Of a stretch of DNA of 64,000 bases, positions 1 through 64,000 are shown piece by piece (the stretch's first letter is position 1; the number at the start of each line of letters is the position of its first letter). Origin of the DNA: Flavobacterium tagetis (GTDB lineage: Bacteria; Bacteroidota; Bacteroidia; Flavobacteriales; Flavobacteriaceae); contig NZ_JAERSF010000005.1 of NCBI RefSeq assembly GCF_016735615.1, positions 62,001 to 126,000 of the forward strand, in the 5' to 3' direction. Position numbers and translations under genes: made by a program. Below the pieces are notes generated by a model, which was not told where the DNA came from, ran no database searches, and saw only the letters and a program-made list of their open reading frames with translations.

Positions 1-460
1 AATCTGCTTCTCCAAAAACCGCTCTCGGATTATTTGGATCTAATGCTTTAGCTTTCGCGTAAGCTTCCATCACTTTAGCAGAATATTTCATTCCGTTTGT
101 CATTGGGTCAGCCACAACATATCCAGTGTAAATTAACGCCTGCATTACATACAATTCTGAATTGGCTTGGTCTTTTATTAATTCGACATCTAATGCATCT
201 TGCGCTTTTGTCAATAACAAATCGATTTTTGTTTTGTCTTTTTCTGTAAAAACAGCTGTTGCATTAATCAAGGCTACATAATAATTTGGCAAATAGCTGT
301 TTTTTTCTGCTGCGGCGATTCTTTCAAACAATGCAGATGCTTCTGTATTCTTTCCTTCTTTCCAAAGTCCAAATGCTTTATTCATTCCTTGTTCAAATTG
401 TGTTTGAGCTGAACCTATTACTACTACAAATAGTGTGACTAAAGTGATGATTTTTTTCAT
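1..460 (-). CDS. Secreted TPR-like protein, 3' part cut by window edge
   Basis: The minus-strand frame opens with ATG at 460 and stays open to the left edge, so only the first 153 residues or so are visible. They start with a Sec signal peptide ending in GSAQ, then alternating helices with short hydrophobic repeats (for example FGLWKEGKNTEASALFERIA, and later AYAKAKALDPNNPRAVFGEA), a pattern typical of tetratricopeptide repeats. It is probably a periplasmic scaffold protein. It starts 49 bp after the DUF2141 gene on the same strand, so the two are probably co-transcribed. Function is not predictable; the protein should be completed from the adjoining sequence. Confidence 0.7.
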   Translation of the reverse strand, partial: MKKIITLVTLFVVVIGSAQTQFEQGMNKAFGLWKEGKNTEASALFERIAAAEKNSYLPNYYVALINATAVFTEKDKTKIDLLLTKAQDALDVELIKDQANSELYVMQALIYTGYVVADPMTNGMKYSAKVMEAYAKAKALDPNNPRAVFGEAD

Positions 461-509
461 TTTATAAGTTATTTAATGGTTTGTTTAAATGGATTAGTTA
501 ATTTGTTTA

Positions 510-917
510 TTAGAATGCAATTTCAACTTTTGAATCTTTAGTGACATTAAATTTAGCATCGCTATACAAAGGAGGTCCCATAAATCCTTTTGCATTGTTT
601 GAAGCCGCGTATTCTTCTATTGGCATTCCCATTGAATTTCTGTCAAGCTTTCCGTTGATGTTTTCATCATGATAAGTTGAAATAGCATATTCTCCCGCAG
701 GAAGATTTTCAAATGTTACAACCGCTTTATTGTCTTTAATTTCGGAAGCCAAACTTTTGTAAGTTGTTTTAAGGAAAGTTCCGTCTGAATTATATAATCC
801 TACTTTCACGATTCCTGTGTCATTTTTCAAACCTGAAACGGCAACAGTTAATTTCACATTTTGAGCAGACATTAAGCTGCAGATAAATAAAATAGTTATT
901 GTAATAATTTTGGTCAT
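510..917 (-). CDS. DUF2141 domain secreted protein
   Basis: 135 residues with a cleavable signal peptide ending MSAQ. The mature part is a small beta-sandwich-like domain with the DUF2141 hallmarks: an early VKVGLYNSDGTFL strand, the LPAGEYAISTYHDENINGKLD segment (residues about 73-93, with the conserved HDxNxNGKLD acidic loop) and a closing GMP...GF region. The family is common in Bacteroidota and is found in the periplasm or on the cell surface; its biochemical role is unknown, and the acidic loop suggests but does not prove metal binding. Followed at 49 bp by the TPR-like gene. Upstream lies a 361 bp repeat-filled gap that separates it from the TonB receptor gene. Confidence 0.8.
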   Translation of the reverse strand: MTKIITITILFICSLMSAQNVKLTVAVSGLKNDTGIVKVGLYNSDGTFLKTTYKSLASEIKDNKAVVTFENLPAGEYAISTYHDENINGKLDRNSMGMPIEEYAASNNAKGFMGPPLYSDAKFNVTKDSKVEIAF

Positions 918-1278
918 GATTTCTTTTTTTAAATTTCTAAGTTACTAAGGTTCTGAGATTCTAAGTTTTTTTTATTGATGATTAAAACTCTTTTTTTTAG
1001 GTTCAGAGTTGCAAAGGTTCAGAGGTTTGGTTTTCTCATTACTAGTATTCAAAACTTTGAACCTTTGTCGCTTTGTTTCTTTGTTCCTTTTAATTTACAC
1101 TTCAAAAGTATATCGGTTTTTAGTCTTTTAAAATTAAATGCTACTGAGTTGTTGATTTTGGTTACTGAATTGTTTTTTCTTGAGGGACAGAGGTTCAAAG
1201 GCACAAAGGTTCAGAGGTTTTCCTCTATTTATTCCCAAAGACTTTGTCCCTTTGAGCCTTTGCCTCTTTGCCCCTTTT
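918..1278. repeat. Intergenic block of degenerate inverted repeats
   Basis: No credible gene. The block consists of short words of the types CTAAGGTTCTGAG (about 932-966), GCAAAGGTTCAGAG (about 1010-1026) and CACAAAGGTTCAGAG (about 1194-1218), each followed some tens of bases later by a rough reverse complement (ACTTTGAACCTTTG near 1053-1067; CCCTTTGAGCCTTTGCC near 1248-1264). Two imperfect hairpins can be drawn. The same word families recur at 8578-9067 and 19371-19512. Two short open frames here are translations of the repeat. Confidence 0.6.
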
Positions 1279-3444
1279 TTAAAGGTTTTTCAACTGATTC
1301 TCATTCTTATTCTGGCTAATCGTCCAGAAGAAACCTACGAAGAAAAATCTGTCTGCTGTTGGCACCACAGCTTGTCTTTGATAAACACCGCTTGCGTCTG
1401 GTGTTTTGGCGTAATCATATCCGAAGATATTTTGTGTTCCTAAAACATTCGAAACAGAGAAATAAAGGATTTTTTGTGTGGTTAATAAATACGCCCAGCT
1501 AAAACTCAAACTATTGTACGATTTTGTTTTTCCGTTCATAAACTGTGTCTGATTCGGATCGTTGTACGGACGCCCTGAGCTGAAACTATTTGTTAAACTA
1601 ACCTGAGATTTCCAATCTGTAATAAAATATTTTGCGACTACAGATAAGTTATGGTTGGCAATAAAACTTGGAGTTGCCATATTTGGAAAGTTCTTATACT
1701 GTCTTTCTGAATCGATATAAGAATATGAAATCCAATATTCTAAGTTTTTATGCAAATTGCTGTCTCTCCAAAATAAATCCAATCCTTTTGCATAACCCGA
1801 TCCGTTGTTATTGAAAACTGAATTGTATTGAATATCTCTTGTGTCGTATTGCACTAAATTACTGTAGTCTTTATAATAAGCTTCGGCTCTCAATGTTTGT
1901 CCAGGTCTTGTAAACGTATAATTTAAAATATAATGTCTTGCTTTTTCACTCTCAAACTGATGATATTTAGAAAATTTAATATAATCTACAACTGGCGTTT
2001 GAGAATAATCACCATAAGCAAAAGAGAACTGACTGTTTTTTGAAGCTTTATATCCTAATGAAGCTCTTGGTGCAATATTGTTTTCGTTTAACAGACTGTT
2101 GTTAGAATATCTTAAACCGACTTTCAAAGCTAGTTTTTTAGAGAATAAAATATCTCCTTCAACATAAGATGCAAAAATGTTAGAATCATAACCATTTGTA
2201 ACATCAAGAGCAATATTGTCCGCTACGTTTTCATCGTACTTGGTAATGAAATAATCACTTCCGAAAGACAATTTAAAGTAGTTTGAAAATTTCTTGCTTA
2301 ATTTCAATTTCAGCTGGGCTGCGTTTTCCTGACTGTCAACTCCGGTGATATCATATTTCAGTTTGTTTTTGCTGTAACCATAGCTAACTCCAGAAGTTAA
2401 CTGCCACCCCGTTCCGAAACTTCCTTTGTAAGACGAGTTCAAATAGAAGTTATTATTATTCATATCAGTTCGAATTGGATTTTCGAAATTGACATTTTTC
2501 TGATTCAAGTCAAATTTTTCAGAATCAAAAGACGCATACAACTTAAATATTCCGTTTGTGAAATTATATCTGTAAACTGTCTCCCCTCCAAGCGATTGAT
2601 AAGGATTATTCCAATCTACATTTTGCGGAATAACCGCCTGATAAGGAGCTAAATTCACATACATCATATTTACGCTCAATGAACTTTTTTTGAATTTCTG
2701 AGTATTTCCCAAGCTCAAACCAACTGTCATTAATCCGATATCTGTTTTTTCATGATCTTCTTCATCTTGTGTATTTAAAAGCAAAACACTTGATAAAGCT
2801 TCGCCATATTCTGCAGAATAACCACCTGTAGAAAAAGCAATTCCGCTAAACAAAAAAGGAGAAAAACGGCTTCTTGTTGGCAAATTATTGGTTGTTGCCC
2901 CATAAGGCTGTGCGACACGAATTCCGTCAACAAAAGTCTGCGTTTCGCTAGCCTCTCCTCCACGTACAAATAAACGCCCGTCTTCGCCAACCGTTTGAGT
3001 TCCTGGCAAAGTCTGCAATGCTGCAACAATATTTCCTGCCGAACCAGCTGTCGTTACAATATCTAAAGGTTTTAAAACCGAAACTCTCGCCTTTTCTCCA
3101 GATTCTAAAGTTCCCGCTGTAATAACCACAGCATCGAGAGCATTAACATTTTCTCTTAATTTTACCGTTTGATTTTTATAATTGGCGACATCAATTTCTT
3201 GCTTGTAAGTTTCAAAAAGTAAAAAGCTTACTACTAAAAATTTGTTTCCTGTTTCTGTAGTTTCAAAAGAAAAATCTCCAGTTTCAGAACTTGTTGCTCC
3301 GTCGTAAGTTCCGTCAATATAAATATTTGCACCTGCAACTGGTTTTCCTTTTTGATCTACTACTTTTCCTGAAATAGTATTTTGGGCAAAAATTAAAGCT
3401 GTAAAAAATAAAAAGCTTATTGTAAAAAATAATCTGGTTTTCAT
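1279..3444 (-). CDS. TonB-dependent outer-membrane receptor
   Basis: 721 residues. A signal peptide (1-20, ending IFAQ) is followed by a carboxypeptidase-regulatory-like domain (about 22-105, NTISGKVVDQKGKPVAGANI), a plug domain (about 120-225, containing GRLFVRGGEASETQTFVDG) and a beta-barrel of alternating aromatic strands to residue about 711. This is the architecture of Bacteroidota TonB-dependent receptors that import siderophores, vitamins or oligosaccharides; nothing in the sequence gives the ligand. No SusD partner is adjacent, which argues against glycan uptake. Unlike most barrels, which end in an aromatic residue, this one has a 10-residue polar tail (NKNENQLKNL) after the last strand. 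A TACATTTG -7 box lies just upstream. Confidence 0.85.
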   Translation of the reverse strand: MKTRLFFTISFLFFTALIFAQNTISGKVVDQKGKPVAGANIYIDGTYDGATSSETGDFSFETTETGNKFLVVSFLLFETYKQEIDVANYKNQTVKLRENVNALDAVVITAGTLESGEKARVSVLKPLDIVTTAGSAGNIVAALQTLPGTQTVGEDGRLFVRGGEASETQTFVDGIRVAQPYGATTNNLPTRSRFSPFLFSGIAFSTGGYSAEYGEALSSVLLLNTQDEEDHEKTDIGLMTVGLSLGNTQKFKKSSLSVNMMYVNLAPYQAVIPQNVDWNNPYQSLGGETVYRYNFTNGIFKLYASFDSEKFDLNQKNVNFENPIRTDMNNNNFYLNSSYKGSFGTGWQLTSGVSYGYSKNKLKYDITGVDSQENAAQLKLKLSKKFSNYFKLSFGSDYFITKYDENVADNIALDVTNGYDSNIFASYVEGDILFSKKLALKVGLRYSNNSLLNENNIAPRASLGYKASKNSQFSFAYGDYSQTPVVDYIKFSKYHQFESEKARHYILNYTFTRPGQTLRAEAYYKDYSNLVQYDTRDIQYNSVFNNNGSGYAKGLDLFWRDSNLHKNLEYWISYSYIDSERQYKNFPNMATPSFIANHNLSVVAKYFITDWKSQVSLTNSFSSGRPYNDPNQTQFMNGKTKSYNSLSFSWAYLLTTQKILYFSVSNVLGTQNIFGYDYAKTPDASGVYQRQAVVPTADRFFFVGFFWTISQNKNENQLKNL

Positions 3445-3467
3445 GTCATCTTTGGTTTTTGATGAAG

Positions 3468-3475
3468 CAAATGTA
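3468..3475 (-). promoter_or_regulatory. -7 promoter box (TACATTTG) for the TonB receptor gene
   Basis: Reads TACATTTG on the minus strand, an exact match to the Bacteroidota TAnnTTTG -7 element, 23 bp upstream of the receptor start codon. I see no TTG at the expected -33 spacing, so the match rests on the -7 box alone. Confidence 0.5.
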
Positions 3476-3585
3476 TTTTAACAATTCATGTTAAAAAATA
3501 TATAATAACCCAATTGTAGATTTTCGAGGATGAGTTGTAAAATACTAATTTGTATCTTAGCTAGGAAAACCAAAAACATCATTTT

Positions 3586-4044
3586 ATGTCAGAAAGTAAA
3601 CGAATTTCAAATCTATATCAGTCTATTTATAACGGAAATCCATGGCTTGAAGTCAATTTAGACAATACTTTAAAAAATGTTACAGCCGAGCAAGCATACA
3701 GAAAAATAAACCCAAAGCTAAATACAATTTGGGAAATTGTGAATCATTTGATTCAATGGAGGAGAAATATTCTGGAGCGTATGCAGGGAGAAACAATTAT
3801 AACTCCAGATCACAATTATTTTGTTCCGGTTTTAGATCCTTCTGAAGCGGCTTGGGAACAATCGCTTCAAACCTTAGCAAAATCTCAAGATTCTTGGAAT
3901 GCTTTTTTTGAAGGTTTTGATGACGAAGATTTAGCAAAGATTTATGTGAATAATGGTCATACCTACTACGAACACATTCACGGAATTATCCAACATGATG
4001 TTTATCATTTGGGACAGATTGTTATTTTGAAAAAACTGCTTTAA
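3586..4044 (+). CDS. DinB-like metal-dependent protein
   Basis: 152 residues without signal peptide or membrane segment, so cytoplasmic. The fold is read from the DinB/YfiT histidine triad: His54 (IVNHLIQWRRN) and His137/His141 (IIQHDVYHLGQIVILKK), which in the family bind a divalent metal in a four-helix bundle. Many relatives are thiol-dependent transferases (for example bacillithiol S-transferases) or damage-inducible proteins of unknown function; the substrate cannot be told here. It is the first gene of a tight four-gene run (gaps of 12 bp, 2 bp and a 1-base overlap), all small soluble or secreted proteins with no obvious shared pathway. Confidence 0.8.
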   Translation: MSESKRISNLYQSIYNGNPWLEVNLDNTLKNVTAEQAYRKINPKLNTIWEIVNHLIQWRRNILERMQGETIITPDHNYFVPVLDPSEAAWEQSLQTLAKSQDSWNAFFEGFDDEDLAKIYVNNGHTYYEHIHGIIQHDVYHLGQIVILKKLL

Positions 4045-4056
4045 AAATACATAATC

Positions 4057-4515
4057 ATGAAAAAGCCACTTTTAGTTTTTGTTTTTTTAATAATGAGTGC
4101 AATCGGTTTTTCGCAAGAAACCGAAGTGAAATATGACGAAGCCTTAGCCAAATCACTTCATGCCGACGAATACGGAATGAAGAAATATGTTTTCTGTCTT
4201 CTAAAATCTGGAAGTAATACAACAGCTTCTAAAGAAGAAAGCAAAAAACTTTTTGAAGGTCATATGGAAAATATTGGCAAATTGGCCAAAGAAGGAAAAC
4301 TAGCTATTGCTGGACCTTTTATGAAAAATGACCGAAATTATCGTGGCATTTATATATTTAATGTAGAAACAATTGAAGAAGCCAAAGCTCTTGTTGCCAC
4401 CGATCCGGCAATAAAAGCCAATTTACTCGAAGCCGAATTAACGCCTTGGTATTGCACCGCAGCTTTGCAGGAAATTCCGGAAATGCATGAAAAAATTGCC
4501 AAGACGAAAATGTAA
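4057..4515 (+). CDS. YCII-related domain protein, exported
   Basis: 152 residues: a signal peptide (1-19, ending GFSQ), then a YCII/ferredoxin-like alpha-beta domain (about 40-135) in which YVFCLLKSGSNTTASKEESKKLFEGHMENI and KLAIAGPFMKNDRNYRGIYIFNVETIEEAKAL match the usual family pattern of a strand, a helix, GPF, then a strand with an A-A-L helix. It ends ELTPWYC, typical for the family. YCII proteins are small dimers, some with enzyme activity, most uncharacterised; export to the periplasm is less common and is recurrent in Bacteroidota. It lies 12 bp after the DinB-like gene and 2 bp before the acetyltransferase gene. Confidence 0.75.
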   Translation: MKKPLLVFVFLIMSAIGFSQETEVKYDEALAKSLHADEYGMKKYVFCLLKSGSNTTASKEESKKLFEGHMENIGKLAKEGKLAIAGPFMKNDRNYRGIYIFNVETIEEAKALVATDPAIKANLLEAELTPWYCTAALQEIPEMHEKIAKTKM

Positions 4516-4517
4516 AT

Positions 4518-5093
4518 ATGAAAACAGAAAAAGAAAAAATGATCTCTGGCGAATACTATAACGCTTTTGATCCAGAATTAGTAAAAGGCCGTCGTACCGC
4601 AAAGAATCTTTTGCACAGCTTAAATGTAAAAGAATACAGAGTTACCAAGAAAGCAAAAGAAATTTTAAAAGAACTTATTCCAAACGCTGGAGCTGGATTT
4701 TATATAGAACCTCCTTTTCATTGTGATTACGGATACAATATTTTTGCTGGAGAAAATGTTTATTTTAATGTGAATTGTGTCGTTTTAGACTGCGCGCCTG
4801 TAAATATTGGATCAAATGTATTTATTGCGCCAAATGTTCAGATATACACCGCTTCACATCCTCTTGACGCCGAACTAAGAAAAACATTGGAAAATGCATA
4901 TCCTGTAACAATTGGAGACGATTGTTGGATTGGCGGAAACTCTGTTATCTGCCCAGGCGTAACAATCGGAAAAGGTTGTGTTATTGGTGCTGGATCTGTC
5001 GTGACAAAAGATATTCCAGACAATTCGCTGGCCGTTGGAAATCCAGCAAAAGTTATTCGAAAATTAAATCAAGAACCTGAATCAAAAAAATAA
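4518..5093 (+). CDS. Maltose/galactoside O-acetyltransferase family
   Basis: 191 residues. An N-terminal maltose-acetyltransferase cap (MISGEYYNAFDPELVKGR) precedes a left-handed beta-helix built from hexapeptide repeats (for example VNIGSNVFIAPNVQIYTASH and VTIGDDCWIGGNSVICPGVT). His114 in TASHPLD is the expected catalytic base that activates the sugar hydroxyl for acetyl transfer from acetyl-CoA. These enzymes are soluble trimers acting in the cytoplasm on free sugars or thiogalactosides, perhaps for detoxification. Start: ATG 2 bp after the previous stop. The stop codon overlaps the start of the next gene by one base (TAATG), so translation is likely coupled. Confidence 0.9.
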   Translation: MKTEKEKMISGEYYNAFDPELVKGRRTAKNLLHSLNVKEYRVTKKAKEILKELIPNAGAGFYIEPPFHCDYGYNIFAGENVYFNVNCVVLDCAPVNIGSNVFIAPNVQIYTASHPLDAELRKTLENAYPVTIGDDCWIGGNSVICPGVTIGKGCVIGAGSVVTKDIPDNSLAVGNPAKVIRKLNQEPESKK

Positions 5094-5482
5094 TGCTTAC
5101 CCTTAATAAAGTTCACCATATTGCCATTTTATGTTCCGATTACGAAAAATCGAAATATTTCTACACTCAGATTTTAGGTTTAACCATTATTCGTGAAATT
5201 TACCGCGAAGAACGCCAATCGTATAAATTGGATTTGGCTTTGAATGGCTCTTATGTTGTGGAGTTATTTTCATTTCCAAATCCGCCACAAAGACCTTCAA
5301 GACCTGAGGCGGTTGGTTTAAGACATTTGGCATTTGAAGTCATTAATCTGGAAGAAACAATTGCTTTTTTAACTTCAAAAAATATAGAATCGGAACCGAT
5401 AAGAATTGATGAAACCACAGAAAAGCGTTTTACTTTTATTGCAGATCCGGATTTATTGCCGATTGAGTTTTATGAGCGTTAG
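5093..5482 (+). CDS. VOC family (glyoxalase-like) protein, YaeR type
   Basis: 129 residues forming two beta-alpha-beta-beta-beta repeats of the vicinal-oxygen-chelate fold. The metal quartet is visible as His9 (VHHIAIL), Glu57 (VVELFSF), His78 (LRHLAFEV) and Glu125 (LPIEFYE). The sequence follows the SMU1112c/YaeR subgroup (SDYEKSKYFYTQILGL; FPNPPQRPSRPEAVGLRHLAF), whose members are glyoxalase-I-like but not firmly assigned a substrate. It is the last gene of the four-gene run starting at 3586 and overlaps the acetyltransferase stop by one base. Downstream is a large nested hairpin repeat that may end the transcript. Confidence 0.85.
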   Translation: MLTLNKVHHIAILCSDYEKSKYFYTQILGLTIIREIYREERQSYKLDLALNGSYVVELFSFPNPPQRPSRPEAVGLRHLAFEVINLEETIAFLTSKNIESEPIRIDETTEKRFTFIADPDLLPIEFYER

Positions 5483-5488
5483 GCTTTT

Positions 5489-5697
5489 GCCACAAAGGCA
5501 CTAAGACACTAAGTTTTTTATTTAAGGCAACGACAAAACAGGCAGTTTGTCATTTCGACGAAGGAGAAATCTTCACAAGTAACTCCGCAATCAAATCGTC
5601 AATCTTTATAGAGCTTCTCGCGGAGATTTCTCCTTCGTCGAAATGACAAAAAACGAGAGAATCTTTGCGTCTTAGCGCCTTTGCGACAAAAAACAAA
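5489..5697. repeat. Nested inverted repeat, copy A of the GTCATTTCGA element
   Basis: Outer arms 5489-5513 and 5673-5697 match at 20 of 25 positions (words ACAAAGGCACTAAGACACTAAG and the reverse). Inside, arms 5546-5572 and 5624-5650 are a perfect 27 bp inverted repeat starting TTTGTCATTTCGACGAAGG. The loop contains AACTCCGCAA and CAATCTTTAT. A second copy with different but equally self-complementary arms lies at 7821-7925. With the flanking sequence this accounts for the 338 bp gap between the VOC and ClC genes. Confidence 0.8.
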
Positions 5698-5774
5698 TCG
5701 AAAGAATTTTCTTATTTATATTGATTTTAACACACTAAATTAAAGATTTCCTATAAAAAACCGAATTTGATTCT

Positions 5775-5782
5775 TAATTTTG
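5775..5782 (+). promoter_or_regulatory. -7 promoter box (TAATTTTG) for the ClC gene
   Basis: Exact TAnnTTTG match 18 bp before the ATG at 5800. It lies inside the longest possible reading frame (TTG at 5767) and so argues that this far upstream start is not used. Confidence 0.5.
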
Positions 5783-5799
5783 TAACCCGCAGAAAAAAA

Positions 5800-7104
5800 A
5801 TGCGGATCTTCAAATTTAAAATGATGAACAAAACGGCGCAAATCAAAAAAAATCATCAATTAATCAAATTCCGAAAATTAGTTATTGTTTCTATCTTAAT
5901 TGGCTTTCTTTCTGCCTTTCTCGGAATTTCACTAAAAAAAATAACTGAATATTACGAAGAAATCTTCTTTCATGAAGTTTCAGTTCATCCCTTATTTTAC
6001 ATTATATTTCCGGTTTTCGGCCTATCGGTAATTTATTTCTTAAGGCAATACCTTTTTAAGAAAAAAGAAAACAAAGGAATCAAAGAAGTCTTTGAAAGCA
6101 CTGCATCAAAATCTAAAAATCTGCCATCTTATAAAATTCCATCACATTTCATAAACGGATTATTAACGGTTATTTTCGGAGGTTCTACAGGAATCGAAGT
6201 TTCAACTGTTGTCGCTACAGCAACTATTGGTTCGGTTGCTCACGAAAAAGAAAATGTTTTCCGTCAATACAAAACAGAACTAATCTGCGCGGGAGTTGCA
6301 GCGGGAGTTACTGCACTTTTCAGCAGTCCGATTGCGGGAGTTTTATTTGCTTTCGAAGTAATCTCCAGAAAAGTAACAAGAGCATTTATCATTTCAAATT
6401 TAATTGCCGTTTCTATTGCTTTTGGTTTGCTAACAATTTTAAAAGAAGAACCATTATTTGCGGTTTCAATTACAACATGGAATTTAAAAGCAATTCCATA
6501 CTTTATTCTTTTAGGAATTTTAGCGGGAATGAACTCTGTTTATTTAACGCGTTGCGTTTTATTCTTCAAATCTCAATTTGGAAAAATTGATACGCATTAT
6601 TACAAAATCATTTTAGGATCTGCTGTTTTAAGCCTTTCGTTATTCTTTTTTCCGCAATTATATGGAGAAGGATATCACGCTATTAAAGGAATTTTCGGAA
6701 ATGCACATCAAGCTCAATTGACAATTACTTTGGCTCTCACATTTATTGGTATTTTAATTCTAAAACCAATTGTAACTTCGATTACACTTGCCTCTGGCGG
6801 TGACGGAGGTGTTTTTGCGCCAAGTTTATTCATCGGAGCATTTTTAGGATTATTGCTAGCTTCTATCTTAAACAGCTTTTTCCATGTAAATGTAATTCCA
6901 GTAAACTTTATGATTATCGGAATGGCTGCGGTTCTAAGTGCTAGTATTCATGCACCTTTTACAGCAATATTCTTAGTTTGTGGATTAACAAACGATTATA
7001 CTTTGTTTTTTCCAATTCTTGTAGTTTGTCTGATTTCAAAATACACAGCCAAAACCATTTATCCATATACTGTATACAGTTATTCTCCAAGCCTAATTAA
7101 ATAA
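5800..7104 (+). CDS. ClC family chloride channel/transporter
   Basis: About 434 residues from ATG 5800 (ATG 5821 or 5824 are equally possible; the TTG at 5767 lies upstream of the -7 box and is unlikely). An integral membrane protein with about ten hydrophobic helices. ClC signatures are present: GGSTGIEVS (the GxEGP-type loop with the gating glutamate), the SSPIAGVLFAFEV helix, and GGDGGVFAPSLFIGAFLG (GxFxP anion-binding loop). There are no C-terminal CBS domains, as in short bacterial ClCs. The family covers both Cl-/H+ antiporters and channels; which applies is not readable here. It is followed 100 bp later by the HPP gene; the pair is bracketed by two copies of one hairpin repeat. Confidence 0.9.
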   Translation: MRIFKFKMMNKTAQIKKNHQLIKFRKLVIVSILIGFLSAFLGISLKKITEYYEEIFFHEVSVHPLFYIIFPVFGLSVIYFLRQYLFKKKENKGIKEVFESTASKSKNLPSYKIPSHFINGLLTVIFGGSTGIEVSTVVATATIGSVAHEKENVFRQYKTELICAGVAAGVTALFSSPIAGVLFAFEVISRKVTRAFIISNLIAVSIAFGLLTILKEEPLFAVSITTWNLKAIPYFILLGILAGMNSVYLTRCVLFFKSQFGKIDTHYYKIILGSAVLSLSLFFFPQLYGEGYHAIKGIFGNAHQAQLTITLALTFIGILILKPIVTSITLASGGDGGVFAPSLFIGAFLGLLLASILNSFFHVNVIPVNFMIIGMAAVLSASIHAPFTAIFLVCGLTNDYTLFFPILVVCLISKYTAKTIYPYTVYSYSPSLIK

Positions 7105-7204
7105 CCTCAAACCGACAAGCTACAGATTCGCAAAGCAATAAAGTCTAATAATATACCGCAAAGTATATTTAAAAACATAACGAGCAAAATAATACCACAC
7201 TACT

Positions 7205-7804
7205 ATGCCCACTGAAAAAATAAAAAGAAGCTATCGCAAAACACGTTACATTCTTTACAAAGAAACTTTAATAGATTATAAAGAACATTTCTGGTCTTTC
7301 TTAGGTTCGTTTATTGGAATCGGAATTTTGGCTTACGTTCAATCCATACATTTCTCTGGTCCTGATGCGGTTTATTTAATTGGTTCTTTCGGAGCTTCGA
7401 GTGTATTGGTTTACGGTATTATTCAGAGTCCGTTTTCTCAACCACGAAATTTAGTTGGTGGACATGTAATTTCGGCTCTTGTTGGAGTCACAGTCAACAA
7501 ATTGGTTCCCGATATTATGTGGATTGCCGCGCCTTTAGCGGTTTCAATCGCCATTATTTTAATGCAGATTACTAAAACGCTTCATCCGCCAGGAGGAGCA
7601 ACAGCTTTAATTGCAGTTATTGGAACAGAAAAAGTAAAAGCCCTTGGTTATATGTATGTTCTTTCTCCCGTTTTTACAGGAGTTATGATTTTACTTTTAA
7701 CGGCCTTGGTTTTTAACAATATGACTTCAAGCAGAAGTTATCCAAGTCACAGTACGTATCACAAACATTACCATAAAATTAGAAAAAGACTGGCGAGAAA
7801 ATAA
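7205..7804 (+). CDS. HPP family integral membrane protein
   Basis: 199 residues with four hydrophobic segments (about 30-50, 55-75, 85-120, 150-170) and the family-naming motif HPPGGATALIAV with His127-Pro128-Pro129. HPP proteins occur in bacteria and chloroplasts; at least one cyanobacterial/plant branch was linked to nitrite transport, but for most the substrate is unknown. The C-terminus is a basic, His/Tyr-rich cytoplasmic tail. It follows the ClC gene on the same strand with a 100 bp gap, suggesting an ion-transport pair. The hairpin repeat copy B starts 17 bp after its stop and may serve as 3' end. Confidence 0.85.
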   Translation: MPTEKIKRSYRKTRYILYKETLIDYKEHFWSFLGSFIGIGILAYVQSIHFSGPDAVYLIGSFGASSVLVYGIIQSPFSQPRNLVGGHVISALVGVTVNKLVPDIMWIAAPLAVSIAIILMQITKTLHPPGGATALIAVIGTEKVKALGYMYVLSPVFTGVMILLLTALVFNNMTSSRSYPSHSTYHKHYHKIRKRLARK

Positions 7805-7820
7805 AAGTTATCAGGTCTCG

Positions 7821-7925
7821 TTTGTCATTTCGAGGAACGAGAAATCACACTAGAAACTCCGCAAAGAAATATCAACAATCTTTATCGATCAGCTTGTTTG
7901 AGTTCTCGTTCCTCGAAATGACAAA
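7821..7925. repeat. Inverted repeat, copy B of the GTCATTTCGA element
   Basis: Perfect 23 bp arms at 7821-7843 and 7903-7925 (TTTGTCATTTCGAGGAACGA...). The loop shares ACTCCGCAA and CAACAATCTTTAT with copy A at 5489-5697. Where copy A has GACGAAGGAGAAATC, copy B has GAGGAACGAGAAATC, and the opposite arm changes to match. A 65-codon open frame covering this repeat is not a gene. Confidence 0.8.
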
Positions 7926-7999
7926 TACATTGAAAATCAATTTTCTAAAATCTTTTCAACAAATCACGATTCGTAATTCGTATTTCGTTTTTTATATTT

Positions 8000-8007
8000 T
8001 ACCTTTG
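8000..8007 (+). promoter_or_regulatory. -7 promoter box (TACCTTTG)
   Basis: Exact TAnnTTTG match 24 bp upstream of the ATG at 8031, on the correct strand; no clear -33 TTG. Confidence 0.5.
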
Positions 8008-8030
8008 ACCTCTCAATAAAAACAAAGATT

Positions 8031-8573
8031 ATGGTTTATAAATTTAGAGTTATTCTAGACGCCGAAGAAGATATTTTTAGAGACATTGCAATTCTTGAGG
8101 AAGATACACTTGAGGATTTACACAATGCAATCTTCAATGCTTTTGGCTTTGACGGATCAGAAGTGGCTTCATTTTATACTTGTGATGATACATGGAATCA
8201 AGAAGATGAAATTCCGCTTTTTGATACAGGAGATATTCCTGGCGAAATGAGAACCATGAACGATTATCCGTTATCTAGTATTTTAGACAAAGAAAATACA
8301 AAGATTATCTACGTTTACGACTTTATCAGCATGTGGACTTTCTTAGTTGAATTGGCTGCTATAGAAGATGAAGCTGTTGGAGCAACATACCCAGAAACTT
8401 TATTTTCTCACGGTGAAATGCCAGACGAGGCTCTTGAAAAAAACTTCGAGGCTGATGACATGCACAACGATATTTACGGAGAATTTGAAGACGACTTAGA
8501 CGAAGACGATCTTGATATGTTCGAAGGAGATGACAGCTTCGAAGATTATGGATTTGAGGAGAATTGGAACTAA
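8031..8573 (+). CDS. Plasmid pRiA4b ORF-3-like protein
   Basis: 180 residues, cytoplasmic. The N-terminal two thirds match the pRiA4b ORF-3-like (IS1096 TnpR-like) fold: YKFRVILDAEEDIFRDI, then TLEDLHNAIFNAFGFDG and a DDTWNQEDEIPLFD turn, then IYVYDFISMWTFLVEL. The last 40 residues are extremely acidic (FEDDLDEDDLDMFEGDDSFE). The family has transposon-linked names but is widespread as stand-alone chromosomal genes of unknown function; nothing here suggests a transposon. It has its own -7 box. The gene is followed after 4 bp by one arm of the 8578-9067 inverted repeat. Confidence 0.75.
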   Translation: MVYKFRVILDAEEDIFRDIAILEEDTLEDLHNAIFNAFGFDGSEVASFYTCDDTWNQEDEIPLFDTGDIPGEMRTMNDYPLSSILDKENTKIIYVYDFISMWTFLVELAAIEDEAVGATYPETLFSHGEMPDEALEKNFEADDMHNDIYGEFEDDLDEDDLDMFEGDDSFEDYGFEENWN

Positions 8574-8577
8574 CGTT

Positions 8578-9067
8578 AAGTTGCTAAGGTTCTGAGACGC
8601 TAAGATTCTGAGTTTTTACAATTTGAAAGTTTTTTCTTGTTTTTAAATTTAATTTAAAAATAAGTTAATGAGTCATTTTAGAAAGATTTTAGTCTGGCAG
8701 AAATCAATTTCCTTAGTTACAAAAGTTTATAAAGTAACAAGAACTTTTCCAAAAGAAGAAAACTTTTGGATTAACTTCACAAATACGTCGAAGTTCAGTA
8801 TTAATTCCAAGTAACATTGCAGAAGGATCTGGAAGAGAAAGTAATAAAGATTTTTTACGATTTTTGTATATTTCTCTCGGTTCTTTATTTGAAATGCAGA
8901 CCCAGCTTGAAATTGCAAAAAATATAATTTATATAACCGAAGAAGAATTTAACCTTTTATATGAGTATAGTCGAGAGATCGAGAGGATGTTAGCGTCGTT
9001 AATTAAAAAATTAAAGGACACTATCTAAAAAACTTAGAATCTTAGAAACTTAGAATCTCAGCAACTC
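8578..9067. repeat. 40 bp imperfect inverted repeats bracketing a broken gene
   Basis: Arms 8578-8617 and 9028-9067 are inverted copies matching at 32 of 40 positions. Each arm itself is a doubled word (GCTAAGGTTCTGAGAC / GCTAAGATTCTGAG). Between them lies only the frameshifted four-helix-bundle gene, whose stop codon touches the right arm. Similar arms occur at 932-966 and as a close pair at 19371-19512. Confidence 0.7.
8668..9028 (+). pseudogene. Four-helix-bundle protein (23S rRNA intervening-sequence type), frameshifted
   Basis: ATG at 8668 opens MSHFRKILVWQKSISLVTKVYK, the typical start of the four-helix-bundle family (also called S23/IVP). At the TTTT run 8764-8767 the frame breaks: frame 1 meets a stop within 30 codons, while the frame starting with GGA at 8768 continues the family consensus (SSVLIPSNIAEGSGRESNKDFLRFLYISLGS) to the stop at 9026-9028. 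Total length 361 nt equals 3n+1, so one extra base explains the break. Either an inactivated gene or a sequencing error in a homopolymer. Intact members are about 120 residues, as here when corrected. Their function is unknown; they occur inside some 23S rRNA genes and free in many genomes. Confidence 0.75.
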
Positions 9068-9073
9068 AAAAAA

Positions 9074-10132
9074 ATGATCAACTTATTCAACACCCACATC
9101 GACACGCTGTCAATACACCGCGTAGGAAACAAAAGCCGTAACGAAGCGATTTTTTTATCGGAGCAGCCGTTTAATTTAAATGACGAGATTGTTCCTTTGA
9201 TTAAAGAATTCTTTTTTAAGCCTTTTAGAGAAAAAGAAGAAAACTATTATCAGTTTGCACACGAAGTGGACTTGGATTACAACGACATGTTTAAATATGC
9301 AACGGAGATTTTTGCTAATCCGTCAAATGTTCATGAGGTTTCTAAAAACATTACAAAGCATTTATTTGAGCAGTCAAATCACCCGCATATTAAAAACGGA
9401 GAGGTTTACGTGACTTATTTGACCAATTTGAGCATTGATAATAATGTAGTTGATGCTATTGGTATTTTTAAAAGCGAGTTACAGGCAGACTTTTTACAGT
9501 TTGAAGAAAACGGAAGCAATCTTGAAATGATTTTACAGCAAGGAATCAACTTGAGTAAATTAGATAAAGGATGTTTGATTTTCAACTATAAAAAAGAAGA
9601 AGGATACAAAATCTTAACTGTAGATAGCAACCGCTATGACGCACGTTACTGGTTAGAGCACTTTTTATCTGTTGATGCTTTTGAAGATGAGAATTTCATC
9701 ACAAAAAAATATTTAAAGTTCTGTCAAAATTTCGCAAAAGACGTGGTTTTGCCTGCAGAAGACAAGAAAGAGGAAGTAATGTTTATGAACCGATCTGTGA
9801 ATTATTTTGCGAAAAATGATCAGTTTGAAGAACAGAATTTCTTGAATGAAGTACTAGACAATCCTGATTTGATTCCTGAATTTAAAAACTATAAAGTTGA
9901 TAAAGGAGAAAAATACAGCATCGAAGATGTAACCTCATTCCCTATTGCCAACGCAGCAGTTTCTGACGCTAGAAAATCGATTAAAAACGTAATTAATTTG
10001 GATACTCACATTCAGATTAAAATGGATTTTATTAATCCAGAAAGTGCAGAAAAATTTGTTGAAAAAGGCTGGGATGAAGAAAAACAAATGTATTACTATT
10101 TAGTTTACTTCAACAAAGAAGAGAAAAGCTAA
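9074..10132 (+). CDS. Nucleoid-associated protein (NdpA/YejK, NA37 family)
   Basis: 352 residues, soluble, no signal peptide. The sequence follows the NA37/YejK family along its length: an N-terminal HxVGNKSRNE-type segment, an acidic middle (DLDYNDMFKYATEIF), the central IGIFKSELQADFLQF block, the GxxLSKLDKGCLIFN block (about 153-170) and a C-terminal half with RYWLEHFLSV. In E. coli the homologue is found with the nucleoid; the molecular role is not settled. Single gene, no operon partner in reach; ends at a strong intrinsic terminator 35 bp after the stop. Confidence 0.8.
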   Translation: MINLFNTHIDTLSIHRVGNKSRNEAIFLSEQPFNLNDEIVPLIKEFFFKPFREKEENYYQFAHEVDLDYNDMFKYATEIFANPSNVHEVSKNITKHLFEQSNHPHIKNGEVYVTYLTNLSIDNNVVDAIGIFKSELQADFLQFEENGSNLEMILQQGINLSKLDKGCLIFNYKKEEGYKILTVDSNRYDARYWLEHFLSVDAFEDENFITKKYLKFCQNFAKDVVLPAEDKKEEVMFMNRSVNYFAKNDQFEEQNFLNEVLDNPDLIPEFKNYKVDKGEKYSIEDVTSFPIANAAVSDARKSIKNVINLDTHIQIKMDFINPESAEKFVEKGWDEEKQMYYYLVYFNKEEKS

Positions 10133-10161
10133 GAAGTTTTCATTTTCTATTACTTACTTAC

Positions 10162-10197
10162 AAAAAAGGCAATTACAAATGTAATTGCCTTTTTTTA
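10162..10197 (+). terminator. Intrinsic terminator of the nucleoid-associated protein gene
   Basis: Stem 10168-10177 / 10180-10189 (GGCAATTACA and its complement, loop AA) followed by eight T. An A run on the other side makes it potentially bidirectional, also serving the TetR gene that converges from the right. Confidence 0.85.
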
Positions 10198-10211
10198 TTG
10201 AAACTGATTTT

Positions 10212-10793
10212 CTAAAATAAAGCGAAAATCGATTTTAAAATATCATCGTAAACTTGCTTATCTCTTTCTCCTGCACGAGCTAAAACTCTAATTCCCGAAT
10301 AATTATTAAAGATAAAACGAGCTAAAGATCGAGCTTCTTGTTTATCAGAAATCTGGCCTAACTCCTGCCCTTTTTTTATGGCTTGAGAAAAAATATCTTC
10401 AACCGTTTTCTGATTATCGTGAACAATTTTTGCAATTTCTGGATCGTGCATTGCCAATTCGACTGACGAATTTACCATAAAACAGCCTTTTGTAATTCGA
10501 TCTTGAAGACTTTCAACAACAGCTTGCTTGAAAATTTCTGTCAAAGCGGTTTTTATATTTTCGCTATTTTCAAAAAGCTCTTTAAGACTATCTAGATTTT
10601 GCTTTTGATATCGTTTTAATGACTTTACAAAAAGCTTTTGCTTATCTCCAAAAGTATCATACAAACTAGAACGGCTCAATCCTAAATGATTTACCAAATC
10701 CTGTGCAGAAGTTCCGTTGTAACCTTTGTGCCAAAAAATTTCAATTGCTTTATCTAAAGCCTGATCTTCATTAAACTCTTTCGTTCTAGCCAT
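10212..10793 (-). CDS. TetR/AcrR family repressor
   Basis: 193 residues from ATG 10793 (MARTKEFNEDQALDKAIEIF). The in-frame extension to 10859 would read through the -7 box and the operator, so the shorter start is preferred. The N-terminal 50 residues form the TetR helix-turn-helix (GTSAQDLVNHLGLSRSSLYDTFGDKQKLF); the rest is an all-helical ligand domain with the TetR_C region seen in YxaF/AcrR-like regulators (FMVNSSVELAMHDPEIA). It likely represses itself and the adjacent SDR gene: a GGAACAATCGTTCC palindrome lies in its own promoter and a better copy lies in the SDR promoter. The ligand is unknown; in this arrangement it is often a reactive carbonyl or quinone-like compound (inference). 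Confidence 0.9.
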   Translation of the reverse strand: MARTKEFNEDQALDKAIEIFWHKGYNGTSAQDLVNHLGLSRSSLYDTFGDKQKLFVKSLKRYQKQNLDSLKELFENSENIKTALTEIFKQAVVESLQDRITKGCFMVNSSVELAMHDPEIAKIVHDNQKTVEDIFSQAIKKGQELGQISDKQEARSLARFIFNNYSGIRVLARAGERDKQVYDDILKSIFALF

Positions 10794-10816
10794 GACATTC
10801 AAATTAAATTCATTTA

Positions 10817-10847
10817 CAAAGATATAAAAATACGGAACAATCGTTCC
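10817..10847 (-). promoter_or_regulatory. TetR gene promoter with operator
   Basis: Minus-strand -7 box TATCTTTG at 10817-10824, and 9 bp upstream of it the palindrome GGAACAATCGTTCC (10834-10847, one mismatch). The operator sits in the -7/-33 spacer, where bound repressor would block polymerase. Confidence 0.7.
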
Positions 10848-10864
10848 TGAATTGGTCAAAAAAA

Positions 10865-11617
10865 TTATAACACTGTGTTTACGATAAGTCCGCCGTCAAC
10901 CACAATTTCAGATCCAGTAATAAATGAAGCATCATCTGAAGCTAAGAAACTAACTGTTTTTGCAACTTCAGCAGATTGTCCAAAACGTTTTAATAAAATC
11001 TTTTCGCCTAAAGCAGATCCTAATCCCTCTACTTCTTCTTTTTCTAAACCAACTTTTCCATACAATGGTGTTTCAATTGGACCAGGAGAAACCGCGTTTA
11101 CTCTAATTTTTCTTGAAGCCAATTCTACAGCAAAAACTTTATTTAAAGATAGTACTGCTGCTTTACTCGCTGCATAAACGCTAGAATTTGGCATTCCGAC
11201 ATGAGCATTTACAGAAGTATTAAATATAATTGAACCGCCGTCATTTAAAATTGGAAGCACTTTTTGAACAGTAAAATAAACTCCTTTAACATTGACATTC
11301 ATAATACTGTCATAATGATCTTCTGAAGCAGAATCTACTGGCGCAAAAGCTGCAATTCCTGCATTTAAGAATAAAATATCTACTTTCCCGAATTTTGTTT
11401 TTACTTCTTCAACTAAATTATCTATTGATTTTAAATCAGATTGATCAGCCACAATTCCTGTAACATTCAATTCTGTTTCTGCTTTTGCCAAAGCTTCTTT
11501 ATTTCTTCCTGTTACAATTACTTTTGCTCCTTTTGATACTAAATCAGCAGCTGCTGCGTATCCAATTCCGCTGTTTCCCCCTGTCACGATTGCTACTTTG
11601 TTTTCTAAATTTTTCAT
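10865..11617 (-). CDS. Short-chain dehydrogenase/reductase (SDR)
   Basis: 250 residues, classical SDR. Cofactor motif TGGNSGIG at 12-19, NAG at 85-87, catalytic Ser135, Tyr148 and Lys152 (YAASK). The ARG at 37-38 region (TGRNKEAL) favours NADP(H), as Arg after the second strand usually does. It is soluble and cytoplasmic; the substrate is unknown. It is transcribed from a promoter carrying a 30 bp perfect palindrome matching the TetR operator, with the TetR gene next downstream on the same strand, so it is probably the repressor's main target and induced by a carbonyl-type compound that it may then reduce (inference). Confidence 0.9.
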   Translation of the reverse strand: MKNLENKVAIVTGGNSGIGYAAAADLVSKGAKVIVTGRNKEALAKAETELNVTGIVADQSDLKSIDNLVEEVKTKFGKVDILFLNAGIAAFAPVDSASEDHYDSIMNVNVKGVYFTVQKVLPILNDGGSIIFNTSVNAHVGMPNSSVYAASKAAVLSLNKVFAVELASRKIRVNAVSPGPIETPLYGKVGLEKEEVEGLGSALGEKILLKRFGQSAEVAKTVSFLASDDASFITGSEIVVDGGLIVNTVL

Positions 11618-11660
11618 TGTTATTTGTTTTTAAGTTATTGATTATTCAATCATTATGGTA

Positions 11661-11697
11661 CAAAGATATAATAACGGAACGATCGTTCCGTTATTAT
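11661..11697 (-). promoter_or_regulatory. SDR promoter with 30 bp perfect palindromic TetR operator
   Basis: Minus-strand -7 box TATCTTTG at 11661-11668 abuts a perfect palindrome at 11668-11697, centre AACGGAACGATCGTTCCGTT. The core GGAACxATCGTTCC is shared with the operator before the TetR gene at 10834-10847. The palindrome fills the spacer and the -33 region, so binding should shut the promoter completely. Confidence 0.8.
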
Positions 11698-11818
11698 TGA
11701 TGTTAATTTTTTGTTAAAACAAAAATTACCGTTCTCACTGCCTTTATTTAGTAGGCAATCAGTTATTTAACTATAGACGAAAGAAATTACAAAATGTCGT
11801 ACATTCTTAATTTATGCT

Positions 11819-11826
11819 TAATTTTG
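11819..11826 (+). promoter_or_regulatory. -7 promoter box (TAATTTTG) for the GAF protein gene
   Basis: Exact TAnnTTTG match 19 bp upstream of the ATG at 11845. Confidence 0.5.
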
Positions 11827-11844
11827 CATTAAAAAATAACTCAG

Positions 11845-14214
11845 ATGGATATTCAATTTTTTAAAGAAAGTCCTTTTACCACTATAATTTCATTTCATAA
11901 GCTTATTGAATCTTTTGAAGAAATTGCCCAATCAGACGTTGATTACAGATCAAATTATGCCAAGGCGATTTTAGAACAAATTGAATTAATTCCGGAACTT
12001 AGGACTGGAATCCAGGATTATTCGGTTATCAAAAAAAATGAAGCTTTAATCAAAAATATTTTAGCCGATTTATTCCCAACTGCATTGACGCACAATGAGA
12101 TAAAAGCGGTTACCATTCCATTTCAAAATATCTCCTTTAATTATACAGAGCGTTTCAAAAAAATCTTGAAAAATGCAGGAGACGAATTTTATATGGAAAT
12201 TCGTGATTTTAGCGATCATCAATTCTACATCAATAACTGTTGTTTAATTTTGAGCAGTTATTACAAACAGCATATTGATTTCAATCAGCCGTTTTTCTAT
12301 GACATTCCAAATGAAAATGGAATTGAAAAACATTATCGCATTTTGTACAATGCTGATTTCATGGAAATTATTCCGACTGAAAACGCTGTTCCGCTAACTC
12401 AAGAAGATATCGATCAATTATTAGATAATTACAACGATATAAATTTATGGAAATCCAAATTCCCAAAAGGAAGCTGGATTTTAAGAGGTTTCGGTATTGT
12501 TTCATTATTTGATGCTACCACAGAAAGTGCTATTTCTATATTGAAAAGCAATCTCTTGAAACCTGGTCCAAAAACAGTTACAACTGGTGAAGAGGTTTCT
12601 AATATTTTTCAGTCGATTTTTAATCTTCCAAATTTGAAAGTCGGATTTATTATTTACAATCCTGAAGAAGAAAAATTCATGAGACCAGCAAAATACGAAA
12701 ATCAGATGAAGAGCTTTTTGCTTTCAGCTGATCAGGAAGTAGATTGTAAAAATGCCTTTTTTGGATGTTCTTTCGAAAATCTATTAGATAAAAAGGAGCC
12801 TTTTGTTATTCCTAATGTTACCAAATTCACCGAAGAACAAACAAATAAAAAACTTGGTGAGCATTTACTTTCGCAAGGTATTCACAGCTGCATATTTGCA
12901 CCAGTTATAAAAAACGGGCATTTATTAGGCGTTGTAGAATTAGTTTCTCAAAATACACGAGATCTAAATAGTGTAAATGCTACAAAATTAGATTTGGTTC
13001 TGCCATACCTAACCGATACTATTGATCGTGTTAATACCGACATGCAGCATCAGATTGAAGCGATTATTCAGCGTGAATACACTACAATTCATCCGAGTGT
13101 CTATTGGAAATTTAAAAGAGAATCTCAGAACTATTTTCAAAATATGAATCATACTAAAGATTATATTTTTAAAGAAATTGTTTTTAAAAATGTATATCCG
13201 CTGTATGGACAAATTGATATTAAAGGCTCTTCTGAACATCGTAATGAAACGGTAAAAATTGATTTAAAAAGTCAATTGACTGCTCTTATGGAAATTTTTG
13301 ATAACCAAGAAGAAAACTCAAATCTAGTTCTTCTGGAACAAAGAAAATTTGAATTGGAATCTCTTCGAAGCGAATTGGATTATCCATTAAAAGCAGATAC
13401 CGAACAACATATACAGCGCTATATCGAAGAAGAAATTCATCCGATATTAAAAAATACTAAAAGCAATCCTAAGTCTGAAAAGTTAGAAAAAATTTACTTT
13501 GATAGTCTGGACGAAAAAACAGGAATGTTTTATCAGGAAAGAAAGAAATTTGACAATGCCATGTCGATTATCAATAAAAGATTGGCTACGGTATTAGATA
13601 GAAAACAAGTTGAAGCTCAGCAGATTTATCCGCATTACTACGAGCGCTTTAAAACAGATGGTGTTGAACACAACTTATATATAGGAGCTTCAATTTCGCC
13701 AACAAAACCATTCGATATTATGTATCTGCACAATCTTCGTTTGTGGCAATTGCAGACTTTATGCGAAATGGAACTGGAACACCACGAACTTAAAGAGTCT
13801 CTGCCATACGAATTGGATGTTACTTCATTAATTCTAGTTTTTAGTTCTGCACTTTCTATCCGTTTCAGAATGGACGAAAAACGTTTTGATGTAGACGGAA
13901 CTTACAATGCGAGATATGAAGTCGTGAAAAAACGAATTGACAAATCGCATATTAAAGGAACAAACGAAAGAATTACTGAAAAAGAGAAAATTACAATTGT
14001 ATATTCTCAAAATAGCGAAGAAGCAGAATATTTAAAATACATTAAATATCTGCAGCACAAGAAAGTTCTTGAACCTTCAATAGAGCAATTTGAAGTGGAA
14101 GATCTTCAGGGAGTTTCTGGTTTGAGAGCGATTCGTGTGAAAGTAATCAACAATAATTCGAATCCAGGAATTAAAAAAATAACCTATCAGGATTTACTAG
14201 ATGAGCTCAACTAA
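11845..14214 (+). CDS. Large GAF-domain protein of unknown function
   Basis: 789 residues, soluble, no signal peptide or membrane segment. A GAF domain can be read at about 240-390 (VSNIFQSIFNLPNLKVGFIIYN; SCIFAPVIKNGHLLGVVELVS), the usual small-ligand-binding fold. The N-terminal 230 residues and the C-terminal 400 residues are helical and charged and I do not recognise a catalytic domain: no histidine kinase, GGDEF, EAL, HD or phosphatase motif is visible. Similar long GAF proteins are, to my recollection, conserved in Flavobacteriia. It stands alone with its own -7 box and terminator, so context gives no hint. It could be a sensor that acts through protein contacts. Confidence 0.7.
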   Translation: MDIQFFKESPFTTIISFHKLIESFEEIAQSDVDYRSNYAKAILEQIELIPELRTGIQDYSVIKKNEALIKNILADLFPTALTHNEIKAVTIPFQNISFNYTERFKKILKNAGDEFYMEIRDFSDHQFYINNCCLILSSYYKQHIDFNQPFFYDIPNENGIEKHYRILYNADFMEIIPTENAVPLTQEDIDQLLDNYNDINLWKSKFPKGSWILRGFGIVSLFDATTESAISILKSNLLKPGPKTVTTGEEVSNIFQSIFNLPNLKVGFIIYNPEEEKFMRPAKYENQMKSFLLSADQEVDCKNAFFGCSFENLLDKKEPFVIPNVTKFTEEQTNKKLGEHLLSQGIHSCIFAPVIKNGHLLGVVELVSQNTRDLNSVNATKLDLVLPYLTDTIDRVNTDMQHQIEAIIQREYTTIHPSVYWKFKRESQNYFQNMNHTKDYIFKEIVFKNVYPLYGQIDIKGSSEHRNETVKIDLKSQLTALMEIFDNQEENSNLVLLEQRKFELESLRSELDYPLKADTEQHIQRYIEEEIHPILKNTKSNPKSEKLEKIYFDSLDEKTGMFYQERKKFDNAMSIINKRLATVLDRKQVEAQQIYPHYYERFKTDGVEHNLYIGASISPTKPFDIMYLHNLRLWQLQTLCEMELEHHELKESLPYELDVTSLILVFSSALSIRFRMDEKRFDVDGTYNARYEVVKKRIDKSHIKGTNERITEKEKITIVYSQNSEEAEYLKYIKYLQHKKVLEPSIEQFEVEDLQGVSGLRAIRVKVINNNSNPGIKKITYQDLLDELN

Positions 14215-14231
14215 ATAGTTGAGCTTTTTTT
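14204..14231 (+). terminator. Intrinsic terminator overlapping the GAF gene stop codon
   Basis: Stem AGCTCAACTA (14204-14213) / 14216-14225 with loop AA and a T run to 14231. The stop codon TAA (14212-14214) is part of the hairpin. Confidence 0.8.
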
Positions 14232-14238
14232 ATTCTTT

Positions 14239-14372
14239 AAACACATAGAAACATAGATTTTGAAACTTAAAAAAGGCGTTTCACTTGCATCAATACACAT
14301 AGCTATGTGTGAGAAACTAGTTTCTTTCGTTATTACTTAAAAATAAAGAAAAAACTATGTCTCTATGTGTTT
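14239..14372. repeat. Inverted repeat with doubled ACATAG word
   Basis: Arms 14239-14256 (AAACACATAGAAACATAG) and 14355-14372 match inversely at 17 of 18 positions. In the interior lies a short palindrome CACATAGCTATGTGTG (about 14300). Sits between the convergent GAF and HD-PycTM genes. Confidence 0.7.
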
Positions 14373-14419
14373 AAAAACATTTCTGTAAAAGTTTTAAACT
14401 CTGACAAAGTTCTCTAAAT

Positions 14420-15607
14420 CTAGATTGATTTAAACGCAATCACAAACGCAATAACCGTTATGATAATTCCGAACATAAAAAAGTTATAAGCAATTCGGAG
14501 TAAATTATATTTTCGCTGTAAAACCAATCCCAAGTAATACAAATCTTTGATCATGGTTGAGTATAGATAATCACGATCTTTCATCATTTCGTTCATTGCC
14601 CAATCATAATCTTCGAGAGGCATTTTGTAGAAATTTCCGAAAAACATCAGATTCACTTTTTTAGCTTCAACATCGTCTCTCGTAAAAAAACCAGAAGTTA
14701 CTTTTGGACGTGTCGAAAGAATGGCAAAAATAATTGTAATCACACTCGACATCAGCATAATAAACGTCGGCACAACCAAATGCGCATTTTTTGGACTGTC
14801 TAATTTTGGAATAATAGACGATAAAGCAATCGAGATGATAATTGCATTTACAGACAATAAAATATTGGCTTTACTATCAGCAATTCCGCTTAAACGCGTG
14901 TGATTCCCGAGAGTGACACGGAATAGAGTATCAATTCCGCGATCTGGTTTTTCAGCTTTTTCAGCTTTCTCTTTCTTTTTATTTTCTTCTTCGAGTGCAG
15001 CGGCAGCTTTCAATTCCTGTTTGTTTATTTTTTTCTGAATTAATAATAGATTTTTTTCTTTCAGGGGCTGCCATTTTCTCAACGCATAATCTGTATAAAA
15101 TCTGTGTTTATTCAATAAAAAATTAAGGTTTTCTCTAGTCCATTCTTCATTAGAGAAACTCACAATTCCTGCATTTTTTAATTCCAAACGCAGTAATTCG
15201 CAAGTTGTGGCATATTCAGCTCCCATCAAATGAGCATAATCTGCATCTCTGATGATTTTTTCTAAGTGCGTTCTAGGTTCATATTCTTTAACTGTAGCCA
15301 AAATTAAACTTGAAACTAGAGCTATAAATTCTTCCGATTTTCCTTTTTCTCGCAAAAAGTCAGCAGCGATTTCAGTACTTTTCTTTTCATGATTTTCATA
15401 TCCTTCGATGTATCCCGTATCATGAAACCATGCAGCAATCAAAAGTGCTTCCTTATCCTCACCGCTTACATCTTCTTTTTTGCAAAGTTCTTTAACTGCA
15501 GTAACAACTGTAAAAGTATGATTAAAATTATGGTAAGAATATAAATTAGAAAGTTTATCTTTGAGTAAATTACTCACGAAATCTTCGGATTGTTCTATTA
15601 GATTCAT
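14420..15607 (-). CDS. HD-domain phosphohydrolase fused to Pycsar-effector-like membrane domain
   Basis: 395 residues in three parts. (1) HD domain, about 20-140: His26/His30 (YHNFNHT), His62-Asp63 (AAWFHDTGYIEGYENH) and Asp121 (IIRDADYAHLMG), the metal-binding set of HD phosphohydrolases that cut nucleotides such as cyclic or guanosine phosphates. (2) A lysine/glutamate-rich linker, about 185-222. (3) A C-terminal domain, about 223-395, with three membrane helices (about 246-266, 279-297, 373-393) and the GIADSKANILLSVNAIIISI signature of the Pycsar effector PycTM (DUF5706). PycTM kills phage-infected cells by membrane disruption when a cyclase makes cCMP or cUMP. No cyclase gene is next to it. 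The fusion could couple nucleotide turnover to the membrane. It is divergent from the 15634 gene, 26 bp apart. Confidence 0.8.
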   Translation of the reverse strand: MNLIEQSEDFVSNLLKDKLSNLYSYHNFNHTFTVVTAVKELCKKEDVSGEDKEALLIAAWFHDTGYIEGYENHEKKSTEIAADFLREKGKSEEFIALVSSLILATVKEYEPRTHLEKIIRDADYAHLMGAEYATTCELLRLELKNAGIVSFSNEEWTRENLNFLLNKHRFYTDYALRKWQPLKEKNLLLIQKKINKQELKAAAALEEENKKKEKAEKAEKPDRGIDTLFRVTLGNHTRLSGIADSKANILLSVNAIIISIALSSIIPKLDSPKNAHLVVPTFIMLMSSVITIIFAILSTRPKVTSGFFTRDDVEAKKVNLMFFGNFYKMPLEDYDWAMNEMMKDRDYLYSTMIKDLYYLGLVLQRKYNLLRIAYNFFMFGIIITVIAFVIAFKSI

Positions 15608-15633
15608 AAAGAATATTTTTATACCACTAAATT

Positions 15634-18600
15634 ATGAAATTGTTTTTGGATAATCATTTTATTGCTAAGATTAAAAACTGTTTATTAGCAATAATGGCAC
15701 TATTCATCGTTTATTCCTGTGCAACGCGCAAACCTCAATACGGAAAAAATGTTAGTGCCAACGAAACAGAAAACGCAACAGATACCATAAAAATTGCACA
15801 TACCTTTTTCCTTGTTGGTGATGCTGGAAATGCTGATGAAGAACAGGCGCAGCAAACTCTGGAACTTCTGCATCAAAAGCTTAAGAAAGCAAGCAAAAAA
15901 TCAACACTTCTTTTCTTAGGTGACAACATTTACCCGAAGGGTTTCCCTAGCGATAAGCATCCAGAAGACAAGGCTTTAGCAGAGACCAAACTAACTAATC
16001 AATTAAAATTGACTGAAGGCTATAAAGGAAAAACAGTTGTAATTCCTGGAAATCATGATTGGTATAGCGGCATCAAAGGCCTAGAACGTCAGGCTGATTT
16101 TGTAACGAAATATTTAAATGATAAAAAAGGTTTTCTTCCGAGAAAATCGTGTCCGATTGAAAATGTAAAAATAGACAGCACGACTACTTTGATAGCTGTT
16201 GATAGTGAATGGTTTCTTGAAGACTGGAATGATCACCCAACTATCAATGATAATTGCGAAATTAAAACCAGAGAAGCTTTTTTTGAAGAGCTTGAAGGTC
16301 TTTTAAACAAAAATCAAGAAAAGACAGTGGTTTTAGCCATTCACCACCCGTTATTAAGTAACGGAACACATGGCGGACAATTTTCATTAGAAAAACAATT
16401 ATTTCCTTTAGAGCAAAAAATTCCGCTTCCAGTAATTGGTTCGTTTATTAATTTATTGCGAAAAACTTCTGGCGTAAATCCGCAGGACATTCAAAACAAA
16501 CAATATACGATTTATGCTAAAAGAATTAAAACGCTTTTGCAAAAGCAGAAAAATGTAATTGTAGTTTCTGGTCACGATCATAATCTGCAATATATCAGCA
16601 AAGAAAATATTCAGCAGATTATCAGTGGCGCAGGATCAAAATCGGAAGCTGCTAGAGCGATTAGTCCGTATGATTTTTCATATGGCGGAAATGGTTATGC
16701 AACACTAACTATGTTTAAAAGCGGAGATGCAAAAGTTTCTTTCTATGGAAATGAAAACGGCAAAGAAAAGCTACTTTTTGAACGTGAAATTATAAAGGCC
16801 AAAGAAATTAACTGGGCTTCAGATATTCCGAATAAGTTTCCAGCAAAAGTGACTACTTCGATTTATTCTCCAAAAATGACACAAAAAGGTGCATTCCACA
16901 GATTTTTATTCGGTCAGCATTATAGAAAATATTATAGTATGCCAATTGAAGCTACAACTGCTACGGTTGATACTTTAAAAGGAGGTTTAAAACCTATTCG
17001 CGAAGGCGGAGGACATCAATCTGTTTCTTTGAGAATGTCTGATCCTCAAGGGCGTGAATATATCATGCGTGCGATGAAAAAAAGTGCGACCGTATTTTTG
17101 CAGTCGGTGGCTTTTAAAGATCAATATGTGGTAAATGAATTTGAAAAGACCTACGCTGAGGATTTCTTATTTGATTTTTACACGACTTCTCATCCTTATT
17201 CTTCTTTCGCTATCGGAAGCATGTCTGATCAAATTGGACTTAGACATACTAATCCAATTTTATACTATATTCCTAAGCAAAATGGTTTGGGTGAATTTAA
17301 TGCGAGTTTTGGAGACCAATTATATATGGTTGAAGAAAGACCCGCAGATAATCATCTTGATGGTAAAAATTTCGGAAAACCAAGCAACATCATCGGAACT
17401 GATGATATGATGCTGAATCTTCATAAAGATGAAAAATATACTGTTGATGAAAAAGAATATATCAAAGCGCGTTTGTTTGATATTCTTTTAGGAGATTGGG
17501 ATCGTCACAGTGATCAATGGCGTTGGGCTGAATACAAAGAAGATGGAAAAGTAATTTACAGACCAATTCCGCGTGACCGTGATCAGGCTTTTGTAAAATA
17601 CGACGGCGCTTTGCTTTCACTTATAATGAATATGCCTCCTCTTCGTCATATGCGAACTTTTAAAGGAGACAGAATCAATGTTAAATGGCTTGGAAGAGAA
17701 CCTTACCCAATGGATTTGGCATTTCTAAAAACTGCTGGAGAAAAAGAATGGGTTGAACAAGCCAAATACATTCAGGAAAACTTGACAGATTCAGATATCG
17801 ATTTGGCTTTCAAAAATATGCCAAAAGAAGTTCAAGACGAAACAGTTGATGAAATCAAGACAAAACTAAAAAGCAGAAAAAAAGATCTCCAAAAATATGC
17901 TCGTGAGTATTCTGATGTGCTAGATAAAACCGTTATGATTGCGGGAACAGACAAAAAAGACAAGTTTGTTTTAAATCATAATGTAAAGAAAGGAATTGAA
18001 ATTCAGGTTTTCAGAATTAAAAAAGAAGGCGATGAATTGCTTTACACTAAAAACGTAACAGATGATAAAACCAAAAATCTTTGGATTTACGGACTAGACG
18101 ATAATGATGTTTTTGAAGTAAAAGGAAACGAAAAATCTAGCATTAAAATTCGTTTGATCGGAGGTCAAAACAATGATACTTATAACATTGAAAATGGAAG
18201 AAAGGTTATCGTTTACGATTTCAAATCAAAAGAAAACACATACAATCTCGATTCTAAAACACAAACACAGCTTACAGACGATTACGAAGTTAATGCCTAT
18301 AATTACGAAAGACCAAAATATAATGTAGTTTCTGGCCTTCCAAATATTGGATATAATCCTGATGATGGGGTAAAAATGGGAGTTAATGTAAATTATACCG
18401 TTAATAATTTCAAACAAAATCCGTACACGCAAAGACATATTTTTAATGCTTTCTACTATTTTGCGACTGGTGGTTTAGAATTTAATTATGCAGCACACTT
18501 CCCTGGTTTATTAGGAAAATGGGTTATTGATGTCGAATCATTATATACGACTCCTAACTTTGCCATGAACTATTTTGGTTACGGAAATGAATCTCAATAC

Positions 18601-19365
18601 GACGATGATTTAGGAATGGATTACAATCGTGTTCGTATTAGAAAATTTAATGCTTCGGGTGCCATTCGTCACGTTGGACGCTATGGAAGTGAATTTAGCA
18701 TTCAACCCATTTTCCAGAGAATGACCGTTGAAGATACTGAAAACAGATATATCAATATTCCAGGAATTGTAAATCCTGATGTATTTGACAGTCAGAATTT
18801 TGGAAGCTTAAAAGTTAAATATGTATTTAAAAATTCAGATTTTACTGCGAAACCAACTTTAGGAATGTATTTTATGATTGCAGGAACTTGGACGACAAAT
18901 CTTGACGAAACAAAAAAGAATTTTCCAACGCTTGAAAGTATCTTAGGATTTACTCACAAAATTGATCACAACGGAAAACTGATATTGGCTACTTACGTAA
19001 AAGGAAAAGCTATTTTTAATAATAATTATGAATTCTACCAAGGTGCTTCTTTAGGTGGTGATACCGATTTGAGAGGTTATAGAAATGAGCGTTTTTTAGG
19101 AAGTTCGTATTTCTCTCAAAGCTCTGATCTGCGTTTAAGCATTGGGAAAATCCGCAAAACAATTGTTCCTTTTACGTATGGAATTTTAGGTGGTTTTGAC
19201 TACGGTAGAGTTTGGCTTGATGGCGAAGATTCTAAAAAATGGCATCAAGATTACGGCGGCGGACTTTGGCTGAATGCCATAAATGTTATTACGGCAAGAA
19301 TCTCTTATTTCAAATCTCCTGACGAAATTGGAAGGGTGATTTTTGGAGCGGCATATAGCTTTTAA
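15634..19365 (+). CDS. Lipoprotein: metallophosphatase + kinase-like region + outer-membrane barrel
   Basis: 1243 residues. Lipobox IVYSC with Cys29. A calcineurin-like phosphoesterase (about 55-400) has all five motifs: GDAGN 62-66, GDNIYPKG 96-103, GNHDWYSG 139-146, His237-His238 and GHDH 313-316, so it should bind two metals and cleave phosphoesters outside the cytoplasm. The middle (about 440-760) has a kinase-like order: YIMRAMKK 476-483 (candidate ATP-lysine strand), GDWDRHSDQWRW 620-631 (catalytic-loop-like) and RPIPRDRDQ 643-651 (DFD-like); this is my inference. The last third (about 905-1243) is a BamA/surface-antigen type barrel ending in Phe. Large phosphoesterase-barrel proteins occur in Flavobacteriia; the substrate is unknown. 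It is divergent from the HD-PycTM gene. Confidence 0.8.
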   Translation: MKLFLDNHFIAKIKNCLLAIMALFIVYSCATRKPQYGKNVSANETENATDTIKIAHTFFLVGDAGNADEEQAQQTLELLHQKLKKASKKSTLLFLGDNIYPKGFPSDKHPEDKALAETKLTNQLKLTEGYKGKTVVIPGNHDWYSGIKGLERQADFVTKYLNDKKGFLPRKSCPIENVKIDSTTTLIAVDSEWFLEDWNDHPTINDNCEIKTREAFFEELEGLLNKNQEKTVVLAIHHPLLSNGTHGGQFSLEKQLFPLEQKIPLPVIGSFINLLRKTSGVNPQDIQNKQYTIYAKRIKTLLQKQKNVIVVSGHDHNLQYISKENIQQIISGAGSKSEAARAISPYDFSYGGNGYATLTMFKSGDAKVSFYGNENGKEKLLFEREIIKAKEINWASDIPNKFPAKVTTSIYSPKMTQKGAFHRFLFGQHYRKYYSMPIEATTATVDTLKGGLKPIREGGGHQSVSLRMSDPQGREYIMRAMKKSATVFLQSVAFKDQYVVNEFEKTYAEDFLFDFYTTSHPYSSFAIGSMSDQIGLRHTNPILYYIPKQNGLGEFNASFGDQLYMVEERPADNHLDGKNFGKPSNIIGTDDMMLNLHKDEKYTVDEKEYIKARLFDILLGDWDRHSDQWRWAEYKEDGKVIYRPIPRDRDQAFVKYDGALLSLIMNMPPLRHMRTFKGDRINVKWLGREPYPMDLAFLKTAGEKEWVEQAKYIQENLTDSDIDLAFKNMPKEVQDETVDEIKTKLKSRKKDLQKYAREYSDVLDKTVMIAGTDKKDKFVLNHNVKKGIEIQVFRIKKEGDELLYTKNVTDDKTKNLWIYGLDDNDVFEVKGNEKSSIKIRLIGGQNNDTYNIENGRKVIVYDFKSKENTYNLDSKTQTQLTDDYEVNAYNYERPKYNVVSGLPNIGYNPDDGVKMGVNVNYTVNNFKQNPYTQRHIFNAFYYFATGGLEFNYAAHFPGLLGKWVIDVESLYTTPNFAMNYFGYGNESQYDDDLGMDYNRVRIRKFNASGAIRHVGRYGSEFSIQPIFQRMTVEDTENRYINIPGIVNPDVFDSQNFGSLKVKYVFKNSDFTAKPTLGMYFMIAGTWTTNLDETKKNFPTLESILGFTHKIDHNGKLILATYVKGKAIFNNNYEFYQGASLGGDTDLRGYRNERFLGSSYFSQSSDLRLSIGKIRKTIVPFTYGILGGFDYGRVWLDGEDSKKWHQDYGGGLWLNAINVITARISYFKSPDEIGRVIFGAAYSF

Positions 19366-19370
19366 AAAAA

Positions 19371-19512
19371 GTTGCTAAGATGCTGAAATGCTAAGGTTCT
19401 AAGTTTTTTAGCTCTGAGTTTAAAAAAAATAGCCACGAATTCACGAATTTAAATTAAATCATTCGTGAATTCGTGGCTAACTTTTTTCTTTAAAACTTAG
19501 AATCTTAGAGTC
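19371..19512. repeat. Nested hairpins between convergent genes
   Basis: Outer arms: GTTGCTAAGATGCTGAAATG... (19371-19410) against AAAACTTAGAATCTTAGAGTC (about 19492-19512). Inner arms: perfect 18 bp, AGCCACGAATTCACGAAT at 19431-19448 and its complement at 19461-19478, followed by a short T run. The word CACGAATT is doubled within the arm. The inner hairpin could terminate both converging genes. Confidence 0.8.
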
Positions 19513-20362
19513 TAAACTCATAAACCTTTCCTCCTATTTTGTTCGTTTTTTCGTCTGCTATAAGTAAGGTGTTGTTGTCTTTAAAAACGATAGCTTCTTT
19601 TTGTGAGAAGTGATTTAAGCTTAATTCCGTTTGAGTTCCTTTATGATATAAATCTCCTTTGAAGTTTTTAAACAAAAGCACTTTATCATGGCTTAATAAA
19701 GCTACTTTTTTTCCGTCAGGACTTATTGTTGCACTGGTCAGCACACAATGATTGTAATTATTGCAAGTTTTAAATTCTCCAATTTTAACTGCTTTTTGAG
19801 TTCCTGCAGCATTTTTTATTTTGTATATAAAAGCTGTTCCGTCAAAACCTTTACTTCTATTTTTGGTAAAAAGATAAAAATAACCTCCTTGTTCAAAAAA
19901 ACCTTCAACATCGAAAAACATTTCTTTTTTCTTTGGTGGAAATTCTTTTTGCTCGGGATACGAAAATGAAATTTTATATTCAGCTTTAGCTAAATCATTA
20001 TTCAATTGATTTTTTGCGACTTTATAAATACACAAATCTCTTCTTTCGTTATCATTATTTCCAAAATCTCCAATGTAGATGTTTCCAGCTTTATCTTTTG
20101 TAATGTCTTCCCAATCGACATTTGTAGCATTAGAAATCGTGATTGCTTTAGCTAATTTACCTTTAGAATCAAGGGCATAAATAGCATTTTTATTTCCACT
20201 GTCTTCTAAAGTATAAAGCGTTTGCGTTTCGGGAAAGTAAGTTATTCCAGAAACTTCTTTTAATTTTTTCGGAAGCGAATAAAGTTCTTTTAAATCAGAA
20301 CCAGATTGTTTCTGGCAAGCTAATAAAACTATAGAAACAACTACTAAAAAAGATTTTTTCAT
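19505..20362 (-). CDS. Lipoprotein with beta-propeller-like repeats (SdiA-regulated-like)
   Basis: 285 residues. Lipobox VLLAC, Cys16. The mature part is read as a six-bladed propeller-like protein: repeated strands ending in GxxxxxDxxG or GDFGNN (for example SGITYFPETQTLYTLEDSGN, DWEDITKDKAGNIYIGDFGN, VLTSATISPDGKKVALLSHD). The order EVSGI...D.ED...IGDFGNN resembles the SdiA-regulated/esterase-like propeller families. Catalytic function unknown; other members have been suggested to bind or hydrolyse phosphoesters, not shown here. Convergent with the phosphatase-barrel gene across the nested hairpin. The kinase-like gene upstream is separated by 98 bp with an inverted repeat, so it is probably transcribed separately. 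Confidence 0.65.
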   Translation of the reverse strand: MKKSFLVVVSIVLLACQKQSGSDLKELYSLPKKLKEVSGITYFPETQTLYTLEDSGNKNAIYALDSKGKLAKAITISNATNVDWEDITKDKAGNIYIGDFGNNDNERRDLCIYKVAKNQLNNDLAKAEYKISFSYPEQKEFPPKKKEMFFDVEGFFEQGGYFYLFTKNRSKGFDGTAFIYKIKNAAGTQKAVKIGEFKTCNNYNHCVLTSATISPDGKKVALLSHDKVLLFKNFKGDLYHKGTQTELSLNHFSQKEAIVFKDNNTLLIADEKTNKIGGKVYEFRL

Positions 20363-20383
20363 AATATTATTTTTTATTTTGCC

Positions 20384-20427
20384 ACAGATTAAGAGGATTA
20401 TAATGATTAAAAATCCTTTTAATCTGT
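20384..20427. repeat. Inverted repeat (ACAGATTAA word)
   Basis: Arms 20384-20399 and 20412-20427 match inversely at 15 of 16 positions. They are followed by a second small hairpin TCCCGATAACTACCGGGA (about 20430-20447) and lie within GCCAC...GTGGC (20381-20453). Located between two minus-strand genes and possibly a terminator for the upstream one. Confidence 0.65.
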
Positions 20428-20460
20428 AAATCCCGATAACTACCGGGAGTGGCTAAAACT

Positions 20461-21513
20461 TTAAACTAAGTTAGTGTTTTTAAAATTACGTGTAATAAAT
20501 TCAAAAGCAGCATGCATGACATGTCCCATCGATTTTGCGTTTTTGAATTTCATATCGTTTGTATAGCGGTATAATTCCATTTTTAATTGCAGTAAATGTT
20601 CCTGCGTTGAAATGGTATCGTGGCACATAATGTTCAGCAATTTTTTGATTCTCGTTTCAGCTGAATGAATACGTTTTGCTAAAATCGCCCTTTCTTCATC
20701 TTTATACTGAATAATCGAACGATCTTCTAATTTCTCTTTAATCAATTGAATCATCGGGAAATTTTCTTTGAAAAACTGCGGGCGATACACTTTAAAATTT
20801 CCTTCGTAACATTGCTGGTCAAAATCGATCGGGCGAATTTTATACACTACCTGATCAAAATCGTGAATTGGAACAATAACATAATTATACGCTCTCATGT
20901 CACCTAAAAGTCGAATCATACAGCGCTCATTAAACTTGACAAACTCTTTAGCAATTTGAGCTTTTTCCATTTCACTGCATTTATCAAGGAGCGTATCCAT
21001 AAAAACGTCACCAGGAATTCCGATAATATGTTCTTCGATCAAAGTGTCTTTATAAACCAAAAAATTGATTTTATCTGGCGAAAGAATATCTTCCAATTCT
21101 AATCCGTAAATACGAGAAGCATCGGCTTTTTTGATATAAAAATGAACATAGTTGTCATTTAGAATATTTCGAACCTTAATCCTGAAAGGTTTCGAATTTC
21201 CAAACGTACAATAATCAATTGCATCGACATTCAAGTATTGAATAATTTCGCTATTTCCATCAGAATGCAGAAGCGAGTATATTTTCTTTAAATTTAAATC
21301 AATTTCATTACGTTCAAATTCGCCGTAATATACCCTAATCCAAAGCGTGTCTGTATCATATTTGTCGTAAACATTTATAGAGCCCGAAAAACGAAGCAAG
21401 TCATCATAAAACACAGAAACTTTAGAAATACGCTCGTATCGTTCTAAATAACTTAAAAGTGGCTGTGTTAAAGGGTATGACGGTTTTTTTAAAACCATTA
21501 AAGGTTCGCTCAT
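20461..21513 (-). CDS. Unrecognised protein with aminoglycoside-phosphotransferase/kinase-like motifs
   Basis: 350 residues, soluble, no signal peptide. I do not recognise it as a named family. Visible: a strand with paired lysines (VHFYIKKAD, Lys128/Lys129), a hinge-like stretch (TLIEEHIIGIPGD 157-169), then GDMRAYNYVIV (204-214), which has the Asp-x-x-x-x-Asn spacing of a kinase catalytic loop, and RPIDFDQQ (227-234), which fits the metal-binding DFG/DFD position. The last 90 residues are helical and charged. If functional it would be a small-molecule or protein kinase with residues Asp205, Asn210 and Asp230/Asp232. Its RPI..D.DQ string is shared with the 1243-residue protein nearby. It has its own -7 box at 21531. 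Confidence 0.65.
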   Translation of the reverse strand: MSEPLMVLKKPSYPLTQPLLSYLERYERISKVSVFYDDLLRFSGSINVYDKYDTDTLWIRVYYGEFERNEIDLNLKKIYSLLHSDGNSEIIQYLNVDAIDYCTFGNSKPFRIKVRNILNDNYVHFYIKKADASRIYGLELEDILSPDKINFLVYKDTLIEEHIIGIPGDVFMDTLLDKCSEMEKAQIAKEFVKFNERCMIRLLGDMRAYNYVIVPIHDFDQVVYKIRPIDFDQQCYEGNFKVYRPQFFKENFPMIQLIKEKLEDRSIIQYKDEERAILAKRIHSAETRIKKLLNIMCHDTISTQEHLLQLKMELYRYTNDMKFKNAKSMGHVMHAAFEFITRNFKNTNLV

Positions 21514-21530
21514 TTTGAATATCTTTATTA

Positions 21531-21538
21531 CAAATTTA
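21531..21538 (-). promoter_or_regulatory. -7 promoter box (TAAATTTG) for the kinase-like gene
   Basis: Minus-strand TAnnTTTG match 17 bp upstream of the start codon at 21513. Confidence 0.45.
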
Positions 21539-21619
21539 CATCAATACGATTTAAAGTTAGAATTTAAAGTAACAAAAATCAACTTGGCTCGTCATACTAA
21601 AAACTAAAACCAGAAAAAT

Positions 21620-22531
21620 TTGGAAACCATATTAACCATTGAGAATTTAAGCAAAAGATACGGTCGAATTCAGGCTTTAAAAAATGTATCTTTTCAAATA
21701 CAAAAAGGTCGTGTTTATGGCATTCTAGGGCCAAACGGCAGCGGAAAATCGACTACATTAGGAATTGTATTGAATGTTGTTAATAAATCGTCTGGCAGTT
21801 ATCGCTGGTTTGATGGCAATGTTGAGACTCATGACGCGTTGAAAAAAGTGGGCGCTATTATAGAAAGACCTAATTTCTATCCGTACATGACGGCCGAGCA
21901 AAACTTAAAATTGGTTTGCAAAATCAAAAACATTAACTATTCTAAAGTCAATGAAAAACTGGAATTAGTAGGTTTGAGCGAAAGAAAAGACAGCAAATTC
22001 AGCACTTTTTCATTAGGAATGAAACAGCGTCTGGCAATTGCATCGGCGCTTTTAAATGATCCGGAAATTTTAATTCTAGACGAACCAACGAACGGATTAG
22101 ATCCACAGGGAATTCATCAAATTCGCGATATTATTAAAAAAATTGCTTCGCAAGGAACAACTATTTTACTTGCTTCGCATTTATTGGACGAAGTAGAAAA
22201 AGTATGTTCGCAGGTAATTGTCCTGAGAAAAGGCGAAGTTTTATATTCTGGTTCTGTTGACGGAATGTCTTCAAATGAAGGTTTCTTCGAAGTGCAATCA
22301 AATGATAATTTAGTTTTAAAATCTGCTTTACAAGAACATCCTGCTGTAGATAGAATTTCTGAAGAAGATGGAAAAGTTCTGGTTTACTTAAAATCTGATT
22401 TATCCGCTTCAGAATTAAATCACTTTTTATTTTCTAAAAACATTGTTTTAAGCCATTTAGTAAAACGCAAAAACAGTCTAGAAGCTCAATTTTTAGAATT
22501 AACCAAAAATGCCATCGCTCAAAAAAACTAA
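21620..22531 (+). CDS. ABC transporter ATP-binding protein
   Basis: 303 residues from a TTG start at 21620 (no ATG is available at this position; METILTIENLSKRYGRIQAL is the normal beginning of these proteins). Walker A GPNGSGKST 37-45, signature SLGMKQR 131-137, Walker B LILDEP 151-156, then SHLLDEVEK for the switch histidine. After the nucleotide domain there is a 90-residue C-terminal extension of the DUF4162 type, usual in ABC-2 exporters such as bacitracin or lantibiotic resistance pumps. It pairs with the permease that starts 3 bp downstream. The substrate is not predictable. Confidence 0.92.
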   Translation: METILTIENLSKRYGRIQALKNVSFQIQKGRVYGILGPNGSGKSTTLGIVLNVVNKSSGSYRWFDGNVETHDALKKVGAIIERPNFYPYMTAEQNLKLVCKIKNINYSKVNEKLELVGLSERKDSKFSTFSLGMKQRLAIASALLNDPEILILDEPTNGLDPQGIHQIRDIIKKIASQGTTILLASHLLDEVEKVCSQVIVLRKGEVLYSGSVDGMSSNEGFFEVQSNDNLVLKSALQEHPAVDRISEEDGKVLVYLKSDLSASELNHFLFSKNIVLSHLVKRKNSLEAQFLELTKNAIAQKN

Positions 22532-22534
22532 ACC

Positions 22535-23371
22535 ATGAAAAGACTTCTCTCTATAGAATTGCAAAAAATCTGGATGAACAAAGCCAGTAAAATATTAACT
22601 CTAACTTATTTTATATTACTTTCTTTTATAGCTTTAATTGCTGTAATAAAATTTGACATAGGCCCATTCAAATTTCATTTGGCAGAAATGGGAATCTTTA
22701 ATTTTCCGTTTATCTGGCATTTCAACACTTATGTTGCTGCTTGGATGAAATTCTTTCTAGCCATTGTAATTGTTTCGATGATGGCCAATGAATATAGCTA
22801 TGGAACTTTAAAACAAAATCTAATTGATGGTCTTAGCAAAAAAGAATTTATTCTATCTAAATTCTTAACTGTTGTTTTATTTGCTTTTGTTTCTACCGTT
22901 TTTGTTTTTGTAATGAGTTTAATTTTAGGATTTTGCTTTTCTTCTTACACCGAATTTGGTATTGTTTTTAGCGACTTAGATTATCTTTTAGCCTTTTTTG
23001 TAAAATTGATTGGATTCTTTTCTTTCTGTTTATTTTTAGGAATCTTAGTAAAACGTTCTGCTTTTGCATTAGGTTTCCTTTTGGTTTGGAACATTCTTGA
23101 AGGTATTATTAAAGGTATTTTGGCATTTAAAGTTTTTCCTGATAGCAACACTAATCAAAAAATTATGCAATTTTTCCCATTAGAAGCCATGTCTAATTTA
23201 ATTGTCAATCCAGGCCCGAGATTATCTGTTGTCAAAAACATTGGCACACAAATGGGAATAGAAACTGATGCTGATTTTAGCGTTGATTATTTTGCTGTTT
23301 TAATCGTTTTAATTTGGACTTTTCTGTTTATTTATTTTTCTTACAAATTATTAAAAAATAGAGATTTGTAG
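22535..23371 (+). CDS. ABC-2 type transporter permease
   Basis: 278 residues, six hydrophobic helices (about 20-42, 65-85, 110-135, 148-168, 172-195, 250-272), typical ABC-2 topology with the long loop after the first helix (DIGPFKFHLAEMGIF). It starts 3 bp after the ATPase stop and must form the exporter with it. The NEYSYGTLKQNLIDGLSKKEFILSKF segment (about 85-110) is the coupling region common to this permease family (ABC2_membrane_5/GldF-like). The next gene starts 13 bp later but has its own -7 box inside that gap, so it need not be in the same operon. Confidence 0.88.
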   Translation: MKRLLSIELQKIWMNKASKILTLTYFILLSFIALIAVIKFDIGPFKFHLAEMGIFNFPFIWHFNTYVAAWMKFFLAIVIVSMMANEYSYGTLKQNLIDGLSKKEFILSKFLTVVLFAFVSTVFVFVMSLILGFCFSSYTEFGIVFSDLDYLLAFFVKLIGFFSFCLFLGILVKRSAFALGFLLVWNILEGIIKGILAFKVFPDSNTNQKIMQFFPLEAMSNLIVNPGPRLSVVKNIGTQMGIETDADFSVDYFAVLIVLIWTFLFIYFSYKLLKNRDL

Positions 23372-23379
23372 TATATTTG
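23372..23379 (+). promoter_or_regulatory. -7 promoter box (TATATTTG) five bases before a start codon
   Basis: Exact TAnnTTTG match ending 5 bp before the ATG at 23385, which would put the transcript start at or next to the start codon. Confidence 0.4.
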
Positions 23380-23384
23380 CTACT

Positions 23385-25736
23385 ATGAGTCCTTCAAGAG
23401 TTTTATTTATAATTTTTATTTTGTGCTGTTTTTGCAATCGAATCAGCGCACAGAATATTTCTGTCAATTCCACAATAACTCCAACAGATTTAATTCAGAA
23501 TGTTTTAATAAATAGTTCTTGTATTGAAACTAATACTGTAAATGCAACAGGAAACCCAACTCCAAACCAGCAGAGTTATGGTTCTTTTACTGCAGGTGCA
23601 AACTTTCCATTTTCCAGCGGAATAGTGTTAAGCACTTCACCAAGTAAAAATGCAGAAGGTCCTTTTGTTCAGCAAAACTCTAAAGGAGTACAAGTCCAAG
23701 GATGGAATGGTGACTCCGACCTTAATCAAGCTCTAGGCATTAACAATAGCACACAGGCTACAGTTTTGGAATTTGATTTCGTAGCTCTTACTAATTCAAT
23801 AAGTTTCAATTATATTTTTGCTTCAAATGAATATCAGAATAATTTCCCATGCATTTATTCAGACGGATTTGCTTTCTTGATTAAAGAAGTGGGAAGCAGT
23901 GAACCTTACAAAAATCTTGCAGTTTTACCCAACTCTACAACAGCGGTTTCTGCCACAACAGTTCACCCTAAAATTAATACCATAAATGGCAGCGGCGGAG
24001 AACCTTTGATTGGATGTGAAGCTGTTAATGAAAACTACTTTAATGGATACAATACATCTTCTAGCCCAATTAATTATGCAGGTCAGACTGTAGTAATGAA
24101 CGTTTCTACAGATGTTGTTCCAAATAAAAAATACCACTTAAAATTGGTTATTGCCGATGATGCCACAAGACAATACAACTCGGCAGTTTTTATTGAAGCA
24201 GGAAGTTTTGTAACTAAAATAAATTTTGGAGAAGATAGAACTGTGGCGAATAATAATCCTGTTTGTTTTGGAGAAAATTATGTTTTGGATACGAATATAA
24301 GTTCACCAAATTATACATTTAAATGGTTCAAAAAAGACGCTTCCAACAATTATGTTCAAATTCCAGGAGCGACAGCTTCATCTTATGCCGTGCAAACAAC
24401 AGGTATGTATAAAGTAGAAGCTACTTTAGGAACCACAACATGTGTATCAATTGGCGAAATTACAGTCGAATTTTCATCAGAAATTCCATCAACAGATACT
24501 TCTTTATTACAATGTGATGATGACACGGACGGCATCACCATTTTTGATTTGACTAAAGTTGCCAATATTGTAAAAAACAACAATCCACAAATAAGCAATC
24601 AAGGATATTATGAAACTTTGGCAGATGCACAGTCAAAAACAAATCCAATTTTAAATCCGCAACGTTATACCAACAAAGCGCCGAATCAGATCGTTTTTGC
24701 GAGAATTGAAAACACTTTTGGTTGCAGTAAAATAGCTCAAATCACACTGAATATTTCTAATAATGTCATTCCAAATCAAGCTCCAGTAAAAACTTGTGAT
24801 GGAGATACAATGCAAGACGGTTTATATCAATTTGATTTAGCAACAGAAGTAACTCCTCAAATTTCAGCAGGCCTGCCAACGGGATTAATATTCACTTATT
24901 TTCTAACAACCTCTGATGCAATTACAGAGACAAATCAGCTGCCGAATATTTTCAAAAATACAACGTCAAATAGCCAGACTATTTATGCACGTGCTGTTAA
25001 CGGTTCTGATTGTTACGACATAACCCCTATTGAGTTGATTGTACATACTTTTGATCCGCCTAATTTTGAAGATGTAACGCAATATCTTTGCAAAGGAGAC
25101 GAAATAACATTGTCTGTAGCAACTGGTTTTAGCAGTTATAATTGGTCAAACGGCAGTATAATAAATTCAACACAAGTGAATAGTGCTGGCGATTATTCTG
25201 TAACGGTAACAGACGCAAATGGATGTCAAAAAACTAAAAAATATAAAGTAATTCTCTCTGAGCCAGCGACAATTACAGGAGCAGATGTAAAAGATTTTTC
25301 TGGGACAGACAATTCTGTTAAAATTCTGTATACTGGTGTTGGAAATTATGAGTTTTCTCTGGACGGAACTGTTTTTCAAGACGATGCTACTTTCACACAA
25401 ATAAGTCCGGGAGTTTATAATGCAATCATCAGAGACAAAAACGGTTGCGGTCTTTCTAATGTGGTTCAAATATATGTTTTAGATTATCCTCGTTTCTTTA
25501 CTCCAAATGGAGACGGATACAATGATTTATGGGTAGTTAAAAACATTGATCAGATGCCAGATTACACTATTTCGATTTTTGATCGTTACGGAAAGTTATT
25601 AAAGCAAATGAACCAGAATGGATCAGGCTGGAATGGAATTTTTAACGGAAGAGAAATGCCATCAGATGATTATTGGTTTACTCTTTTATTTGTTAATGGA
25701 AAAAATGTAAAAGGGCATTTTAGCCTGAAGAGGTAA
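23385..25736 (+). CDS. T9SS type-B secreted protein with choice-of-anchor L domain
   Basis: 783 residues: signal peptide (1-23, ending ISAQ); a choice-of-anchor L domain (about 40-290; SISFNYIFASNEYQNNFPCIYSDGFAFLI is its core); Ig-like and PKD-like strands (for example SSYNWSNGSI...SAGDYSVTVTDANGC); two cysteine-centred repeats beginning LLQCDDDTDG and VKTCDGDTMQDG; and a C-terminal type-B sorting domain (about 700-783, FFTPNGDGYNDLW ... GHFSLKR). T9SS type-B domains send proteins across the outer membrane in gliding Bacteroidota. A surface adhesin-like role is likely. A paralogue follows 165 bp downstream. Confidence 0.85.
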   Translation: MSPSRVLFIIFILCCFCNRISAQNISVNSTITPTDLIQNVLINSSCIETNTVNATGNPTPNQQSYGSFTAGANFPFSSGIVLSTSPSKNAEGPFVQQNSKGVQVQGWNGDSDLNQALGINNSTQATVLEFDFVALTNSISFNYIFASNEYQNNFPCIYSDGFAFLIKEVGSSEPYKNLAVLPNSTTAVSATTVHPKINTINGSGGEPLIGCEAVNENYFNGYNTSSSPINYAGQTVVMNVSTDVVPNKKYHLKLVIADDATRQYNSAVFIEAGSFVTKINFGEDRTVANNNPVCFGENYVLDTNISSPNYTFKWFKKDASNNYVQIPGATASSYAVQTTGMYKVEATLGTTTCVSIGEITVEFSSEIPSTDTSLLQCDDDTDGITIFDLTKVANIVKNNNPQISNQGYYETLADAQSKTNPILNPQRYTNKAPNQIVFARIENTFGCSKIAQITLNISNNVIPNQAPVKTCDGDTMQDGLYQFDLATEVTPQISAGLPTGLIFTYFLTTSDAITETNQLPNIFKNTTSNSQTIYARAVNGSDCYDITPIELIVHTFDPPNFEDVTQYLCKGDEITLSVATGFSSYNWSNGSIINSTQVNSAGDYSVTVTDANGCQKTKKYKVILSEPATITGADVKDFSGTDNSVKILYTGVGNYEFSLDGTVFQDDATFTQISPGVYNAIIRDKNGCGLSNVVQIYVLDYPRFFTPNGDGYNDLWVVKNIDQMPDYTISIFDRYGKLLKQMNQNGSGWNGIFNGREMPSDDYWFTLLFVNGKNVKGHFSLKR

Positions 25737-25901
25737 CACTTCAAATTCTTTCTTTTTTAACAGTAACAATTAATTTAATCGTTTAATTTAACATCCCAGA
25801 AAATATATTCTACAAAAAACAAAAAACAGTCAACAAACAACAGTTCACTATTTTAAGATTTTAATTACATTATTTTTACTTTTACGTCTTACTTTAATAA
25901 G

Positions 25902-28376
25902 ATGAATCGAGTTAAAATATTTCTGTTATTTCTAATTGTCTCCTTAAAATTTTACGGACAAAATGACTGTAAAGATTTTGTAACCGTTTGCGGCAATAAC
26001 AACTTATCTGATTTGACTGCTCAAGGAGCAGGCTTAATCAAAGATTTCAAAGATATTACTCGTTGCAAAATACCCGAAGTAAGCAGTTTATGGCTAAAAG
26101 TAAACATACAGAAAGGCGGAACACTCGGATTTACTTTAACCCCAGAGAGCAGTGACTTAGGTATTGACTTTGATTTTTATGTTTTTGGTCCGAATGTATC
26201 CTGCGACAATCTAGGAGATCCTATTCGATACACATTTACGAATCCTCAACTTGCTAAACAAAGTACGAACATCACTGGCATGAGCTCAATTGCATCTGAA
26301 AGTTTTGAAGGCTTAGGTGTGCAGCAAGACTGTAAAGATATAGGAACTAATGGCGATGGCTTTGTACAGTGGCTTACTACCCAAGATAACGAAAGTTATT
26401 TTATTGTAATTTGCAGATATTCAGGAGATTCTAAATTTTCTGTAACATGGAATGGCTCCGCTAAATTATACGAGCCACCAACATTTAAGACTCCCGATCC
26501 AGGATTCATTCTTAATTCAGAAAAGTGCGACACTGATTCTGTTGATGACAATGCTACGCTTTTTGATTTAACACAAAAGATCGATGCAGTTGTACAAAAT
26601 CAGCCTGATATTACAATTACCTATCATACTAATGCAAATGATGCAATACTCGGAGAAAATCCTATTATGCATCCTGAAGCTTTTAGAAATACGTCTTTGA
26701 AACAGAAAATCTACATAAGACTAACAAATTCAATAACTAAATGTTTTACTACAGCAGATTTTTCAATATCGCTCAATAATTACAAATTACAATTTCCTAC
26801 TACTACATTTGATGTCTGCGATGATTCTTCTGATGGTAACGACAATAACGGTAAATCCAAATTTTATTTAAAAGATATTACTGAAACTTTTTTTCCAAAT
26901 AAAAAAGATTTAAACATCAAATATTATTTAACTCAGGCAGATGCAGAAAACAATTTAAACGAATTGACTGAATTCTTTTATAACACAATTCCGGCACAGC
27001 AATTTATTTATGCAAAAGCATCCGACTCATTTTATTGCCCTACGATCAGAAAAATTACTCTTAATGTAAATCCGTTACCAGCAAAAACCTCTGCTACACT
27101 AAGACAATGCGATTCGAGCAAGAACGGAAGTGGATTAGTTTTATTCAATTTAGATCAGGCAAATTCAGAATTGACATTAGAAAACCCAAACATGGTAACT
27201 CATTTTTTCTTAAATAAAAATGATGCCGAGAATAACACAAACGCAATAGCTCCAGATTTTTACAATACAACAAATCCCCAAACATTATATGCTAGTATAA
27301 CAAATTCTATCACGAAATGTTCTACAGTTGGCACTTTAACACTCAAAACGAATCCTGTTTCAATTATTGAGCACACTTTAAATCCTGTATGCGATGATGA
27401 CGGAATTGAAGATGGACTGCATTTATTCGATTTGTCTGATACCGGCATAGTAACCAGCAATTTGCAAACTGTAAAATATTATAGTTCAGAAAAAGATGCT
27501 TTACTGGAGAAAGATGCAATAGAAAACATAAAAGCATATCAAAATAGAATTCCTTATAATCAAGATGTTTATGCTCGCGTAGAAGAAAATAATAACTGTC
27601 TAGAAATTCATAAAATTAATCTTGAAGTGAACAAACTCCCTAGTATTGAAACAGCAGGTTTTACAAACGTTTGCGAGGGTTCTTCTTCTTACTATGCACA
27701 TTTAGAATCTGGAATTACTGAAAATAGCATAGCTAGCAACTTTAGCTACGAGTGGACAAAAGATGGAATTCAAATTCCTAATCAAATCTTACCTACATTA
27801 GACGTAAATGAAACTGGCATTTATACCGTAACAGTAAAAAACAAATTTAATTGCAGCAAGACCAGAACAATAGAAGTTACAACATCTAATAAGGCAACTA
27901 TAACAAAAATTGACATTACAGATTTAACAATTAACGACTCAAATAAAATCACCGTAATTGTTACAGGAAAAGGAGAATATGAATATGCTCTTGACAATCC
28001 TAACGGTCCTTTTCAAGATTCAAACACTTTTGAAAATGTCCCAGCCGGAATCTATGAAGTCTATATTAATGATAAAAAAAATTGCGGGACAATACATAAA
28101 ACTGTTGCTGTGATTGGAGCTCCGAAATTTTTCACACCAAATAATGATGGTCATAATGATTATTGGAACATTGAAGGGCTTAATACCGATGTCTACAAAA
28201 AAGCAGTTATTTTCATTTATGATCGATATGGAAAATTAATAAAACAAATTCATCCATCAGATCTAGGATGGGATGGCACATTTACAGGAAATCCTCTTCC
28301 ATCAGATGATTATTGGTACACCTTAAAACTCGAAGACAACAGAGAAGCTAAAGGGCATTTTAGTTTAAAAAGATAG
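25902..28376 (+). CDS. T9SS type-B secreted protein, paralogue of the previous gene
   Basis: 824 residues with a signal peptide (ends FYGQ). The N-terminal domain (about 20-195, CKDFVTVCGNNNLSDLTAQGAG) differs from the neighbour: a beta-sandwich with four or more cysteines and DQDNESYFIVICRYSG-like strands, probably a carbohydrate- or lectin-like fold, not identified. It is followed by four cysteine-D repeats (SEKCDTDSVDDNATLFDLTQK, FDVCDDSSDGNDNN, LRQCDSSKNG, VCDDDGIEDGLHLFDL), an Ig-like segment and the C-terminal type-B sorting domain (FFTPNNDGHNDYWNIEGL ... GHFSLKR). The last 85 residues are nearly the same as in the neighbour. Probably secreted by T9SS and surface-attached. Confidence 0.85.
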   Translation: MNRVKIFLLFLIVSLKFYGQNDCKDFVTVCGNNNLSDLTAQGAGLIKDFKDITRCKIPEVSSLWLKVNIQKGGTLGFTLTPESSDLGIDFDFYVFGPNVSCDNLGDPIRYTFTNPQLAKQSTNITGMSSIASESFEGLGVQQDCKDIGTNGDGFVQWLTTQDNESYFIVICRYSGDSKFSVTWNGSAKLYEPPTFKTPDPGFILNSEKCDTDSVDDNATLFDLTQKIDAVVQNQPDITITYHTNANDAILGENPIMHPEAFRNTSLKQKIYIRLTNSITKCFTTADFSISLNNYKLQFPTTTFDVCDDSSDGNDNNGKSKFYLKDITETFFPNKKDLNIKYYLTQADAENNLNELTEFFYNTIPAQQFIYAKASDSFYCPTIRKITLNVNPLPAKTSATLRQCDSSKNGSGLVLFNLDQANSELTLENPNMVTHFFLNKNDAENNTNAIAPDFYNTTNPQTLYASITNSITKCSTVGTLTLKTNPVSIIEHTLNPVCDDDGIEDGLHLFDLSDTGIVTSNLQTVKYYSSEKDALLEKDAIENIKAYQNRIPYNQDVYARVEENNNCLEIHKINLEVNKLPSIETAGFTNVCEGSSSYYAHLESGITENSIASNFSYEWTKDGIQIPNQILPTLDVNETGIYTVTVKNKFNCSKTRTIEVTTSNKATITKIDITDLTINDSNKITVIVTGKGEYEYALDNPNGPFQDSNTFENVPAGIYEVYINDKKNCGTIHKTVAVIGAPKFFTPNNDGHNDYWNIEGLNTDVYKKAVIFIYDRYGKLIKQIHPSDLGWDGTFTGNPLPSDDYWYTLKLEDNREAKGHFSLKR

Positions 28377-28520
28377 CACTTAAAATTTCAACTTTTTAAA
28401 TTCCAAATTCCAATACTTGGCCAGAAATTTTAAATTTTCAAATTCCATTATTGATTCTGAATTTAAAAATTAAAAAAACTACTTTTAATTGTCGAAAAGA
28501 AATTTCAATTAAGTATAAAA

Positions 28521-28553
28521 AAATCCCAAACTCCAGATTGGAATTTGGGATTT
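28521..28553 (-). terminator. Hairpin at the typA 3' end
   Basis: Arms 28521-28535 and 28539-28553 (AAATCCCAAACTCCA and complement, one mismatch, loop of three). On the minus strand the stem is followed by a T-rich stretch, placing a terminator 22 bp after the typA stop. Confidence 0.7.
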
Positions 28554-28574
28554 CTATATTGAAAATTAATCTAA

Positions 28575-30371
28575 TTAGATTTTGTATCTCTTTCTATCTG
28601 TTTCGCTTAAGTAGATTTTTCTTAAACGTAAAGATTTTGGAGTAACTTCAACATACTCATCTTTTTGGATATACTCTAAAGCTTCTTCTAATGAGAATTT
28701 GATAGCTGGAATAATTCTAGCTTTATCATCAGCTCCAGAAGAACGTACATTAGAAAGTTTTTTCGTTTTAGTAACGTTAACAGTCATATCGTCGCTACGA
28801 GTGTTTTCCCCAATTACCTGACCTTCATAGATATCCTCGTTAGGATCAACGAAGAATTTACCACGATCTTGTAATTTATCGATAGAGTAAGGAATAGCTT
28901 TTCCGTTTTCCATAGAGATTAATGAACCATTGTTACGTCCAGGAATTTCTCCTTTGTATGGTTCGTACCCGATGAAACGGTGCGCCATGATAGCTTCACC
29001 AGCAGTAGCAGTTAGCAATTGATTTCTTAAACCGATAATTCCACGAGATGGAATGTTGAATTTAATAATCATACGCTCACCTTTACCTTCCATAGAAAGC
29101 ATTTCTCCTTTACGGATAGTTACAAATTCAACTGCTCTACCTGAAAGGTTCTCTGGCAAGTCGATAGTTAATTCCTCAATTGGCTCACATTTAACACCAT
29201 CAACTTCTTTGATGATAACTTGTGGCTGACCAATTTGAAGCTCATATCCTTCTCTTCTCATTGTTTCAATAAGAACAGATAAGTGAAGTACACCACGACC
29301 AAAAACCATGAATTTATCAGCAGAATCAGTTTCTCCAACTTTCATCGCTAAGTTTTTCTCTAACTCTTTTGTCAATCTTTCACGGATATGACGAGAAGTA
29401 ACAAATTTACCTTCTTTACCAAAGAAAGGTGAATCGTTAATTGTGAATAACATAGACATTGTTGGTTCGTCGATAGCAATTGTTTGTAAAGCTTCTGGAT
29501 TTTCGAAGTCAGCGATAGTATCACCAATTTCGAATCCTTCAATACCTACAACAGCACAAATATCACCAGCAACTACTTCTTCTACTTTTCTACGGCCTAA
29601 ACCTTCAAAAGTGTGTAATTCTTTAATTCTAGATTTGATGATTTTACCATCTCTTTTTACCAAAGAAATTGGCATACCTTCTTTTAAAGTTCCTCTTTCA
29701 AGACGTCCGATAGCGATACGACCTGTAAATGAAGAGAAATCTAAAGATGTAATCAACATTTGAGGAGTTCCTTCAGAAACTTTAGGAGCTGGAACATTAG
29801 CAATAACCATGTCTAATAATGGCTCAATGTTTTCTGTTTGATTTTTCCAATCATCAGACATCCAGTTGTTTTTAGCAGAACCGTAAACAGCTGGAAAATC
29901 TAACTGCTCTTCAGTAGCACCTAATTCAAACATTAAGTCAAAAACTTTCTCATGAACTTCTTCAGGAGTACAGTTTTCTTTATCAACTTTATTGATAACA
30001 ACGCATGGCTTCAAACCTAAGTCAATAGCTTTTTGCAATACGAAACGCGTTTGTGGCATTGGCCCTTCAAAAGCATCTACTAGCAAACATACACCATCGG
30101 CCATGTTCAATACACGTTCTACTTCACCTCCAAAATCGGCGTGGCCAGGAGTGTCGATAATATTGATTTTTGTTCCTTTATATTGAACCGATACGTTTTT
30201 AGAAGTAATTGTAATACCTCTTTCGCGCTCTAAATCATTATTATCTAAGATTAAATCACCTGTGTTTTCGTTCTCACGAAATAACTGACAGTGATACATA
30301 ATTTTATCAACCAAAGTTGTTTTACCGTGATCGACGTGGGCAATAATTGCAATGTTTCTAATAGATTCCAT
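28575..30371 (-). CDS. typA: GTPase TypA/BipA
   Basis: 598 residues, the usual family length. G1 [10 protein letters not shown] (10-19), switch ERGITI, G3 [15 protein letters not shown]4 NKVD (about 127-130). Then elongation-factor-type domains II, III and V and the BipA-specific C-terminal domain ([31 protein letters not shown] near the end). BipA is a ribosome-binding translational GTPase with roles in 50S assembly and growth at low temperature. Single gene with a TACCTTTG -7 box (30391-30398) and its own 3' hairpin. Confidence 0.97.
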
Positions 30372-30390
30372 CTGTGATTTTTAATGGGCG

Positions 30391-30398
30391 CAAAGGTA
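30391..30398 (-). promoter_or_regulatory. -7 promoter box (TACCTTTG) for typA
   Basis: Minus-strand TAnnTTTG match 19 bp upstream of the typA start codon. Confidence 0.55.
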
Positions 30399-30526
30399 CA
30401 CTTTATTTTTTAAAAAAAAATGTTTCTGCCATAGTTTGCGTATATACAATCAATTAGTTAATACAAATCATAAAAATATCGTTTCCAAAATGACATTAAG
30501 ATACGTTCTGTTATAGTTAAATTAAC

Positions 30527-30534
30527 TATATTTG
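30527..30534 (+). promoter_or_regulatory. -7 promoter box (TATATTTG) just before the histidine kinase start
   Basis: Exact TAnnTTTG match; the GTG at 30537 begins 2 bp and the ATG at 30540 begins 5 bp after it, which would give a leaderless or very short-leader transcript. Confidence 0.4.
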
Positions 30535-30539
30535 AGGTG

Positions 30540-32249
30540 ATGAAAAGTAAAACTCTCCAAATTACTCTTATTTATACAATCATCTCGATAATTATGGCAG
30601 CCTTATGTCATAAATTACTCACAACCTACTTTTCTTCTTCAGAATATTTATATCTATCTTTAATAAAAGATATTGTATTTATTCTAATAACAGGACTGGT
30701 TTTCAGTTTAATACTTTCAAAAAACGAAAAAAGAAACATAACCATCTTTGAAAAGCTAAACAAAACCAACGAAGAAATAAAAGAATCTAATGAGAAATAT
30801 GACATTGTAGCAAAAGCGACAAGCGATACAATCTGGGACTGGAAAATTCAAGAGGACAGTATTAATTGGAACAAAGGAATTGAAGGTGTCTTTGGTTACG
30901 ATCCAGCAGAAGTAGGTAAAACTTCTAAATGGTGGTTTGACAAAATTCATCCGGAAGACAGCATCCGAATGTCAATAAAATTATATTCTTTTATAGAACA
31001 AAAAACAGAAAAATGGCAAGATCAATACCGTTTTAGATGTGCAGACGGGTCATATAAATATGTTTTGGACCGAGGATTTTTACTAAAAGATGAAACTGGA
31101 AGAGCTATAAGAATGATTGGTGCAATTCAAGACATTACAAAACAAAAAGAAGAAGAACAACGACTAAAACTTTTAGAAACGGTAATTACACAATCTAAAG
31201 ATTCTATTTTAATTACCGAGGCAAATTCCTCCGAAAGAAGAATACCAAAAATAGTTTACGTCAACCCTGCATTTTCTCAAATGTCAGGATATCAATCCAA
31301 TGAAATAATAGGAAAATCACCAAATATCTTTAAAGGACCAAAATCAGATTCTGACGAACTAAAAAAGCTTTTAAGAGCCATAAAAAACGAAGAAGAATGC
31401 TTAATCGAAACCATTACTTACACCAAAAATAAAGAAGAGTACTGGGTGCGTTTCTCCATGATTCCTATTTTTAATAATGAAGGAGTAATTTCCCACTGGA
31501 TTTCGATACAGAGAGATATTACAGATGAGAAAAAATTGGAGACAGAAAAAGAACATCTTATTCGAGAATTAACACAGAACAACAAAGACTTAAAGCAGTT
31601 CTCTTACATTACATCACATAACCTTAGAGCACCGCTTTCTAATTTAATCGGACTATTAAATTTAATAGAAGACATTCCGATTGAAAATGAAGAGTTACAA
31701 GAAATACTCGCAGGATTTACAAAATCAACTCATTTATTAAATGAAACTATCAATGATTTAGTAAAAGTTATTATTATTAAAGACAATCCATCAATGCAAA
31801 AAGAAGAAGTGTCTTTAAAAGAAGTTTTTGAAAATGTTTTTAGTCAGCTTTCTTTTCAAATTGAATTACACAAACCAATAATTAAGCTAAAATTTGACAA
31901 AGTTCCTGAACTTATCACAAACAAAGCTTACATAGAAAGTATTCTATTAAATCTGCTTACTAATTCTATAAAATACAAATCTGAAAACAGAAAACTAAAA
32001 ATATCCATAACGGCAGAACAAATAGAACAAAGAACGATCTTAACTTTTAAAGACAACGGAATCGGAATTGACTTAGAAAGAAATCGCGACAAAGTATTTG
32101 GACTTTATCAAAGATTTCACAATTATCCCGACAGCAAAGGATTAGGATTATACCTTGTAAAATCGCAGGTAGAAACAATGGGAGGCACAATCTCTATTGA
32201 CAGTGAAGTTAATAAAGGAACTACATTTACGATAACATTTAAAAATTAA
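30540..32249 (+). CDS. PAS sensor histidine kinase
   Basis: 569 residues from ATG 30540 (a GTG three bases earlier is also in frame). Two N-terminal membrane helices (about 8-28 and 38-58) with almost no periplasmic loop, then two PAS/PAC domains (about 80-195 and 200-320), HisKA with His360 (SYITSHNLRAPLSNLIGLLN) and the ATPase domain with N-box NLLTNSIKYKS, G1 DNGIGID and G2 GLGLYLVKSQVETMGG. The PAS domains point to an intracellular signal (redox, ligand or light), not to an external one. The response regulator follows 5 bp downstream. Confidence 0.93.
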   Translation: MKSKTLQITLIYTIISIIMAALCHKLLTTYFSSSEYLYLSLIKDIVFILITGLVFSLILSKNEKRNITIFEKLNKTNEEIKESNEKYDIVAKATSDTIWDWKIQEDSINWNKGIEGVFGYDPAEVGKTSKWWFDKIHPEDSIRMSIKLYSFIEQKTEKWQDQYRFRCADGSYKYVLDRGFLLKDETGRAIRMIGAIQDITKQKEEEQRLKLLETVITQSKDSILITEANSSERRIPKIVYVNPAFSQMSGYQSNEIIGKSPNIFKGPKSDSDELKKLLRAIKNEEECLIETITYTKNKEEYWVRFSMIPIFNNEGVISHWISIQRDITDEKKLETEKEHLIRELTQNNKDLKQFSYITSHNLRAPLSNLIGLLNLIEDIPIENEELQEILAGFTKSTHLLNETINDLVKVIIIKDNPSMQKEEVSLKEVFENVFSQLSFQIELHKPIIKLKFDKVPELITNKAYIESILLNLLTNSIKYKSENRKLKISITAEQIEQRTILTFKDNGIGIDLERNRDKVFGLYQRFHNYPDSKGLGLYLVKSQVETMGGTISIDSEVNKGTTFTITFKN

Positions 32250-32254
32250 TTATT

Positions 32255-32662
32255 ATGCTTGAGCAGATTTTATGCATCGATGATGACCCTATCACGTTGA
32301 TGCTATGCAAAAAGGTAATTTCAAAATCTTCGTTTTCACGTGAAGTTATTACAGCTCAAAACGGCGAAGAAGCCCTTCACCATTTCAATGTCTTGAAATA
32401 CGCAAAAGACAAAGCAAAAAAAAGGCCTGAATTAATTTTTTTAGATTTAAATATGCCAATTATGGGAGGATGGGAATTTTTAGATCATTTCACTTCTCAA
32501 GATTATAGAGAGTTCAACACTGTCCCAGTTATCGTGTTATCTTCAACCATTGACCCTGAAGACCTTGCCAAAGCAAAAAAGTATCCCATTATAATAGATT
32601 TTCTTTCTAAACCCATTACACAGCCGATGCTAGAATATCTTAAAAAGAAAATTGATTTGTAA
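32255..32662 (+). CDS. Single-domain response regulator (CheY-like)
   Basis: 135 residues, receiver domain only. Acidic pocket Asp9-Asp10-Asp11, phospho-acceptor Asp64 (IFLDLNMPIMGGWEFL), switch serine in VIVLSSTIDP and Lys118 in FLSKPITQP. There is no output domain, so it must act by protein contact or pass phosphate on. It lies 5 bp behind the PAS kinase, so the two form a two-component pair. Single-domain receivers of this Rcp/CheY type after PAS kinases are common in Flavobacteria. Ends before a hairpin repeat and a bidirectional terminator. Confidence 0.92.
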   Translation: MLEQILCIDDDPITLMLCKKVISKSSFSREVITAQNGEEALHHFNVLKYAKDKAKKRPELIFLDLNMPIMGGWEFLDHFTSQDYREFNTVPVIVLSSTIDPEDLAKAKKYPIIIDFLSKPITQPMLEYLKKKIDL

Positions 32663-32700
32663 AATATAAAATTCCAAAACCCTTCAACACACAAAAATTA

Positions 32701-32744
32701 AAATTCCAAATTCCAATATTCATAAAGATTGGAATTTGGAATTT
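32701..32744. repeat. Inverted repeat with doubled AAATTCC word
   Basis: Perfect 17 bp arms at 32701-32717 (AAATTCCAAATTCCAAT) and 32728-32744. The 7-mer AAATTCC is doubled within the arm. Related words (AAATTCCAAATTCC, AATTTGGGATTT) recur near 28395-28553. Confidence 0.75.
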
Positions 32745-32780
32745 ATTTTTTTATTGGAATTTTACTTCGGGTTAAAACAA

Positions 32781-32807
32781 AAAAAGTCCTCTAAAAGAGG
32801 ACTTTTT
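32781..32807. terminator. Bidirectional terminator between the response regulator and rpsT
   Basis: Arms AAAAAGTCCTCT (32781-32792) and complement (32796-32807), loop AAA, with T runs in both directions. Serves the plus-strand two-component operon and minus-strand rpsT. Confidence 0.9.
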
Positions 32808-32831
32808 ATATCTTTAATAAATTGTTTTTAA

Positions 32832-33083
32832 TTACAATTTAGCAACGTGTTTCGTTAATTTAGACTTCAAGTTAGAAGCTTTATTATCGTGAATGATGTT
32901 CTTTTTAGCTAATTTATCAATCATAGAGATTACAGTTGATAATTTTGCAGTAGCATCAGCTTTATCAGTAGCTAATCTTAACGCTTTAATAGCATTACGA
33001 GTAGTTTTATGCTGGTATCTGTTAAGAACTCTTCTTTTTTCGTTACTTCTGATTCTTTTTAATGCTGACTTATGATTTGCCAT
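32832..33083 (-). CDS. rpsT: 30S ribosomal protein S20
   Basis: 83 residues, the usual S20 length. It starts [21 protein letters not shown], the hallmark of the family, and is highly basic and helical, ending [17 protein letters not shown]20 binds 16S rRNA early in small-subunit assembly and can act as an anti-antizyme-like regulator in some bacteria. Single gene; terminator 25 bp after the stop. The tRNA-Glu genes lie 150 bp upstream on the same strand. Confidence 0.97.
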
Positions 33084-33236
33084 TTTCTTTTAATTTTAGA
33101 TGTAATAATTATTATAAATACTAGTTAAAAAAGAAAAACCTCCCACAATTGCAACGCAATCACTTTGGTTTTAACTAATAAAACAAAAACCGAGACACCA
33201 ATTTTTGTTTTACAAAACTTATTTACAACTAATTTG

Positions 33237-33308
33237 TAGTCCGTAGGGGAATCGAACCCCTGTTACCAGGATGAAAACCTGGCGTCCTAACCCCTAGACG
33301 AACGGACC
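33237..33308 (-). tRNA. tRNA-Glu (anticodon TTC), copy 1
   Basis: 72 nt. Acceptor stem GGTCCGT/ACGGACT, anticodon arm CCAGG-TTTTCAT-CCTGG (anticodon TTC), T arm AGGGG-TTCGATT-CCCCT, discriminator A, CCA not encoded. It lies 45 bp downstream of copy 2 and is probably co-transcribed from the promoter at 33446-33475. Confidence 0.95.
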
Positions 33309-33353
33309 AATATTCTCCTAAGCTGGAAACTTTTCAATATGTAATATAACTTG

Positions 33354-33425
33354 TAGTCCGTGGGGGAATCGAACCCCCCTTACCAGGATGAAAACCTGGC
33401 GTCCTAACCGATAGACGAACGGACC
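33354..33425 (-). tRNA. tRNA-Glu (anticodon TTC), copy 2
   Basis: 72 nt, same acceptor and anticodon arms as copy 1. The T arm differs by a compensated change (GGGGG/CCCCC instead of AGGGG/CCCCT), and the D arm differs by single bases. First gene after the promoter. Confidence 0.95.
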
Positions 33426-33445
33426 GTGCTTCTGTATTGCGGATG

Positions 33446-33475
33446 CAAAGATACATCTATTTTTTATTTGCGCAA
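33446..33475 (-). promoter_or_regulatory. tRNA-Glu promoter, complete -33/-7 pair
   Basis: Minus-strand TTG (33473-33475), 19 bp spacer, TATCTTTG (33446-33453), 20 bp before the tRNA. This is the best match in the window to the two-part Bacteroidota promoter consensus. Confidence 0.8.
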
Positions 33476-33503
33476 CACCTAATGCAAAAAAAACTATATT
33501 TTT

Positions 33504-34982
33504 TTAATATGCCTTAGCAAAAAGCACTCTTTTAGACGATGGTTTCCCAGTAAACACACAGGTTCCCACCTCTTCAACAGCGTCCAAAGGGATGCAACGA
33601 ATTGTCGCTTTTGTCAATTCTTTTATCTTCTCTTCTGTCTCAGCAGTTCCATCCCAATGAGCAGATAAAAAGCCTCCTTTTCCTTCCAAAACTTCTTTAA
33701 ATTCCTCAAAACTATTTACTTCCGTAATATGAGTATTACGATAATCTAATGCTTTAGCAAATAAATCAGTTTGAATCTGTTCTAGAAGATCATTTACATG
33801 CTCAACGATTTTTTCGCTAGAAACAACTTCTTTTGTCAAATTATCTCGTCTTGCAACCTCAAAAGTTCCGTTTTCTAAATCTTTTGGACCAACCGCAATT
33901 CTAACAGGAACTCCTTTCAATTCCCACTCTGCAAATTTGAATCCTGGCTTTTGAGTTGTTCTGTCATCAAATTTAACCGTGATTTTTAATTTTCTCAATT
34001 TAGCCGTCAAATCTTTAACTGCTTCTGTAATTTGAGCTAATTGTTCATCGGTCTTATATATAGGCACAATAACCACTTGAATTGGAGCCAAATTTGGTGG
34101 CAACACCAATCCTTGATCATCAGAATGTGTCATAATCAAAGCCCCCATCAAACGAGTAGACACTCCCCAAGAAGTTCCCCATACGTGTTCTTGTTTTCCT
34201 TCAGCGTTAGCAAATTTAACATCAAATGCTTTTGCAAAGTTTTGCCCTAAGAAGTGAGATGTACCAGCCTGCAATGCTTTTCCGTCTTGCATTAAAGCTT
34301 CAATACAATATGTCTCATCTGCTCCAGCAAAACGTTCTGTTTCGGTTTTAAAACCTTTTACAACTGGAATTGCCATAAAGTTCTCAGCAAAATCAGCATA
34401 AACATTCATCATTTTTTCAGACTCCTCAATAGCTTCTGCTTTTGTAGCGTGAGCAGTGTGCCCTTCCTGCCATAAAAACTCAGCAGTTCTTAAAAACAAA
34501 CGCGTACGCATTTCCCAACGAACCACATTTGCCCATTGATTAATCAACAAAGGTAAATCTCTATAAGACTGAACCCATCCTTTATAAGTAGACCAAATAA
34601 TAGCTTCACTTGTTGGACGAACGATAAGTTCCTCCTCTAATCTTGCATTCGGATCAACCATTAATTTCCCAGGTCTTTCCTCATCATTTTTCAATCTGTA
34701 GTGCGTTACAACTGCACATTCTTTTGCAAATCCTTCCGCATTCTTCTCCTCCGCCTCAAACATGCTTTTTGGTACAAACAATGGGAAGTAAGCATTTTGA
34801 TGTCCAGTCTCTTTGAACATACGATCTAATTCAGCCTGCATTTTTTCCCAAATAGCATATCCGTATGGCTTTATTACCATACAACCTCTAACTCCTGAAT
34901 TTTCAGCTAGATCTGCTTTTACAACCAGTTCGTTATACCATTTCGAATAATCTTCTGATCTTGTAGTAAGGTTCTTACTCAT
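33504..34982 (-). CDS. proS: Prolyl-tRNA synthetase, type 3
   Basis: 492 residues, the short archaeal/eukaryote-like ProRS form found in Bacteroidota, without the bacterial editing insertion. Class II motifs: motif 1 region [19 protein letters not shown], motif 2 [24 protein letters not shown], motif 3 [17 protein letters not shown]. The anticodon-binding domain follows (about 280-380), then a C-terminal zinc-type domain ending in Tyr as in type 3 enzymes. Charges tRNA-Pro in the cytoplasm. Single gene near two tRNA-Glu genes and rpsT. Confidence 0.96.
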
Positions 34983-35046
34983 ATTATATATTTTGGCACA
35001 AATTTTGTTTTATACAATTTTAACTAAATAGTTTGACAAAACTAAC

Positions 35047-35054
35047 TAATTTTG
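35047..35054 (+). promoter_or_regulatory. -7 promoter box (TAATTTTG) for the low-complexity lipoprotein
   Basis: TAnnTTTG match 30 bp upstream of the ATG at 35085; no TTG at the usual spacing. Confidence 0.45.
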
Positions 35055-35084
35055 TAATGTGCAACAATAAAAAACACCACAGAT

Positions 35085-36101
35085 ATGAAAACTTACCTTT
35101 CACTCCGCCAAAACTCTAATCATTTTTACTTAATTGGATTATTGAGTTTATTGCTAGCATCGTGTGGTTCTTACCAAAACTCCTCTTATTACGATAATGA
35201 TGGTGTTTATGGTGGCTCATCTGTAAAATATGCGCAAACTACTGGTACAAACAACCAATACAAAGAATATTTCAGATCACTACAAGATGACAATCAGTCA
35301 ACTGAAATTTTTACTGATGTTGATAATTACACTAATTATTCAGATAGCACTCAAACCGCTTCAACAGGTTATCCAGCTTGGGGAAGTAGCAGTTCTGACG
35401 TTTCTGTAAGCTTCTACACTACTCCAACATGGTCATTCGGATTTGGATGGGGCTATCCTTATTATGGATACGGCTATTACGGATGGGGCTACCCTTATTA
35501 CGGTTGGGGATACCCAGGATATTACCCAGGTTGGGGTTATCCAGGATGGGGATATCCATATTATGGCTACAACTACTCTTATAACTATGGAAGAAGGGGT
35601 TCTGCTGGCTATTATGGAGACAGAAACTATGCTTACAACAGAAATTACAGCACTAATAGAGGATACACAACCAATAGAAACTATACCACTAACAGAGGAT
35701 ATACCACTAATAGAGGATATACCACTAATAGAGGAGATTACACAACAAACAGAAATTATACCACAAACAGATCTAACAGCTATACTGATTTTAGAAGGAC
35801 CTCTACTTTAAACAGAGGAACCTCTAGTCCAACATTTACAAATAGAGGAAATTACAATAACGGTTCTAATTACAACTATAGCAACAGAAGATCTTATAAT
35901 AATAGCGGAAATACCACAACAAATAGATCTTACACGCCTAGCAACAGCAGTAGCCCATCAAGAAGCTACACTCCTAGCAATAGTGGCTCTTCAAGAAGCT
36001 ACTCTCCTAGTAATGGTGGCGGTGGCGGTTCTAGATCATACAGCGGCGGCGGTGGCGGTGGCGGAATGAGATCTGGCGGAGGTGGCGGAGGAAGAAGATA
36101 A
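35085..36101 (+). CDS. Low-complexity surface lipoprotein (Gly/Tyr/Trp, TTNR and Gly repeats)
   Basis: 338 residues. Lipobox LLLASC, Cys27. Residues about 28-115 are ordinary Ser/Tyr-rich sequence, then comes a block of about 40 residues of GYPYYGWGYPGYYPGWGYP type, then tandem GYTTNR/NYTTNR copies (about 190-235), then Asn/Ser-Arg-Tyr repeats (SRSYTPSNSG), and a Gly-rich tail SYSGGGGGGGMRSGGG ending RR. There is no enzyme-like domain. Aromatic-glycine and glycine-arginine tracts resemble adhesive, amyloid-like or phase-separating proteins; this is an inference. The FadL-type gene follows 42 bp later. Confidence 0.75.
   Translation: MKTYLSLRQNSNHFYLIGLLSLLLASCGSYQNSSYYDNDGVYGGSSVKYAQTTGTNNQYKEYFRSLQDDNQSTEIFTDVDNYTNYSDSTQTASTGYPAWGSSSSDVSVSFYTTPTWSFGFGWGYPYYGYGYYGWGYPYYGWGYPGYYPGWGYPGWGYPYYGYNYSYNYGRRGSAGYYGDRNYAYNRNYSTNRGYTTNRNYTTNRGYTTNRGYTTNRGDYTTNRNYTTNRSNSYTDFRRTSTLNRGTSSPTFTNRGNYNNGSNYNYSNRRSYNNSGNTTTNRSYTPSNSSSPSRSYTPSNSGSSRSYSPSNGGGGGSRSYSGGGGGGGMRSGGGGGGRR
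35673..35737 (+). repeat. Short tandem DNA repeats coding TTNRGY units
   Basis: About three near-identical 18 bp units (TATACCACTAATAGAGGA) follow each other, with further diverged copies on either side. Such exact copies allow slippage and length change of the protein. Confidence 0.7.
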
Positions 36102-36143
36102 TCTTTCCTCAGTCCATTTAAATTCGAACTAAAACTTATCAAA

Positions 36144-37727
36144 ATGAAAAAAATACTTTTCCTATTTATAACAGGACTAACTGTCAGCGCGTCATATTCA
36201 CAAGAGGTTTCAGATGCCTTACGTTATTCTCAAGAAAATCTTACTGGAACTGCACGTTATAGAGCCATGAGCGGCGCCTTTGGAGCTGTAGGTGGAGACA
36301 TCTCCGCTTTAAGCGTTAACCCAGCTGGATCTGCAATCTTCAATAGCAATCAAGTTGGAATATCTTTTAGCAATCAAAATATCAAAAACAATTCTAATTA
36401 TTTCGGCACTCAGACTTCAGACAAAGAAAACTCCTTTATCTTAAATCAAGCTGGAGGTGTTTTTGTATTTAAAAACCATAACCCTAATATAGGTTGGAAT
36501 AAAATTTCAATTGGGGCAACTTATGAGAATACCAACAATTTCAACAATGAAGTTTTTTCTGCAGGAACAAACCTTAACCATTCGGTTGACGCGTATTTTT
36601 TAGATTATGCAAATTACAGCAATGGAGGAGCACCAGTTCCACATCAACTTGTCAATACTCTACCCAACGAAACTATAACCGACTTATATCAGCATCTAGG
36701 GTCTAATTTCCCAAATGCACAATATCCAAACCTAAGTGGTTTTTCAGCTCAACAAGCTTTATTAGGATATCAAGGATATATTATGAATATTGATGATGTT
36801 AATAATCCTAATAGCACTTATTCAACAAATGTCCCAAAAGGCCAAAATACAAACTATTACCAAACTAACGATATTTACTCAAGAGGCTATAATAGTAAAG
36901 TAAGCTTCAATATCGCCACATCTTATAAAGATCGACTATATTTAGGAGCAAATTTAAATGTTCATGTCACAGATTATAGGAGATCAACAAGTTTTTACGA
37001 AACCAACAATGGTGTGCTCACATCAAACGAAACAATATCAAGCATAAGATTCAATAATGATTTATATACTTATGGAAATGGTTTTTCTTTCCAACTTGGA
37101 GCAATCGGAAAAGTAACTGACAATTTTAGACTGGGTGTAGCATACGAATCTAACACTTGGTATGAATTGTACGATGAGCTTTCACAAAGTCTATACACAA
37201 CGAGACAAGCTGCAGGCGGACCAATTGTCAATGCTAATGTAGCTCCTAATGTAGTAAACGTATATGAATCTTATACTTTACAAACACCTGATAGATGGAC
37301 TTTTAGTGCTGCCTATATTTTTGGAAAATCAGGATTATTAAGTATTGATTACGGAATAAGAAATTACGGAAACGCTAAATTCAAACCAAGCAATGCGGGC
37401 TTTGGTGGCATTAACAATGAGATAAACAATAGCCTAACGAGTGCTGGAGAGTTACGTATTGGTGCTGAATACAAAGTCAAACAATTAAGCTTAAGAGGCG
37501 GATACCGTTATGAAGGAAGCCCTTATAAAAATGGAATTACAGTTGGAGAATTAAACAGTTATTCTGCTGGTTTAGGTTATAATTTTGGATCTACAAAATT
37601 AGACTTGGCTTACTCTTATTTAGAAAGAGATTCAAATCAAGGTTTCTTTACAAGAGGATTCACTGACGAAGCTAACATTACTTCGAAATTAAACAACGTC
37701 ACTATGACTTTATTATTTGAATTGTAA
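36144..37727 (+). CDS. OmpP1/FadL/TodX-type outer-membrane protein
   Basis: 527 residues with a signal peptide (1-19, ending SYSQ). The start of the mature part (DALRYSQENLTGTARYRAMSGAFGAVGGDISALSVNPAGSA) is the N-terminal plug/hatch region typical for FadL-type transporters in Bacteroidota (often annotated hemin receptor or hydrocarbon transporter). The rest is a beta-barrel (YGNGFSFQLGAIGKV; LSLRGGYRYEGSPY), ending NVTMTLLFEL. Likely carries hydrophobic molecules through the outer membrane; the ligand is not known. Terminator hairpin 28 bp after the stop. Confidence 0.8.
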   Translation: MKKILFLFITGLTVSASYSQEVSDALRYSQENLTGTARYRAMSGAFGAVGGDISALSVNPAGSAIFNSNQVGISFSNQNIKNNSNYFGTQTSDKENSFILNQAGGVFVFKNHNPNIGWNKISIGATYENTNNFNNEVFSAGTNLNHSVDAYFLDYANYSNGGAPVPHQLVNTLPNETITDLYQHLGSNFPNAQYPNLSGFSAQQALLGYQGYIMNIDDVNNPNSTYSTNVPKGQNTNYYQTNDIYSRGYNSKVSFNIATSYKDRLYLGANLNVHVTDYRRSTSFYETNNGVLTSNETISSIRFNNDLYTYGNGFSFQLGAIGKVTDNFRLGVAYESNTWYELYDELSQSLYTTRQAAGGPIVNANVAPNVVNVYESYTLQTPDRWTFSAAYIFGKSGLLSIDYGIRNYGNAKFKPSNAGFGGINNEINNSLTSAGELRIGAEYKVKQLSLRGGYRYEGSPYKNGITVGELNSYSAGLGYNFGSTKLDLAYSYLERDSNQGFFTRGFTDEANITSKLNNVTMTLLFEL

Positions 37728-37755
37728 TTAAAAATCAAAATAGATGATTGAAATT

Positions 37756-37787
37756 TCCGTCAGGTTTTTCCTTGGCGGATTTTTTTT
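37756..37787 (+). terminator. Intrinsic terminator after the FadL-type gene
   Basis: Stem TCCGTCAGG / CCTTGGCGGA (37756-37779, one bulge and one G-T pair) followed by eight T. Confidence 0.75.
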
Positions 37788-37909
37788 ACTCTTTCAAAAA
37801 AGCACTTGTTTTAAATTCAACTCAAAAAGCACAAGTAACCAAACCTGTTAACTTCATAAAAAACAGCTAAAACAAACTGCAAACTAGTGTGGTTTGAATA
37901 AAAAAAGTG

Positions 37910-37917
37910 TAATTTTG
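37910..37917 (+). promoter_or_regulatory. -7 promoter box (TAATTTTG) for rimO
   Basis: TAnnTTTG match 19 bp upstream of the rimO ATG. A TTTG at 37893-37896 lies only 13 bp upstream, closer than the usual spacing. Confidence 0.5.
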
Positions 37918-37936
37918 CACTCCAATTTATAAAAGT

Positions 37937-39250
37937 ATGAGAACCAAGTCTTTAAAAAAGAACAAAATTAACGTAATCACTCTTGGGTGTTCAAAAAATG
38001 TTTATGATAGCGAAGTCCTAATGGGACAGCTTCGCGCAAATGGAAAAGAGGTTGAACATGAAGCTCCTGCAGAAAAAGAAGGAAACATTATTGTAATTAA
38101 TACTTGCGGATTTATTGATAATGCAAAAGCAGAATCTGTAAATATGATTTTGGAATATGCAGATAAAAAAGATAAAGGTCTTGTTGATAAAGTTTTTGTT
38201 ACAGGATGTTTGTCTGAACGTTACAGACCAGATTTAGAAAAAGAAATTCCAAACGTTGACCAATATTTCGGAACTACAGAATTACCTCAGCTATTAAAAG
38301 CTCTTGGAGCCGACTACAAACACGAATTACTTGGAGAACGTTTAACTACAACTCCAAAAAATTATGCGTATTTGAAAATTGCAGAAGGATGCGACAGACC
38401 TTGTAGTTTTTGTGCAATTCCATTAATGAGAGGTTCGCATGTTTCTCAGCCAATTGAAAAATTGGTTAAAGAAGCAGAAGGTTTAGCTAAAAATGGGGTT
38501 AAAGAATTAATCTTAATTGCTCAAGACTTAACTTATTACGGTCTTGATCTTTATAAAAAAAGAAATCTTGCAGAATTACTAGAAGCTTTAGTAAAAGTAG
38601 AAGGAATTGAGTGGATTCGTTTACACTATGCCTTCCCTACTGGTTTCCCTATGGATGTTTTGGAAGTAATGAAACGCGAACCTAAAATCTGTAATTATAT
38701 AGATATTCCGCTACAGCATATTTCTGATTCGATTTTAAAATCAATGCGTCGCGGAACAACTCAGGCAAAAACAACTCAATTATTAAAAGATTTCCGCGCT
38801 GCAGTTCCTGGAATGGCAATTAGAACTACTCTTATTGTTGGTTATCCTGGCGAAACTCAAGAAGATTTTGAAATTTTGAAAGATTTTGTTCAGGAAATGA
38901 AATTTGACAGAATGGGATGTTTTGCCTATTCTCATGAAGAAAATACTCATGCTTATTTATTGGAAGATGACGTTCCAGATGATGTAAAACAAGCTAGAGC
39001 AAACGAAATTATGGAATTGCAATCTCAAATTTCTTGGGATTTGAATCAAGAAAAAGTAGGTAAAGTATATAAATGCATCATTGACAGAAAAGAAGGCGCT
39101 CACTTTGTTGGACGTACAGAATTTGACAGTCCAGATGTTGACAACGAAGTTCTAATTGATGCTTCTAAACATTATGTAAAAACAGGAGAATTTGTTAATA
39201 TCAAGATAATTGAAGCAACAGAATTTGATTTATACGGGGAACCTGCTTAA
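37937..39250 (+). CDS. rimO: Ribosomal protein S12 methylthiotransferase RimO
   Basis: 437 residues, usual length. N-terminal UPF0004 cluster cysteines Cys18 (TLGCSKNVYDSE), Cys57 (INTCGF) and Cys91 (VTGCLSER); radical-SAM motif CDRPCSFC with Cys152, Cys156 and Cys159; C-terminal TRAM domain (VGKVYKCIIDRKEGAHFVGRTEFDSPDVD). RimO attaches a methylthio group to an aspartate of S12 using two iron-sulfur clusters. The LGCSKNxxDSE start separates RimO from MiaB. Followed by two small exported-protein genes on the same strand. Confidence 0.95.
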   Translation: MRTKSLKKNKINVITLGCSKNVYDSEVLMGQLRANGKEVEHEAPAEKEGNIIVINTCGFIDNAKAESVNMILEYADKKDKGLVDKVFVTGCLSERYRPDLEKEIPNVDQYFGTTELPQLLKALGADYKHELLGERLTTTPKNYAYLKIAEGCDRPCSFCAIPLMRGSHVSQPIEKLVKEAEGLAKNGVKELILIAQDLTYYGLDLYKKRNLAELLEALVKVEGIEWIRLHYAFPTGFPMDVLEVMKREPKICNYIDIPLQHISDSILKSMRRGTTQAKTTQLLKDFRAAVPGMAIRTTLIVGYPGETQEDFEILKDFVQEMKFDRMGCFAYSHEENTHAYLLEDDVPDDVKQARANEIMELQSQISWDLNQEKVGKVYKCIIDRKEGAHFVGRTEFDSPDVDNEVLIDASKHYVKTGEFVNIKIIEATEFDLYGEPA

Positions 39251-39292
39251 ATTTACGCTGAACTATTGTTAATCACAGATAAAAATACTTTT

Positions 39293-39847
39293 ATGAAACC
39301 TTTTCAAACTTTATTTATTTTAGTTTTTGGCTTATTCACCTTTACTGTTTCTGCTCAATATGGAGGATACAATAATGGCTACGGTAACGGTTATGGCAAT
39401 GGTTACGGAAGAGGAGGCGGAATGGGCATGGACAGAAGCATGATGGCAGGACAGCAACAGGGCTCACAAAGCAAACCTAAGGAAACTCCACCTGAGGAAA
39501 CTGCAGCATATATTGTTGAACAAATGAAACCGCAGGTAAATCTAGATGAATTACAAGCAATTGCAATAGCAAATGTTTTGGCAGATAGCGTAAGAGAACA
39601 AGGGATTTTATTAAAAAACGAAAGCAGCAGTCAAGATCAAAAAATTGAACAAATAAAAGCTTTGCGCGAAAGTACTGACAAAAAAATTACTGCTTTTTTA
39701 AATCCTGATCAAGTTGAAAAGTATAAAACTTTTATGGATACTTTAAAAGAAGTAAAAAAGACCAAATCAAAAAAGAAAAAAGAGAAAGATTCTAAAGAAG
39801 ATTCAAAAGAAGTAAAAGAGACCCCAGATACGAAAATATCAGAATAA
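39293..39847 (+). CDS. Exported protein, glycine-tyrosine segment and charged helical C-terminus
   Basis: 184 residues from ATG 39293 (a TTG at 39266 in the same frame would put 9 residues before the signal peptide and is unlikely). Signal peptide ends VSAQ. Then a GYGNGYGNGYGRGGGMGM segment, a helical part (TAAYIVEQMKPQVNLDELQAIAIANVLADSV ... KITAFLNPDQVEKYKTFMDTL) whose L-N-x-x-Q-x-x-K-Y pattern is like Spy/CpxP- or LTXXQ-type periplasmic helical proteins, and a Lys/Glu-rich tail. The family assignment is weak. It lies between rimO and an amidase gene, 28 bp before the latter. Confidence 0.65.
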   Translation: MKPFQTLFILVFGLFTFTVSAQYGGYNNGYGNGYGNGYGRGGGMGMDRSMMAGQQQGSQSKPKETPPEETAAYIVEQMKPQVNLDELQAIAIANVLADSVREQGILLKNESSSQDQKIEQIKALRESTDKKITAFLNPDQVEKYKTFMDTLKEVKKTKSKKKKEKDSKEDSKEVKETPDTKISE

Positions 39848-39875
39848 TCGTTATTAACTTATAAAACAACGAATT

Positions 39876-40781
39876 ATGACAAAAAAACATTTTTGTTATC
39901 TGATTTTAGCTGTCATTGTCAGTGCTTGTTCTACAAATCCGTACAAGAATACTGAAAAAGCTTATGATCAGCAGCTAAAAAATTTGGAAAACCAGATTAC
40001 AAGTAAAGAAGCCAAACCAATTCCGGCAGTTTCACCTGTTGTTATTGACACTTCGTATGCGCAGCAGCTGAGAATTGTAAAAGATACTTTATCTAAAACA
40101 AATTCGACTTATTTACAAAACGGAATTAATACAGAATGGATTGGTACTGTAAATTTCAATTTAAGAAAACCAAGTTTTGTTATTATTCACCATACAGCTC
40201 AAGATTCTCTTCAGCAGACAATCAATACTTTTACAAAAACCAAGACTCAGGTAAGTGCTCACTACATCATTTCTGAAAATGGAAAAGTAGTACAAATGCT
40301 GAATGATTATTTAAGAGCTTGGCATGCTGGAAATTCTACTTGGGGAAAAACAACAGATTTAAACTCTTGTTCTATCGGAATTGAGTTAGACAATAACGGA
40401 TTTAAGCCTTTTACGGAAGCTCAAATTAGCAGTTTAGTCGCTTTGTTGACCAAATTAAAAAAGGATTACAATATTCCGACACAAAACTTTTTAGGTCACG
40501 CAGATATTGCCCCTGGAAGAAAACAAGATCCAAGCGCCTTATTTCCATGGAAAACCCTAGCAGAAAAAGGATTTGGAATCTGGCCAGACGAAGTCTTAGA
40601 ACCTGCTCCGTTTGATTTTAAAATTGAACCTGCTTTAAGAATTATTGGTTACAACACAAAAAATCTAACCGCAGCAATTCAAGCATTTAAACTGCATTAT
40701 ATTCAAACCGACGCAACTTCAGTTTTAGACAGAAAAACAATTGATGCTATTTATTCGATTTATAAAAAGCAAGTCCAATAA
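39876..40781 (+). CDS. N-acetylmuramoyl-L-alanine amidase, lipoprotein (AmpD/amidase_2 type)
   Basis: 301 residues. Lipobox VSAC, Cys18. A helical spacer (about 25-95) leads to an amidase_2 domain (about 98-230) with zinc ligands His105 (FVIIHHTAQ), His208 and Asp218 (FLGHADIAPGRKQDP) and the catalytic-lysine position Lys216. The substrate should be peptidoglycan: it cleaves the amide between MurNAc and L-alanine in the periplasm or at the cell surface. The C-terminal 70 residues (about 232-301) are a peptidoglycan-binding-like helical part. Last gene after rimO; ends at a strong terminator. Confidence 0.88.
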   Translation: MTKKHFCYLILAVIVSACSTNPYKNTEKAYDQQLKNLENQITSKEAKPIPAVSPVVIDTSYAQQLRIVKDTLSKTNSTYLQNGINTEWIGTVNFNLRKPSFVIIHHTAQDSLQQTINTFTKTKTQVSAHYIISENGKVVQMLNDYLRAWHAGNSTWGKTTDLNSCSIGIELDNNGFKPFTEAQISSLVALLTKLKKDYNIPTQNFLGHADIAPGRKQDPSALFPWKTLAEKGFGIWPDEVLEPAPFDFKIEPALRIIGYNTKNLTAAIQAFKLHYIQTDATSVLDRKTIDAIYSIYKKQVQ

Positions 40782-40803
40782 ATAAAGATCTATTTCAAAA
40801 TAT

Positions 40804-40843
40804 AAAACGCATTTCTAGATAATTTAGAAATGCGTTTTTTTTA
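40804..40843 (+). terminator. Intrinsic terminator after the amidase gene
   Basis: Stem AAAACGCATTTCTA (40804-40817) / 40825-40838 with seven-base loop and T run. Confidence 0.88.
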
Positions 40844-41013
40844 TTTAAAGCGTATCCCGAATACAATTAAAATTAATCACCACCCAATTAATAATTGACA
40901 GCTAATAACCCTGCATATATAAAAAGAGGCACTCTTGTACTTCTCTACAATCCTATTAATAAAAAATGTACAAACATATTTGCACCATATACTGATAATT
41001 CATAATTACATAA
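40844..41013. other. Intergenic sequence with nothing recognised
   Basis: AT-rich sequence between two terminators (total gap between coding regions 303 bp). No open frame of note, no repeat and no promoter match was seen. Confidence 0.6.
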
Positions 41014-41053
41014 AGTAAAAAAGCTGCCAAAACATTAATATGTTTCGACAGCT
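41014..41053 (-). terminator. Intrinsic terminator of the porin-like gene
   Basis: Minus-strand stem of 14 pairs (arms 41022-41035 and 41040-41053, two G-T pairs, loop of four) followed by a T-rich run. Confidence 0.8.
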
Positions 41054-41084
41054 CCAAAAAAAAAAAAAATATCAATCTTTATCT

Positions 41085-42176
41085 CTAGAAAGAGTATGTT
41101 GTTGCAATTAAACCATAGAAGCTTCCTCCTGTTGGCAATGCATTTTTATCTAAAAATATATCTTCAGAAGCCGCATCGTATCTTAGCTCAGGAATTATAG
41201 TAAGTTTTCCAACTTTGTAGTTTAAAGAAATTGTGTTAGCAAATACATTTGATCCTGCTAAAGTTCCTAAACTTGGAGCTGCATCTTTAGCATCAAAATA
41301 TTCTATTCTGTAAGCCAAAAGCAATGCTGGATTGAAAGTATAATTAGCATATCCTACCAAAGAAAACCAATCTCCATCTAAATTACTATCAAAATCATTT
41401 GTTGTTTTAGCATAAGTCGCATTTAACCCAAGTGCAAAACTATCACTAATTGTCTTAGATGCTGTCAAATCAAACTGTGTTTTATTTTCATCTGAAACTG
41501 GAATTGTACTTCCCGGTATCGGGTTAGTACTTCCTGTTGTAAAATTCAAATAAGCACTTCCTGTATCTCCAATATATCCTACTTGTCCAATGAACGTTTT
41601 TTGATACGAACCTGCATCCATAGCCGATTTGAAGTCTGTTGGGTTGGTTAATCCTAACATAGCTGTAAATTTACCAGAAGTATATTGCGCTTTAACCCCC
41701 GTATTAAAAAATGGTCCGTAAGAAAACGCATAAGACATACTATAGTTTTTGTTATCTACTGCATCTAATACTTCATAACCGATATGAGTTCCGAAACTAC
41801 CTGCTACTACTTTAAATTCATCAGTCAAATTGTATGTGAAAAATAATTGTTTAATCATAAATTTTGCGCTCGCATCTTTATCTGGTGTTTCATTATATGA
41901 AAATTCTGCTGCTCTTTTTCCGAAACCTAAGTCTACAAAAACAGAAGCTTTTCCAAAAGTATGACCCGCTTCGATCGATGCCATTCCTAATTCGAATGAA
42001 TTCTGTGAGTTGGTAAAGCTCGTTAATCCATTCATTTGTTTTGAAAAATCATATTTATAGTACGCATCTGCAGAACCTCCCCATGTGGTTGCTGGGGGAG
42101 CTGCTGCTTCCTCTTCTTGGGCAAAGGCAAAAGAACTAGTTAACATCGCGGCTAAAATGTGAAATGCTTTTTTCAT
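41085..42176 (-). CDS. Outer-membrane beta-barrel porin-like protein (BBP2/OmpL-like)
   Basis: 363 residues with a signal peptide (1-20, ending AFAQ), a short EEEAAAPPAT linker, then a barrel: repeated aromatic strands such as WGGSADAYYKYDFSKQ, FTYNLTDEFKVVAGSFGTHIGYEVLDAV and YDAASEDIFL, ending in Phe (GLIATTYSF), the normal barrel-assembly signal. It matches the putative beta-barrel porin-2 family, frequent in Flavobacteria; some family members sit next to ammonium transport or carbon-stress genes, but here no such neighbour is present. The solute is unknown. The gene stands alone between a terminator and a 687 bp gap. Confidence 0.8.
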   Translation of the reverse strand: MKKAFHILAAMLTSSFAFAQEEEAAAPPATTWGGSADAYYKYDFSKQMNGLTSFTNSQNSFELGMASIEAGHTFGKASVFVDLGFGKRAAEFSYNETPDKDASAKFMIKQLFFTYNLTDEFKVVAGSFGTHIGYEVLDAVDNKNYSMSYAFSYGPFFNTGVKAQYTSGKFTAMLGLTNPTDFKSAMDAGSYQKTFIGQVGYIGDTGSAYLNFTTGSTNPIPGSTIPVSDENKTQFDLTASKTISDSFALGLNATYAKTTNDFDSNLDGDWFSLVGYANYTFNPALLLAYRIEYFDAKDAAPSLGTLAGSNVFANTISLNYKVGKLTIIPELRYDAASEDIFLDKNALPTGGSFYGLIATTYSF

Positions 42177-42863
42177 GTTTTAATTTGGTTTTTAGTTATT
42201 AATTGATTCTGGTTAGTTAATCTTTTATATATCTATTTAATAGTATAAGTCATTTCTAAAACCTTTCATGCGCCCTTCAAATCATCATCATTTTCATTAG
42301 CGAATTTATTAACTTTTGTATGAGTAGAATAATTCAAAAGTGCTTTTTTGACGTTTTAGACGAAGAATTATGGATTACAAAAATTAAGTCACCAATAATC
42401 GTTATTTGATATTTATAGATAAACGTTTTTGAAAATTCAATAACAAAATTTTAACCTATTCAATCATTTTTATATAGTTAAAAGCAAAAAATACTACAAA
42501 AACAAGAAATAATTCAATAAAAAATAAAATTAAAAAACAACAACCCCTATTTTTTATAGGGGTAAAATAAAAACATTAAAAAATTACAAATATTTAAAAC
42601 CCATATAAAACAAACATCCACACACCTTTTCACTTCAAATAAATTCTTACAAAAAACACATTACACAAAAGACTATTCTGCACTATAAACCTCATCTCGT
42701 TTTTTCAAAAAAAGAGAGATAAAAAGATTTTTATTTGTATACCTAATAAAGGTTACCGAAATTATATTTCATCACATATTTGCATAAAAAAAGACGCACC
42801 TTTCAGTACGTCCTTTTTATAAAATTTTATTAAAAACAAATCTTTAAAATCTTTTTTATGATT
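42177..42863. other. 687 bp AT-rich gap with one small hairpin
   Basis: The longest gap without a gene in the window. It should carry the promoter of the porin-like gene, but I find no clear TAnnTTTG box for it. A perfect 8 bp hairpin ACCCCTAT-TTTTT-ATAGGGGT lies at 42543-42563, and the terminator of the GH5 gene is at the right end. No open frame above 40 codons of credible composition was seen. Confidence 0.6.
42785..42816 (-). terminator. Intrinsic terminator ending the leftward mannan operon
   Basis: Minus-strand stem GACGTAC / GTGCGTC (one G-T pair, loop TGAAAG) followed by seven T. Confidence 0.8.
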
Positions 42864-43877
42864 TTAGTCCTTCAAACGATACCCAGTCTCCTTCCAATTT
42901 GAAGGCAAATATCTTTCATAAGTCCATTGATTATATTTTTTAAAATACTCACGAGCCTTTAACCCAGATTCTTTCAGATCTTTATTTTTCCATTTTCCTC
43001 CAGACTTAGCAGATTTATATAAAATGGAACAGGTTTCATCTTTATCAGAAACTGACCATACAATCCAACTCAACTTTCTCTCCTCCATCCAATCTATGTA
43101 TTCTTGCCAAGCTTGGTAGTTTAATGGTCCATCACCAGAAGCCTCCATTCCTGCCGATTCTGAAATAAAGATTGGAAGTCCCTTTTTTATTGCAGCATCA
43201 GTTCTGTCTCGTAATTCTTTTCCATGGGTAGCCGCATAAAAATGCATTGTGTACATTATATTATCATATCCTAAAATAGGATCTGAAGCAGGAAGATCTA
43301 CATCTTGATCCCAATGTGGCGAACCTACCAAAATTATATTATCGGGGTCATTTTCTCTAATTACTTTAATTACCTCTTCAGAATAAGCCTTAACCTCTGG
43401 CCACGTTTCATAATCAGGCTCATTAAATATCTCATATATAATATTAGGATAGCTACCGTACTTTTTTGATATGTCTGCAAAGAATTCTTTAGCTTCTTTC
43501 AAATTAATATTATGGGTATGCCAATCAACAATTACATAAATATCCTCTTTTATTGCTCCCTTAATAACAGCTTCTATTTTTTCTTTTGAAAATTCTGGAT
43601 TTTTCATATATGAATACTCCCCAAGCTCTACTCCTAGTGAAGCACGAACAATGTTGCAATTAAAATCTTTTCTTAACCAACTTACCGCTTTTTTATTATA
43701 AAACCTTGGCCACATGCTATGCCATCCAAAACTCATTCCTCTTAAAACGACTGGCTTTTTATTTTTATTTACCAATTGAGTGCCATCAACACTAAGCTTT
43801 CCATGTGTTTCTACTTGAGCATTTGAAAATGAAAACACAAATACAAAAGCAACCGCTAAAATTTCACTAAACTTCAT
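42864..43877 (-). CDS. Glycoside hydrolase family 5, subfamily 2-like (endo-beta-1,4-glucanase/mannanase)
   Basis: 337 residues from ATG 43877; a TTG six bases earlier (43883) is in frame but lacks advantage. Signal peptide ends SNAQ. The (beta/alpha)8 fold follows GH5 subfamily 2 along its length (VIRENDPDNIILVGSPHWDQDV; MYTMHFYAATHGKELRD; WIVWSVSDKDETCS). Acid/base Glu153 (EIFNEPD), nucleophile Glu240 (ISESAGMEASGDG). In most GH5_2 enzymes the residue after the nucleophile is Trp; here it is Ser. Expected to cut beta-1,4-linked glucose or glucose-mannose backbones outside the cell or in the periplasm. Last gene of the leftward PUL operon, after GH27. Confidence 0.88.
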   Translation of the reverse strand: MKFSEILAVAFVFVFSFSNAQVETHGKLSVDGTQLVNKNKKPVVLRGMSFGWHSMWPRFYNKKAVSWLRKDFNCNIVRASLGVELGEYSYMKNPEFSKEKIEAVIKGAIKEDIYVIVDWHTHNINLKEAKEFFADISKKYGSYPNIIYEIFNEPDYETWPEVKAYSEEVIKVIRENDPDNIILVGSPHWDQDVDLPASDPILGYDNIMYTMHFYAATHGKELRDRTDAAIKKGLPIFISESAGMEASGDGPLNYQAWQEYIDWMEERKLSWIVWSVSDKDETCSILYKSAKSGGKWKNKDLKESGLKAREYFKKYNQWTYERYLPSNWKETGYRLKD

Positions 43878-43889
43878 AATCAATTAGTT

Positions 43890-45122
43890 TTAATGAATTA
43901 ATTTTAAAGTAATCACATCATGCGAAGCTATTTCGGCCATAAAGGCCTTTTTTGTATTTCCGATTTCTTTGTTTTTCCAAAGATCTTTTACTTTGAAGAT
44001 TATTTTGCTAAAATCAGCTTCATAACCAAAATCAGCATCTTTGATGTTGTTTTTTTTCCAATCAAAATTGATTTTTTTTGAAGTTTCGGTTCTGTTGACA
44101 AAGCTTACTGCCCAAGCTCCATCTGAAAGTGGTTTTACCCAAACTTCTACACCATCTAAAATAGCATATTTAAATCCTTGGATTCCAAGTTTATCTTGAT
44201 TAACAGCTAAAAGTTCTTTATTCGTTAAAATTGCCAAAGTCTCTTTTGACATTTTTCTGTAATCATTTCCAGTAAAAAGAGGCGACGAAAGCATGCACCA
44301 CATTGCAAAATGGGTTTTGTCTTCGGTATCGTTCATCTCATTTCCAACTTCCATCATATCAAAATCATTCCAATGATCTGAACCAGAGTATTTACGAATA
44401 TCTTTTCTCATATCGGCAATTTTCATGAATCCCCAAGAAGACCAATTTTCTGGATGTTTAAATTCGCAGTCAAAACATGGATAGATATCTCCCGATATTC
44501 TCCAAAGATTGCCAATTGGTTTCCCCCATTCCCACGGCTGATTGTCTCCCCATTCGCAAAGACTAAAAACAATTGGTCTTCCAGCAGTTTTCAATGCATT
44601 GCTCATTGTGGTGTAAGCTTCTTTTGCCGTGATTCCTTCTGTATTACACCAATCGTATTTTAAAAAATCTATTCCAAGTTTAGCATAAAATCTTGCATCT
44701 TGATATTCATACCCTCTTGTTCCTGGATAACCGGCACAGGTTTTTGTACCAGCACAATTATACAAACCGAATTTCAAACCTTTATTATGCACATAATCGA
44801 TAAGCGCTTTCATTCCGCTTGGAAACTTCTCAGGATCAGGCACTAAATCGCCATTTTCATCACGTTCGTGCGTCATCCAGCCATCATCTAAAACAATATA
44901 ATTGTAACCAGCAGCAGCTAACCCCGAAGAAACCATAATATCGGCAGTTTCTTTTACTAATTTTTCATCAATATTGGTCGCAAAAGTATTCCATGAATTC
45001 CAGCCCATTGGAGGCGTCATTGCCAATCCTTCAAATTTTCCGCCCTGCTGTTTATGTGTATTGCCCTGACTGAAAACAAAACTCGAAATACTTAGAAGGA
45101 ATCCTAAAATTATTTTTTTCAT
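43890..45122 (-). CDS. GH27 alpha-galactosidase
   Basis: 410 residues with a signal peptide ending FSQ. GH27 (clan D) barrel: MTPPMGWNSWNTF start, LDDGWM (78-83), nucleophile Asp157 (FLKYDWCN) and acid/base Asp212 (RISGDI). C-terminal beta-sandwich (about 310-410). It should remove alpha-1,6-linked galactose side chains from galactomannan or manno-oligosaccharides. The gene lies directly before GH5 (12 bp) and after the SGBP with a hairpin in between. Alternative: alpha-N-acetylgalactosaminidase of the same family, less likely in this locus. Confidence 0.93.
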   Translation of the reverse strand: MKKIILGFLLSISSFVFSQGNTHKQQGGKFEGLAMTPPMGWNSWNTFATNIDEKLVKETADIMVSSGLAAAGYNYIVLDDGWMTHERDENGDLVPDPEKFPSGMKALIDYVHNKGLKFGLYNCAGTKTCAGYPGTRGYEYQDARFYAKLGIDFLKYDWCNTEGITAKEAYTTMSNALKTAGRPIVFSLCEWGDNQPWEWGKPIGNLWRISGDIYPCFDCEFKHPENWSSWGFMKIADMRKDIRKYSGSDHWNDFDMMEVGNEMNDTEDKTHFAMWCMLSSPLFTGNDYRKMSKETLAILTNKELLAVNQDKLGIQGFKYAILDGVEVWVKPLSDGAWAVSFVNRTETSKKINFDWKKNNIKDADFGYEADFSKIIFKVKDLWKNKEIGNTKKAFMAEIASHDVITLKLIH

Positions 45123-45152
45123 TCTTTATACATTTAAAAAAGATCTATAAAA

Positions 45153-45186
45153 AGATATTCCCTAATTTCTCAATTAGGGAATATCT
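45153..45186 (-). terminator. Hairpin inside the mannan operon (possible attenuator)
   Basis: Perfect 15 bp stem (arms 45153-45167 and 45172-45186, loop TCTC) between the SGBP gene and GH27, followed on the minus strand by only a short T stretch (TTTTATAG). Could stop part of the transcripts before the GH27/GH5 genes or stabilise the upstream 3' end. Confidence 0.6.
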
Positions 45187-45212
45187 CAAACTAACTCACA
45201 ACATATTATTTT

Positions 45213-46472
45213 TTATAAAAATCCGATATCGTCTATATAAAGGATACTAGATGGAGTAATTGTTCCTCCAGAAAATTCTTGAATAAACACACTATCAAAA
45301 TTTCCATCAGTTAAAAGTTCAGGATGCAAAGCTGAAATAGGAATTGAAATATTATTCCATTGCCCTGGCACTAAAGTAACTGTAGTACCTTTAGCAGAAT
45401 CACCCGTGTCACTATTTATGGTAACCATAATTTTAGTGCTTTCTGTTGGAAATACAGACATTTTAACGAATTGATAATCTGCAGCTTTTAGAAGCAAATC
45501 TGAGTGCATGAAAAGTCCGCTCCAAGCTTCTGCAACTTTTTTGATTGCATTTGTACCTCTGCTAACTTTTTCTGTGCTATCCCAGGTAATGTCTCCTCCC
45601 CAGCCCCAGCCCCATCCTTTCAATGAGTCTTCGTATAATAAATATTTAAGTCCTATTCCGCTTGGAGCAGATACCCCAAATTCAGTTTCTACAACGATAA
45701 GAGCGTATGAATCAAAATCTGCTGGAACTGTTGCTTTTATTTCTGTTTTAGAAACCGCAGTAAATGTTGCTTCAGTAGATCCGAACTTTACACTTTTAAC
45801 TTTTACAAAATTTTGTCCTGTAATTGTTATGACGTCTCCCGCAGAAGCTAAAACTTGCGATAACCCAGTAATTACTGGAGCTGGCGGAGTCAATTCAATC
45901 ACATTGCTTAAAACATTCACAAAACCATTTGTTCCGTAATAATCTAATCCTGGCGCTTCTTTATCAGATCCATTCACTTTTAAAACACCATTGGTTACAT
46001 TAATGCTTAGTAAATATAAATCTGCATTTACCGCATTTGCCATTGTAACATAATCGCCTGTTTCTAAATAATCAGCTTCAATACCTTCAAGTTTGCCCAC
46101 TCTTTTTTTGACACCTTTAATAACATGACTTAAAACAAGTTGTTTTAAATCATCAACAGAAACTAGCGTTATATCTGGATATCCTAGATCATTTACATAA
46201 CCATTAGCTACCAAATAAGCATCGAAAGCAGCATCGTTTGGAACAAAATACGTGTAATTATCAGCTGTATTTAATGTTGATTCTAAACCAGCTAATTTTA
46301 TTGCTTTTGTAAACGTAGTTAAATTACTATTTGCCTGAATTAAGCCATATGCTGTATTGTAATTTTGCTGTGCTCCTCCAATATCTTCAATTTCGTTATC
46401 GCAGGAAGAAGCCGCAACAACCAAAAAGACACTCAGAGCAATATGTTTTACTTTATTATATATATTTTTCAT
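45213..46472 (-). CDS. PUL lipoprotein: FAS1 + IPT/TIG + glycan-binding domain
   Basis: 419 residues. Lipobox ASSC, Cys24. A fasciclin (FAS1) domain (about 36-192; LIQANSNLTTFTKAIKLAGLESTL and YTYFVPNDAAFDAYL are its H1/H2-like blocks) is followed by an IPT/TIG Ig-like domain (about 195-275, PVITGLSQVLASAGDVITITGQNFVKV) and a C-terminal beta-sandwich (about 280-419) with a WGWGWGGDITW motif and the end IDDIGFL, similar to the end of the other lipoprotein. It probably binds mannan at the cell surface. FAS1 domains are usually adhesion modules and are not standard in SusE/F-position proteins. Located after the other SGBP in the susCD operon. Confidence 0.8.
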   Translation of the reverse strand: MKNIYNKVKHIALSVFLVVAASSCDNEIEDIGGAQQNYNTAYGLIQANSNLTTFTKAIKLAGLESTLNTADNYTYFVPNDAAFDAYLVANGYVNDLGYPDITLVSVDDLKQLVLSHVIKGVKKRVGKLEGIEADYLETGDYVTMANAVNADLYLLSINVTNGVLKVNGSDKEAPGLDYYGTNGFVNVLSNVIELTPPAPVITGLSQVLASAGDVITITGQNFVKVKSVKFGSTEATFTAVSKTEIKATVPADFDSYALIVVETEFGVSAPSGIGLKYLLYEDSLKGWGWGWGGDITWDSTEKVSRGTNAIKKVAEAWSGLFMHSDLLLKAADYQFVKMSVFPTESTKIMVTINSDTGDSAKGTTVTLVPGQWNNISIPISALHPELLTDGNFDSVFIQEFSGGTITPSSILYIDDIGFL

Positions 46473-46554
46473 AAATTCTCTTTTAGTTTTTTAATTATGG
46501 ATTCAGATTAATAGATTGAACTTTTGTCGAAATCTATTTTTTGAATCCTAACAA

Positions 46555-47628
46555 TTATTTTAGTACCAATCCGATATCATCTAGATAGATCACATTTCCG
46601 CCAAAACCGCCAAATTCTTGATATCCAATTTGAGATAATTCAGTAGGATTACCGAGTGAACTATATGGCACCTCAACATAAGTCCAAGAAGTTCTTACGT
46701 CAACTATCATAATATTTTTCTCAGCATCTCCATTAGCAAAAAACTTTACTTTTCCTGCTTTTTCACCTTTAAGCCAAAATCTTACCGCTTTAAATTTATC
46801 TGTATCATGATAAGACCAATTGTTAATACCAATAACATATCCATCCCATTCACCAGCTTTCCATTGAATGCATTTAGTCCCTTGATAAACATCTTTAGCG
46901 TAAGACGGGTCAAACTCATTAGTTCCATCCCAGAGAGATTGCCAGCCCCAAATATTAGTGAAAGCATCGTCATAAATTTCAGATCCTATTACTTGAGGAG
47001 CCACTGTTGTTCCAGATACATTTGTTACTGATAAACTTTTCAAGTAACTTCCTTCAGGAACTTTAACCACAATCTCGGTTAATGTAGAAGATATTGGCTC
47101 AACTTGAATATCTCCAAAATTAACGACAGGACGCAAGAAATATTCACCAGTAATAGTAATAACATCTCCTGGATTTGGATTGACAGGAAACCCTTTAATA
47201 TTAGGACTTGGAGGCCTAATAGCCACTTTATAATTCAATGTACCTGAATTGGTTACGATCTTCATTTCGTCCATTTCATTATAGTATGGAGTTTTTGAAT
47301 CTACTAAAACCACAATTGCGTTGTCTGTTACAAATGTTGGATTAAAATAAGATTCTAATCCGTTAAATGAAATTGATTTTAGCGTTGCAAAACCAGATCC
47401 TCTGATGATGTAGTAATTTCCAGCATTAATAACATCAGTAGGCACATCTACTTTTCTATCTCCTTCAACCAAAGGATCGTCAACAACAGATCTGCTAATT
47501 CCAGTTACTTCAAGTTTTCCAGATGAACCACCTGATGAATCATCATTTGAACAGGAAGCAAACAGCAAAATTGAAATCGAAGCCAAAAAATACAACTTCA
47601 ATAACATTCTATTTTTTATATTTTTCAT
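46555..47628 (-). CDS. PUL surface glycan-binding lipoprotein with two IPT/TIG domains
   Basis: 357 residues. Lipobox LLFASC, Cys26. Two Ig-like IPT/TIG domains (about 35-135 and 137-215; the second begins PNIKGFPVNPNPGDVITITGEYF) and a C-terminal beta-sandwich (about 220-357) rich in tryptophan and tyrosine (WGWQSLWDG; GYVIGINNWSYH) ending YLDDIGLVLK, fitting a carbohydrate-binding module. It stands in the SusE/F place directly after SusD (20 bp), as expected for a surface glycan-binding protein that helps SusC/SusD hold mannan. Confidence 0.85.
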   Translation of the reverse strand: MKNIKNRMLLKLYFLASISILLFASCSNDDSSGGSSGKLEVTGISRSVVDDPLVEGDRKVDVPTDVINAGNYYIIRGSGFATLKSISFNGLESYFNPTFVTDNAIVVLVDSKTPYYNEMDEMKIVTNSGTLNYKVAIRPPSPNIKGFPVNPNPGDVITITGEYFLRPVVNFGDIQVEPISSTLTEIVVKVPEGSYLKSLSVTNVSGTTVAPQVIGSEIYDDAFTNIWGWQSLWDGTNEFDPSYAKDVYQGTKCIQWKAGEWDGYVIGINNWSYHDTDKFKAVRFWLKGEKAGKVKFFANGDAEKNIMIVDVRTSWTYVEVPYSSLGNPTELSQIGYQEFGGFGGNVIYLDDIGLVLK

Positions 47629-47648
47629 AGTGATTTACTTTTAAAAAA

Positions 47649-49211
47649 TTATTTGAAAGTGTAAGGAACTGGTGCCTCTTTCAATTTTGGATTTTTTCTA
47701 ACTTCGACATCTGGTTTTGGATAAATAAAATCAGTTGGCGTTGGCGTATAATGTATTACCCCTTGAGAATCAAAACCTCTATCTTGCTGAGAAATTATAT
47801 TAATTGCCTCCTGACGTGGCAGTCTTCCTAAATCGAACCAAAATTCACCTTCAAAAGCAAATTCAACCCTACGCTCATGAAACAAAGCCGTTTTTGTCAA
47901 AGGAACATTGGCTCCTAATTCCCCAAGACCCGCTCTAAGTCTCACTTTATTATACGACTCTTTTGCTGCAGCGTTAGTAGTTTCATCAGCACCAGCCATA
48001 GTTGCTTCAGCATGTATTAATAAAAGATCAGCATAACGCATAATATAATTACAGTTACTCATTCCTCCCCATCCATCAGCTGGCCCAGTCTCGCTAGTCA
48101 CTTGCCCGACAACATATTTCTTAACAGCTGCTCCGGTATTGGCTAATGCATCTGGATATTTCGTTTTATCCATAACAAAACCTACAACACCATCTCCTTT
48201 AATATTAGGATAAGAATCTCCATAAATCATAAAAGACTCTTTTCTTCTTAAATCTCCAATTTCAAAAGCATCTTGAACATCATTACTTGGCACATAAGTA
48301 GCACCATATGACGCATTATCATTCAAAATATCTAGACCGTATTGAATATTAGAGAAATTTCCACCTCCATAAGTATTTATAGCACCAGACCATTGCCAAG
48401 AATAAATAGATTCTTCGTTATTATTTTTACTCGTCAAAAACAAATCTGCAAAATTTGGCAACAATCCGAATTCACCTGAGTTAATCACTTTTTCAGCCAT
48501 TGCTTTAGAATCTGCATATTTTTTTTCATATAAATATACTTTAGCTAAAAATGCTTCAGCAGAACCTTGAGTTACAAAAATGTTGTCTCCGCTAGCAGAT
48601 CTAGATCTAATTTTCGATTTTAGATTTGCTGCTGCAAATTTTAAATCGTTTTCAATGAAGGTATAAACGTCTTCAACTCTATTGGTATTTACCATCGGAT
48701 TTTTTGCCAAAGCCAAATTATCTTCAATAATAGGCACTGGTCCATACAAACGAACCAAATAGAAATAAGCGATTGATCTAAAGAAATGCGCTTCAGCAAT
48801 CGTGTTTTTAATTACTGCTCTATTTACATCTGCTGTGGCATTTTTTTCAATATTGTTAATCAAGTTATTAGCCTGCGCTATGATTGCAAAACACGCCCTC
48901 CAAGGATCTAACAATATTGGACTATCAGAAGTCAATTTAAACTGAATAAGTTCTGGTCCATCGGCATAAGCCAAACAATTTCCTGATGATAGTTCTGACA
49001 ATGCGTAAAAGTTCTTAGTATAATAAGGGGCCCACATTGCGCCATACATTCCGTAAGTGGTTCTTGCTACCTGCTCATCGGTATTATAAAACTGATCACT
49101 GCTGTAACTATCTTCAGAAGGGCGATCTAAGAAATCTTCGCTGCAAGAAGTAGTTGCCAAACCTAGCATTAAGAATAAAACTAAGGTCTTTATATTGATA
49201 TATTTTTTCAT
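47649..49211 (-). CDS. SusD-like starch/mannan-binding lipoprotein
   Basis: 520 residues. Lipobox ATTSC, Cys23, then the SusD_like N-terminal start SEDFLDRPSEDSY, TPR-like helices (IAEAHFFRSIAYFYLVRLYGPVPIIED) and the RagB/SusD C-terminal part (YADLLLIHAEATM; HERRVEFAFEGEFWFDLGRLPR). It forms the lid of the SusC transporter and binds the polysaccharide fragment at the cell surface. The stop of susC is 11 bp away and the order SusC-SusD is standard. Its ligand is inferred from the hydrolase set around it. Confidence 0.95.
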   Translation of the reverse strand: MKKYINIKTLVLFLMLGLATTSCSEDFLDRPSEDSYSSDQFYNTDEQVARTTYGMYGAMWAPYYTKNFYALSELSSGNCLAYADGPELIQFKLTSDSPILLDPWRACFAIIAQANNLINNIEKNATADVNRAVIKNTIAEAHFFRSIAYFYLVRLYGPVPIIEDNLALAKNPMVNTNRVEDVYTFIENDLKFAAANLKSKIRSRSASGDNIFVTQGSAEAFLAKVYLYEKKYADSKAMAEKVINSGEFGLLPNFADLFLTSKNNNEESIYSWQWSGAINTYGGGNFSNIQYGLDILNDNASYGATYVPSNDVQDAFEIGDLRRKESFMIYGDSYPNIKGDGVVGFVMDKTKYPDALANTGAAVKKYVVGQVTSETGPADGWGGMSNCNYIMRYADLLLIHAEATMAGADETTNAAAKESYNKVRLRAGLGELGANVPLTKTALFHERRVEFAFEGEFWFDLGRLPRQEAINIISQQDRGFDSQGVIHYTPTPTDFIYPKPDVEVRKNPKLKEAPVPYTFK

Positions 49212-49222
49212 AAGAGTAGTAA

Positions 49223-52200
49223 TTAAAATTCTAAATTCATTCCAAAAGTGAAACTACGATTGGTTGGGTAACGCCCTGAATCGATTCCTGATAATAATGG
49301 ATCTTGGTTATATGATCCAATTTCAGGATCATAGCCTGTATATTTGGTAAATGTGTAAAGATTTTGAATACCAAAATAAAATCTTAATTTACTAATGCTC
49401 GCTTTTGAGAGCACATCTGAAGGCATATTATATCCTAAAGTAACTTGCTGAATTCTTAAATACGAACCATCTTCTACATAACGATCTGAGATTGCAATAT
49501 TTGGATGTCCGTCTCCGCCATCAGGTCTTGGATATTTTGCATCAACATTTTCTGGTGTCCAAAAATCTGCTGCTTCTGCCAATTGATTTTCATACAAACG
49601 TTGGTTTTTAGTACCTGCACGTCTTGTCAAGTTCATTACTTTGTTGCCGTACGATCCTTGCAAAAAGACTCCTAGATCAATATTTTTATATTTAAAAGTA
49701 TTATTGAATCCATAAGTAAATTTTGGCGCTGGATTACCAATGTAGGTTAAGTCCTTATCATCAATCAAACCGTCTTTGTTTTGATCTACATACTCAACAT
49801 CTCCCAACTGGCTTTTTACCGCTTTGTTTCCTGTAAAAGGAATTGGTGCATTGGCTAACTGCTCGTTGGTTCTGATAATACCAACTGCCTGATATCCGTA
49901 AAACTGACCAACTGGCTGACCCACTATAGTTTTAGTTACCGCTTTTGTTGTATAATCATTAAGCAATACATCTTTTGTCAAATCAAAATTATCTTGTAAG
50001 CTCAACAATTTATTTTTGTTTGTAGAGAAAATTACTTTTGAATTCCATGAAAAATCTTTTCCAAATTTCTCATTATAATCTAAAGTCATCTCAAAACCTT
50101 GATTTCTTAAGCTTCCTAAATTTACACTTGGCGCTCCTAAACCTCCTTGATACGCATCTGTACCGGTAACATAGTACGGCAATGGCAATACGAATAAAAA
50201 TCCTTCAGATTCTTTTTTGTACACATCAAATGTTGCTTGAAGTTTTGATTTGAAAAGTGTAAAATCTAACCCTAAGTTGGTTTGTTTAGAAGTTTCCCAA
50301 GTTAAATCAGGATTTGCAATATTATTAACTGTAAAGAAGTTCCCCATTGCCGATTTGATTGCGCGAACAGTACTCATATAACCGCCACCGCCAATGTTTT
50401 GGTTTCCAGTCTCTCCATATCCACCTCTGAACTTGATATTATCAATGTATTCTCTCGTTCCTTCCATAAACTTTTCGTTCGAAAGTTTCCAATATCCAGA
50501 AACTGAAGGAAAGTAACCCCATTTTTGACCTGGACCAAAATTAGAACTTCCGTCTGCTCTCATGGTTGCCTGCAAACCATATCGATTATCATAATCATAA
50601 TTAAAAGATCCGAAGAAAGAATACAAAGCAGAACTTCCCTTATATTCTGAAGCAATAACCGAATCAGGATCTCCTAAACTAATAGAATGAATATCATTAC
50701 TTAATAAGCCAGAAACAGATTGCGAATTACCAAACCAATGATTATCATTTGCCTCTTGACCTGCTAAAACATTAAAATGATGATTTCCTACATCGGCCTT
50801 ATAAGTTAAAACGTTTTTAACATTAAGCTGATACCAATTGTTTGCTCTCTCTGTTAGCATATTGGTTTCTCTCACCGCTGAACCCCATTTATAAGTAGGC
50901 TGAAAACCTTCGAAATTATCCACATTTGTAGAGCCACCAAAATCAAAACGATACTCTAATCCTTTTGCAATTCTAAAGCTAGCATAAAAATTTCCTAAGA
51001 AATTCTTCTTGATCAATTTATTGGTATTCATCAAAGCTGAAGCTACAGGATTGATCCAAACCCCAATTGATCCATCTGCTGGCGGACCAGAGTAATTACC
51101 ATTAGTATCTTTTACCGCAACATCTGGAGTAGACAAAATAGAAGTACTGATAATACCATTACTAGCACCATTTATTGTAATATCTTCATTTGTTATTCCC
51201 GCACCAACAGACACCCCAACAGTTAACCAATCTTTTATTTTACTATCAACGTTTGTTTTAAAATTATATCTTTTAAAAGCAGAACCAATTACAATACCTT
51301 CTTGATTAGTGTAACCTCCAGAAATATAGTAGTTAGTACCTTCTTTAGCACCAGAAAACGAAACCTGATAATTATTCATTATAGCCGTTTTATAAATCTC
51401 ATCCTGCCAATTTGTTCCTTTACCCAGAACAGACGGAACAGCAAATTCATCTCTCGGCGTTACACCGTAAACACCTGCCAAAGCATTTTGCTGTGCAGCA
51501 TATTGACTCAAAGTCATAGTATCTAACAAACGAGTTACATTTTGAATAGAGAAATAAGAATCAAAAGTGATTTTTCCTGTTCCTTTCTTACCTCTTTTTG
51601 TAGTAATAATAACAACTCCATTCGACGCTCTAGAACCATAGATAGCAGTTGCAGAAGCATCTTTCAAAATATCCATTGTTTCGATATCATTCGGATTTAA
51701 AAAAGCTATAGGGCTCGAAGTTACGTTTCCTGTATTGGATCCTAAATAACCTGTAACAATTGAACCTCCAGTTGCCGTATTGGCAGCATCTCCAGAAATC
51801 GGAATACCGTCTACAATATACAATGGCTCATTGGTTCCAGAGATTGAAGTAGTTCCACGAATTTTAACCGATACACTACTTCCTGGCTGTCCTGAGTTGT
51901 TCGTAACTGTTACCCCAGCAGCACGTCCTTGCAATAATTGATCTACAGATACTTGTGGAGAGTCTGCAATATCCTTAGAACTAACAGTAGAAATAGCTCC
52001 TGTTAAGTCTTTTTTCTTTACACTTCTATATCCTACGTTTACCAAAACTTCACGAAGATCTTCGGCGCTAAGTTTTAAAATAACGTTTACTGTTCCGCCA
52101 TTTTTAACATTGATAGTTTGCGCAACATATCCAATAAATGAAACAGAAATAGTAGAGTTTGCAGGTGCTTCGATAGAATATTTTCCATCGAAATCTGTGG

Positions 52201-52390
52201 AAACCGTCTTCTTTGTCGCTGTAACTATGATATTGGCGCCTGGTATAGATAACCCCTTTTCATCAGATACAGTTCCCGAAACCTTTACCTGAGCCGTAAT
52301 AAAATTACTAGTCAGTAACAAAAATAATATCAAAGGAACGGCTTTGTGGTCAGCCCTCCAATGAATGAAGCTAGTCATTAGTTTTTTCAT
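49223..52390 (-). CDS. SusC-like TonB-dependent oligosaccharide transporter
   Basis: 1055 residues. Signal peptide to about 34 (ending FITAQ), CarboxypepD_reg-like domain (about 35-115), plug domain (about 130-245, QLLQGRAAGVTVTNNSGQPG and the SusC marker EPLYIVDGIPI) and a 22-strand barrel to the end (FTFGMNLEF, final Phe). Imports manno-oligosaccharides across the outer membrane with energy from TonB. First gene of the leftward operon with a TACTTTTG -7 box 40 bp upstream. Followed by SusD and two binding lipoproteins. Confidence 0.95.
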   Translation of the reverse strand: MKKLMTSFIHWRADHKAVPLILFLLLTSNFITAQVKVSGTVSDEKGLSIPGANIIVTATKKTVSTDFDGKYSIEAPANSTISVSFIGYVAQTINVKNGGTVNVILKLSAEDLREVLVNVGYRSVKKKDLTGAISTVSSKDIADSPQVSVDQLLQGRAAGVTVTNNSGQPGSSVSVKIRGTTSISGTNEPLYIVDGIPISGDAANTATGGSIVTGYLGSNTGNVTSSPIAFLNPNDIETMDILKDASATAIYGSRASNGVVIITTKRGKKGTGKITFDSYFSIQNVTRLLDTMTLSQYAAQQNALAGVYGVTPRDEFAVPSVLGKGTNWQDEIYKTAIMNNYQVSFSGAKEGTNYYISGGYTNQEGIVIGSAFKRYNFKTNVDSKIKDWLTVGVSVGAGITNEDITINGASNGIISTSILSTPDVAVKDTNGNYSGPPADGSIGVWINPVASALMNTNKLIKKNFLGNFYASFRIAKGLEYRFDFGGSTNVDNFEGFQPTYKWGSAVRETNMLTERANNWYQLNVKNVLTYKADVGNHHFNVLAGQEANDNHWFGNSQSVSGLLSNDIHSISLGDPDSVIASEYKGSSALYSFFGSFNYDYDNRYGLQATMRADGSSNFGPGQKWGYFPSVSGYWKLSNEKFMEGTREYIDNIKFRGGYGETGNQNIGGGGYMSTVRAIKSAMGNFFTVNNIANPDLTWETSKQTNLGLDFTLFKSKLQATFDVYKKESEGFLFVLPLPYYVTGTDAYQGGLGAPSVNLGSLRNQGFEMTLDYNEKFGKDFSWNSKVIFSTNKNKLLSLQDNFDLTKDVLLNDYTTKAVTKTIVGQPVGQFYGYQAVGIIRTNEQLANAPIPFTGNKAVKSQLGDVEYVDQNKDGLIDDKDLTYIGNPAPKFTYGFNNTFKYKNIDLGVFLQGSYGNKVMNLTRRAGTKNQRLYENQLAEAADFWTPENVDAKYPRPDGGDGHPNIAISDRYVEDGSYLRIQQVTLGYNMPSDVLSKASISKLRFYFGIQNLYTFTKYTGYDPEIGSYNQDPLLSGIDSGRYPTNRSFTFGMNLEF

Positions 52391-52703
52391 AATAAGTGTT
52401 TGGTTAGTTAAATTTGTTTATTGCATAATCCAAAAGTAAATGCCTGGGTAATTTTTACTTTTAAATTATTTAACAAATCTATAACAGAGAGGATTATCAA
52501 ATCGATAGTATTATATCATTTAATGATAATATTTTTACTATAAGCCTTTAAAAAAACACATATAAAAATAAAAGTGTATAAATTTTAAATTATTCGCAAT
52601 CACATCTCTCTCAAGAACACAAACGATGCATAAAAACCAATGAAATCTTAAAAATCAAACGTTTTCGTTAAAAATAATATTTACTTGTGATAAAAAAGTA
52701 TCA
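52391..52703. other. Upstream region of the SusC operon
   Basis: 313 bp without a gene between the AraC gene's stop and the SusC start. Besides the -7 box at 52431-52438 it holds long A/T tracts and no obvious palindromic operator. The control of SusC by the AraC regulator would be expected to act here. Confidence 0.55.
52431..52438 (-). promoter_or_regulatory. -7 promoter box (TACTTTTG) of the SusC operon
   Basis: Minus-strand TAnnTTTG match 40 bp upstream of the SusC start codon; leader of about 35 nt. No good TTG at -33, as expected for an activator-dependent promoter. Confidence 0.5.
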
Positions 52704-53582
52704 CTATAAAATTCGTTTTAAACCAGAAAACTCTTCACGATATTGACTTGGAGTACAATTTTTTGTTGCTTTAAAACTGCGATTGAAGTTCGCAATATTA
52801 TTAAAACCAGATTTAAAAGCCACTTCAGAAACACTCATATCTTTTTCTACCAGCCAACGCGCCGCATAACCAATACGAATGTCATTGATATAGTTAACAA
52901 AAGTTTTTCCAGTTCTCTTTTTAATGAATCGGTTAAAAGAAATTATCGACATACTCGCCACATTTGCCACATCTTCTAAAGTAATTTTTTCAGCAAAATG
53001 TTTTTGCACATATTCGTAAACCAATTTCATTTTATCATAATCATCAAAAGTGTCATAGTCTACCGTATAAGTCGAAAGCAAACGCTGATTTCTGGAATTG
53101 GCTAGATCATACAGTAAAGATGTAATCTCTAAAAAATAATCCATACCGTCCAACTTAGAAAGCCTTACAAGCCTTGGCATCAATTCTTCGGCTGTTTTTT
53201 TTGAAAAAAGAATTCCATGAATCGATCTATTAAACATATCTCGAATCGGATTCATGATACGTCTTGCAAGCAAAGATTCATGAAATAAATCGTTATGAAA
53301 TTGAATCGTAATTTCGTGTATTTTTTTATTTGTGCATTTATTCAACTCCCATCCATGATACAAATTCGGACCAATCAAAACCAATTCAACATTGTCAATC
53401 TCTTCGATATTATCTCCTACAACTCGCTTTACTCCCTTTCCATTTAGAATAAAATTAATTTCAAATTCCGGATGATAATGAACCGGAAAATCAAAATTGT
53501 CCTTTACGCGATCAAAGACCAAAAAGCTATCACTTGCCGCAAGCGGAGCAATTTCTCTATAAAAATTTTTCGTATTACTCAT
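52704..53582 (-). CDS. AraC family transcriptional regulator of the mannan locus
   Basis: 292 residues, soluble. N-terminal cupin-like sensor (about 20-110; FPVHYHPEFEINFILNGKG and VLIGPNLYHGWEL are its two cupin motifs) and C-terminal AraC DNA-binding domain (about 195-290) with two helix-turn-helix parts (TLEDVANVASMSIISFNRFIKK; SVSEVAFKSGFNNIANFNRSFK). It sits between the two arms of the PUL, divergent from GH26, so it probably activates both in response to a mannan-derived sugar bound in the cupin pocket (inference). There is no hybrid two-component or sigma/anti-sigma regulator nearby as in many other PULs. Confidence 0.88.
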   Translation of the reverse strand: MSNTKNFYREIAPLAASDSFLVFDRVKDNFDFPVHYHPEFEINFILNGKGVKRVVGDNIEEIDNVELVLIGPNLYHGWELNKCTNKKIHEITIQFHNDLFHESLLARRIMNPIRDMFNRSIHGILFSKKTAEELMPRLVRLSKLDGMDYFLEITSLLYDLANSRNQRLLSTYTVDYDTFDDYDKMKLVYEYVQKHFAEKITLEDVANVASMSIISFNRFIKKRTGKTFVNYINDIRIGYAARWLVEKDMSVSEVAFKSGFNNIANFNRSFKATKNCTPSQYREEFSGLKRIL

Positions 53583-53889
53583 ATTAAAAAGTATTTCTCA
53601 GGAAAGTATAATTCTAATTTTTGACTGCAATAATATGATATATAATTGATAAAATAATATTAATTACACGATATTCATCCAATTATCTTTGAAAAAATAA
53701 ATTATCATTTCTTTAAAAAGAGGTTTAATAATAAACATTAATCATTTTTTATTAAATAACTTTTTATAGTTTTAATAATTTTAGAGGTAAATCGGTAAAG
53801 AATTTTCGAGTAAATCATTCAATACATTTCAAAACCATAAAGCATTGTATCTTTAGCATTTAGCTCCATAAACAACTAACAATCCGACA
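53583..53889. promoter_or_regulatory. Divergent control region between the AraC and GH26 genes
   Basis: 307 bp. On the plus strand TATCTTTG at 53684-53691 is an exact -7 match but would leave a leader of about 190 nt. A nearer near-match TATCTTTA is at 53848-53855, 35 bp before the GH26 start. No -33 TTG at proper spacing for either. The rest is A/T-rich without a clear palindrome. Confidence 0.5.
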
Positions 53890-55026
53890 ATGAAAAACCA
53901 TTTTATCATCATTATAGCAAGCCTATTAATAGGTACTTCGTGCCAATCTCAGAAACAACCTAGTAATACAATTTTATCACTTTCAGATAAAAAAGCTACT
54001 TCAGAAACCAAAACTCTTTATAAAAACCTAAATACATTATCACAAAAAGGTTTTCTATTTGGACACCAAGATGATCTGGCTTACGGCGTAAAATGGAAAT
54101 ATGAAGATGGTAGAAGCGATGTAAAAGATGTAGCTGGCGATTATCCAGCTGTTTACGGCTGGGATATTGCAGGTTTAGAAAATGATAAACCAAACAATAT
54201 TGACGGTGTTCCTTTCGCTAAAATGAAACAATATATTATAGAGGCAAATGCCAGAGGCGGAATTTCAACCATAAGCTGGCATTTTGATAATCCTGCAACT
54301 GGAAAAGATGCTTGGAATAATGTTCCGAATTCTTTAAAAACAATTTTACCAGGCGCAGAAAATCATAAAAAATATACTTCTTGGTTAGATAAAGCTGCGA
54401 CTTTCTTCTTGTCATTAAAAGACAAAAACGGAAAAAACATTCCGATACTTTTTAGACCATTTCATGAGCTTACTGGCGGATGGTTTTGGTGGGGAAAAGG
54501 AAATTGCACGCCAGAAGAATTTAAAACAGCTTGGAAATTCACATTCGATTACCTTCAGAAAAAAGGCGTTCACAACTTGATTTATGTATACAATACAGGA
54601 AGTTTTGGCAGTGAAGCCGATTTCTTGGCCAATTATCCTGGAGATAATTATGCCGACATTTTAAGTTTTGACACTTACCAAAATAATGATGATCCAAATG
54701 GCGAAAAATTCATTAACGAAGTTCAAAAACAATTTAAAATCTTAAATGAAATCTGCAAACTGAAAAATAAACCAATGGCATTGGCCGAAGCAGGTTATGA
54801 AGCTGTCCCAGATCCAAAATGGTGGACAGGAACTTTATTAAAAGCCATTGGAGATTATAAGATTTCTTATGTCTTATTATGGAGAAACCACGGATGGCAG
54901 GAAAAAGAGCAAAAAATGCATTATTATGCCCCATTTTCAGGACAAGTGAGCGAGAAGGATTTTGTCGATTTTTATAACCTAGATAGAACTATATTTGAAA
55001 AAGACATTCAGAAAAAATTAAAATAA
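53890..55026 (+). CDS. GH26 endo-beta-1,4-mannanase, lipoprotein
   Basis: 378 residues. Lipobox IGTSC, Cys18. GH26 (clan A) barrel: GFLFGHQDDLAYG (54-66), acid/base Glu193 (RPFHELTGGWFWW) and nucleophile Glu300 (MALAEAGYE). Lipid anchoring places it at the outer membrane, facing outside or the periplasm. Cuts the mannan backbone to short oligosaccharides, in Bacteroidota typically mannobiose. First gene of the rightward operon. Confidence 0.93.
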   Translation: MKNHFIIIIASLLIGTSCQSQKQPSNTILSLSDKKATSETKTLYKNLNTLSQKGFLFGHQDDLAYGVKWKYEDGRSDVKDVAGDYPAVYGWDIAGLENDKPNNIDGVPFAKMKQYIIEANARGGISTISWHFDNPATGKDAWNNVPNSLKTILPGAENHKKYTSWLDKAATFFLSLKDKNGKNIPILFRPFHELTGGWFWWGKGNCTPEEFKTAWKFTFDYLQKKGVHNLIYVYNTGSFGSEADFLANYPGDNYADILSFDTYQNNDDPNGEKFINEVQKQFKILNEICKLKNKPMALAEAGYEAVPDPKWWTGTLLKAIGDYKISYVLLWRNHGWQEKEQKMHYYAPFSGQVSEKDFVDFYNLDRTIFEKDIQKKLK

Positions 55027-55063
55027 CTGCCCCAAAATAAATCACAATCTTAAAAAATAACCA

Positions 55064-56455
55064 ATGCACGACAAAATTAGTTTAAAAGAAAAAATCGGTT
55101 ACGGTCTTGGAGACGCTGCTTCATCTATGTTTTGGAAAATTTTCAGCATGTATCTTCTCTTTTTCTACACCGATGTTTTCGGATTAGCGCCTGCCGTAGT
55201 GGGAACCATGTTTTTAATTACTCGAATCTGGGATTCTTGCTTTGACCCAATTGTTGGAATTCTAGCGGACAGAACCAAAAGCAAATGGGGAAAATTCAGA
55301 CCTTATCTTCTTTGGGTTGCCATACCTTTTGCCGTGATTGGAGTTTTAACTTTCTACACACCTGATTTTGACGAAAAAGGAAAAATCATCTACGCTTATG
55401 TGACGTATTCGCTAATGATGATGATTTATTCTTTAATCAATGTTCCTTATGCTTCACTTTTGGGAGTTATGTCTTCTGATAGAAAAGAAAGAAACACACT
55501 TTCATCTTATCGAATGGTTTTTGCTTTCGGAGGAAGTTTATTGGCACTTTGGCTAATTGAACCTTTGGTAAATTATTTTGGCGGAAATCTAAACTCTAAA
55601 TCGGGCTGGTTGGCAACAATTGCCGTTTTCGGATTCATTACAACTATCTTTTTCTGGGCTTGTTTTGCATTCACCAAAGAAAGAATCAAACCAATCGCAG
55701 ACGAACAAAATAATCTAAAAGAGGATTTAAAAGATCTATGGAAAAATAAACCGTGGTGGATTCTACTTGGAGCTGGAATTGGAGCTTTAGTATTCAATTC
55801 TATTCGTGACGGAGCGGCTGTTTATTATTTTAAATATTATGTAAGCAGTTCTGTAAACTTTGATTTTTCGCTTTTTGGAACCGATTTTCACATGACTCCA
55901 ACCTCTATTTATTTGGTATTAGGACAAGCAGCAAACATTATTGGAGTAATCATTGCAACGCCAATTGCAAATAAAATTGGTAAAAAGAAAACCTTTTTTG
56001 GAGCGATGGCTTTAGCGGCAATCTTAAGCCTTATTTTCTATTTATTCGGAAAAGAAGATGTTTTCTTAATCATGAGCTTTCAAGTTTTAATTAGTATTTG
56101 TGCGGGTTGCATTTTCCCATTAATCTGGTCAATGTATGCCGACAGCGCCGATTATTCTGAATGGAAACAAGGCAGAAGAGCAACAGGATTGGTGTTTTCA
56201 GCTTCATCTATGTCACAAAAATTCGGTTGGACTATTGGCGGCGCAGGAGCAGGATGGCTTTTAGGTTATTTTGGTTTTCAGGCAAATGTTGAACAAACAG
56301 CAACAGCTCAAAACGGAATTCAATTAATGCTAAGCATACTGCCAGCAATTGCAGCAATAATATCAGTAGCTTTTATCGCATTCTACCCTTTATCAGAAGA
56401 AAAACTACAAATTATAGAACAGGATCTAAACGAAAAAAGAGATCAAAATCAATAA
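55064..56455 (+). CDS. GPH family (MFS_2) sugar:cation symporter
   Basis: 463 residues with twelve predicted membrane helices and the family start GYGLGDAASSMFWKIFSMYLLFFYTDVFGL (glycoside-pentoside-hexuronide symporters such as MelB), followed by IWDSCFDPIVGILADRTKSKWGKFRPYLLW, which has the cation-site Asp-x-x-x-Asp pattern. It imports manno-oligosaccharide (probably mannobiose) through the inner membrane with Na+ or H+, inferred from its place directly before GH130 and the epimerase, both of which act inside the cell. 28 bp gap to GH130. Confidence 0.92.
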   Translation: MHDKISLKEKIGYGLGDAASSMFWKIFSMYLLFFYTDVFGLAPAVVGTMFLITRIWDSCFDPIVGILADRTKSKWGKFRPYLLWVAIPFAVIGVLTFYTPDFDEKGKIIYAYVTYSLMMMIYSLINVPYASLLGVMSSDRKERNTLSSYRMVFAFGGSLLALWLIEPLVNYFGGNLNSKSGWLATIAVFGFITTIFFWACFAFTKERIKPIADEQNNLKEDLKDLWKNKPWWILLGAGIGALVFNSIRDGAAVYYFKYYVSSSVNFDFSLFGTDFHMTPTSIYLVLGQAANIIGVIIATPIANKIGKKKTFFGAMALAAILSLIFYLFGKEDVFLIMSFQVLISICAGCIFPLIWSMYADSADYSEWKQGRRATGLVFSASSMSQKFGWTIGGAGAGWLLGYFGFQANVEQTATAQNGIQLMLSILPAIAAIISVAFIAFYPLSEEKLQIIEQDLNEKRDQNQ

Positions 56456-56482
56456 AATTTATATCTACAGAAATCAATTTAT

Positions 56483-57673
56483 ATGACAACAATAACATCT
56501 TCGCCGACCTTTCAAGAAAGAAAATCGGCATTAGAAAATGAACATAAAGCACTCTTAGAACTTAAAAACTCTCCGGTAGAAACAGCTGGAAATGGTATTT
56601 ACGAGCGCTATAAAAACCCTGTTGTGACTGCAGCACACGCTCCGTTAAACTGGCGTTTTGATTTTAACGAAAAAACAAATCCTTTTCTACAGGAAAGAAT
56701 TGGCATCAATGCTGCTTTTAACGCGGGAGCAATGAAATGGAACGGCAAATACCTTTTAGCTGTTCGCGTAGAAGGAATCGACAGAAAATCGTTTTTTGCG
56801 ATTGCCGAAAGTCCGAACGGAATTGACAATTTCAAATTTTGGGACAAACCTTGTGTGATTCCGCAAACAGCAGATCCAGATACAAACGTATATGACATGC
56901 GTCTGATCAATCACGAAGATGGTTATGTTTACGGAATTTTCTGCACCGAAAGAAAAGATCCAAAAGCTCCAAAAGGAGATACTAGTTCGGCTGTAGCCAA
57001 TGCAGGAATTGTACGTTCTAAAGATTTAATAAACTGGGAAAGACTTCCAGATCTAATCTCGAATACAGGACAACAGCGAAATGTGGTATTACACCCAAAG
57101 TTCGTAAACGGAAAATATGCTTTATACACACGCCCGCAAGATGGTTTTATCGATGTTGGTTCTGGAGGCGGAATTGGTTTAGGTTATGTTGAAGACATGA
57201 AAAATCCAGTTGTGAAAGATGAAAAAATCATTTTTGGCAAACAATATCATACCATTTACGAATTGAAAAATGGTTTGGGTCCAGCGCCAATTAAAACTTC
57301 AAAAGGTTGGTTGCATCTAGCACATGGAGTTCGCAACACCGCTGCTGGGTTACGTTATACTTTGTATATGTTTATGACTGATTTGAATGATATTTCGAAA
57401 GTAACACACGTTCCGGCTGGGCATTTTATGGGGCCAGAAGGAATTGAAAGAGTTGGAGACGTTTCGAATGTTTTATTCTCTAACGGATGGATTGAAGACG
57501 AAGACGGAACTGTTTACATTTATTATGCTTCATCAGATACTAGAATGCACGTAGCCGTTTCAACCGTAGACAAATTGGTCGATTACGTAATCAATACTCC
57601 TGCAGACACTTTTATTTCTTCGGGATCTGTACAGACTATCATTAATCAAATTGAAAAAAATAACGCAATTTAA
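56483..57673 (+). CDS. GH130 4-O-beta-D-mannosyl-D-glucose phosphorylase
   Basis: 396 residues without signal peptide, cytoplasmic; length and sequence fit GH130 subfamily 1. Five-bladed propeller: NPVVTAAHAPLNWRFDFN (45-62), PDTNVYDMRL (132-141, with the candidate general acid Asp131 just before it), RNVVLHPKFVNGKYALYTRPQDG and AGHFMGPEGIERVGDVSNV. The enzyme uses phosphate to split Man-beta-1,4-Glc into mannose-1-phosphate and glucose. The next gene encodes the epimerase that makes its substrate; known from Bacteroides fragilis and Ruminococcus. 6 bp gap to the epimerase gene. Confidence 0.92.
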   Translation: MTTITSSPTFQERKSALENEHKALLELKNSPVETAGNGIYERYKNPVVTAAHAPLNWRFDFNEKTNPFLQERIGINAAFNAGAMKWNGKYLLAVRVEGIDRKSFFAIAESPNGIDNFKFWDKPCVIPQTADPDTNVYDMRLINHEDGYVYGIFCTERKDPKAPKGDTSSAVANAGIVRSKDLINWERLPDLISNTGQQRNVVLHPKFVNGKYALYTRPQDGFIDVGSGGGIGLGYVEDMKNPVVKDEKIIFGKQYHTIYELKNGLGPAPIKTSKGWLHLAHGVRNTAAGLRYTLYMFMTDLNDISKVTHVPAGHFMGPEGIERVGDVSNVLFSNGWIEDEDGTVYIYYASSDTRMHVAVSTVDKLVDYVINTPADTFISSGSVQTIINQIEKNNAI

Positions 57674-57679
57674 AATATC

Positions 57680-58870
57680 GTGTCATTACAATTAAAGCTT
57701 TTAAAATCAGAGTTAACTGCAGAACTAGATTCTATTCTCAACTACTGGTCAAAACGAACGGTAGATGAGAAAAACGGCGGTTTTGTGGGGCAAATTGATT
57801 TTAACGATCATCTGATTGCCAATGCAGAAAAAGGTTCGGTTTTAAATGCCCGAATTCTTTGGACGTTTTCAGCCAGTTACAAAACCACAAACAACGAAAA
57901 CCACAAAAAACTGGCAGAAAGAGCATTTGAATTTCTTACAGCTTATTTTTATGACAATGAATTTGGAGGTCTTTTTTGGAGCATAAATGAGGATAAAACT
58001 CCAAAAGACACCAAAAATCAGATTTATGCTTTAGCCTTTGCGATTTACGGATTGTCTGAATATTATTCGATTTCAAATGAAGAAAGAGCTTTAGAAATTG
58101 CTAAGAAACTATACCTGAAAATTGAGGAACATAGTTACGATCCTATAAACAAAGGTTATTTTGAAGCTTTCACAAGAGATTGGCAACCCATTGAAGATTT
58201 GCGTTTGAGCGAAAAAGATGCCAACGAAAAGAAAACCATGAATACGCATCTTCACATTATTGAAGGTTATACGAATTTATATAAAGTCTGGAAAGATGAA
58301 AAACTACTTGCTACAATAATCGAATTATTAGAGACAATCGAAAAATATTTCATCAATACGAAAACAGGTCATTTGCGTTTGTTTTTTGACGAAAACTGGA
58401 ACGAAAAGCCAGATGTCATTTCATTCGGACATGATATTGAAGCAGCTTGGCTTTTGCAGCAATGTGCTGAAATTTCAGAAAATAAAATTTTGATTGCCAA
58501 CTATAAAAAACATGCTATTCAGATTGCCGAAGTAACCAAAGAAGGTTTAGATTCAGACGGTGGTTTATGGTACGAATTTGATCCAGAAAAAGATGAGCTT
58601 ATAGCCGAAAAACATTGGTGGCCACAAGCCGAAGCCTTAATTGGTTTTTACAACGCTTATCAATTAACTGAAAAAGAAGAATATCTGGATATTGTTTACA
58701 AAATCTGGAAATTCATAAAAAAACACATGATCGACCACAAAAACGGAGAATGGTTTTGGGGCGTTTATGACGATTATTACACAATGAAAAAAGATAAAGC
58801 TGGATTCTGGAAATGTCCCTATCATAATAGTCGCGCTTGTCTGGAGCTTATCCATCGAATTGAAAACTAA
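57680..58870 (+). CDS. AGE family mannobiose/cellobiose 2-epimerase
   Basis: 396 residues from a GTG start at 57680 (6 bp after the GH130 stop; the first ATG is far inside). Alpha/alpha six-barrel with the family's catalytic histidines in NTHLHIIEGY (His190/His192), FGHDIEAAWLL (His251), EKHWWPQAE (His312) and KCPYHNSR (His382). Cytoplasmic. Converts the reducing-end mannose of beta-1,4-mannobiose into glucose, giving mannosyl-glucose for GH130; cellobiose may also be a substrate. Listed alternative: N-acylglucosamine 2-epimerase, unlikely in this place. Confidence 0.9.
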   Translation: MSLQLKLLKSELTAELDSILNYWSKRTVDEKNGGFVGQIDFNDHLIANAEKGSVLNARILWTFSASYKTTNNENHKKLAERAFEFLTAYFYDNEFGGLFWSINEDKTPKDTKNQIYALAFAIYGLSEYYSISNEERALEIAKKLYLKIEEHSYDPINKGYFEAFTRDWQPIEDLRLSEKDANEKKTMNTHLHIIEGYTNLYKVWKDEKLLATIIELLETIEKYFINTKTGHLRLFFDENWNEKPDVISFGHDIEAAWLLQQCAEISENKILIANYKKHAIQIAEVTKEGLDSDGGLWYEFDPEKDELIAEKHWWPQAEALIGFYNAYQLTEKEEYLDIVYKIWKFIKKHMIDHKNGEWFWGVYDDYYTMKKDKAGFWKCPYHNSRACLELIHRIEN

Positions 58871-58904
58871 GGTTTCAGATAAAAATCAAAACGTCTTGAA
58901 GAAC

Positions 58905-58985
58905 GTAAAGCCCTAGCCCCGATAGAAGCGACATCCTTTTATGGTGGGGTTCACCATAAAAGATACAGCGGATAGCGGGATTAGC
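58905..58985. repeat. Structured repeat (TAGCCCCGAT...CGGGATTAGCTCC)
   Basis: About 80 bp between the epimerase and GH5_7 genes. Perfect inner hairpin of ten pairs around TTTTATGGTG-GGGTT-CACCATAAAA (about 58937-58961), weaker outer pairing of CCCTAGCCCCG with CGGGATTAGC. High GC for this genome. I recall similar elements in other Flavobacterium intergenic regions, but cannot check it here. Confidence 0.65.
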
Positions 58986-59002
58986 TCCTTAAAATATAAA
59001 TT

Positions 59003-60292
59003 ATGAAAAAAAGATTTTTTAAAACCCTTTCAGTAGCCTTGATTTTTACTGCAATTACTTGTCAGGCACAGGAAAAAATTACGGTAAAAGGAAATGAATT
59101 TTACAAAGGTGATAAACCGTACGCTTACATTGGAACCAATTATTGGTACGGAAGCATGCTCGCTTCTAAAAAAATAGGCGATCGTAAAAGGCTTTTACGC
59201 GAGTTGGATTTAATGAAGAAAAATGGAATCGATAATTTACGGGTTTTAGTTGGCGCTGATGGCGGGAAATACGATTTTACAGTTCGTCCGGCATTGCAAT
59301 ATGAACAAGGAAAATACGACGAAGATTTATTGGACGGATTGGATTTTCTAATTAGCGAAATGAGCAAACGCGGTATGTATGCCGTTTTATATCTGACTAA
59401 TAACTGGGAATGGTCTGGCGGAATGTCGCAATATTTAGAATGGAATGGCAAAGGTCCAGTTCCGGTTCCGAATATTCCGCCGAATACTTGGCCACAGTTT
59501 ATGTCTTATACAGAACAATTTCACAGCTGTGAGTCTTGTATGGAGGCTTTAAACAATCATGTGAAGTTTATTATTGGAAGAACAAATGCGTATTCTAAAA
59601 AGAAATATAACGAAGACAATACGATTATGTCATGGCAAGTTGGAAACGAACCTAGACTTTTTACGGTAGAAAATGAAGCAAAATTCACTAAATGGCTGAA
59701 TAATATTGTGGATTTGATTGACAGTTTAGACAAAAACCATTTGGTTTCTACAGGTTCTGAAGGAAAAAATAGTTCGAATGACAGCATGGAAATCTTCGAA
59801 AGAACACATCAAAATCCGAATATCGATTATTTGACGATGCATATTTGGCCAAAAAACTGGAATTGGTTTAAAGCTGATAATGCTGAAGCGACATTTCCAA
59901 AAACAGTTGAAAACGCCGGAAAATATATTGATGATCATATAAAAGTTGCCAACAATCTGAAAAGGCCTATAATTATTGAAGAATTTGGTCTTCCGAGAGA
60001 AAACGAAAATCTGAATGCTGGATCTTCTTCTGTTTACAGAGATAAATTTTACAGTTATATTTTTGGAAGAGTTGCAGAAAGCGTTAAAAGTGGCGGTCCA
60101 TTGCAAGCTGCCAATTTCTGGGGATATGGTGGTGAAGGAAAAGCAATTCATCCGGACGGAAAATGGAATCCAGGAGAACCTTTTACAACAGATCCTCCGC
60201 AAGAACCGCAAGGTTTAAATTCAGTTTTTAATGGAGACAAATCAACATTAGAAATTGTGAAAAAATACAATTCAGAATTAAAGAAAAAGTAA
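59003..60292 (+). CDS. GH5 subfamily 7 endo-beta-1,4-mannanase
   Basis: 429 residues. Signal peptide at the start, AITCQAQ at 17-23: it could be a lipoprotein (Cys20) or be cut after AQ. GH5_7 barrel: YAYIGTNYWYGSMLA, LRVLVGADGG, acid/base Glu216 (QVGNEPR) and nucleophile Glu327 (IIEEFGLPR). MHIWPKNW and the TEQFHSCESCM loop with paired cysteines are typical of fungal and bacterial mannanases of this subfamily. Second endo-mannanase of the locus beside GH26, likely acting on different fragments or in a different compartment. Confidence 0.93.
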   Translation: MKKRFFKTLSVALIFTAITCQAQEKITVKGNEFYKGDKPYAYIGTNYWYGSMLASKKIGDRKRLLRELDLMKKNGIDNLRVLVGADGGKYDFTVRPALQYEQGKYDEDLLDGLDFLISEMSKRGMYAVLYLTNNWEWSGGMSQYLEWNGKGPVPVPNIPPNTWPQFMSYTEQFHSCESCMEALNNHVKFIIGRTNAYSKKKYNEDNTIMSWQVGNEPRLFTVENEAKFTKWLNNIVDLIDSLDKNHLVSTGSEGKNSSNDSMEIFERTHQNPNIDYLTMHIWPKNWNWFKADNAEATFPKTVENAGKYIDDHIKVANNLKRPIIIEEFGLPRENENLNAGSSSVYRDKFYSYIFGRVAESVKSGGPLQAANFWGYGGEGKAIHPDGKWNPGEPFTTDPPQEPQGLNSVFNGDKSTLEIVKKYNSELKKK

Positions 60293-60304
60293 AGTTAATT
60301 TTCC

Positions 60305-60369
60305 ACCATATAAGTTATATAAGTTCATTTAAAAGTTTGACTAAACTGAACTTATATAACTTATATGGT
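60305..60369. repeat. Perfect 23 bp inverted repeat with doubled ATATAAGTT word
   Basis: Arms 60305-60327 and 60347-60369 are exact inverse copies. Within each arm ATATAAGTT occurs twice in tandem. Between GH5_7 and GH97 inside the rightward operon. Confidence 0.85.
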
Positions 60370-60385
60370 TTAAAAAAATATCCCG

Positions 60386-62365
60386 ATGAAAAATATATTC
60401 ATTCTTTTTTGTTTTTTATTTCTGAACACCTCTTTTTCTCAAAAGAAACAAGACTTTGTTCTCAAATCTCCCGACGGAAAAATCGAAGTTAAAATTGCTG
60501 TGAATGACAAAATCAGCTGGACAATCTCGCATGAAAAAGATTTGATTTTGGCTCCATCTGAAATGTCGATGACTTTAGATCAAAATGAGGTTTTAGGAAA
60601 AAATCCTGTTGTTTTAAATTCGAAAAAAGAAAGCGTAAATACTTCTTTTGAAACGCCTTTATACAAAAAGAAAACCGTTAAAAATCAATACAACAAACTG
60701 ATTCTAAATTTTAAAAATGATTTCAGTATTGAATTTCGTGTTTTTGATGATGGCGCAGCGTATCGTTTCATCACAAAAAAGAAAAAGGAGATTACGGTTA
60801 AAGATGAAGAAGTAGTTTTAAATTTCGACAAAGATTACAATACTTTGATGCCTTATGTACGTGATTTGAGAAATCCGAAAGATCAGTTTATTTCTTCGTT
60901 TGAGTCGCATTATGAAAACAAAAAAGTCAGTGAGTTTTCTAAAGATACTTTGGCATTTCTTCCATTTTTAATTGATTATAAAAACCATAAAAAAGCCGTT
61001 TTCTTAGAAGCTGATCTCGAAGATTATGCTGGATTATTTGTAACTAATAATAAAAACAAAACAGGTTTTGAATCTCGTTTTTCTAAATATCCAACTCAAG
61101 AAACCAACGGCGGATTTAACTACCTCAACAAACTCATTACCGAAAGAGCCGATTATTTGGTTAAAACCAAAGGAACGAGAACCTTTCCGTGGCGAGCTAT
61201 TGTAATTTCTGAAGATGATTCCGATTTAGCCAATAACGATATGGTTCAGAAATTGGCAGAACCTTCTAGAATAAAAGATATTTCGTGGATAAAACCCGGA
61301 AAAGTGGCTTGGGATTGGTGGAACGATTGGAATATTTACAACGTAGATTTTAAAGCCGGAATTAATACGCAGACTTATAAATACTATATTGATTTTGCAT
61401 CAAAAAACAAAGTCGAATATGTGGTTTTGGATGAAGGCTGGAGTATTGAAACCGATATCATGAAACATAATCCGAATGTGGATCTGGAGGCTTTAATCGC
61501 TTACGCGAAAGAAAGAAACGTCGGTATTATTTTGTGGGCTTCTTGGATGGCTTTGCATGACAATATTGATGGCGTTTTCAGTAATTATGCGAAATTGGGC
61601 GTGAAAGGTTTTAAAGTAGATTTCATAGACCGTGACGATGCCAAAATGGTGAATTCAGTTTATGATATTGCACAAAAAGCAGCCAATCATAAATTGATTA
61701 TCGATTTTCACGGCATGTACAAACCAACTGGAATTCAGAGAACGTATCCAAATATTTTAAACTTTGAAGGTGTAAAAGGTTTAGAAAACAATAAATGGAC
61801 ACCAAATGATGATGTTCCGCTTTACGATGTAACAATTCCATTTATTAGAATGATGGCTGGGCCAATGGATTATACGCCAGGCGCTATGCGAAATGCTACA
61901 AAAAGTGAATTCAAACCAAGTCATTCTACTCCAATGAGTCAGGGAACAAGATGTCATCAATTGGCATTGTACACGATTTTTGAAGCGCCTTTGCAGATGA
62001 TGGCCGACAGTCCGACCGCTTTTATGAAGGAACAAGAAAGCACCGATTTTATCGCTAAAGTTCCAACGACTTTTGATGAAACTTCTGCTCTTGATGGTGA
62101 AGTTGGAAAATTCGTTTCTATCGCGAGAAGAAAAGGAAATACTTGGTATTTGGGTGCCATAACCAATTGGGATTCCAAAGACATTACAATTGATTTTTCT
62201 TTCCTTGAAAAAGGCAAAAAATTCCAAGCCGAGATTTTCTCAGATGGTCTAAACGCTGATAAAGCTGCAACTGATTATAAGAGAGAAATTATTACGGTTG
62301 ATTCAACAACAAAGCTAAAATATAAATTGGCAAGCGGAGGAGGATTGGCGATGATTATTAAATAA
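60386..62365 (+). CDS. GH97 retaining alpha-galactosidase-like enzyme
   Basis: 659 residues with a signal peptide (1-18, ending TSFS). Super-sandwich N-terminal domain (about 22-295), catalytic barrel (about 300-570) and a C-terminal domain. The catalytic site is of the retaining GH97 kind: Asp412 in GFKVDFIDRDD corresponds to the nucleophile of the Bacteroides enzyme BtGH97b, with Glu461 (NFEGVKG) as acid/base; the inverting alpha-glucosidase (SusB) kind has a glutamate base elsewhere. Should remove alpha-galactose from galactomannan, in the periplasm. Last gene of the operon; strong terminator directly after its stop. Confidence 0.88.
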   Translation: MKNIFILFCFLFLNTSFSQKKQDFVLKSPDGKIEVKIAVNDKISWTISHEKDLILAPSEMSMTLDQNEVLGKNPVVLNSKKESVNTSFETPLYKKKTVKNQYNKLILNFKNDFSIEFRVFDDGAAYRFITKKKKEITVKDEEVVLNFDKDYNTLMPYVRDLRNPKDQFISSFESHYENKKVSEFSKDTLAFLPFLIDYKNHKKAVFLEADLEDYAGLFVTNNKNKTGFESRFSKYPTQETNGGFNYLNKLITERADYLVKTKGTRTFPWRAIVISEDDSDLANNDMVQKLAEPSRIKDISWIKPGKVAWDWWNDWNIYNVDFKAGINTQTYKYYIDFASKNKVEYVVLDEGWSIETDIMKHNPNVDLEALIAYAKERNVGIILWASWMALHDNIDGVFSNYAKLGVKGFKVDFIDRDDAKMVNSVYDIAQKAANHKLIIDFHGMYKPTGIQRTYPNILNFEGVKGLENNKWTPNDDVPLYDVTIPFIRMMAGPMDYTPGAMRNATKSEFKPSHSTPMSQGTRCHQLALYTIFEAPLQMMADSPTAFMKEQESTDFIAKVPTTFDETSALDGEVGKFVSIARRKGNTWYLGAITNWDSKDITIDFSFLEKGKKFQAEIFSDGLNADKAATDYKREIITVDSTTKLKYKLASGGGLAMIIK

Positions 62366-62396
62366 AAAAAGGAGAACGAATTGTTCTCCTTTTTTT
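62364..62396. terminator. Bidirectional terminator between GH97 and the aldo/keto reductase
   Basis: Stem GGAGAAC (62371-62377) / 62383-62389, extended by A and T runs to 14 pairs; loop GAATT. The plus-strand operon and the minus-strand reductase gene converge here. Confidence 0.9.
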
Positions 62397-62409
62397 ATCA
62401 TTTCACATT

Positions 62410-63366
62410 TTACACCAATATCTTTTCAATTGCATTTAATTCATCATGCGTAAATTCTGTATTCTGCAAACAATCAATATTATTGCACAATTGTTTTACA
62501 GAACTTGCACCAATTAAAACCGATGTAATTCGTTTGTCTTTCTGCAACCAAGCCAAAGCCATTTGCGCCAAAGACTGATTTCTATTTTGAGCAATTTCAT
62601 TCAGCTGAATTAATTTCTGAATTCTTTCCTGTGTCACCTCATCTTCTCTCAAATGCCCGTTTGGATTATGCGCCCTTGAGTTTTCAGGAATTCCTTTTAA
62701 ATATTTATCTGTCAAAAGCCCTTGAGCCAAAGGCGAAAACGCAATACAGCCAACTCCTTTTTCTTCTAAAACATCCAACAAACCATTTTCAACCCAACGT
62801 TCCAGCATTGAGTATTTTGCTTGATGAATTAAACACGGTGTTCCCAATTGTTTCAAAACATCGACCGCAACTCTTGTTTGTTCTGCAGAATAATTACTGA
62901 TTCCAACATACAAAGCTTTTCCGCTTCTAACAGCGTGATCCAAAGCCATCATTGTTTCTTCAATCGGAGTTTCTGGATCTGGGCGGTGCGAATAAAAAAT
63001 ATCGACATAATCAATGCTCATTCGTTTCAAACTTTGGTCTAAACTTGACAACAAATATTTTCTCGAGCCCCAATCTCCATAAGGTCCTTTCCACATGGTA
63101 TAACCCGCTTTTGTAGAAATCACGATTTCATCACGAAGATTTCCTTGAAAATTATGCCATAAGATTTTACCAAAGTTTTCCTCGGCAGAACCTGGAACTG
63201 GTCCGTAATTATTTGCTAAATCAAAATGGGTAATTCCTTTATCAAAAGCCTCAATGGCAATACTTTCGGCATTTTCGAAATTATCAACCGAACCGAAGTT
63301 ATGCCATAATCCTAAAGAAATTTCAGGAAGCAATAAACCGCTTTTCCCGCATCTGTTATATTTCAT
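62410..63366 (-). CDS. Aldo/keto reductase (YghZ-type, AKR14-like)
   Basis: 318 residues, soluble TIM barrel. Active site Asp49, Tyr54 (HFDLANNYG), Lys86 (ISTKAGY) and His127 (YSHRPDP). The inserts PVPGSAEENFGKIL and MWKGPYGDWGSRKYL are those of the YghZ group (L-glyceraldehyde-3-phosphate reductase/methylglyoxal reductase), NADPH-dependent. The substrate could be a small aldehyde; no operon partner. Follows a 20 bp inverted repeat (63417-63481) upstream of its start. Confidence 0.92.
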   Translation of the reverse strand: MKYNRCGKSGLLLPEISLGLWHNFGSVDNFENAESIAIEAFDKGITHFDLANNYGPVPGSAEENFGKILWHNFQGNLRDEIVISTKAGYTMWKGPYGDWGSRKYLLSSLDQSLKRMSIDYVDIFYSHRPDPETPIEETMMALDHAVRSGKALYVGISNYSAEQTRVAVDVLKQLGTPCLIHQAKYSMLERWVENGLLDVLEEKGVGCIAFSPLAQGLLTDKYLKGIPENSRAHNPNGHLREDEVTQERIQKLIQLNEIAQNRNQSLAQMALAWLQKDKRITSVLIGASSVKQLCNNIDCLQNTEFTHDELNAIEKILV

Positions 63367-63416
63367 GTTTTTAATTTAAAAGTTGGAGTTTTAATAGATT
63401 TTAAAAATACAAAAAA

Positions 63417-63481
63417 CTCCCGCAGATTTTGCAGATTTAGGAGATTAAAAAAATCTATTTGATCTGCAAAATCTGCGGGAG
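63417..63481. repeat. Perfect 20 bp inverted repeat with doubled GCAGATTT word
   Basis: Arms CTCCCGCAGATTTTGCAGAT (63417-63436) and complement (63462-63481). The word GCAGATTT occurs twice in tandem. Lies between two minus-strand genes. Confidence 0.85.
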
Positions 63482-63505
63482 GAAATTAAAATCAGACTTT
63501 ATTTT

Positions 63506-64000
63506 CTAAACTAAATCGTGTAGCTTTTTCAATTTAAAAGAAAAATAAATATAAAAAAATCCGCTTGCAATAAAAGCAAAAGCAGTCCAATATACTATTG
63601 AAAGTCCTGCAAAAACAGGATTCCATAATAAGAGAAATGAGAACAATAGTCCCAAAATTCCTAATCCCAAAAGATTTTTCCAATCTGGAACCGAATAACT
63701 TTTTAAATTAAAAGCCATGAAAATAGCCATTACAGAACGAAATAAAATAGCCAGTCCGACATAAAGTGGCAAAAGCGTTACCGAAACTAACGGATTAGCA
63801 ATTAATACTATTCCAACACCTAAACCTATAATTCCTGATACCAGTGTCCAGCCCCAATTGTCTATTTTTTTTCTGTTTGAAAGTGCAAAAATAATTTCAA
63901 AAATTCCGCTGACCAGAAACGACACACTAAATAAAAAGGCCAATGTTAAATATGTTTTTACAGGTGTGGCAAAAGACCAAAATCCGATAATTACAAAAAG
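63506..64000 (-). CDS. HdeD/DUF308 family membrane protein, 5' part cut by window edge
   Basis: The frame remains open to the right edge, so the start lies outside; the TTG at 63943 is internal. About 164 residues are visible: four to five hydrophobic helices with the DUF308 pattern (GFWSFATPVKTYLTLAFLFSVSFLVSGIFEIIFALSNRKK; GLGVGIVLIANPLVSVTLLPLYVGLAILFRSVMAIF). HdeD-like proteins are linked to acid resistance in E. coli; in Bacteroidota the function is open. Ends in the basic tail FSFKLKKLHDLV. Confidence 0.85.
   Translation of the reverse strand, partial: LFVIIGFWSFATPVKTYLTLAFLFSVSFLVSGIFEIIFALSNRKKIDNWGWTLVSGIIGLGVGIVLIANPLVSVTLLPLYVGLAILFRSVMAIFMAFNLKSYSVPDWKNLLGLGILGLLFSFLLLWNPVFAGLSIVYWTAFAFIASGFFYIYFSFKLKKLHDLV

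Follow-up and report, generated by a model that had tools for sequence, protein, structure and literature searches.

The window analysed here is a stretch of 64,000 nucleotides from Flavobacterium tagetis, and at 15634-19365 on its forward strand it carries one open reading frame, whose direct translation gives a protein of 1243 residues. Read directly, residues 1-29 (15634..15720, +) form a signal sequence with a lipobox-like V-Y-S-C29; Cys29 stands in SCA 28-30, and the Tyr at -2 is an unusual residue for such a box. Behind the signal follow a phosphatase domain, a kinase-like domain, a beta-rich linker and a barrel with a C-terminal Phe; the positions of Cys29 and of this Phe, given in an earlier note on the same DNA, agree with our recomputation. 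The gene is flanked by a divergent neighbour (14420..15607, -) encoding an HD phosphohydrolase with a PycTM membrane domain (PF18967, E 1.3e-36; PF01966, E 1.2e-10) and by a convergent neighbour (19505..20362, -) encoding a member of the SdiA-regulated family, in which LLAC resembles a lipobox (PF06977, E 1.1e-8, over the cut-off; Phytase-like, E 1.4e-4, under it).

Among 229 relatives, the match of the best 80 covers at least residues 1-1225, with best-segment identities of 66-98%, and their titles all name Flavobacterium or Flavobacteriaceae. In a sample of 296 Bacteroidota genomes, a phylum for which the counts hold, the central region was found at E ≤ 0.001 in 112 genomes and in 61 of 139 genera. 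Because full-length relatives exist and the central region recurs in 112 of 296 genomes, the frame is not a chance one. None of 18 pattern matches to the family on viral contigs was confirmed as a relative, and the five plasmid records with the family annotate it as hypothetical (four) or list no gene (one). Many relatives have a Cys like C29, several of them in a clearer lipobox than that of the window protein; L152, L155, L157 and others have a plain signal without Cys, as do most of the kinase-barrel proteins among the relatives, which lack the lipobox Cys. Only part of the family thus has a predicted lipid anchor, and this counts against the explanation that we favour.

The N-terminal enzyme is a calcineurin-like phosphoesterase domain of purple-acid-phosphatase (TRAP)-like type (residues 58-316; 15805..16581, +), matched by Pfam Metallophos (PF00149) at E 4.3e-12 and 47.3 bits against a cut-off of 21.5. 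The five calcineurin-like motifs named in the earlier note (GDAGN 62-66, GDNIYPKG 96-103, GNHDWYSG 139-146, HH 237-238, and GHDH 313-316) were all recovered on recomputation. Purple acid phosphatases of the TRAP kind are marked by a Tyr in GDN-x-Y and by a GHDHNLQ-type block, and both hallmarks are found in the window protein (Y100 and GHDHNLQ); a TRAP type 5 profile reaches E 4.6e-6 over the whole sequence, with no single stretch significant alone. The seven phosphatase ligand positions are intact in the window protein and in 37 of 44 sequences, and Y100 is likewise kept in 37 of 44. Two second copies, L201 and L202, have lost six of the seven ligand positions and retain the kinase-like residues K483, D623, and D648 discussed below, while the first copies in the same genomes (L116 and L117) keep both residue sets intact.

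At the other end of the protein, a beta-rich linker domain (residues ~766-890; 17929..18303, +), delimited by DSSP of the structure model past model residue 366, leads into a probable Omp85-type beta barrel (residues ~899-1243; 18328..19362, +). The barrel is assigned by NCBIfam Omp85_fam, which matches residues 1048-1231 at E 5e-19, yet with 69 bits against a curated cut-off of 200. The window protein has no match to Pfam Omp85 (PF01103), a model that exceeds its cut-off in the stand-alone barrel gene at L126 and in the kinase-barrel proteins of L130 and L137. BamA/TamA-type Omp85 proteins have POTRA domains ahead of the barrel, whereas no POTRA-like helices are predicted between the kinase-like domain and the barrel of the window protein, where DSSP of the AlphaFold2 model gives strands alone. 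The 'noNterm' Omp85 proteins likewise lack POTRA domains (PMC4104836).

A fusion of PF00149 with Omp85 was described in 2014 by Heinz and Lithgow as the 'Metallo' subfamily and named a metalloprotease (PMC4104836), and that subfamily probably includes the family of the window protein. The main-text account of the subfamily does not use the word kinase and calls the subfamily genus-level only, whereas the kinase-like domain occurs here in 112 of 296 genomes. The same source offers a parallel in PlpD, a patatin-POTRA-Omp85 protein in which an exported enzyme sits on an Omp85 barrel, as predicted for the window protein; PlpD differs in its enzyme and in having a POTRA domain.

Between phosphatase and linker lies the kinase-like domain (residues ~425-765; 16906..17928, +), delimited from an AlphaFold2 model, Foldseek, VIA-align, and family conservation; profile searches of this central region found no Pfam and no NCBIfam family. 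The earlier note had proposed here, from three blocks, an ATP-lysine strand, a catalytic loop, and a metal-binding D-x-D, and the positions it gave for YIMRAMKK (476-483), GDWDRHSDQWRW (620-631), and RPIPRDRDQ (643-651) all agree with our recomputation. Conservation was counted over 86 sequences, hand-picked rather than random. A glycine-rich GGL.P...GGG.Q.SL segment (residues 450-466; 16981..17031, +) is a candidate nucleotide loop (G451 in 81/86, G458 in 76/86, G459 in 78/86, Q462 in 74/86). YIMRAMKK (17059..17082, +), with which a predicted strand ends and where the local pLDDT is ~60, supplies the candidate ATP lysine K483 (81/86), with R479 in 76/86.

The segment GDWDRHSDQWRW (17491..17526, +; local pLDDT ~64) is the putative catalytic-loop equivalent, with D621 in 83/86, D623 in 76/86, and Q628 in 77/86 (N in 5/86), and it aligns with the loops of CotH, HipA, and CtkA, all with weak scores. 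RPIPRDRDQ (17560..17586, +) holds D648 (78/86) and a second Asp, D650 (76/86), the latter at the border of a stretch with pLDDT < 50. D621, D648, and D650, whose lack of conservation would have refuted the kinase reading, are conserved. The catalytic Asp is likelier D623, in D623-x4-Q628, than the D621 of the earlier note, to judge by the weak CotH and HipA alignments; D621, retained in four sequences without D623, is the alternative. D648 is the putative metal-binding Asp, as it aligns, with a weak score, with the aspartate in the W-D-F-N of CotH; aligned to CtkA, it misses the corresponding Asp by one column.

The fold evidence comes from an AlphaFold2 model of residues 400-895 built on 73 close homologues (pLDDT 74.6, pTM 0.79), with confidence low around K483 and D650 and moderate only around the active site. 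A full-length model (pLDDT 53.6) was too poor for fold search or domain arrangement. Comparison of the model with kinase-like folds, set in advance as a test, matched a two-lobed kinase fold: VIA-align, which re-examined the 1000 chains ranked best by Foldseek, gave Z scores of 13.3 for CotH, 12.0 for PI4K-II, 11.8 for CtkA, ~10 for PI3K and HipA, and 9.4 for Fam20-type kinases. These best matches of the model bear out the kinase-fold idea, and the kinase-like fold of the model speaks against a chance order of motifs. In Foldseek itself, CtkA was matched at E 4e-7, and five of the seven matches at E ≤ 0.001 were CtkA chains; the TM-scores of the top match are only 0.34/0.54 at an rmsd of 7.7, which counts against the kinase reading. 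Every one of the 50 structural matches listed is, by title or by what we take to be the identity of the entry, of kinase fold; CotH is not among the 50 Foldseek matches listed and stems from VIA-align.

Distant sequence signals to known kinase families also speak for the kinase reading, each of them weakly. A family profile searched against the PDB with hmmsearch returned a non-kinase first (E 0.26) and then CtkA (E 0.41), whose DRH loop it superposes on the family loop, with no significant kinase. When 69 members were compared with Pfam models, Fam20C reached E 0.001 and CotH E 0.019, each in one of the 69. Alignment by hhalign to profiles of 17 CotH, 7 HipA, 4 Pkinase, and 7 phosphoesterase frames gave weak scores, used for residue register alone: CotH was the best of the four (E 0.03, probability 1.7%), with the loop and W-D-F-N (D-x-D/N) in register, and neither HipA (E 0.3) nor Pkinase (0.75) improved on the phosphoesterase profile that served as an unrelated control (0.41).

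Membership of the known families was accordingly rejected for CotH (PF08757), HipA_C (PF07804), and Fam20C (PF06702), none of which matches the window protein: among the 69 members CotH reaches E 0.019 at best and Fam20C E 0.001 in a single one, and HipA_C has no match anywhere in the genome. The CotH spore-coat kinases (5jda, 5jd9), the top structural match (rmsd 3.9, 249 residues aligned), share only 15% identity with the window protein in the structural alignment, and neither of the two PF08757 matches in the genome is the window protein. PI4K-II aligns at Z 11.3-12.0 across 236-254 residues, and PI3K and VPS34 at ~9-10, with identities of 7-13% to the window domain and no sequence-level match in the PDB profile search; type II PI4-kinases and PI3K are intracellular lipid kinases of eukaryotes. 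CtkA and HipA (Z 10.0) have DRH-type loops that align, with weak scores, with the window loop, and to our knowledge they have neither barrel nor phosphatase. The Fam20-type Golgi casein kinase (4kqa, 4kqb) is a kinase of the secretory pathway.

We then compared 81 loci, hand-picked from the genome table to span architectures, with some genomes contributing two or three. Phosphatase-kinase-barrel proteins were found at 41 loci, kinase-barrel proteins at 30, the kinase-like domain without barrel at 8, and three separate adjacent genes at 2 (L126 and L127). In these three-gene loci the phosphatase proteins have lipoboxes, and one is also present in the kinase-like proteins, in L127 as it stands and in L126 if translation begins at a later start; because of these lipoboxes, the lone kinase-like domain is also predicted to be exported. 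Alignment A1 (69 rows) excludes Flavobacterium loci L009-L088 and L089-L095, L089 being the window; A2 and A3 hold 72 and 54 of the 80 Flavobacterium loci. On the tree, which is rooted arbitrarily and has six long branches (one next to the row of the window protein), the phosphatase-kinase-barrel label switches at least eight times on well-supported branches. The core of the family is the kinase-like part with the barrel, to which a phosphatase may or may not be joined.

The neighbourhood is recurrent. PycTM and PF06977 each have a single match in the whole genome, namely the divergent and the convergent neighbour, and at all 80 Flavobacterium loci the HD-PycTM gene lies directly beside the family gene in divergent orientation, with PF06977 present at 78. 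Within 5 kb of the 71 barrel-fused loci, PycTM was found at 35 (16 family labels), the SdiA-regulated family at 26 (14), polyphosphate kinase at 16 (8), and a SixA-like protein at 14 (7), the last two called with profiles grown from one member each and with Pfam run on one of each. At least one of the four occurs at 43 of these loci and none at 28; none lies within 5 kb at any of the 10 loci without barrel fusion. SdiA-regulated genes no more than 300 bp away are upstream on the same strand in 21 of 24 cases, and polyphosphate kinase is co-directional and operon-like at L203, L204, L155, L157, and L221. The four neighbours suggest a phosphorus-related envelope physiology. A defense role by way of PycTM was set aside, PycTM being merely a neighbour.

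Domain order, kinase-like fold, conservation of active-site-like residues, and recurrent neighbourhood are computed results. The reading that we prefer, at a probability of roughly 60%, is a protein anchored in the outer membrane that exposes two domains acting on phosphate beyond the cytoplasm, a phosphatase set against a kinase-fold domain, on a barrel without POTRA. Since these domains are fused and phosphate-storage genes are frequent neighbours, one large outer-membrane protein may both attach phosphate and take it off again outside the cytoplasm. The kinase-like cleft would bind a phosphate donor and metal via K483 and D648, D623 or D621 would pass phosphate to a protein, lipid, or glycan of the envelope, and the phosphatase would strip it off the same or a related substrate. 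Against this reading stand the non-kinase ranked above CtkA in the PDB profile search, the low hhalign values, the low model confidence near K483 and D650, the 28 barrel-fused and 10 other loci with none of the four neighbours, and the lack of a phosphoesterase-Omp85 row in Table 1 of PMC8115612.

Catalytic loops of kinases usually carry Asn, which is Gln in 77 of the 86 family sequences, and we know of no ATP available in the periplasm; both count against kinase activity and are compatible with a pseudokinase, in which the fold would serve for binding or as a scaffold, sensing a nucleotide or a phosphorylated ligand and in turn controlling the barrel or the phosphatase. In 15 of 86 sequences K483, D623, or D648 (or more than one of them) is missing, so some members may be inactive; eight of the 15 come from a batch in which the weakest hits were deliberately included (L219-L238) and seven do not, and a kinase-barrel (KB) sub-clade of four (L138, L224, L225, L229) has Arg at 648. 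The pseudokinase, though worth weighing, is unlikely: the three residues are jointly kept in 71 of 86 sequences and persist in L201 and L202 after loss of the phosphatase ligands.

It is quite improbable that what the domain transfers is not ATP's terminal phosphate but, for example, AMP, as the kinase-fold enzyme SelO does, or phosphate from polyphosphate. Fold alone does not fix the chemistry, and the nearby polyphosphate kinase genes, operon-like in places, would fit; the polyphosphate of PPK1, however, is cytoplasmic, while the window protein is predicted to be exported. We give very little credence to a type Vd-like translocator that displays enzymes as PlpD does (PMC4104836), with phosphate scavenging by the phosphatase alone counting and the centre a spacer: the barrel type and the intact TRAP-like ligands agree with it, but 38 of 81 loci have the kinase-like domain without phosphatase (joined to a barrel in 30 and not in 8), the residues of its cleft are conserved, and Table 1 of selected loci in a Flavobacterium johnsoniae phosphate-starvation study has no row for a phosphoesterase with Omp85 (PMC8115612), for which reason a simple phosphate-starvation enzyme was also set aside.

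Returning to the two-domain reading, a bolder and rather doubtful extension is that a CotH/PI4K-II-like kinase, exported and fused in the barrel protein to a phosphatase that opposes it, would phosphorylate the Bacteroidota envelope and the phosphatase dephosphorylate it, as part of a polyphosphate-linked island; the donor would not be cytoplasmic ATP but possibly polyphosphate or an extracellular nucleotide. Among the titles and abstracts listed for such fusions, none describes a kinase-like domain in a protein of this type. The PF00149-Omp85 fusion was already known; new here are the kinase-like part, its occurrence alone or with the barrel only, the three-gene version, and the recurring neighbourhood. 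As PF00149 is a phosphoesterase family, the published 'metalloprotease-Omp85' label is corrected. Natural controls are at hand in the three-gene operon and in paralogues whose phosphatase ligands are lost, for a kinase-like family that is present in 112 of 296 genomes of the phylum and has no Pfam or NCBIfam model. If active, it would constitute a reversible phosphorylation system within the outer membrane, a compartment in which we know of no ATP, and one genetically tied to polyphosphate metabolism.

The open reading frame at window:15634-19365(+) encodes 1243 residues, and each motif named in the earlier note lies at the position given there when positions are recomputed. The best 80 of the 229 relatives found, all titled Flavobacterium or Flavobacteriaceae, are 66–98% identical in the best segment and covered over at least residues 1–1225; the central region is single-copy in this 5.1 Mb genome. 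Pfam places a phosphoesterase at residues 58–316 (E 4.3e-12). Its nearest solved structure is a tartrate-resistant (purple) acid phosphatase (whole-sequence E 4.6e-6, no single stretch passing alone), with which the GDN.Y, GNHD and GHDHNLQY blocks align. Two DUF rows score under their Pfam cut-offs, and the C-terminus matches the NCBIfam Omp85 model under that model's cut-off; among the relatives, one separate barrel protein and two kinase-barrel proteins pass Pfam Omp85. Residues 815–850 of the beta-rich linker carry a conserved GL-x-GDD-x-F ... IGG-x-x-x-D pattern with a slight likeness to a single RTX-type repeat.

The central region matched no Pfam family over cut-off, and 0 of 69 diverse members matched NCBIfam at 0.001. 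At E 1 or better, each of 25 listed Pfam families (of 38) was matched by at most 3 of the 69, with Fam20C (E 0.001) and CotH (E 0.019) reached by one member each. Fold comparisons used an AlphaFold2 model of residues 400–895 built from 73 Flavobacterium sequences (mean pLDDT 74.6, pTM 0.79). Four stretches of the model fall below pLDDT 50 (model residues 60–63, 89–112, 250–285 and 483–496); local averages are 60, 64 and 79 for the K483, D623 and D648 blocks, and D650 borders a low-pLDDT stretch. Foldseek returned seven PDB matches at E 0.001 or better, namely five CtkA chains, Rio2 and MSMEG_1954, the best CtkA chain having E 3.9e-7, TM 0.34/0.54 and rmsd 7.7. When Foldseek's 1000 best chains were re-examined with VIA-align, CotH ranked first (Z 13.3, rmsd 3.9, 249 aligned), followed by PI4K-II (12.0), CtkA (11.8), PI3K-gamma (10.1) and HipA (10.0), with Golgi casein kinase, a Fam20 protein, at 9.4. 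These values exceed the typical best Z of 7–8 that VIA-align quotes for models without clear matches, and all 50 rows listed are, judged by the title or the identity of the entry, kinase-fold proteins. The modelled order of strands, hinge-like strand, helix, DWDRH loop, two strands and PRDRD agrees with a kinase fold. The kinase-like fold that the earlier note proposed from sequence alone is borne out by the model, and neither of the two results it named as refuting was obtained.

Conservation was assessed across 86 domains (that of the window and 85 from loci picked by hand, among them some deliberately weak matches). The glycines are widely kept (G451 81/86, G458 76/86, G459 78/86, G658 86/86), as are R479 (76/86), K483 (81/86), E567 (81/86), R613 (84/86), D616 (85/86), R624 (81/86), H625 (72/86), Q628 (77/86, Asn in 5), W629 and W631 (83/86 each). 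D623 is present in 76 of the 86, and D621, D648 and D650, on whose conservation the kinase reading had been staked, persist in 83, 78 and 76. K483, D623 or D648 is missing in 15 domains, eight of them from loci L219–L238, the batch holding the weakest matches. Profile comparison aligned D621/D623 with the K-D-I-D stretch of CotH and D648 with the Asp in its W-D-F-N (E 0.03, probability 1.7%); HipA gave E 0.3, Pkinase 0.75 and a control of unrelated phosphoesterases 0.41. Because of this CotH register, and on weak scores, we chose D623 as candidate catalytic Asp and D648 as candidate metal Asp. Four sequences (one each of L124 and L125, L205 and L206) carry Ser or Gly at 623 and keep D621, K483, D648 and D650, which argues against a firm choice of D623. 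D514, present in 67 of 69 members, falls in a helix predicted with moderate confidence and may pair with K483 as its acidic partner. Catalytic residues are degenerate in the kinase-barrel members L137:5476-8115(+), L129, L227, L228 and L230; L137 lies next to a tandem copy that keeps K483, D623 and D648, an arrangement like that of pseudokinase-kinase pairs.

The kinase-like domain is mobile. Across 81 loci, we found phosphatase-kinase-barrel (41), kinase-barrel (30) and barrel-less kinase (8) architectures and, at L126 and L127, a separate gene for each of the three modules, side by side. At L126 the phosphatase gene passes the PF00149 cut-off and the barrel gene that of PF01103, and the kinase-like gene has no match. 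On a tree of the 86 domains, the phosphatase-kinase-barrel label changes at least eight times on well-supported branches. Lipoboxes occur in both separate phosphatases, in the kinase-like protein of L127 and, if a later start is used, in that of L126; five kinase-only proteins of ∼425 aa (L119–L123) have an N-terminal hydrophobic segment instead. Because of these signals, export or membrane anchoring is predicted for the domain when it stands alone as well. Six of seven phosphatase ligand positions are lost in L201 and L202, second copies in two genomes that keep K483, D623 and D648; four of seven, together with D623, are lost in L205 and L206, and two or three in L140, L156 and L158. In L112, L116 and L117, which are first copies, every position checked is intact. 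Barrel-less kinase-like genes lie side by side in two genomes with one genus label (three at L125:7126-12151, two at L124:7433-10778).

The gene is flanked by a divergent HD-PycTM gene (window:14420-15607, minus strand), 26 bp away, and on its other side by a convergent SdiA-regulated gene, each the sole match of its Pfam family at E 0.001 in the genome. The former is present and divergent in 80/80 Flavobacterium loci, and the latter was found in 78/80. Only window:15608-15633 separates the start codons of the divergent pair, a spacing shared by 57 of the 80 loci; the promoters probably lie inside coding sequence. Within 5 kb of 71 barrel-fused loci (22 family labels), PycTM occurred at 35, SdiA-regulated at 26, polyphosphate kinase at 16 and SixA-like at 14; at least one was found at 43 loci and none at 28, and 0 of 10 loci without barrel fusion had any of the four. 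HD-PycTM, polyphosphate kinase, SdiA-regulated and phosphatase-kinase-barrel genes follow one another on one strand at L203, L204, L155 and L157, with the kinase-barrel form last at L221; the two polyphosphate kinase genes of the window's genome lie on a different contig from the gene described here. Several lineages show the link strongly, but it is not universal. PycTM takes its name from Pycsar effectors; as a recurring chromosomal neighbour at these loci (Pfam on four), HD-PycTM looks like housekeeping rather than defence. An adenylate cyclase-TPR type gene lies near the fusion at L145, L148, L149, L130 and L133 (by clustering; L145 checked by Pfam). Separately, a 350-aa protein at window:20461-21513 (minus strand), reading GDMRAYNYVIVPI...IRPIDFDQQ and without a Pfam match at 0.01, resembles, by eye only, the loop and D-x-D block of a further kinase-like fold.

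A 'Metallo' Omp85 subfamily with PF00149 has been described and called metalloprotease (Heinz and Lithgow 2014, PMC4104836), as against the Pfam name, phosphoesterase; the word kinase is absent from that paper's main text. A survey of Legionella kinases groups FAM20 with CotH and, in the part considered here, names no protein of phosphatase-kinase-barrel type (PMC9758233). Table 1 of PMC8115612 covers phosphate-related genes of F. johnsoniae; it has one PF00149 protein, at the PUSI locus, and in PUSIII a polyphosphate kinase-like gene, and PF00149 and an Omp85 domain do not occur together in any of its rows. Relatives on five plasmid records (three Hymenobacter, Persicobacter, Parabacteroides) are labelled 'hypothetical protein' in four, with no gene listed there in the fifth. 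On the Hymenobacter monticola plasmid (L243, 3791-5209), an RND efflux pair lies upstream of the kinase-like gene, and a two-component system and a PAP2 phosphatase follow downstream. By its predicted fold, the central domain looks like a new, unlabelled family within a known kinase-like superfamily, and the architecture appears only half described in the literature found.

In the mechanism we propose, export signals, domain order, fold, conserved cleft residues and neighbours are the computed parts. Lipid and barrel would anchor the protein in the membrane, and a metal-nucleotide or other donor would bind in the kinase-like cleft. The donor is the weakest point, since no periplasmic ATP is known; the polyphosphate gene link suggests, without showing, a donor other than ATP. 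Phosphate would pass from the donor to an envelope acceptor, and the phosphatase domain would remove it again.
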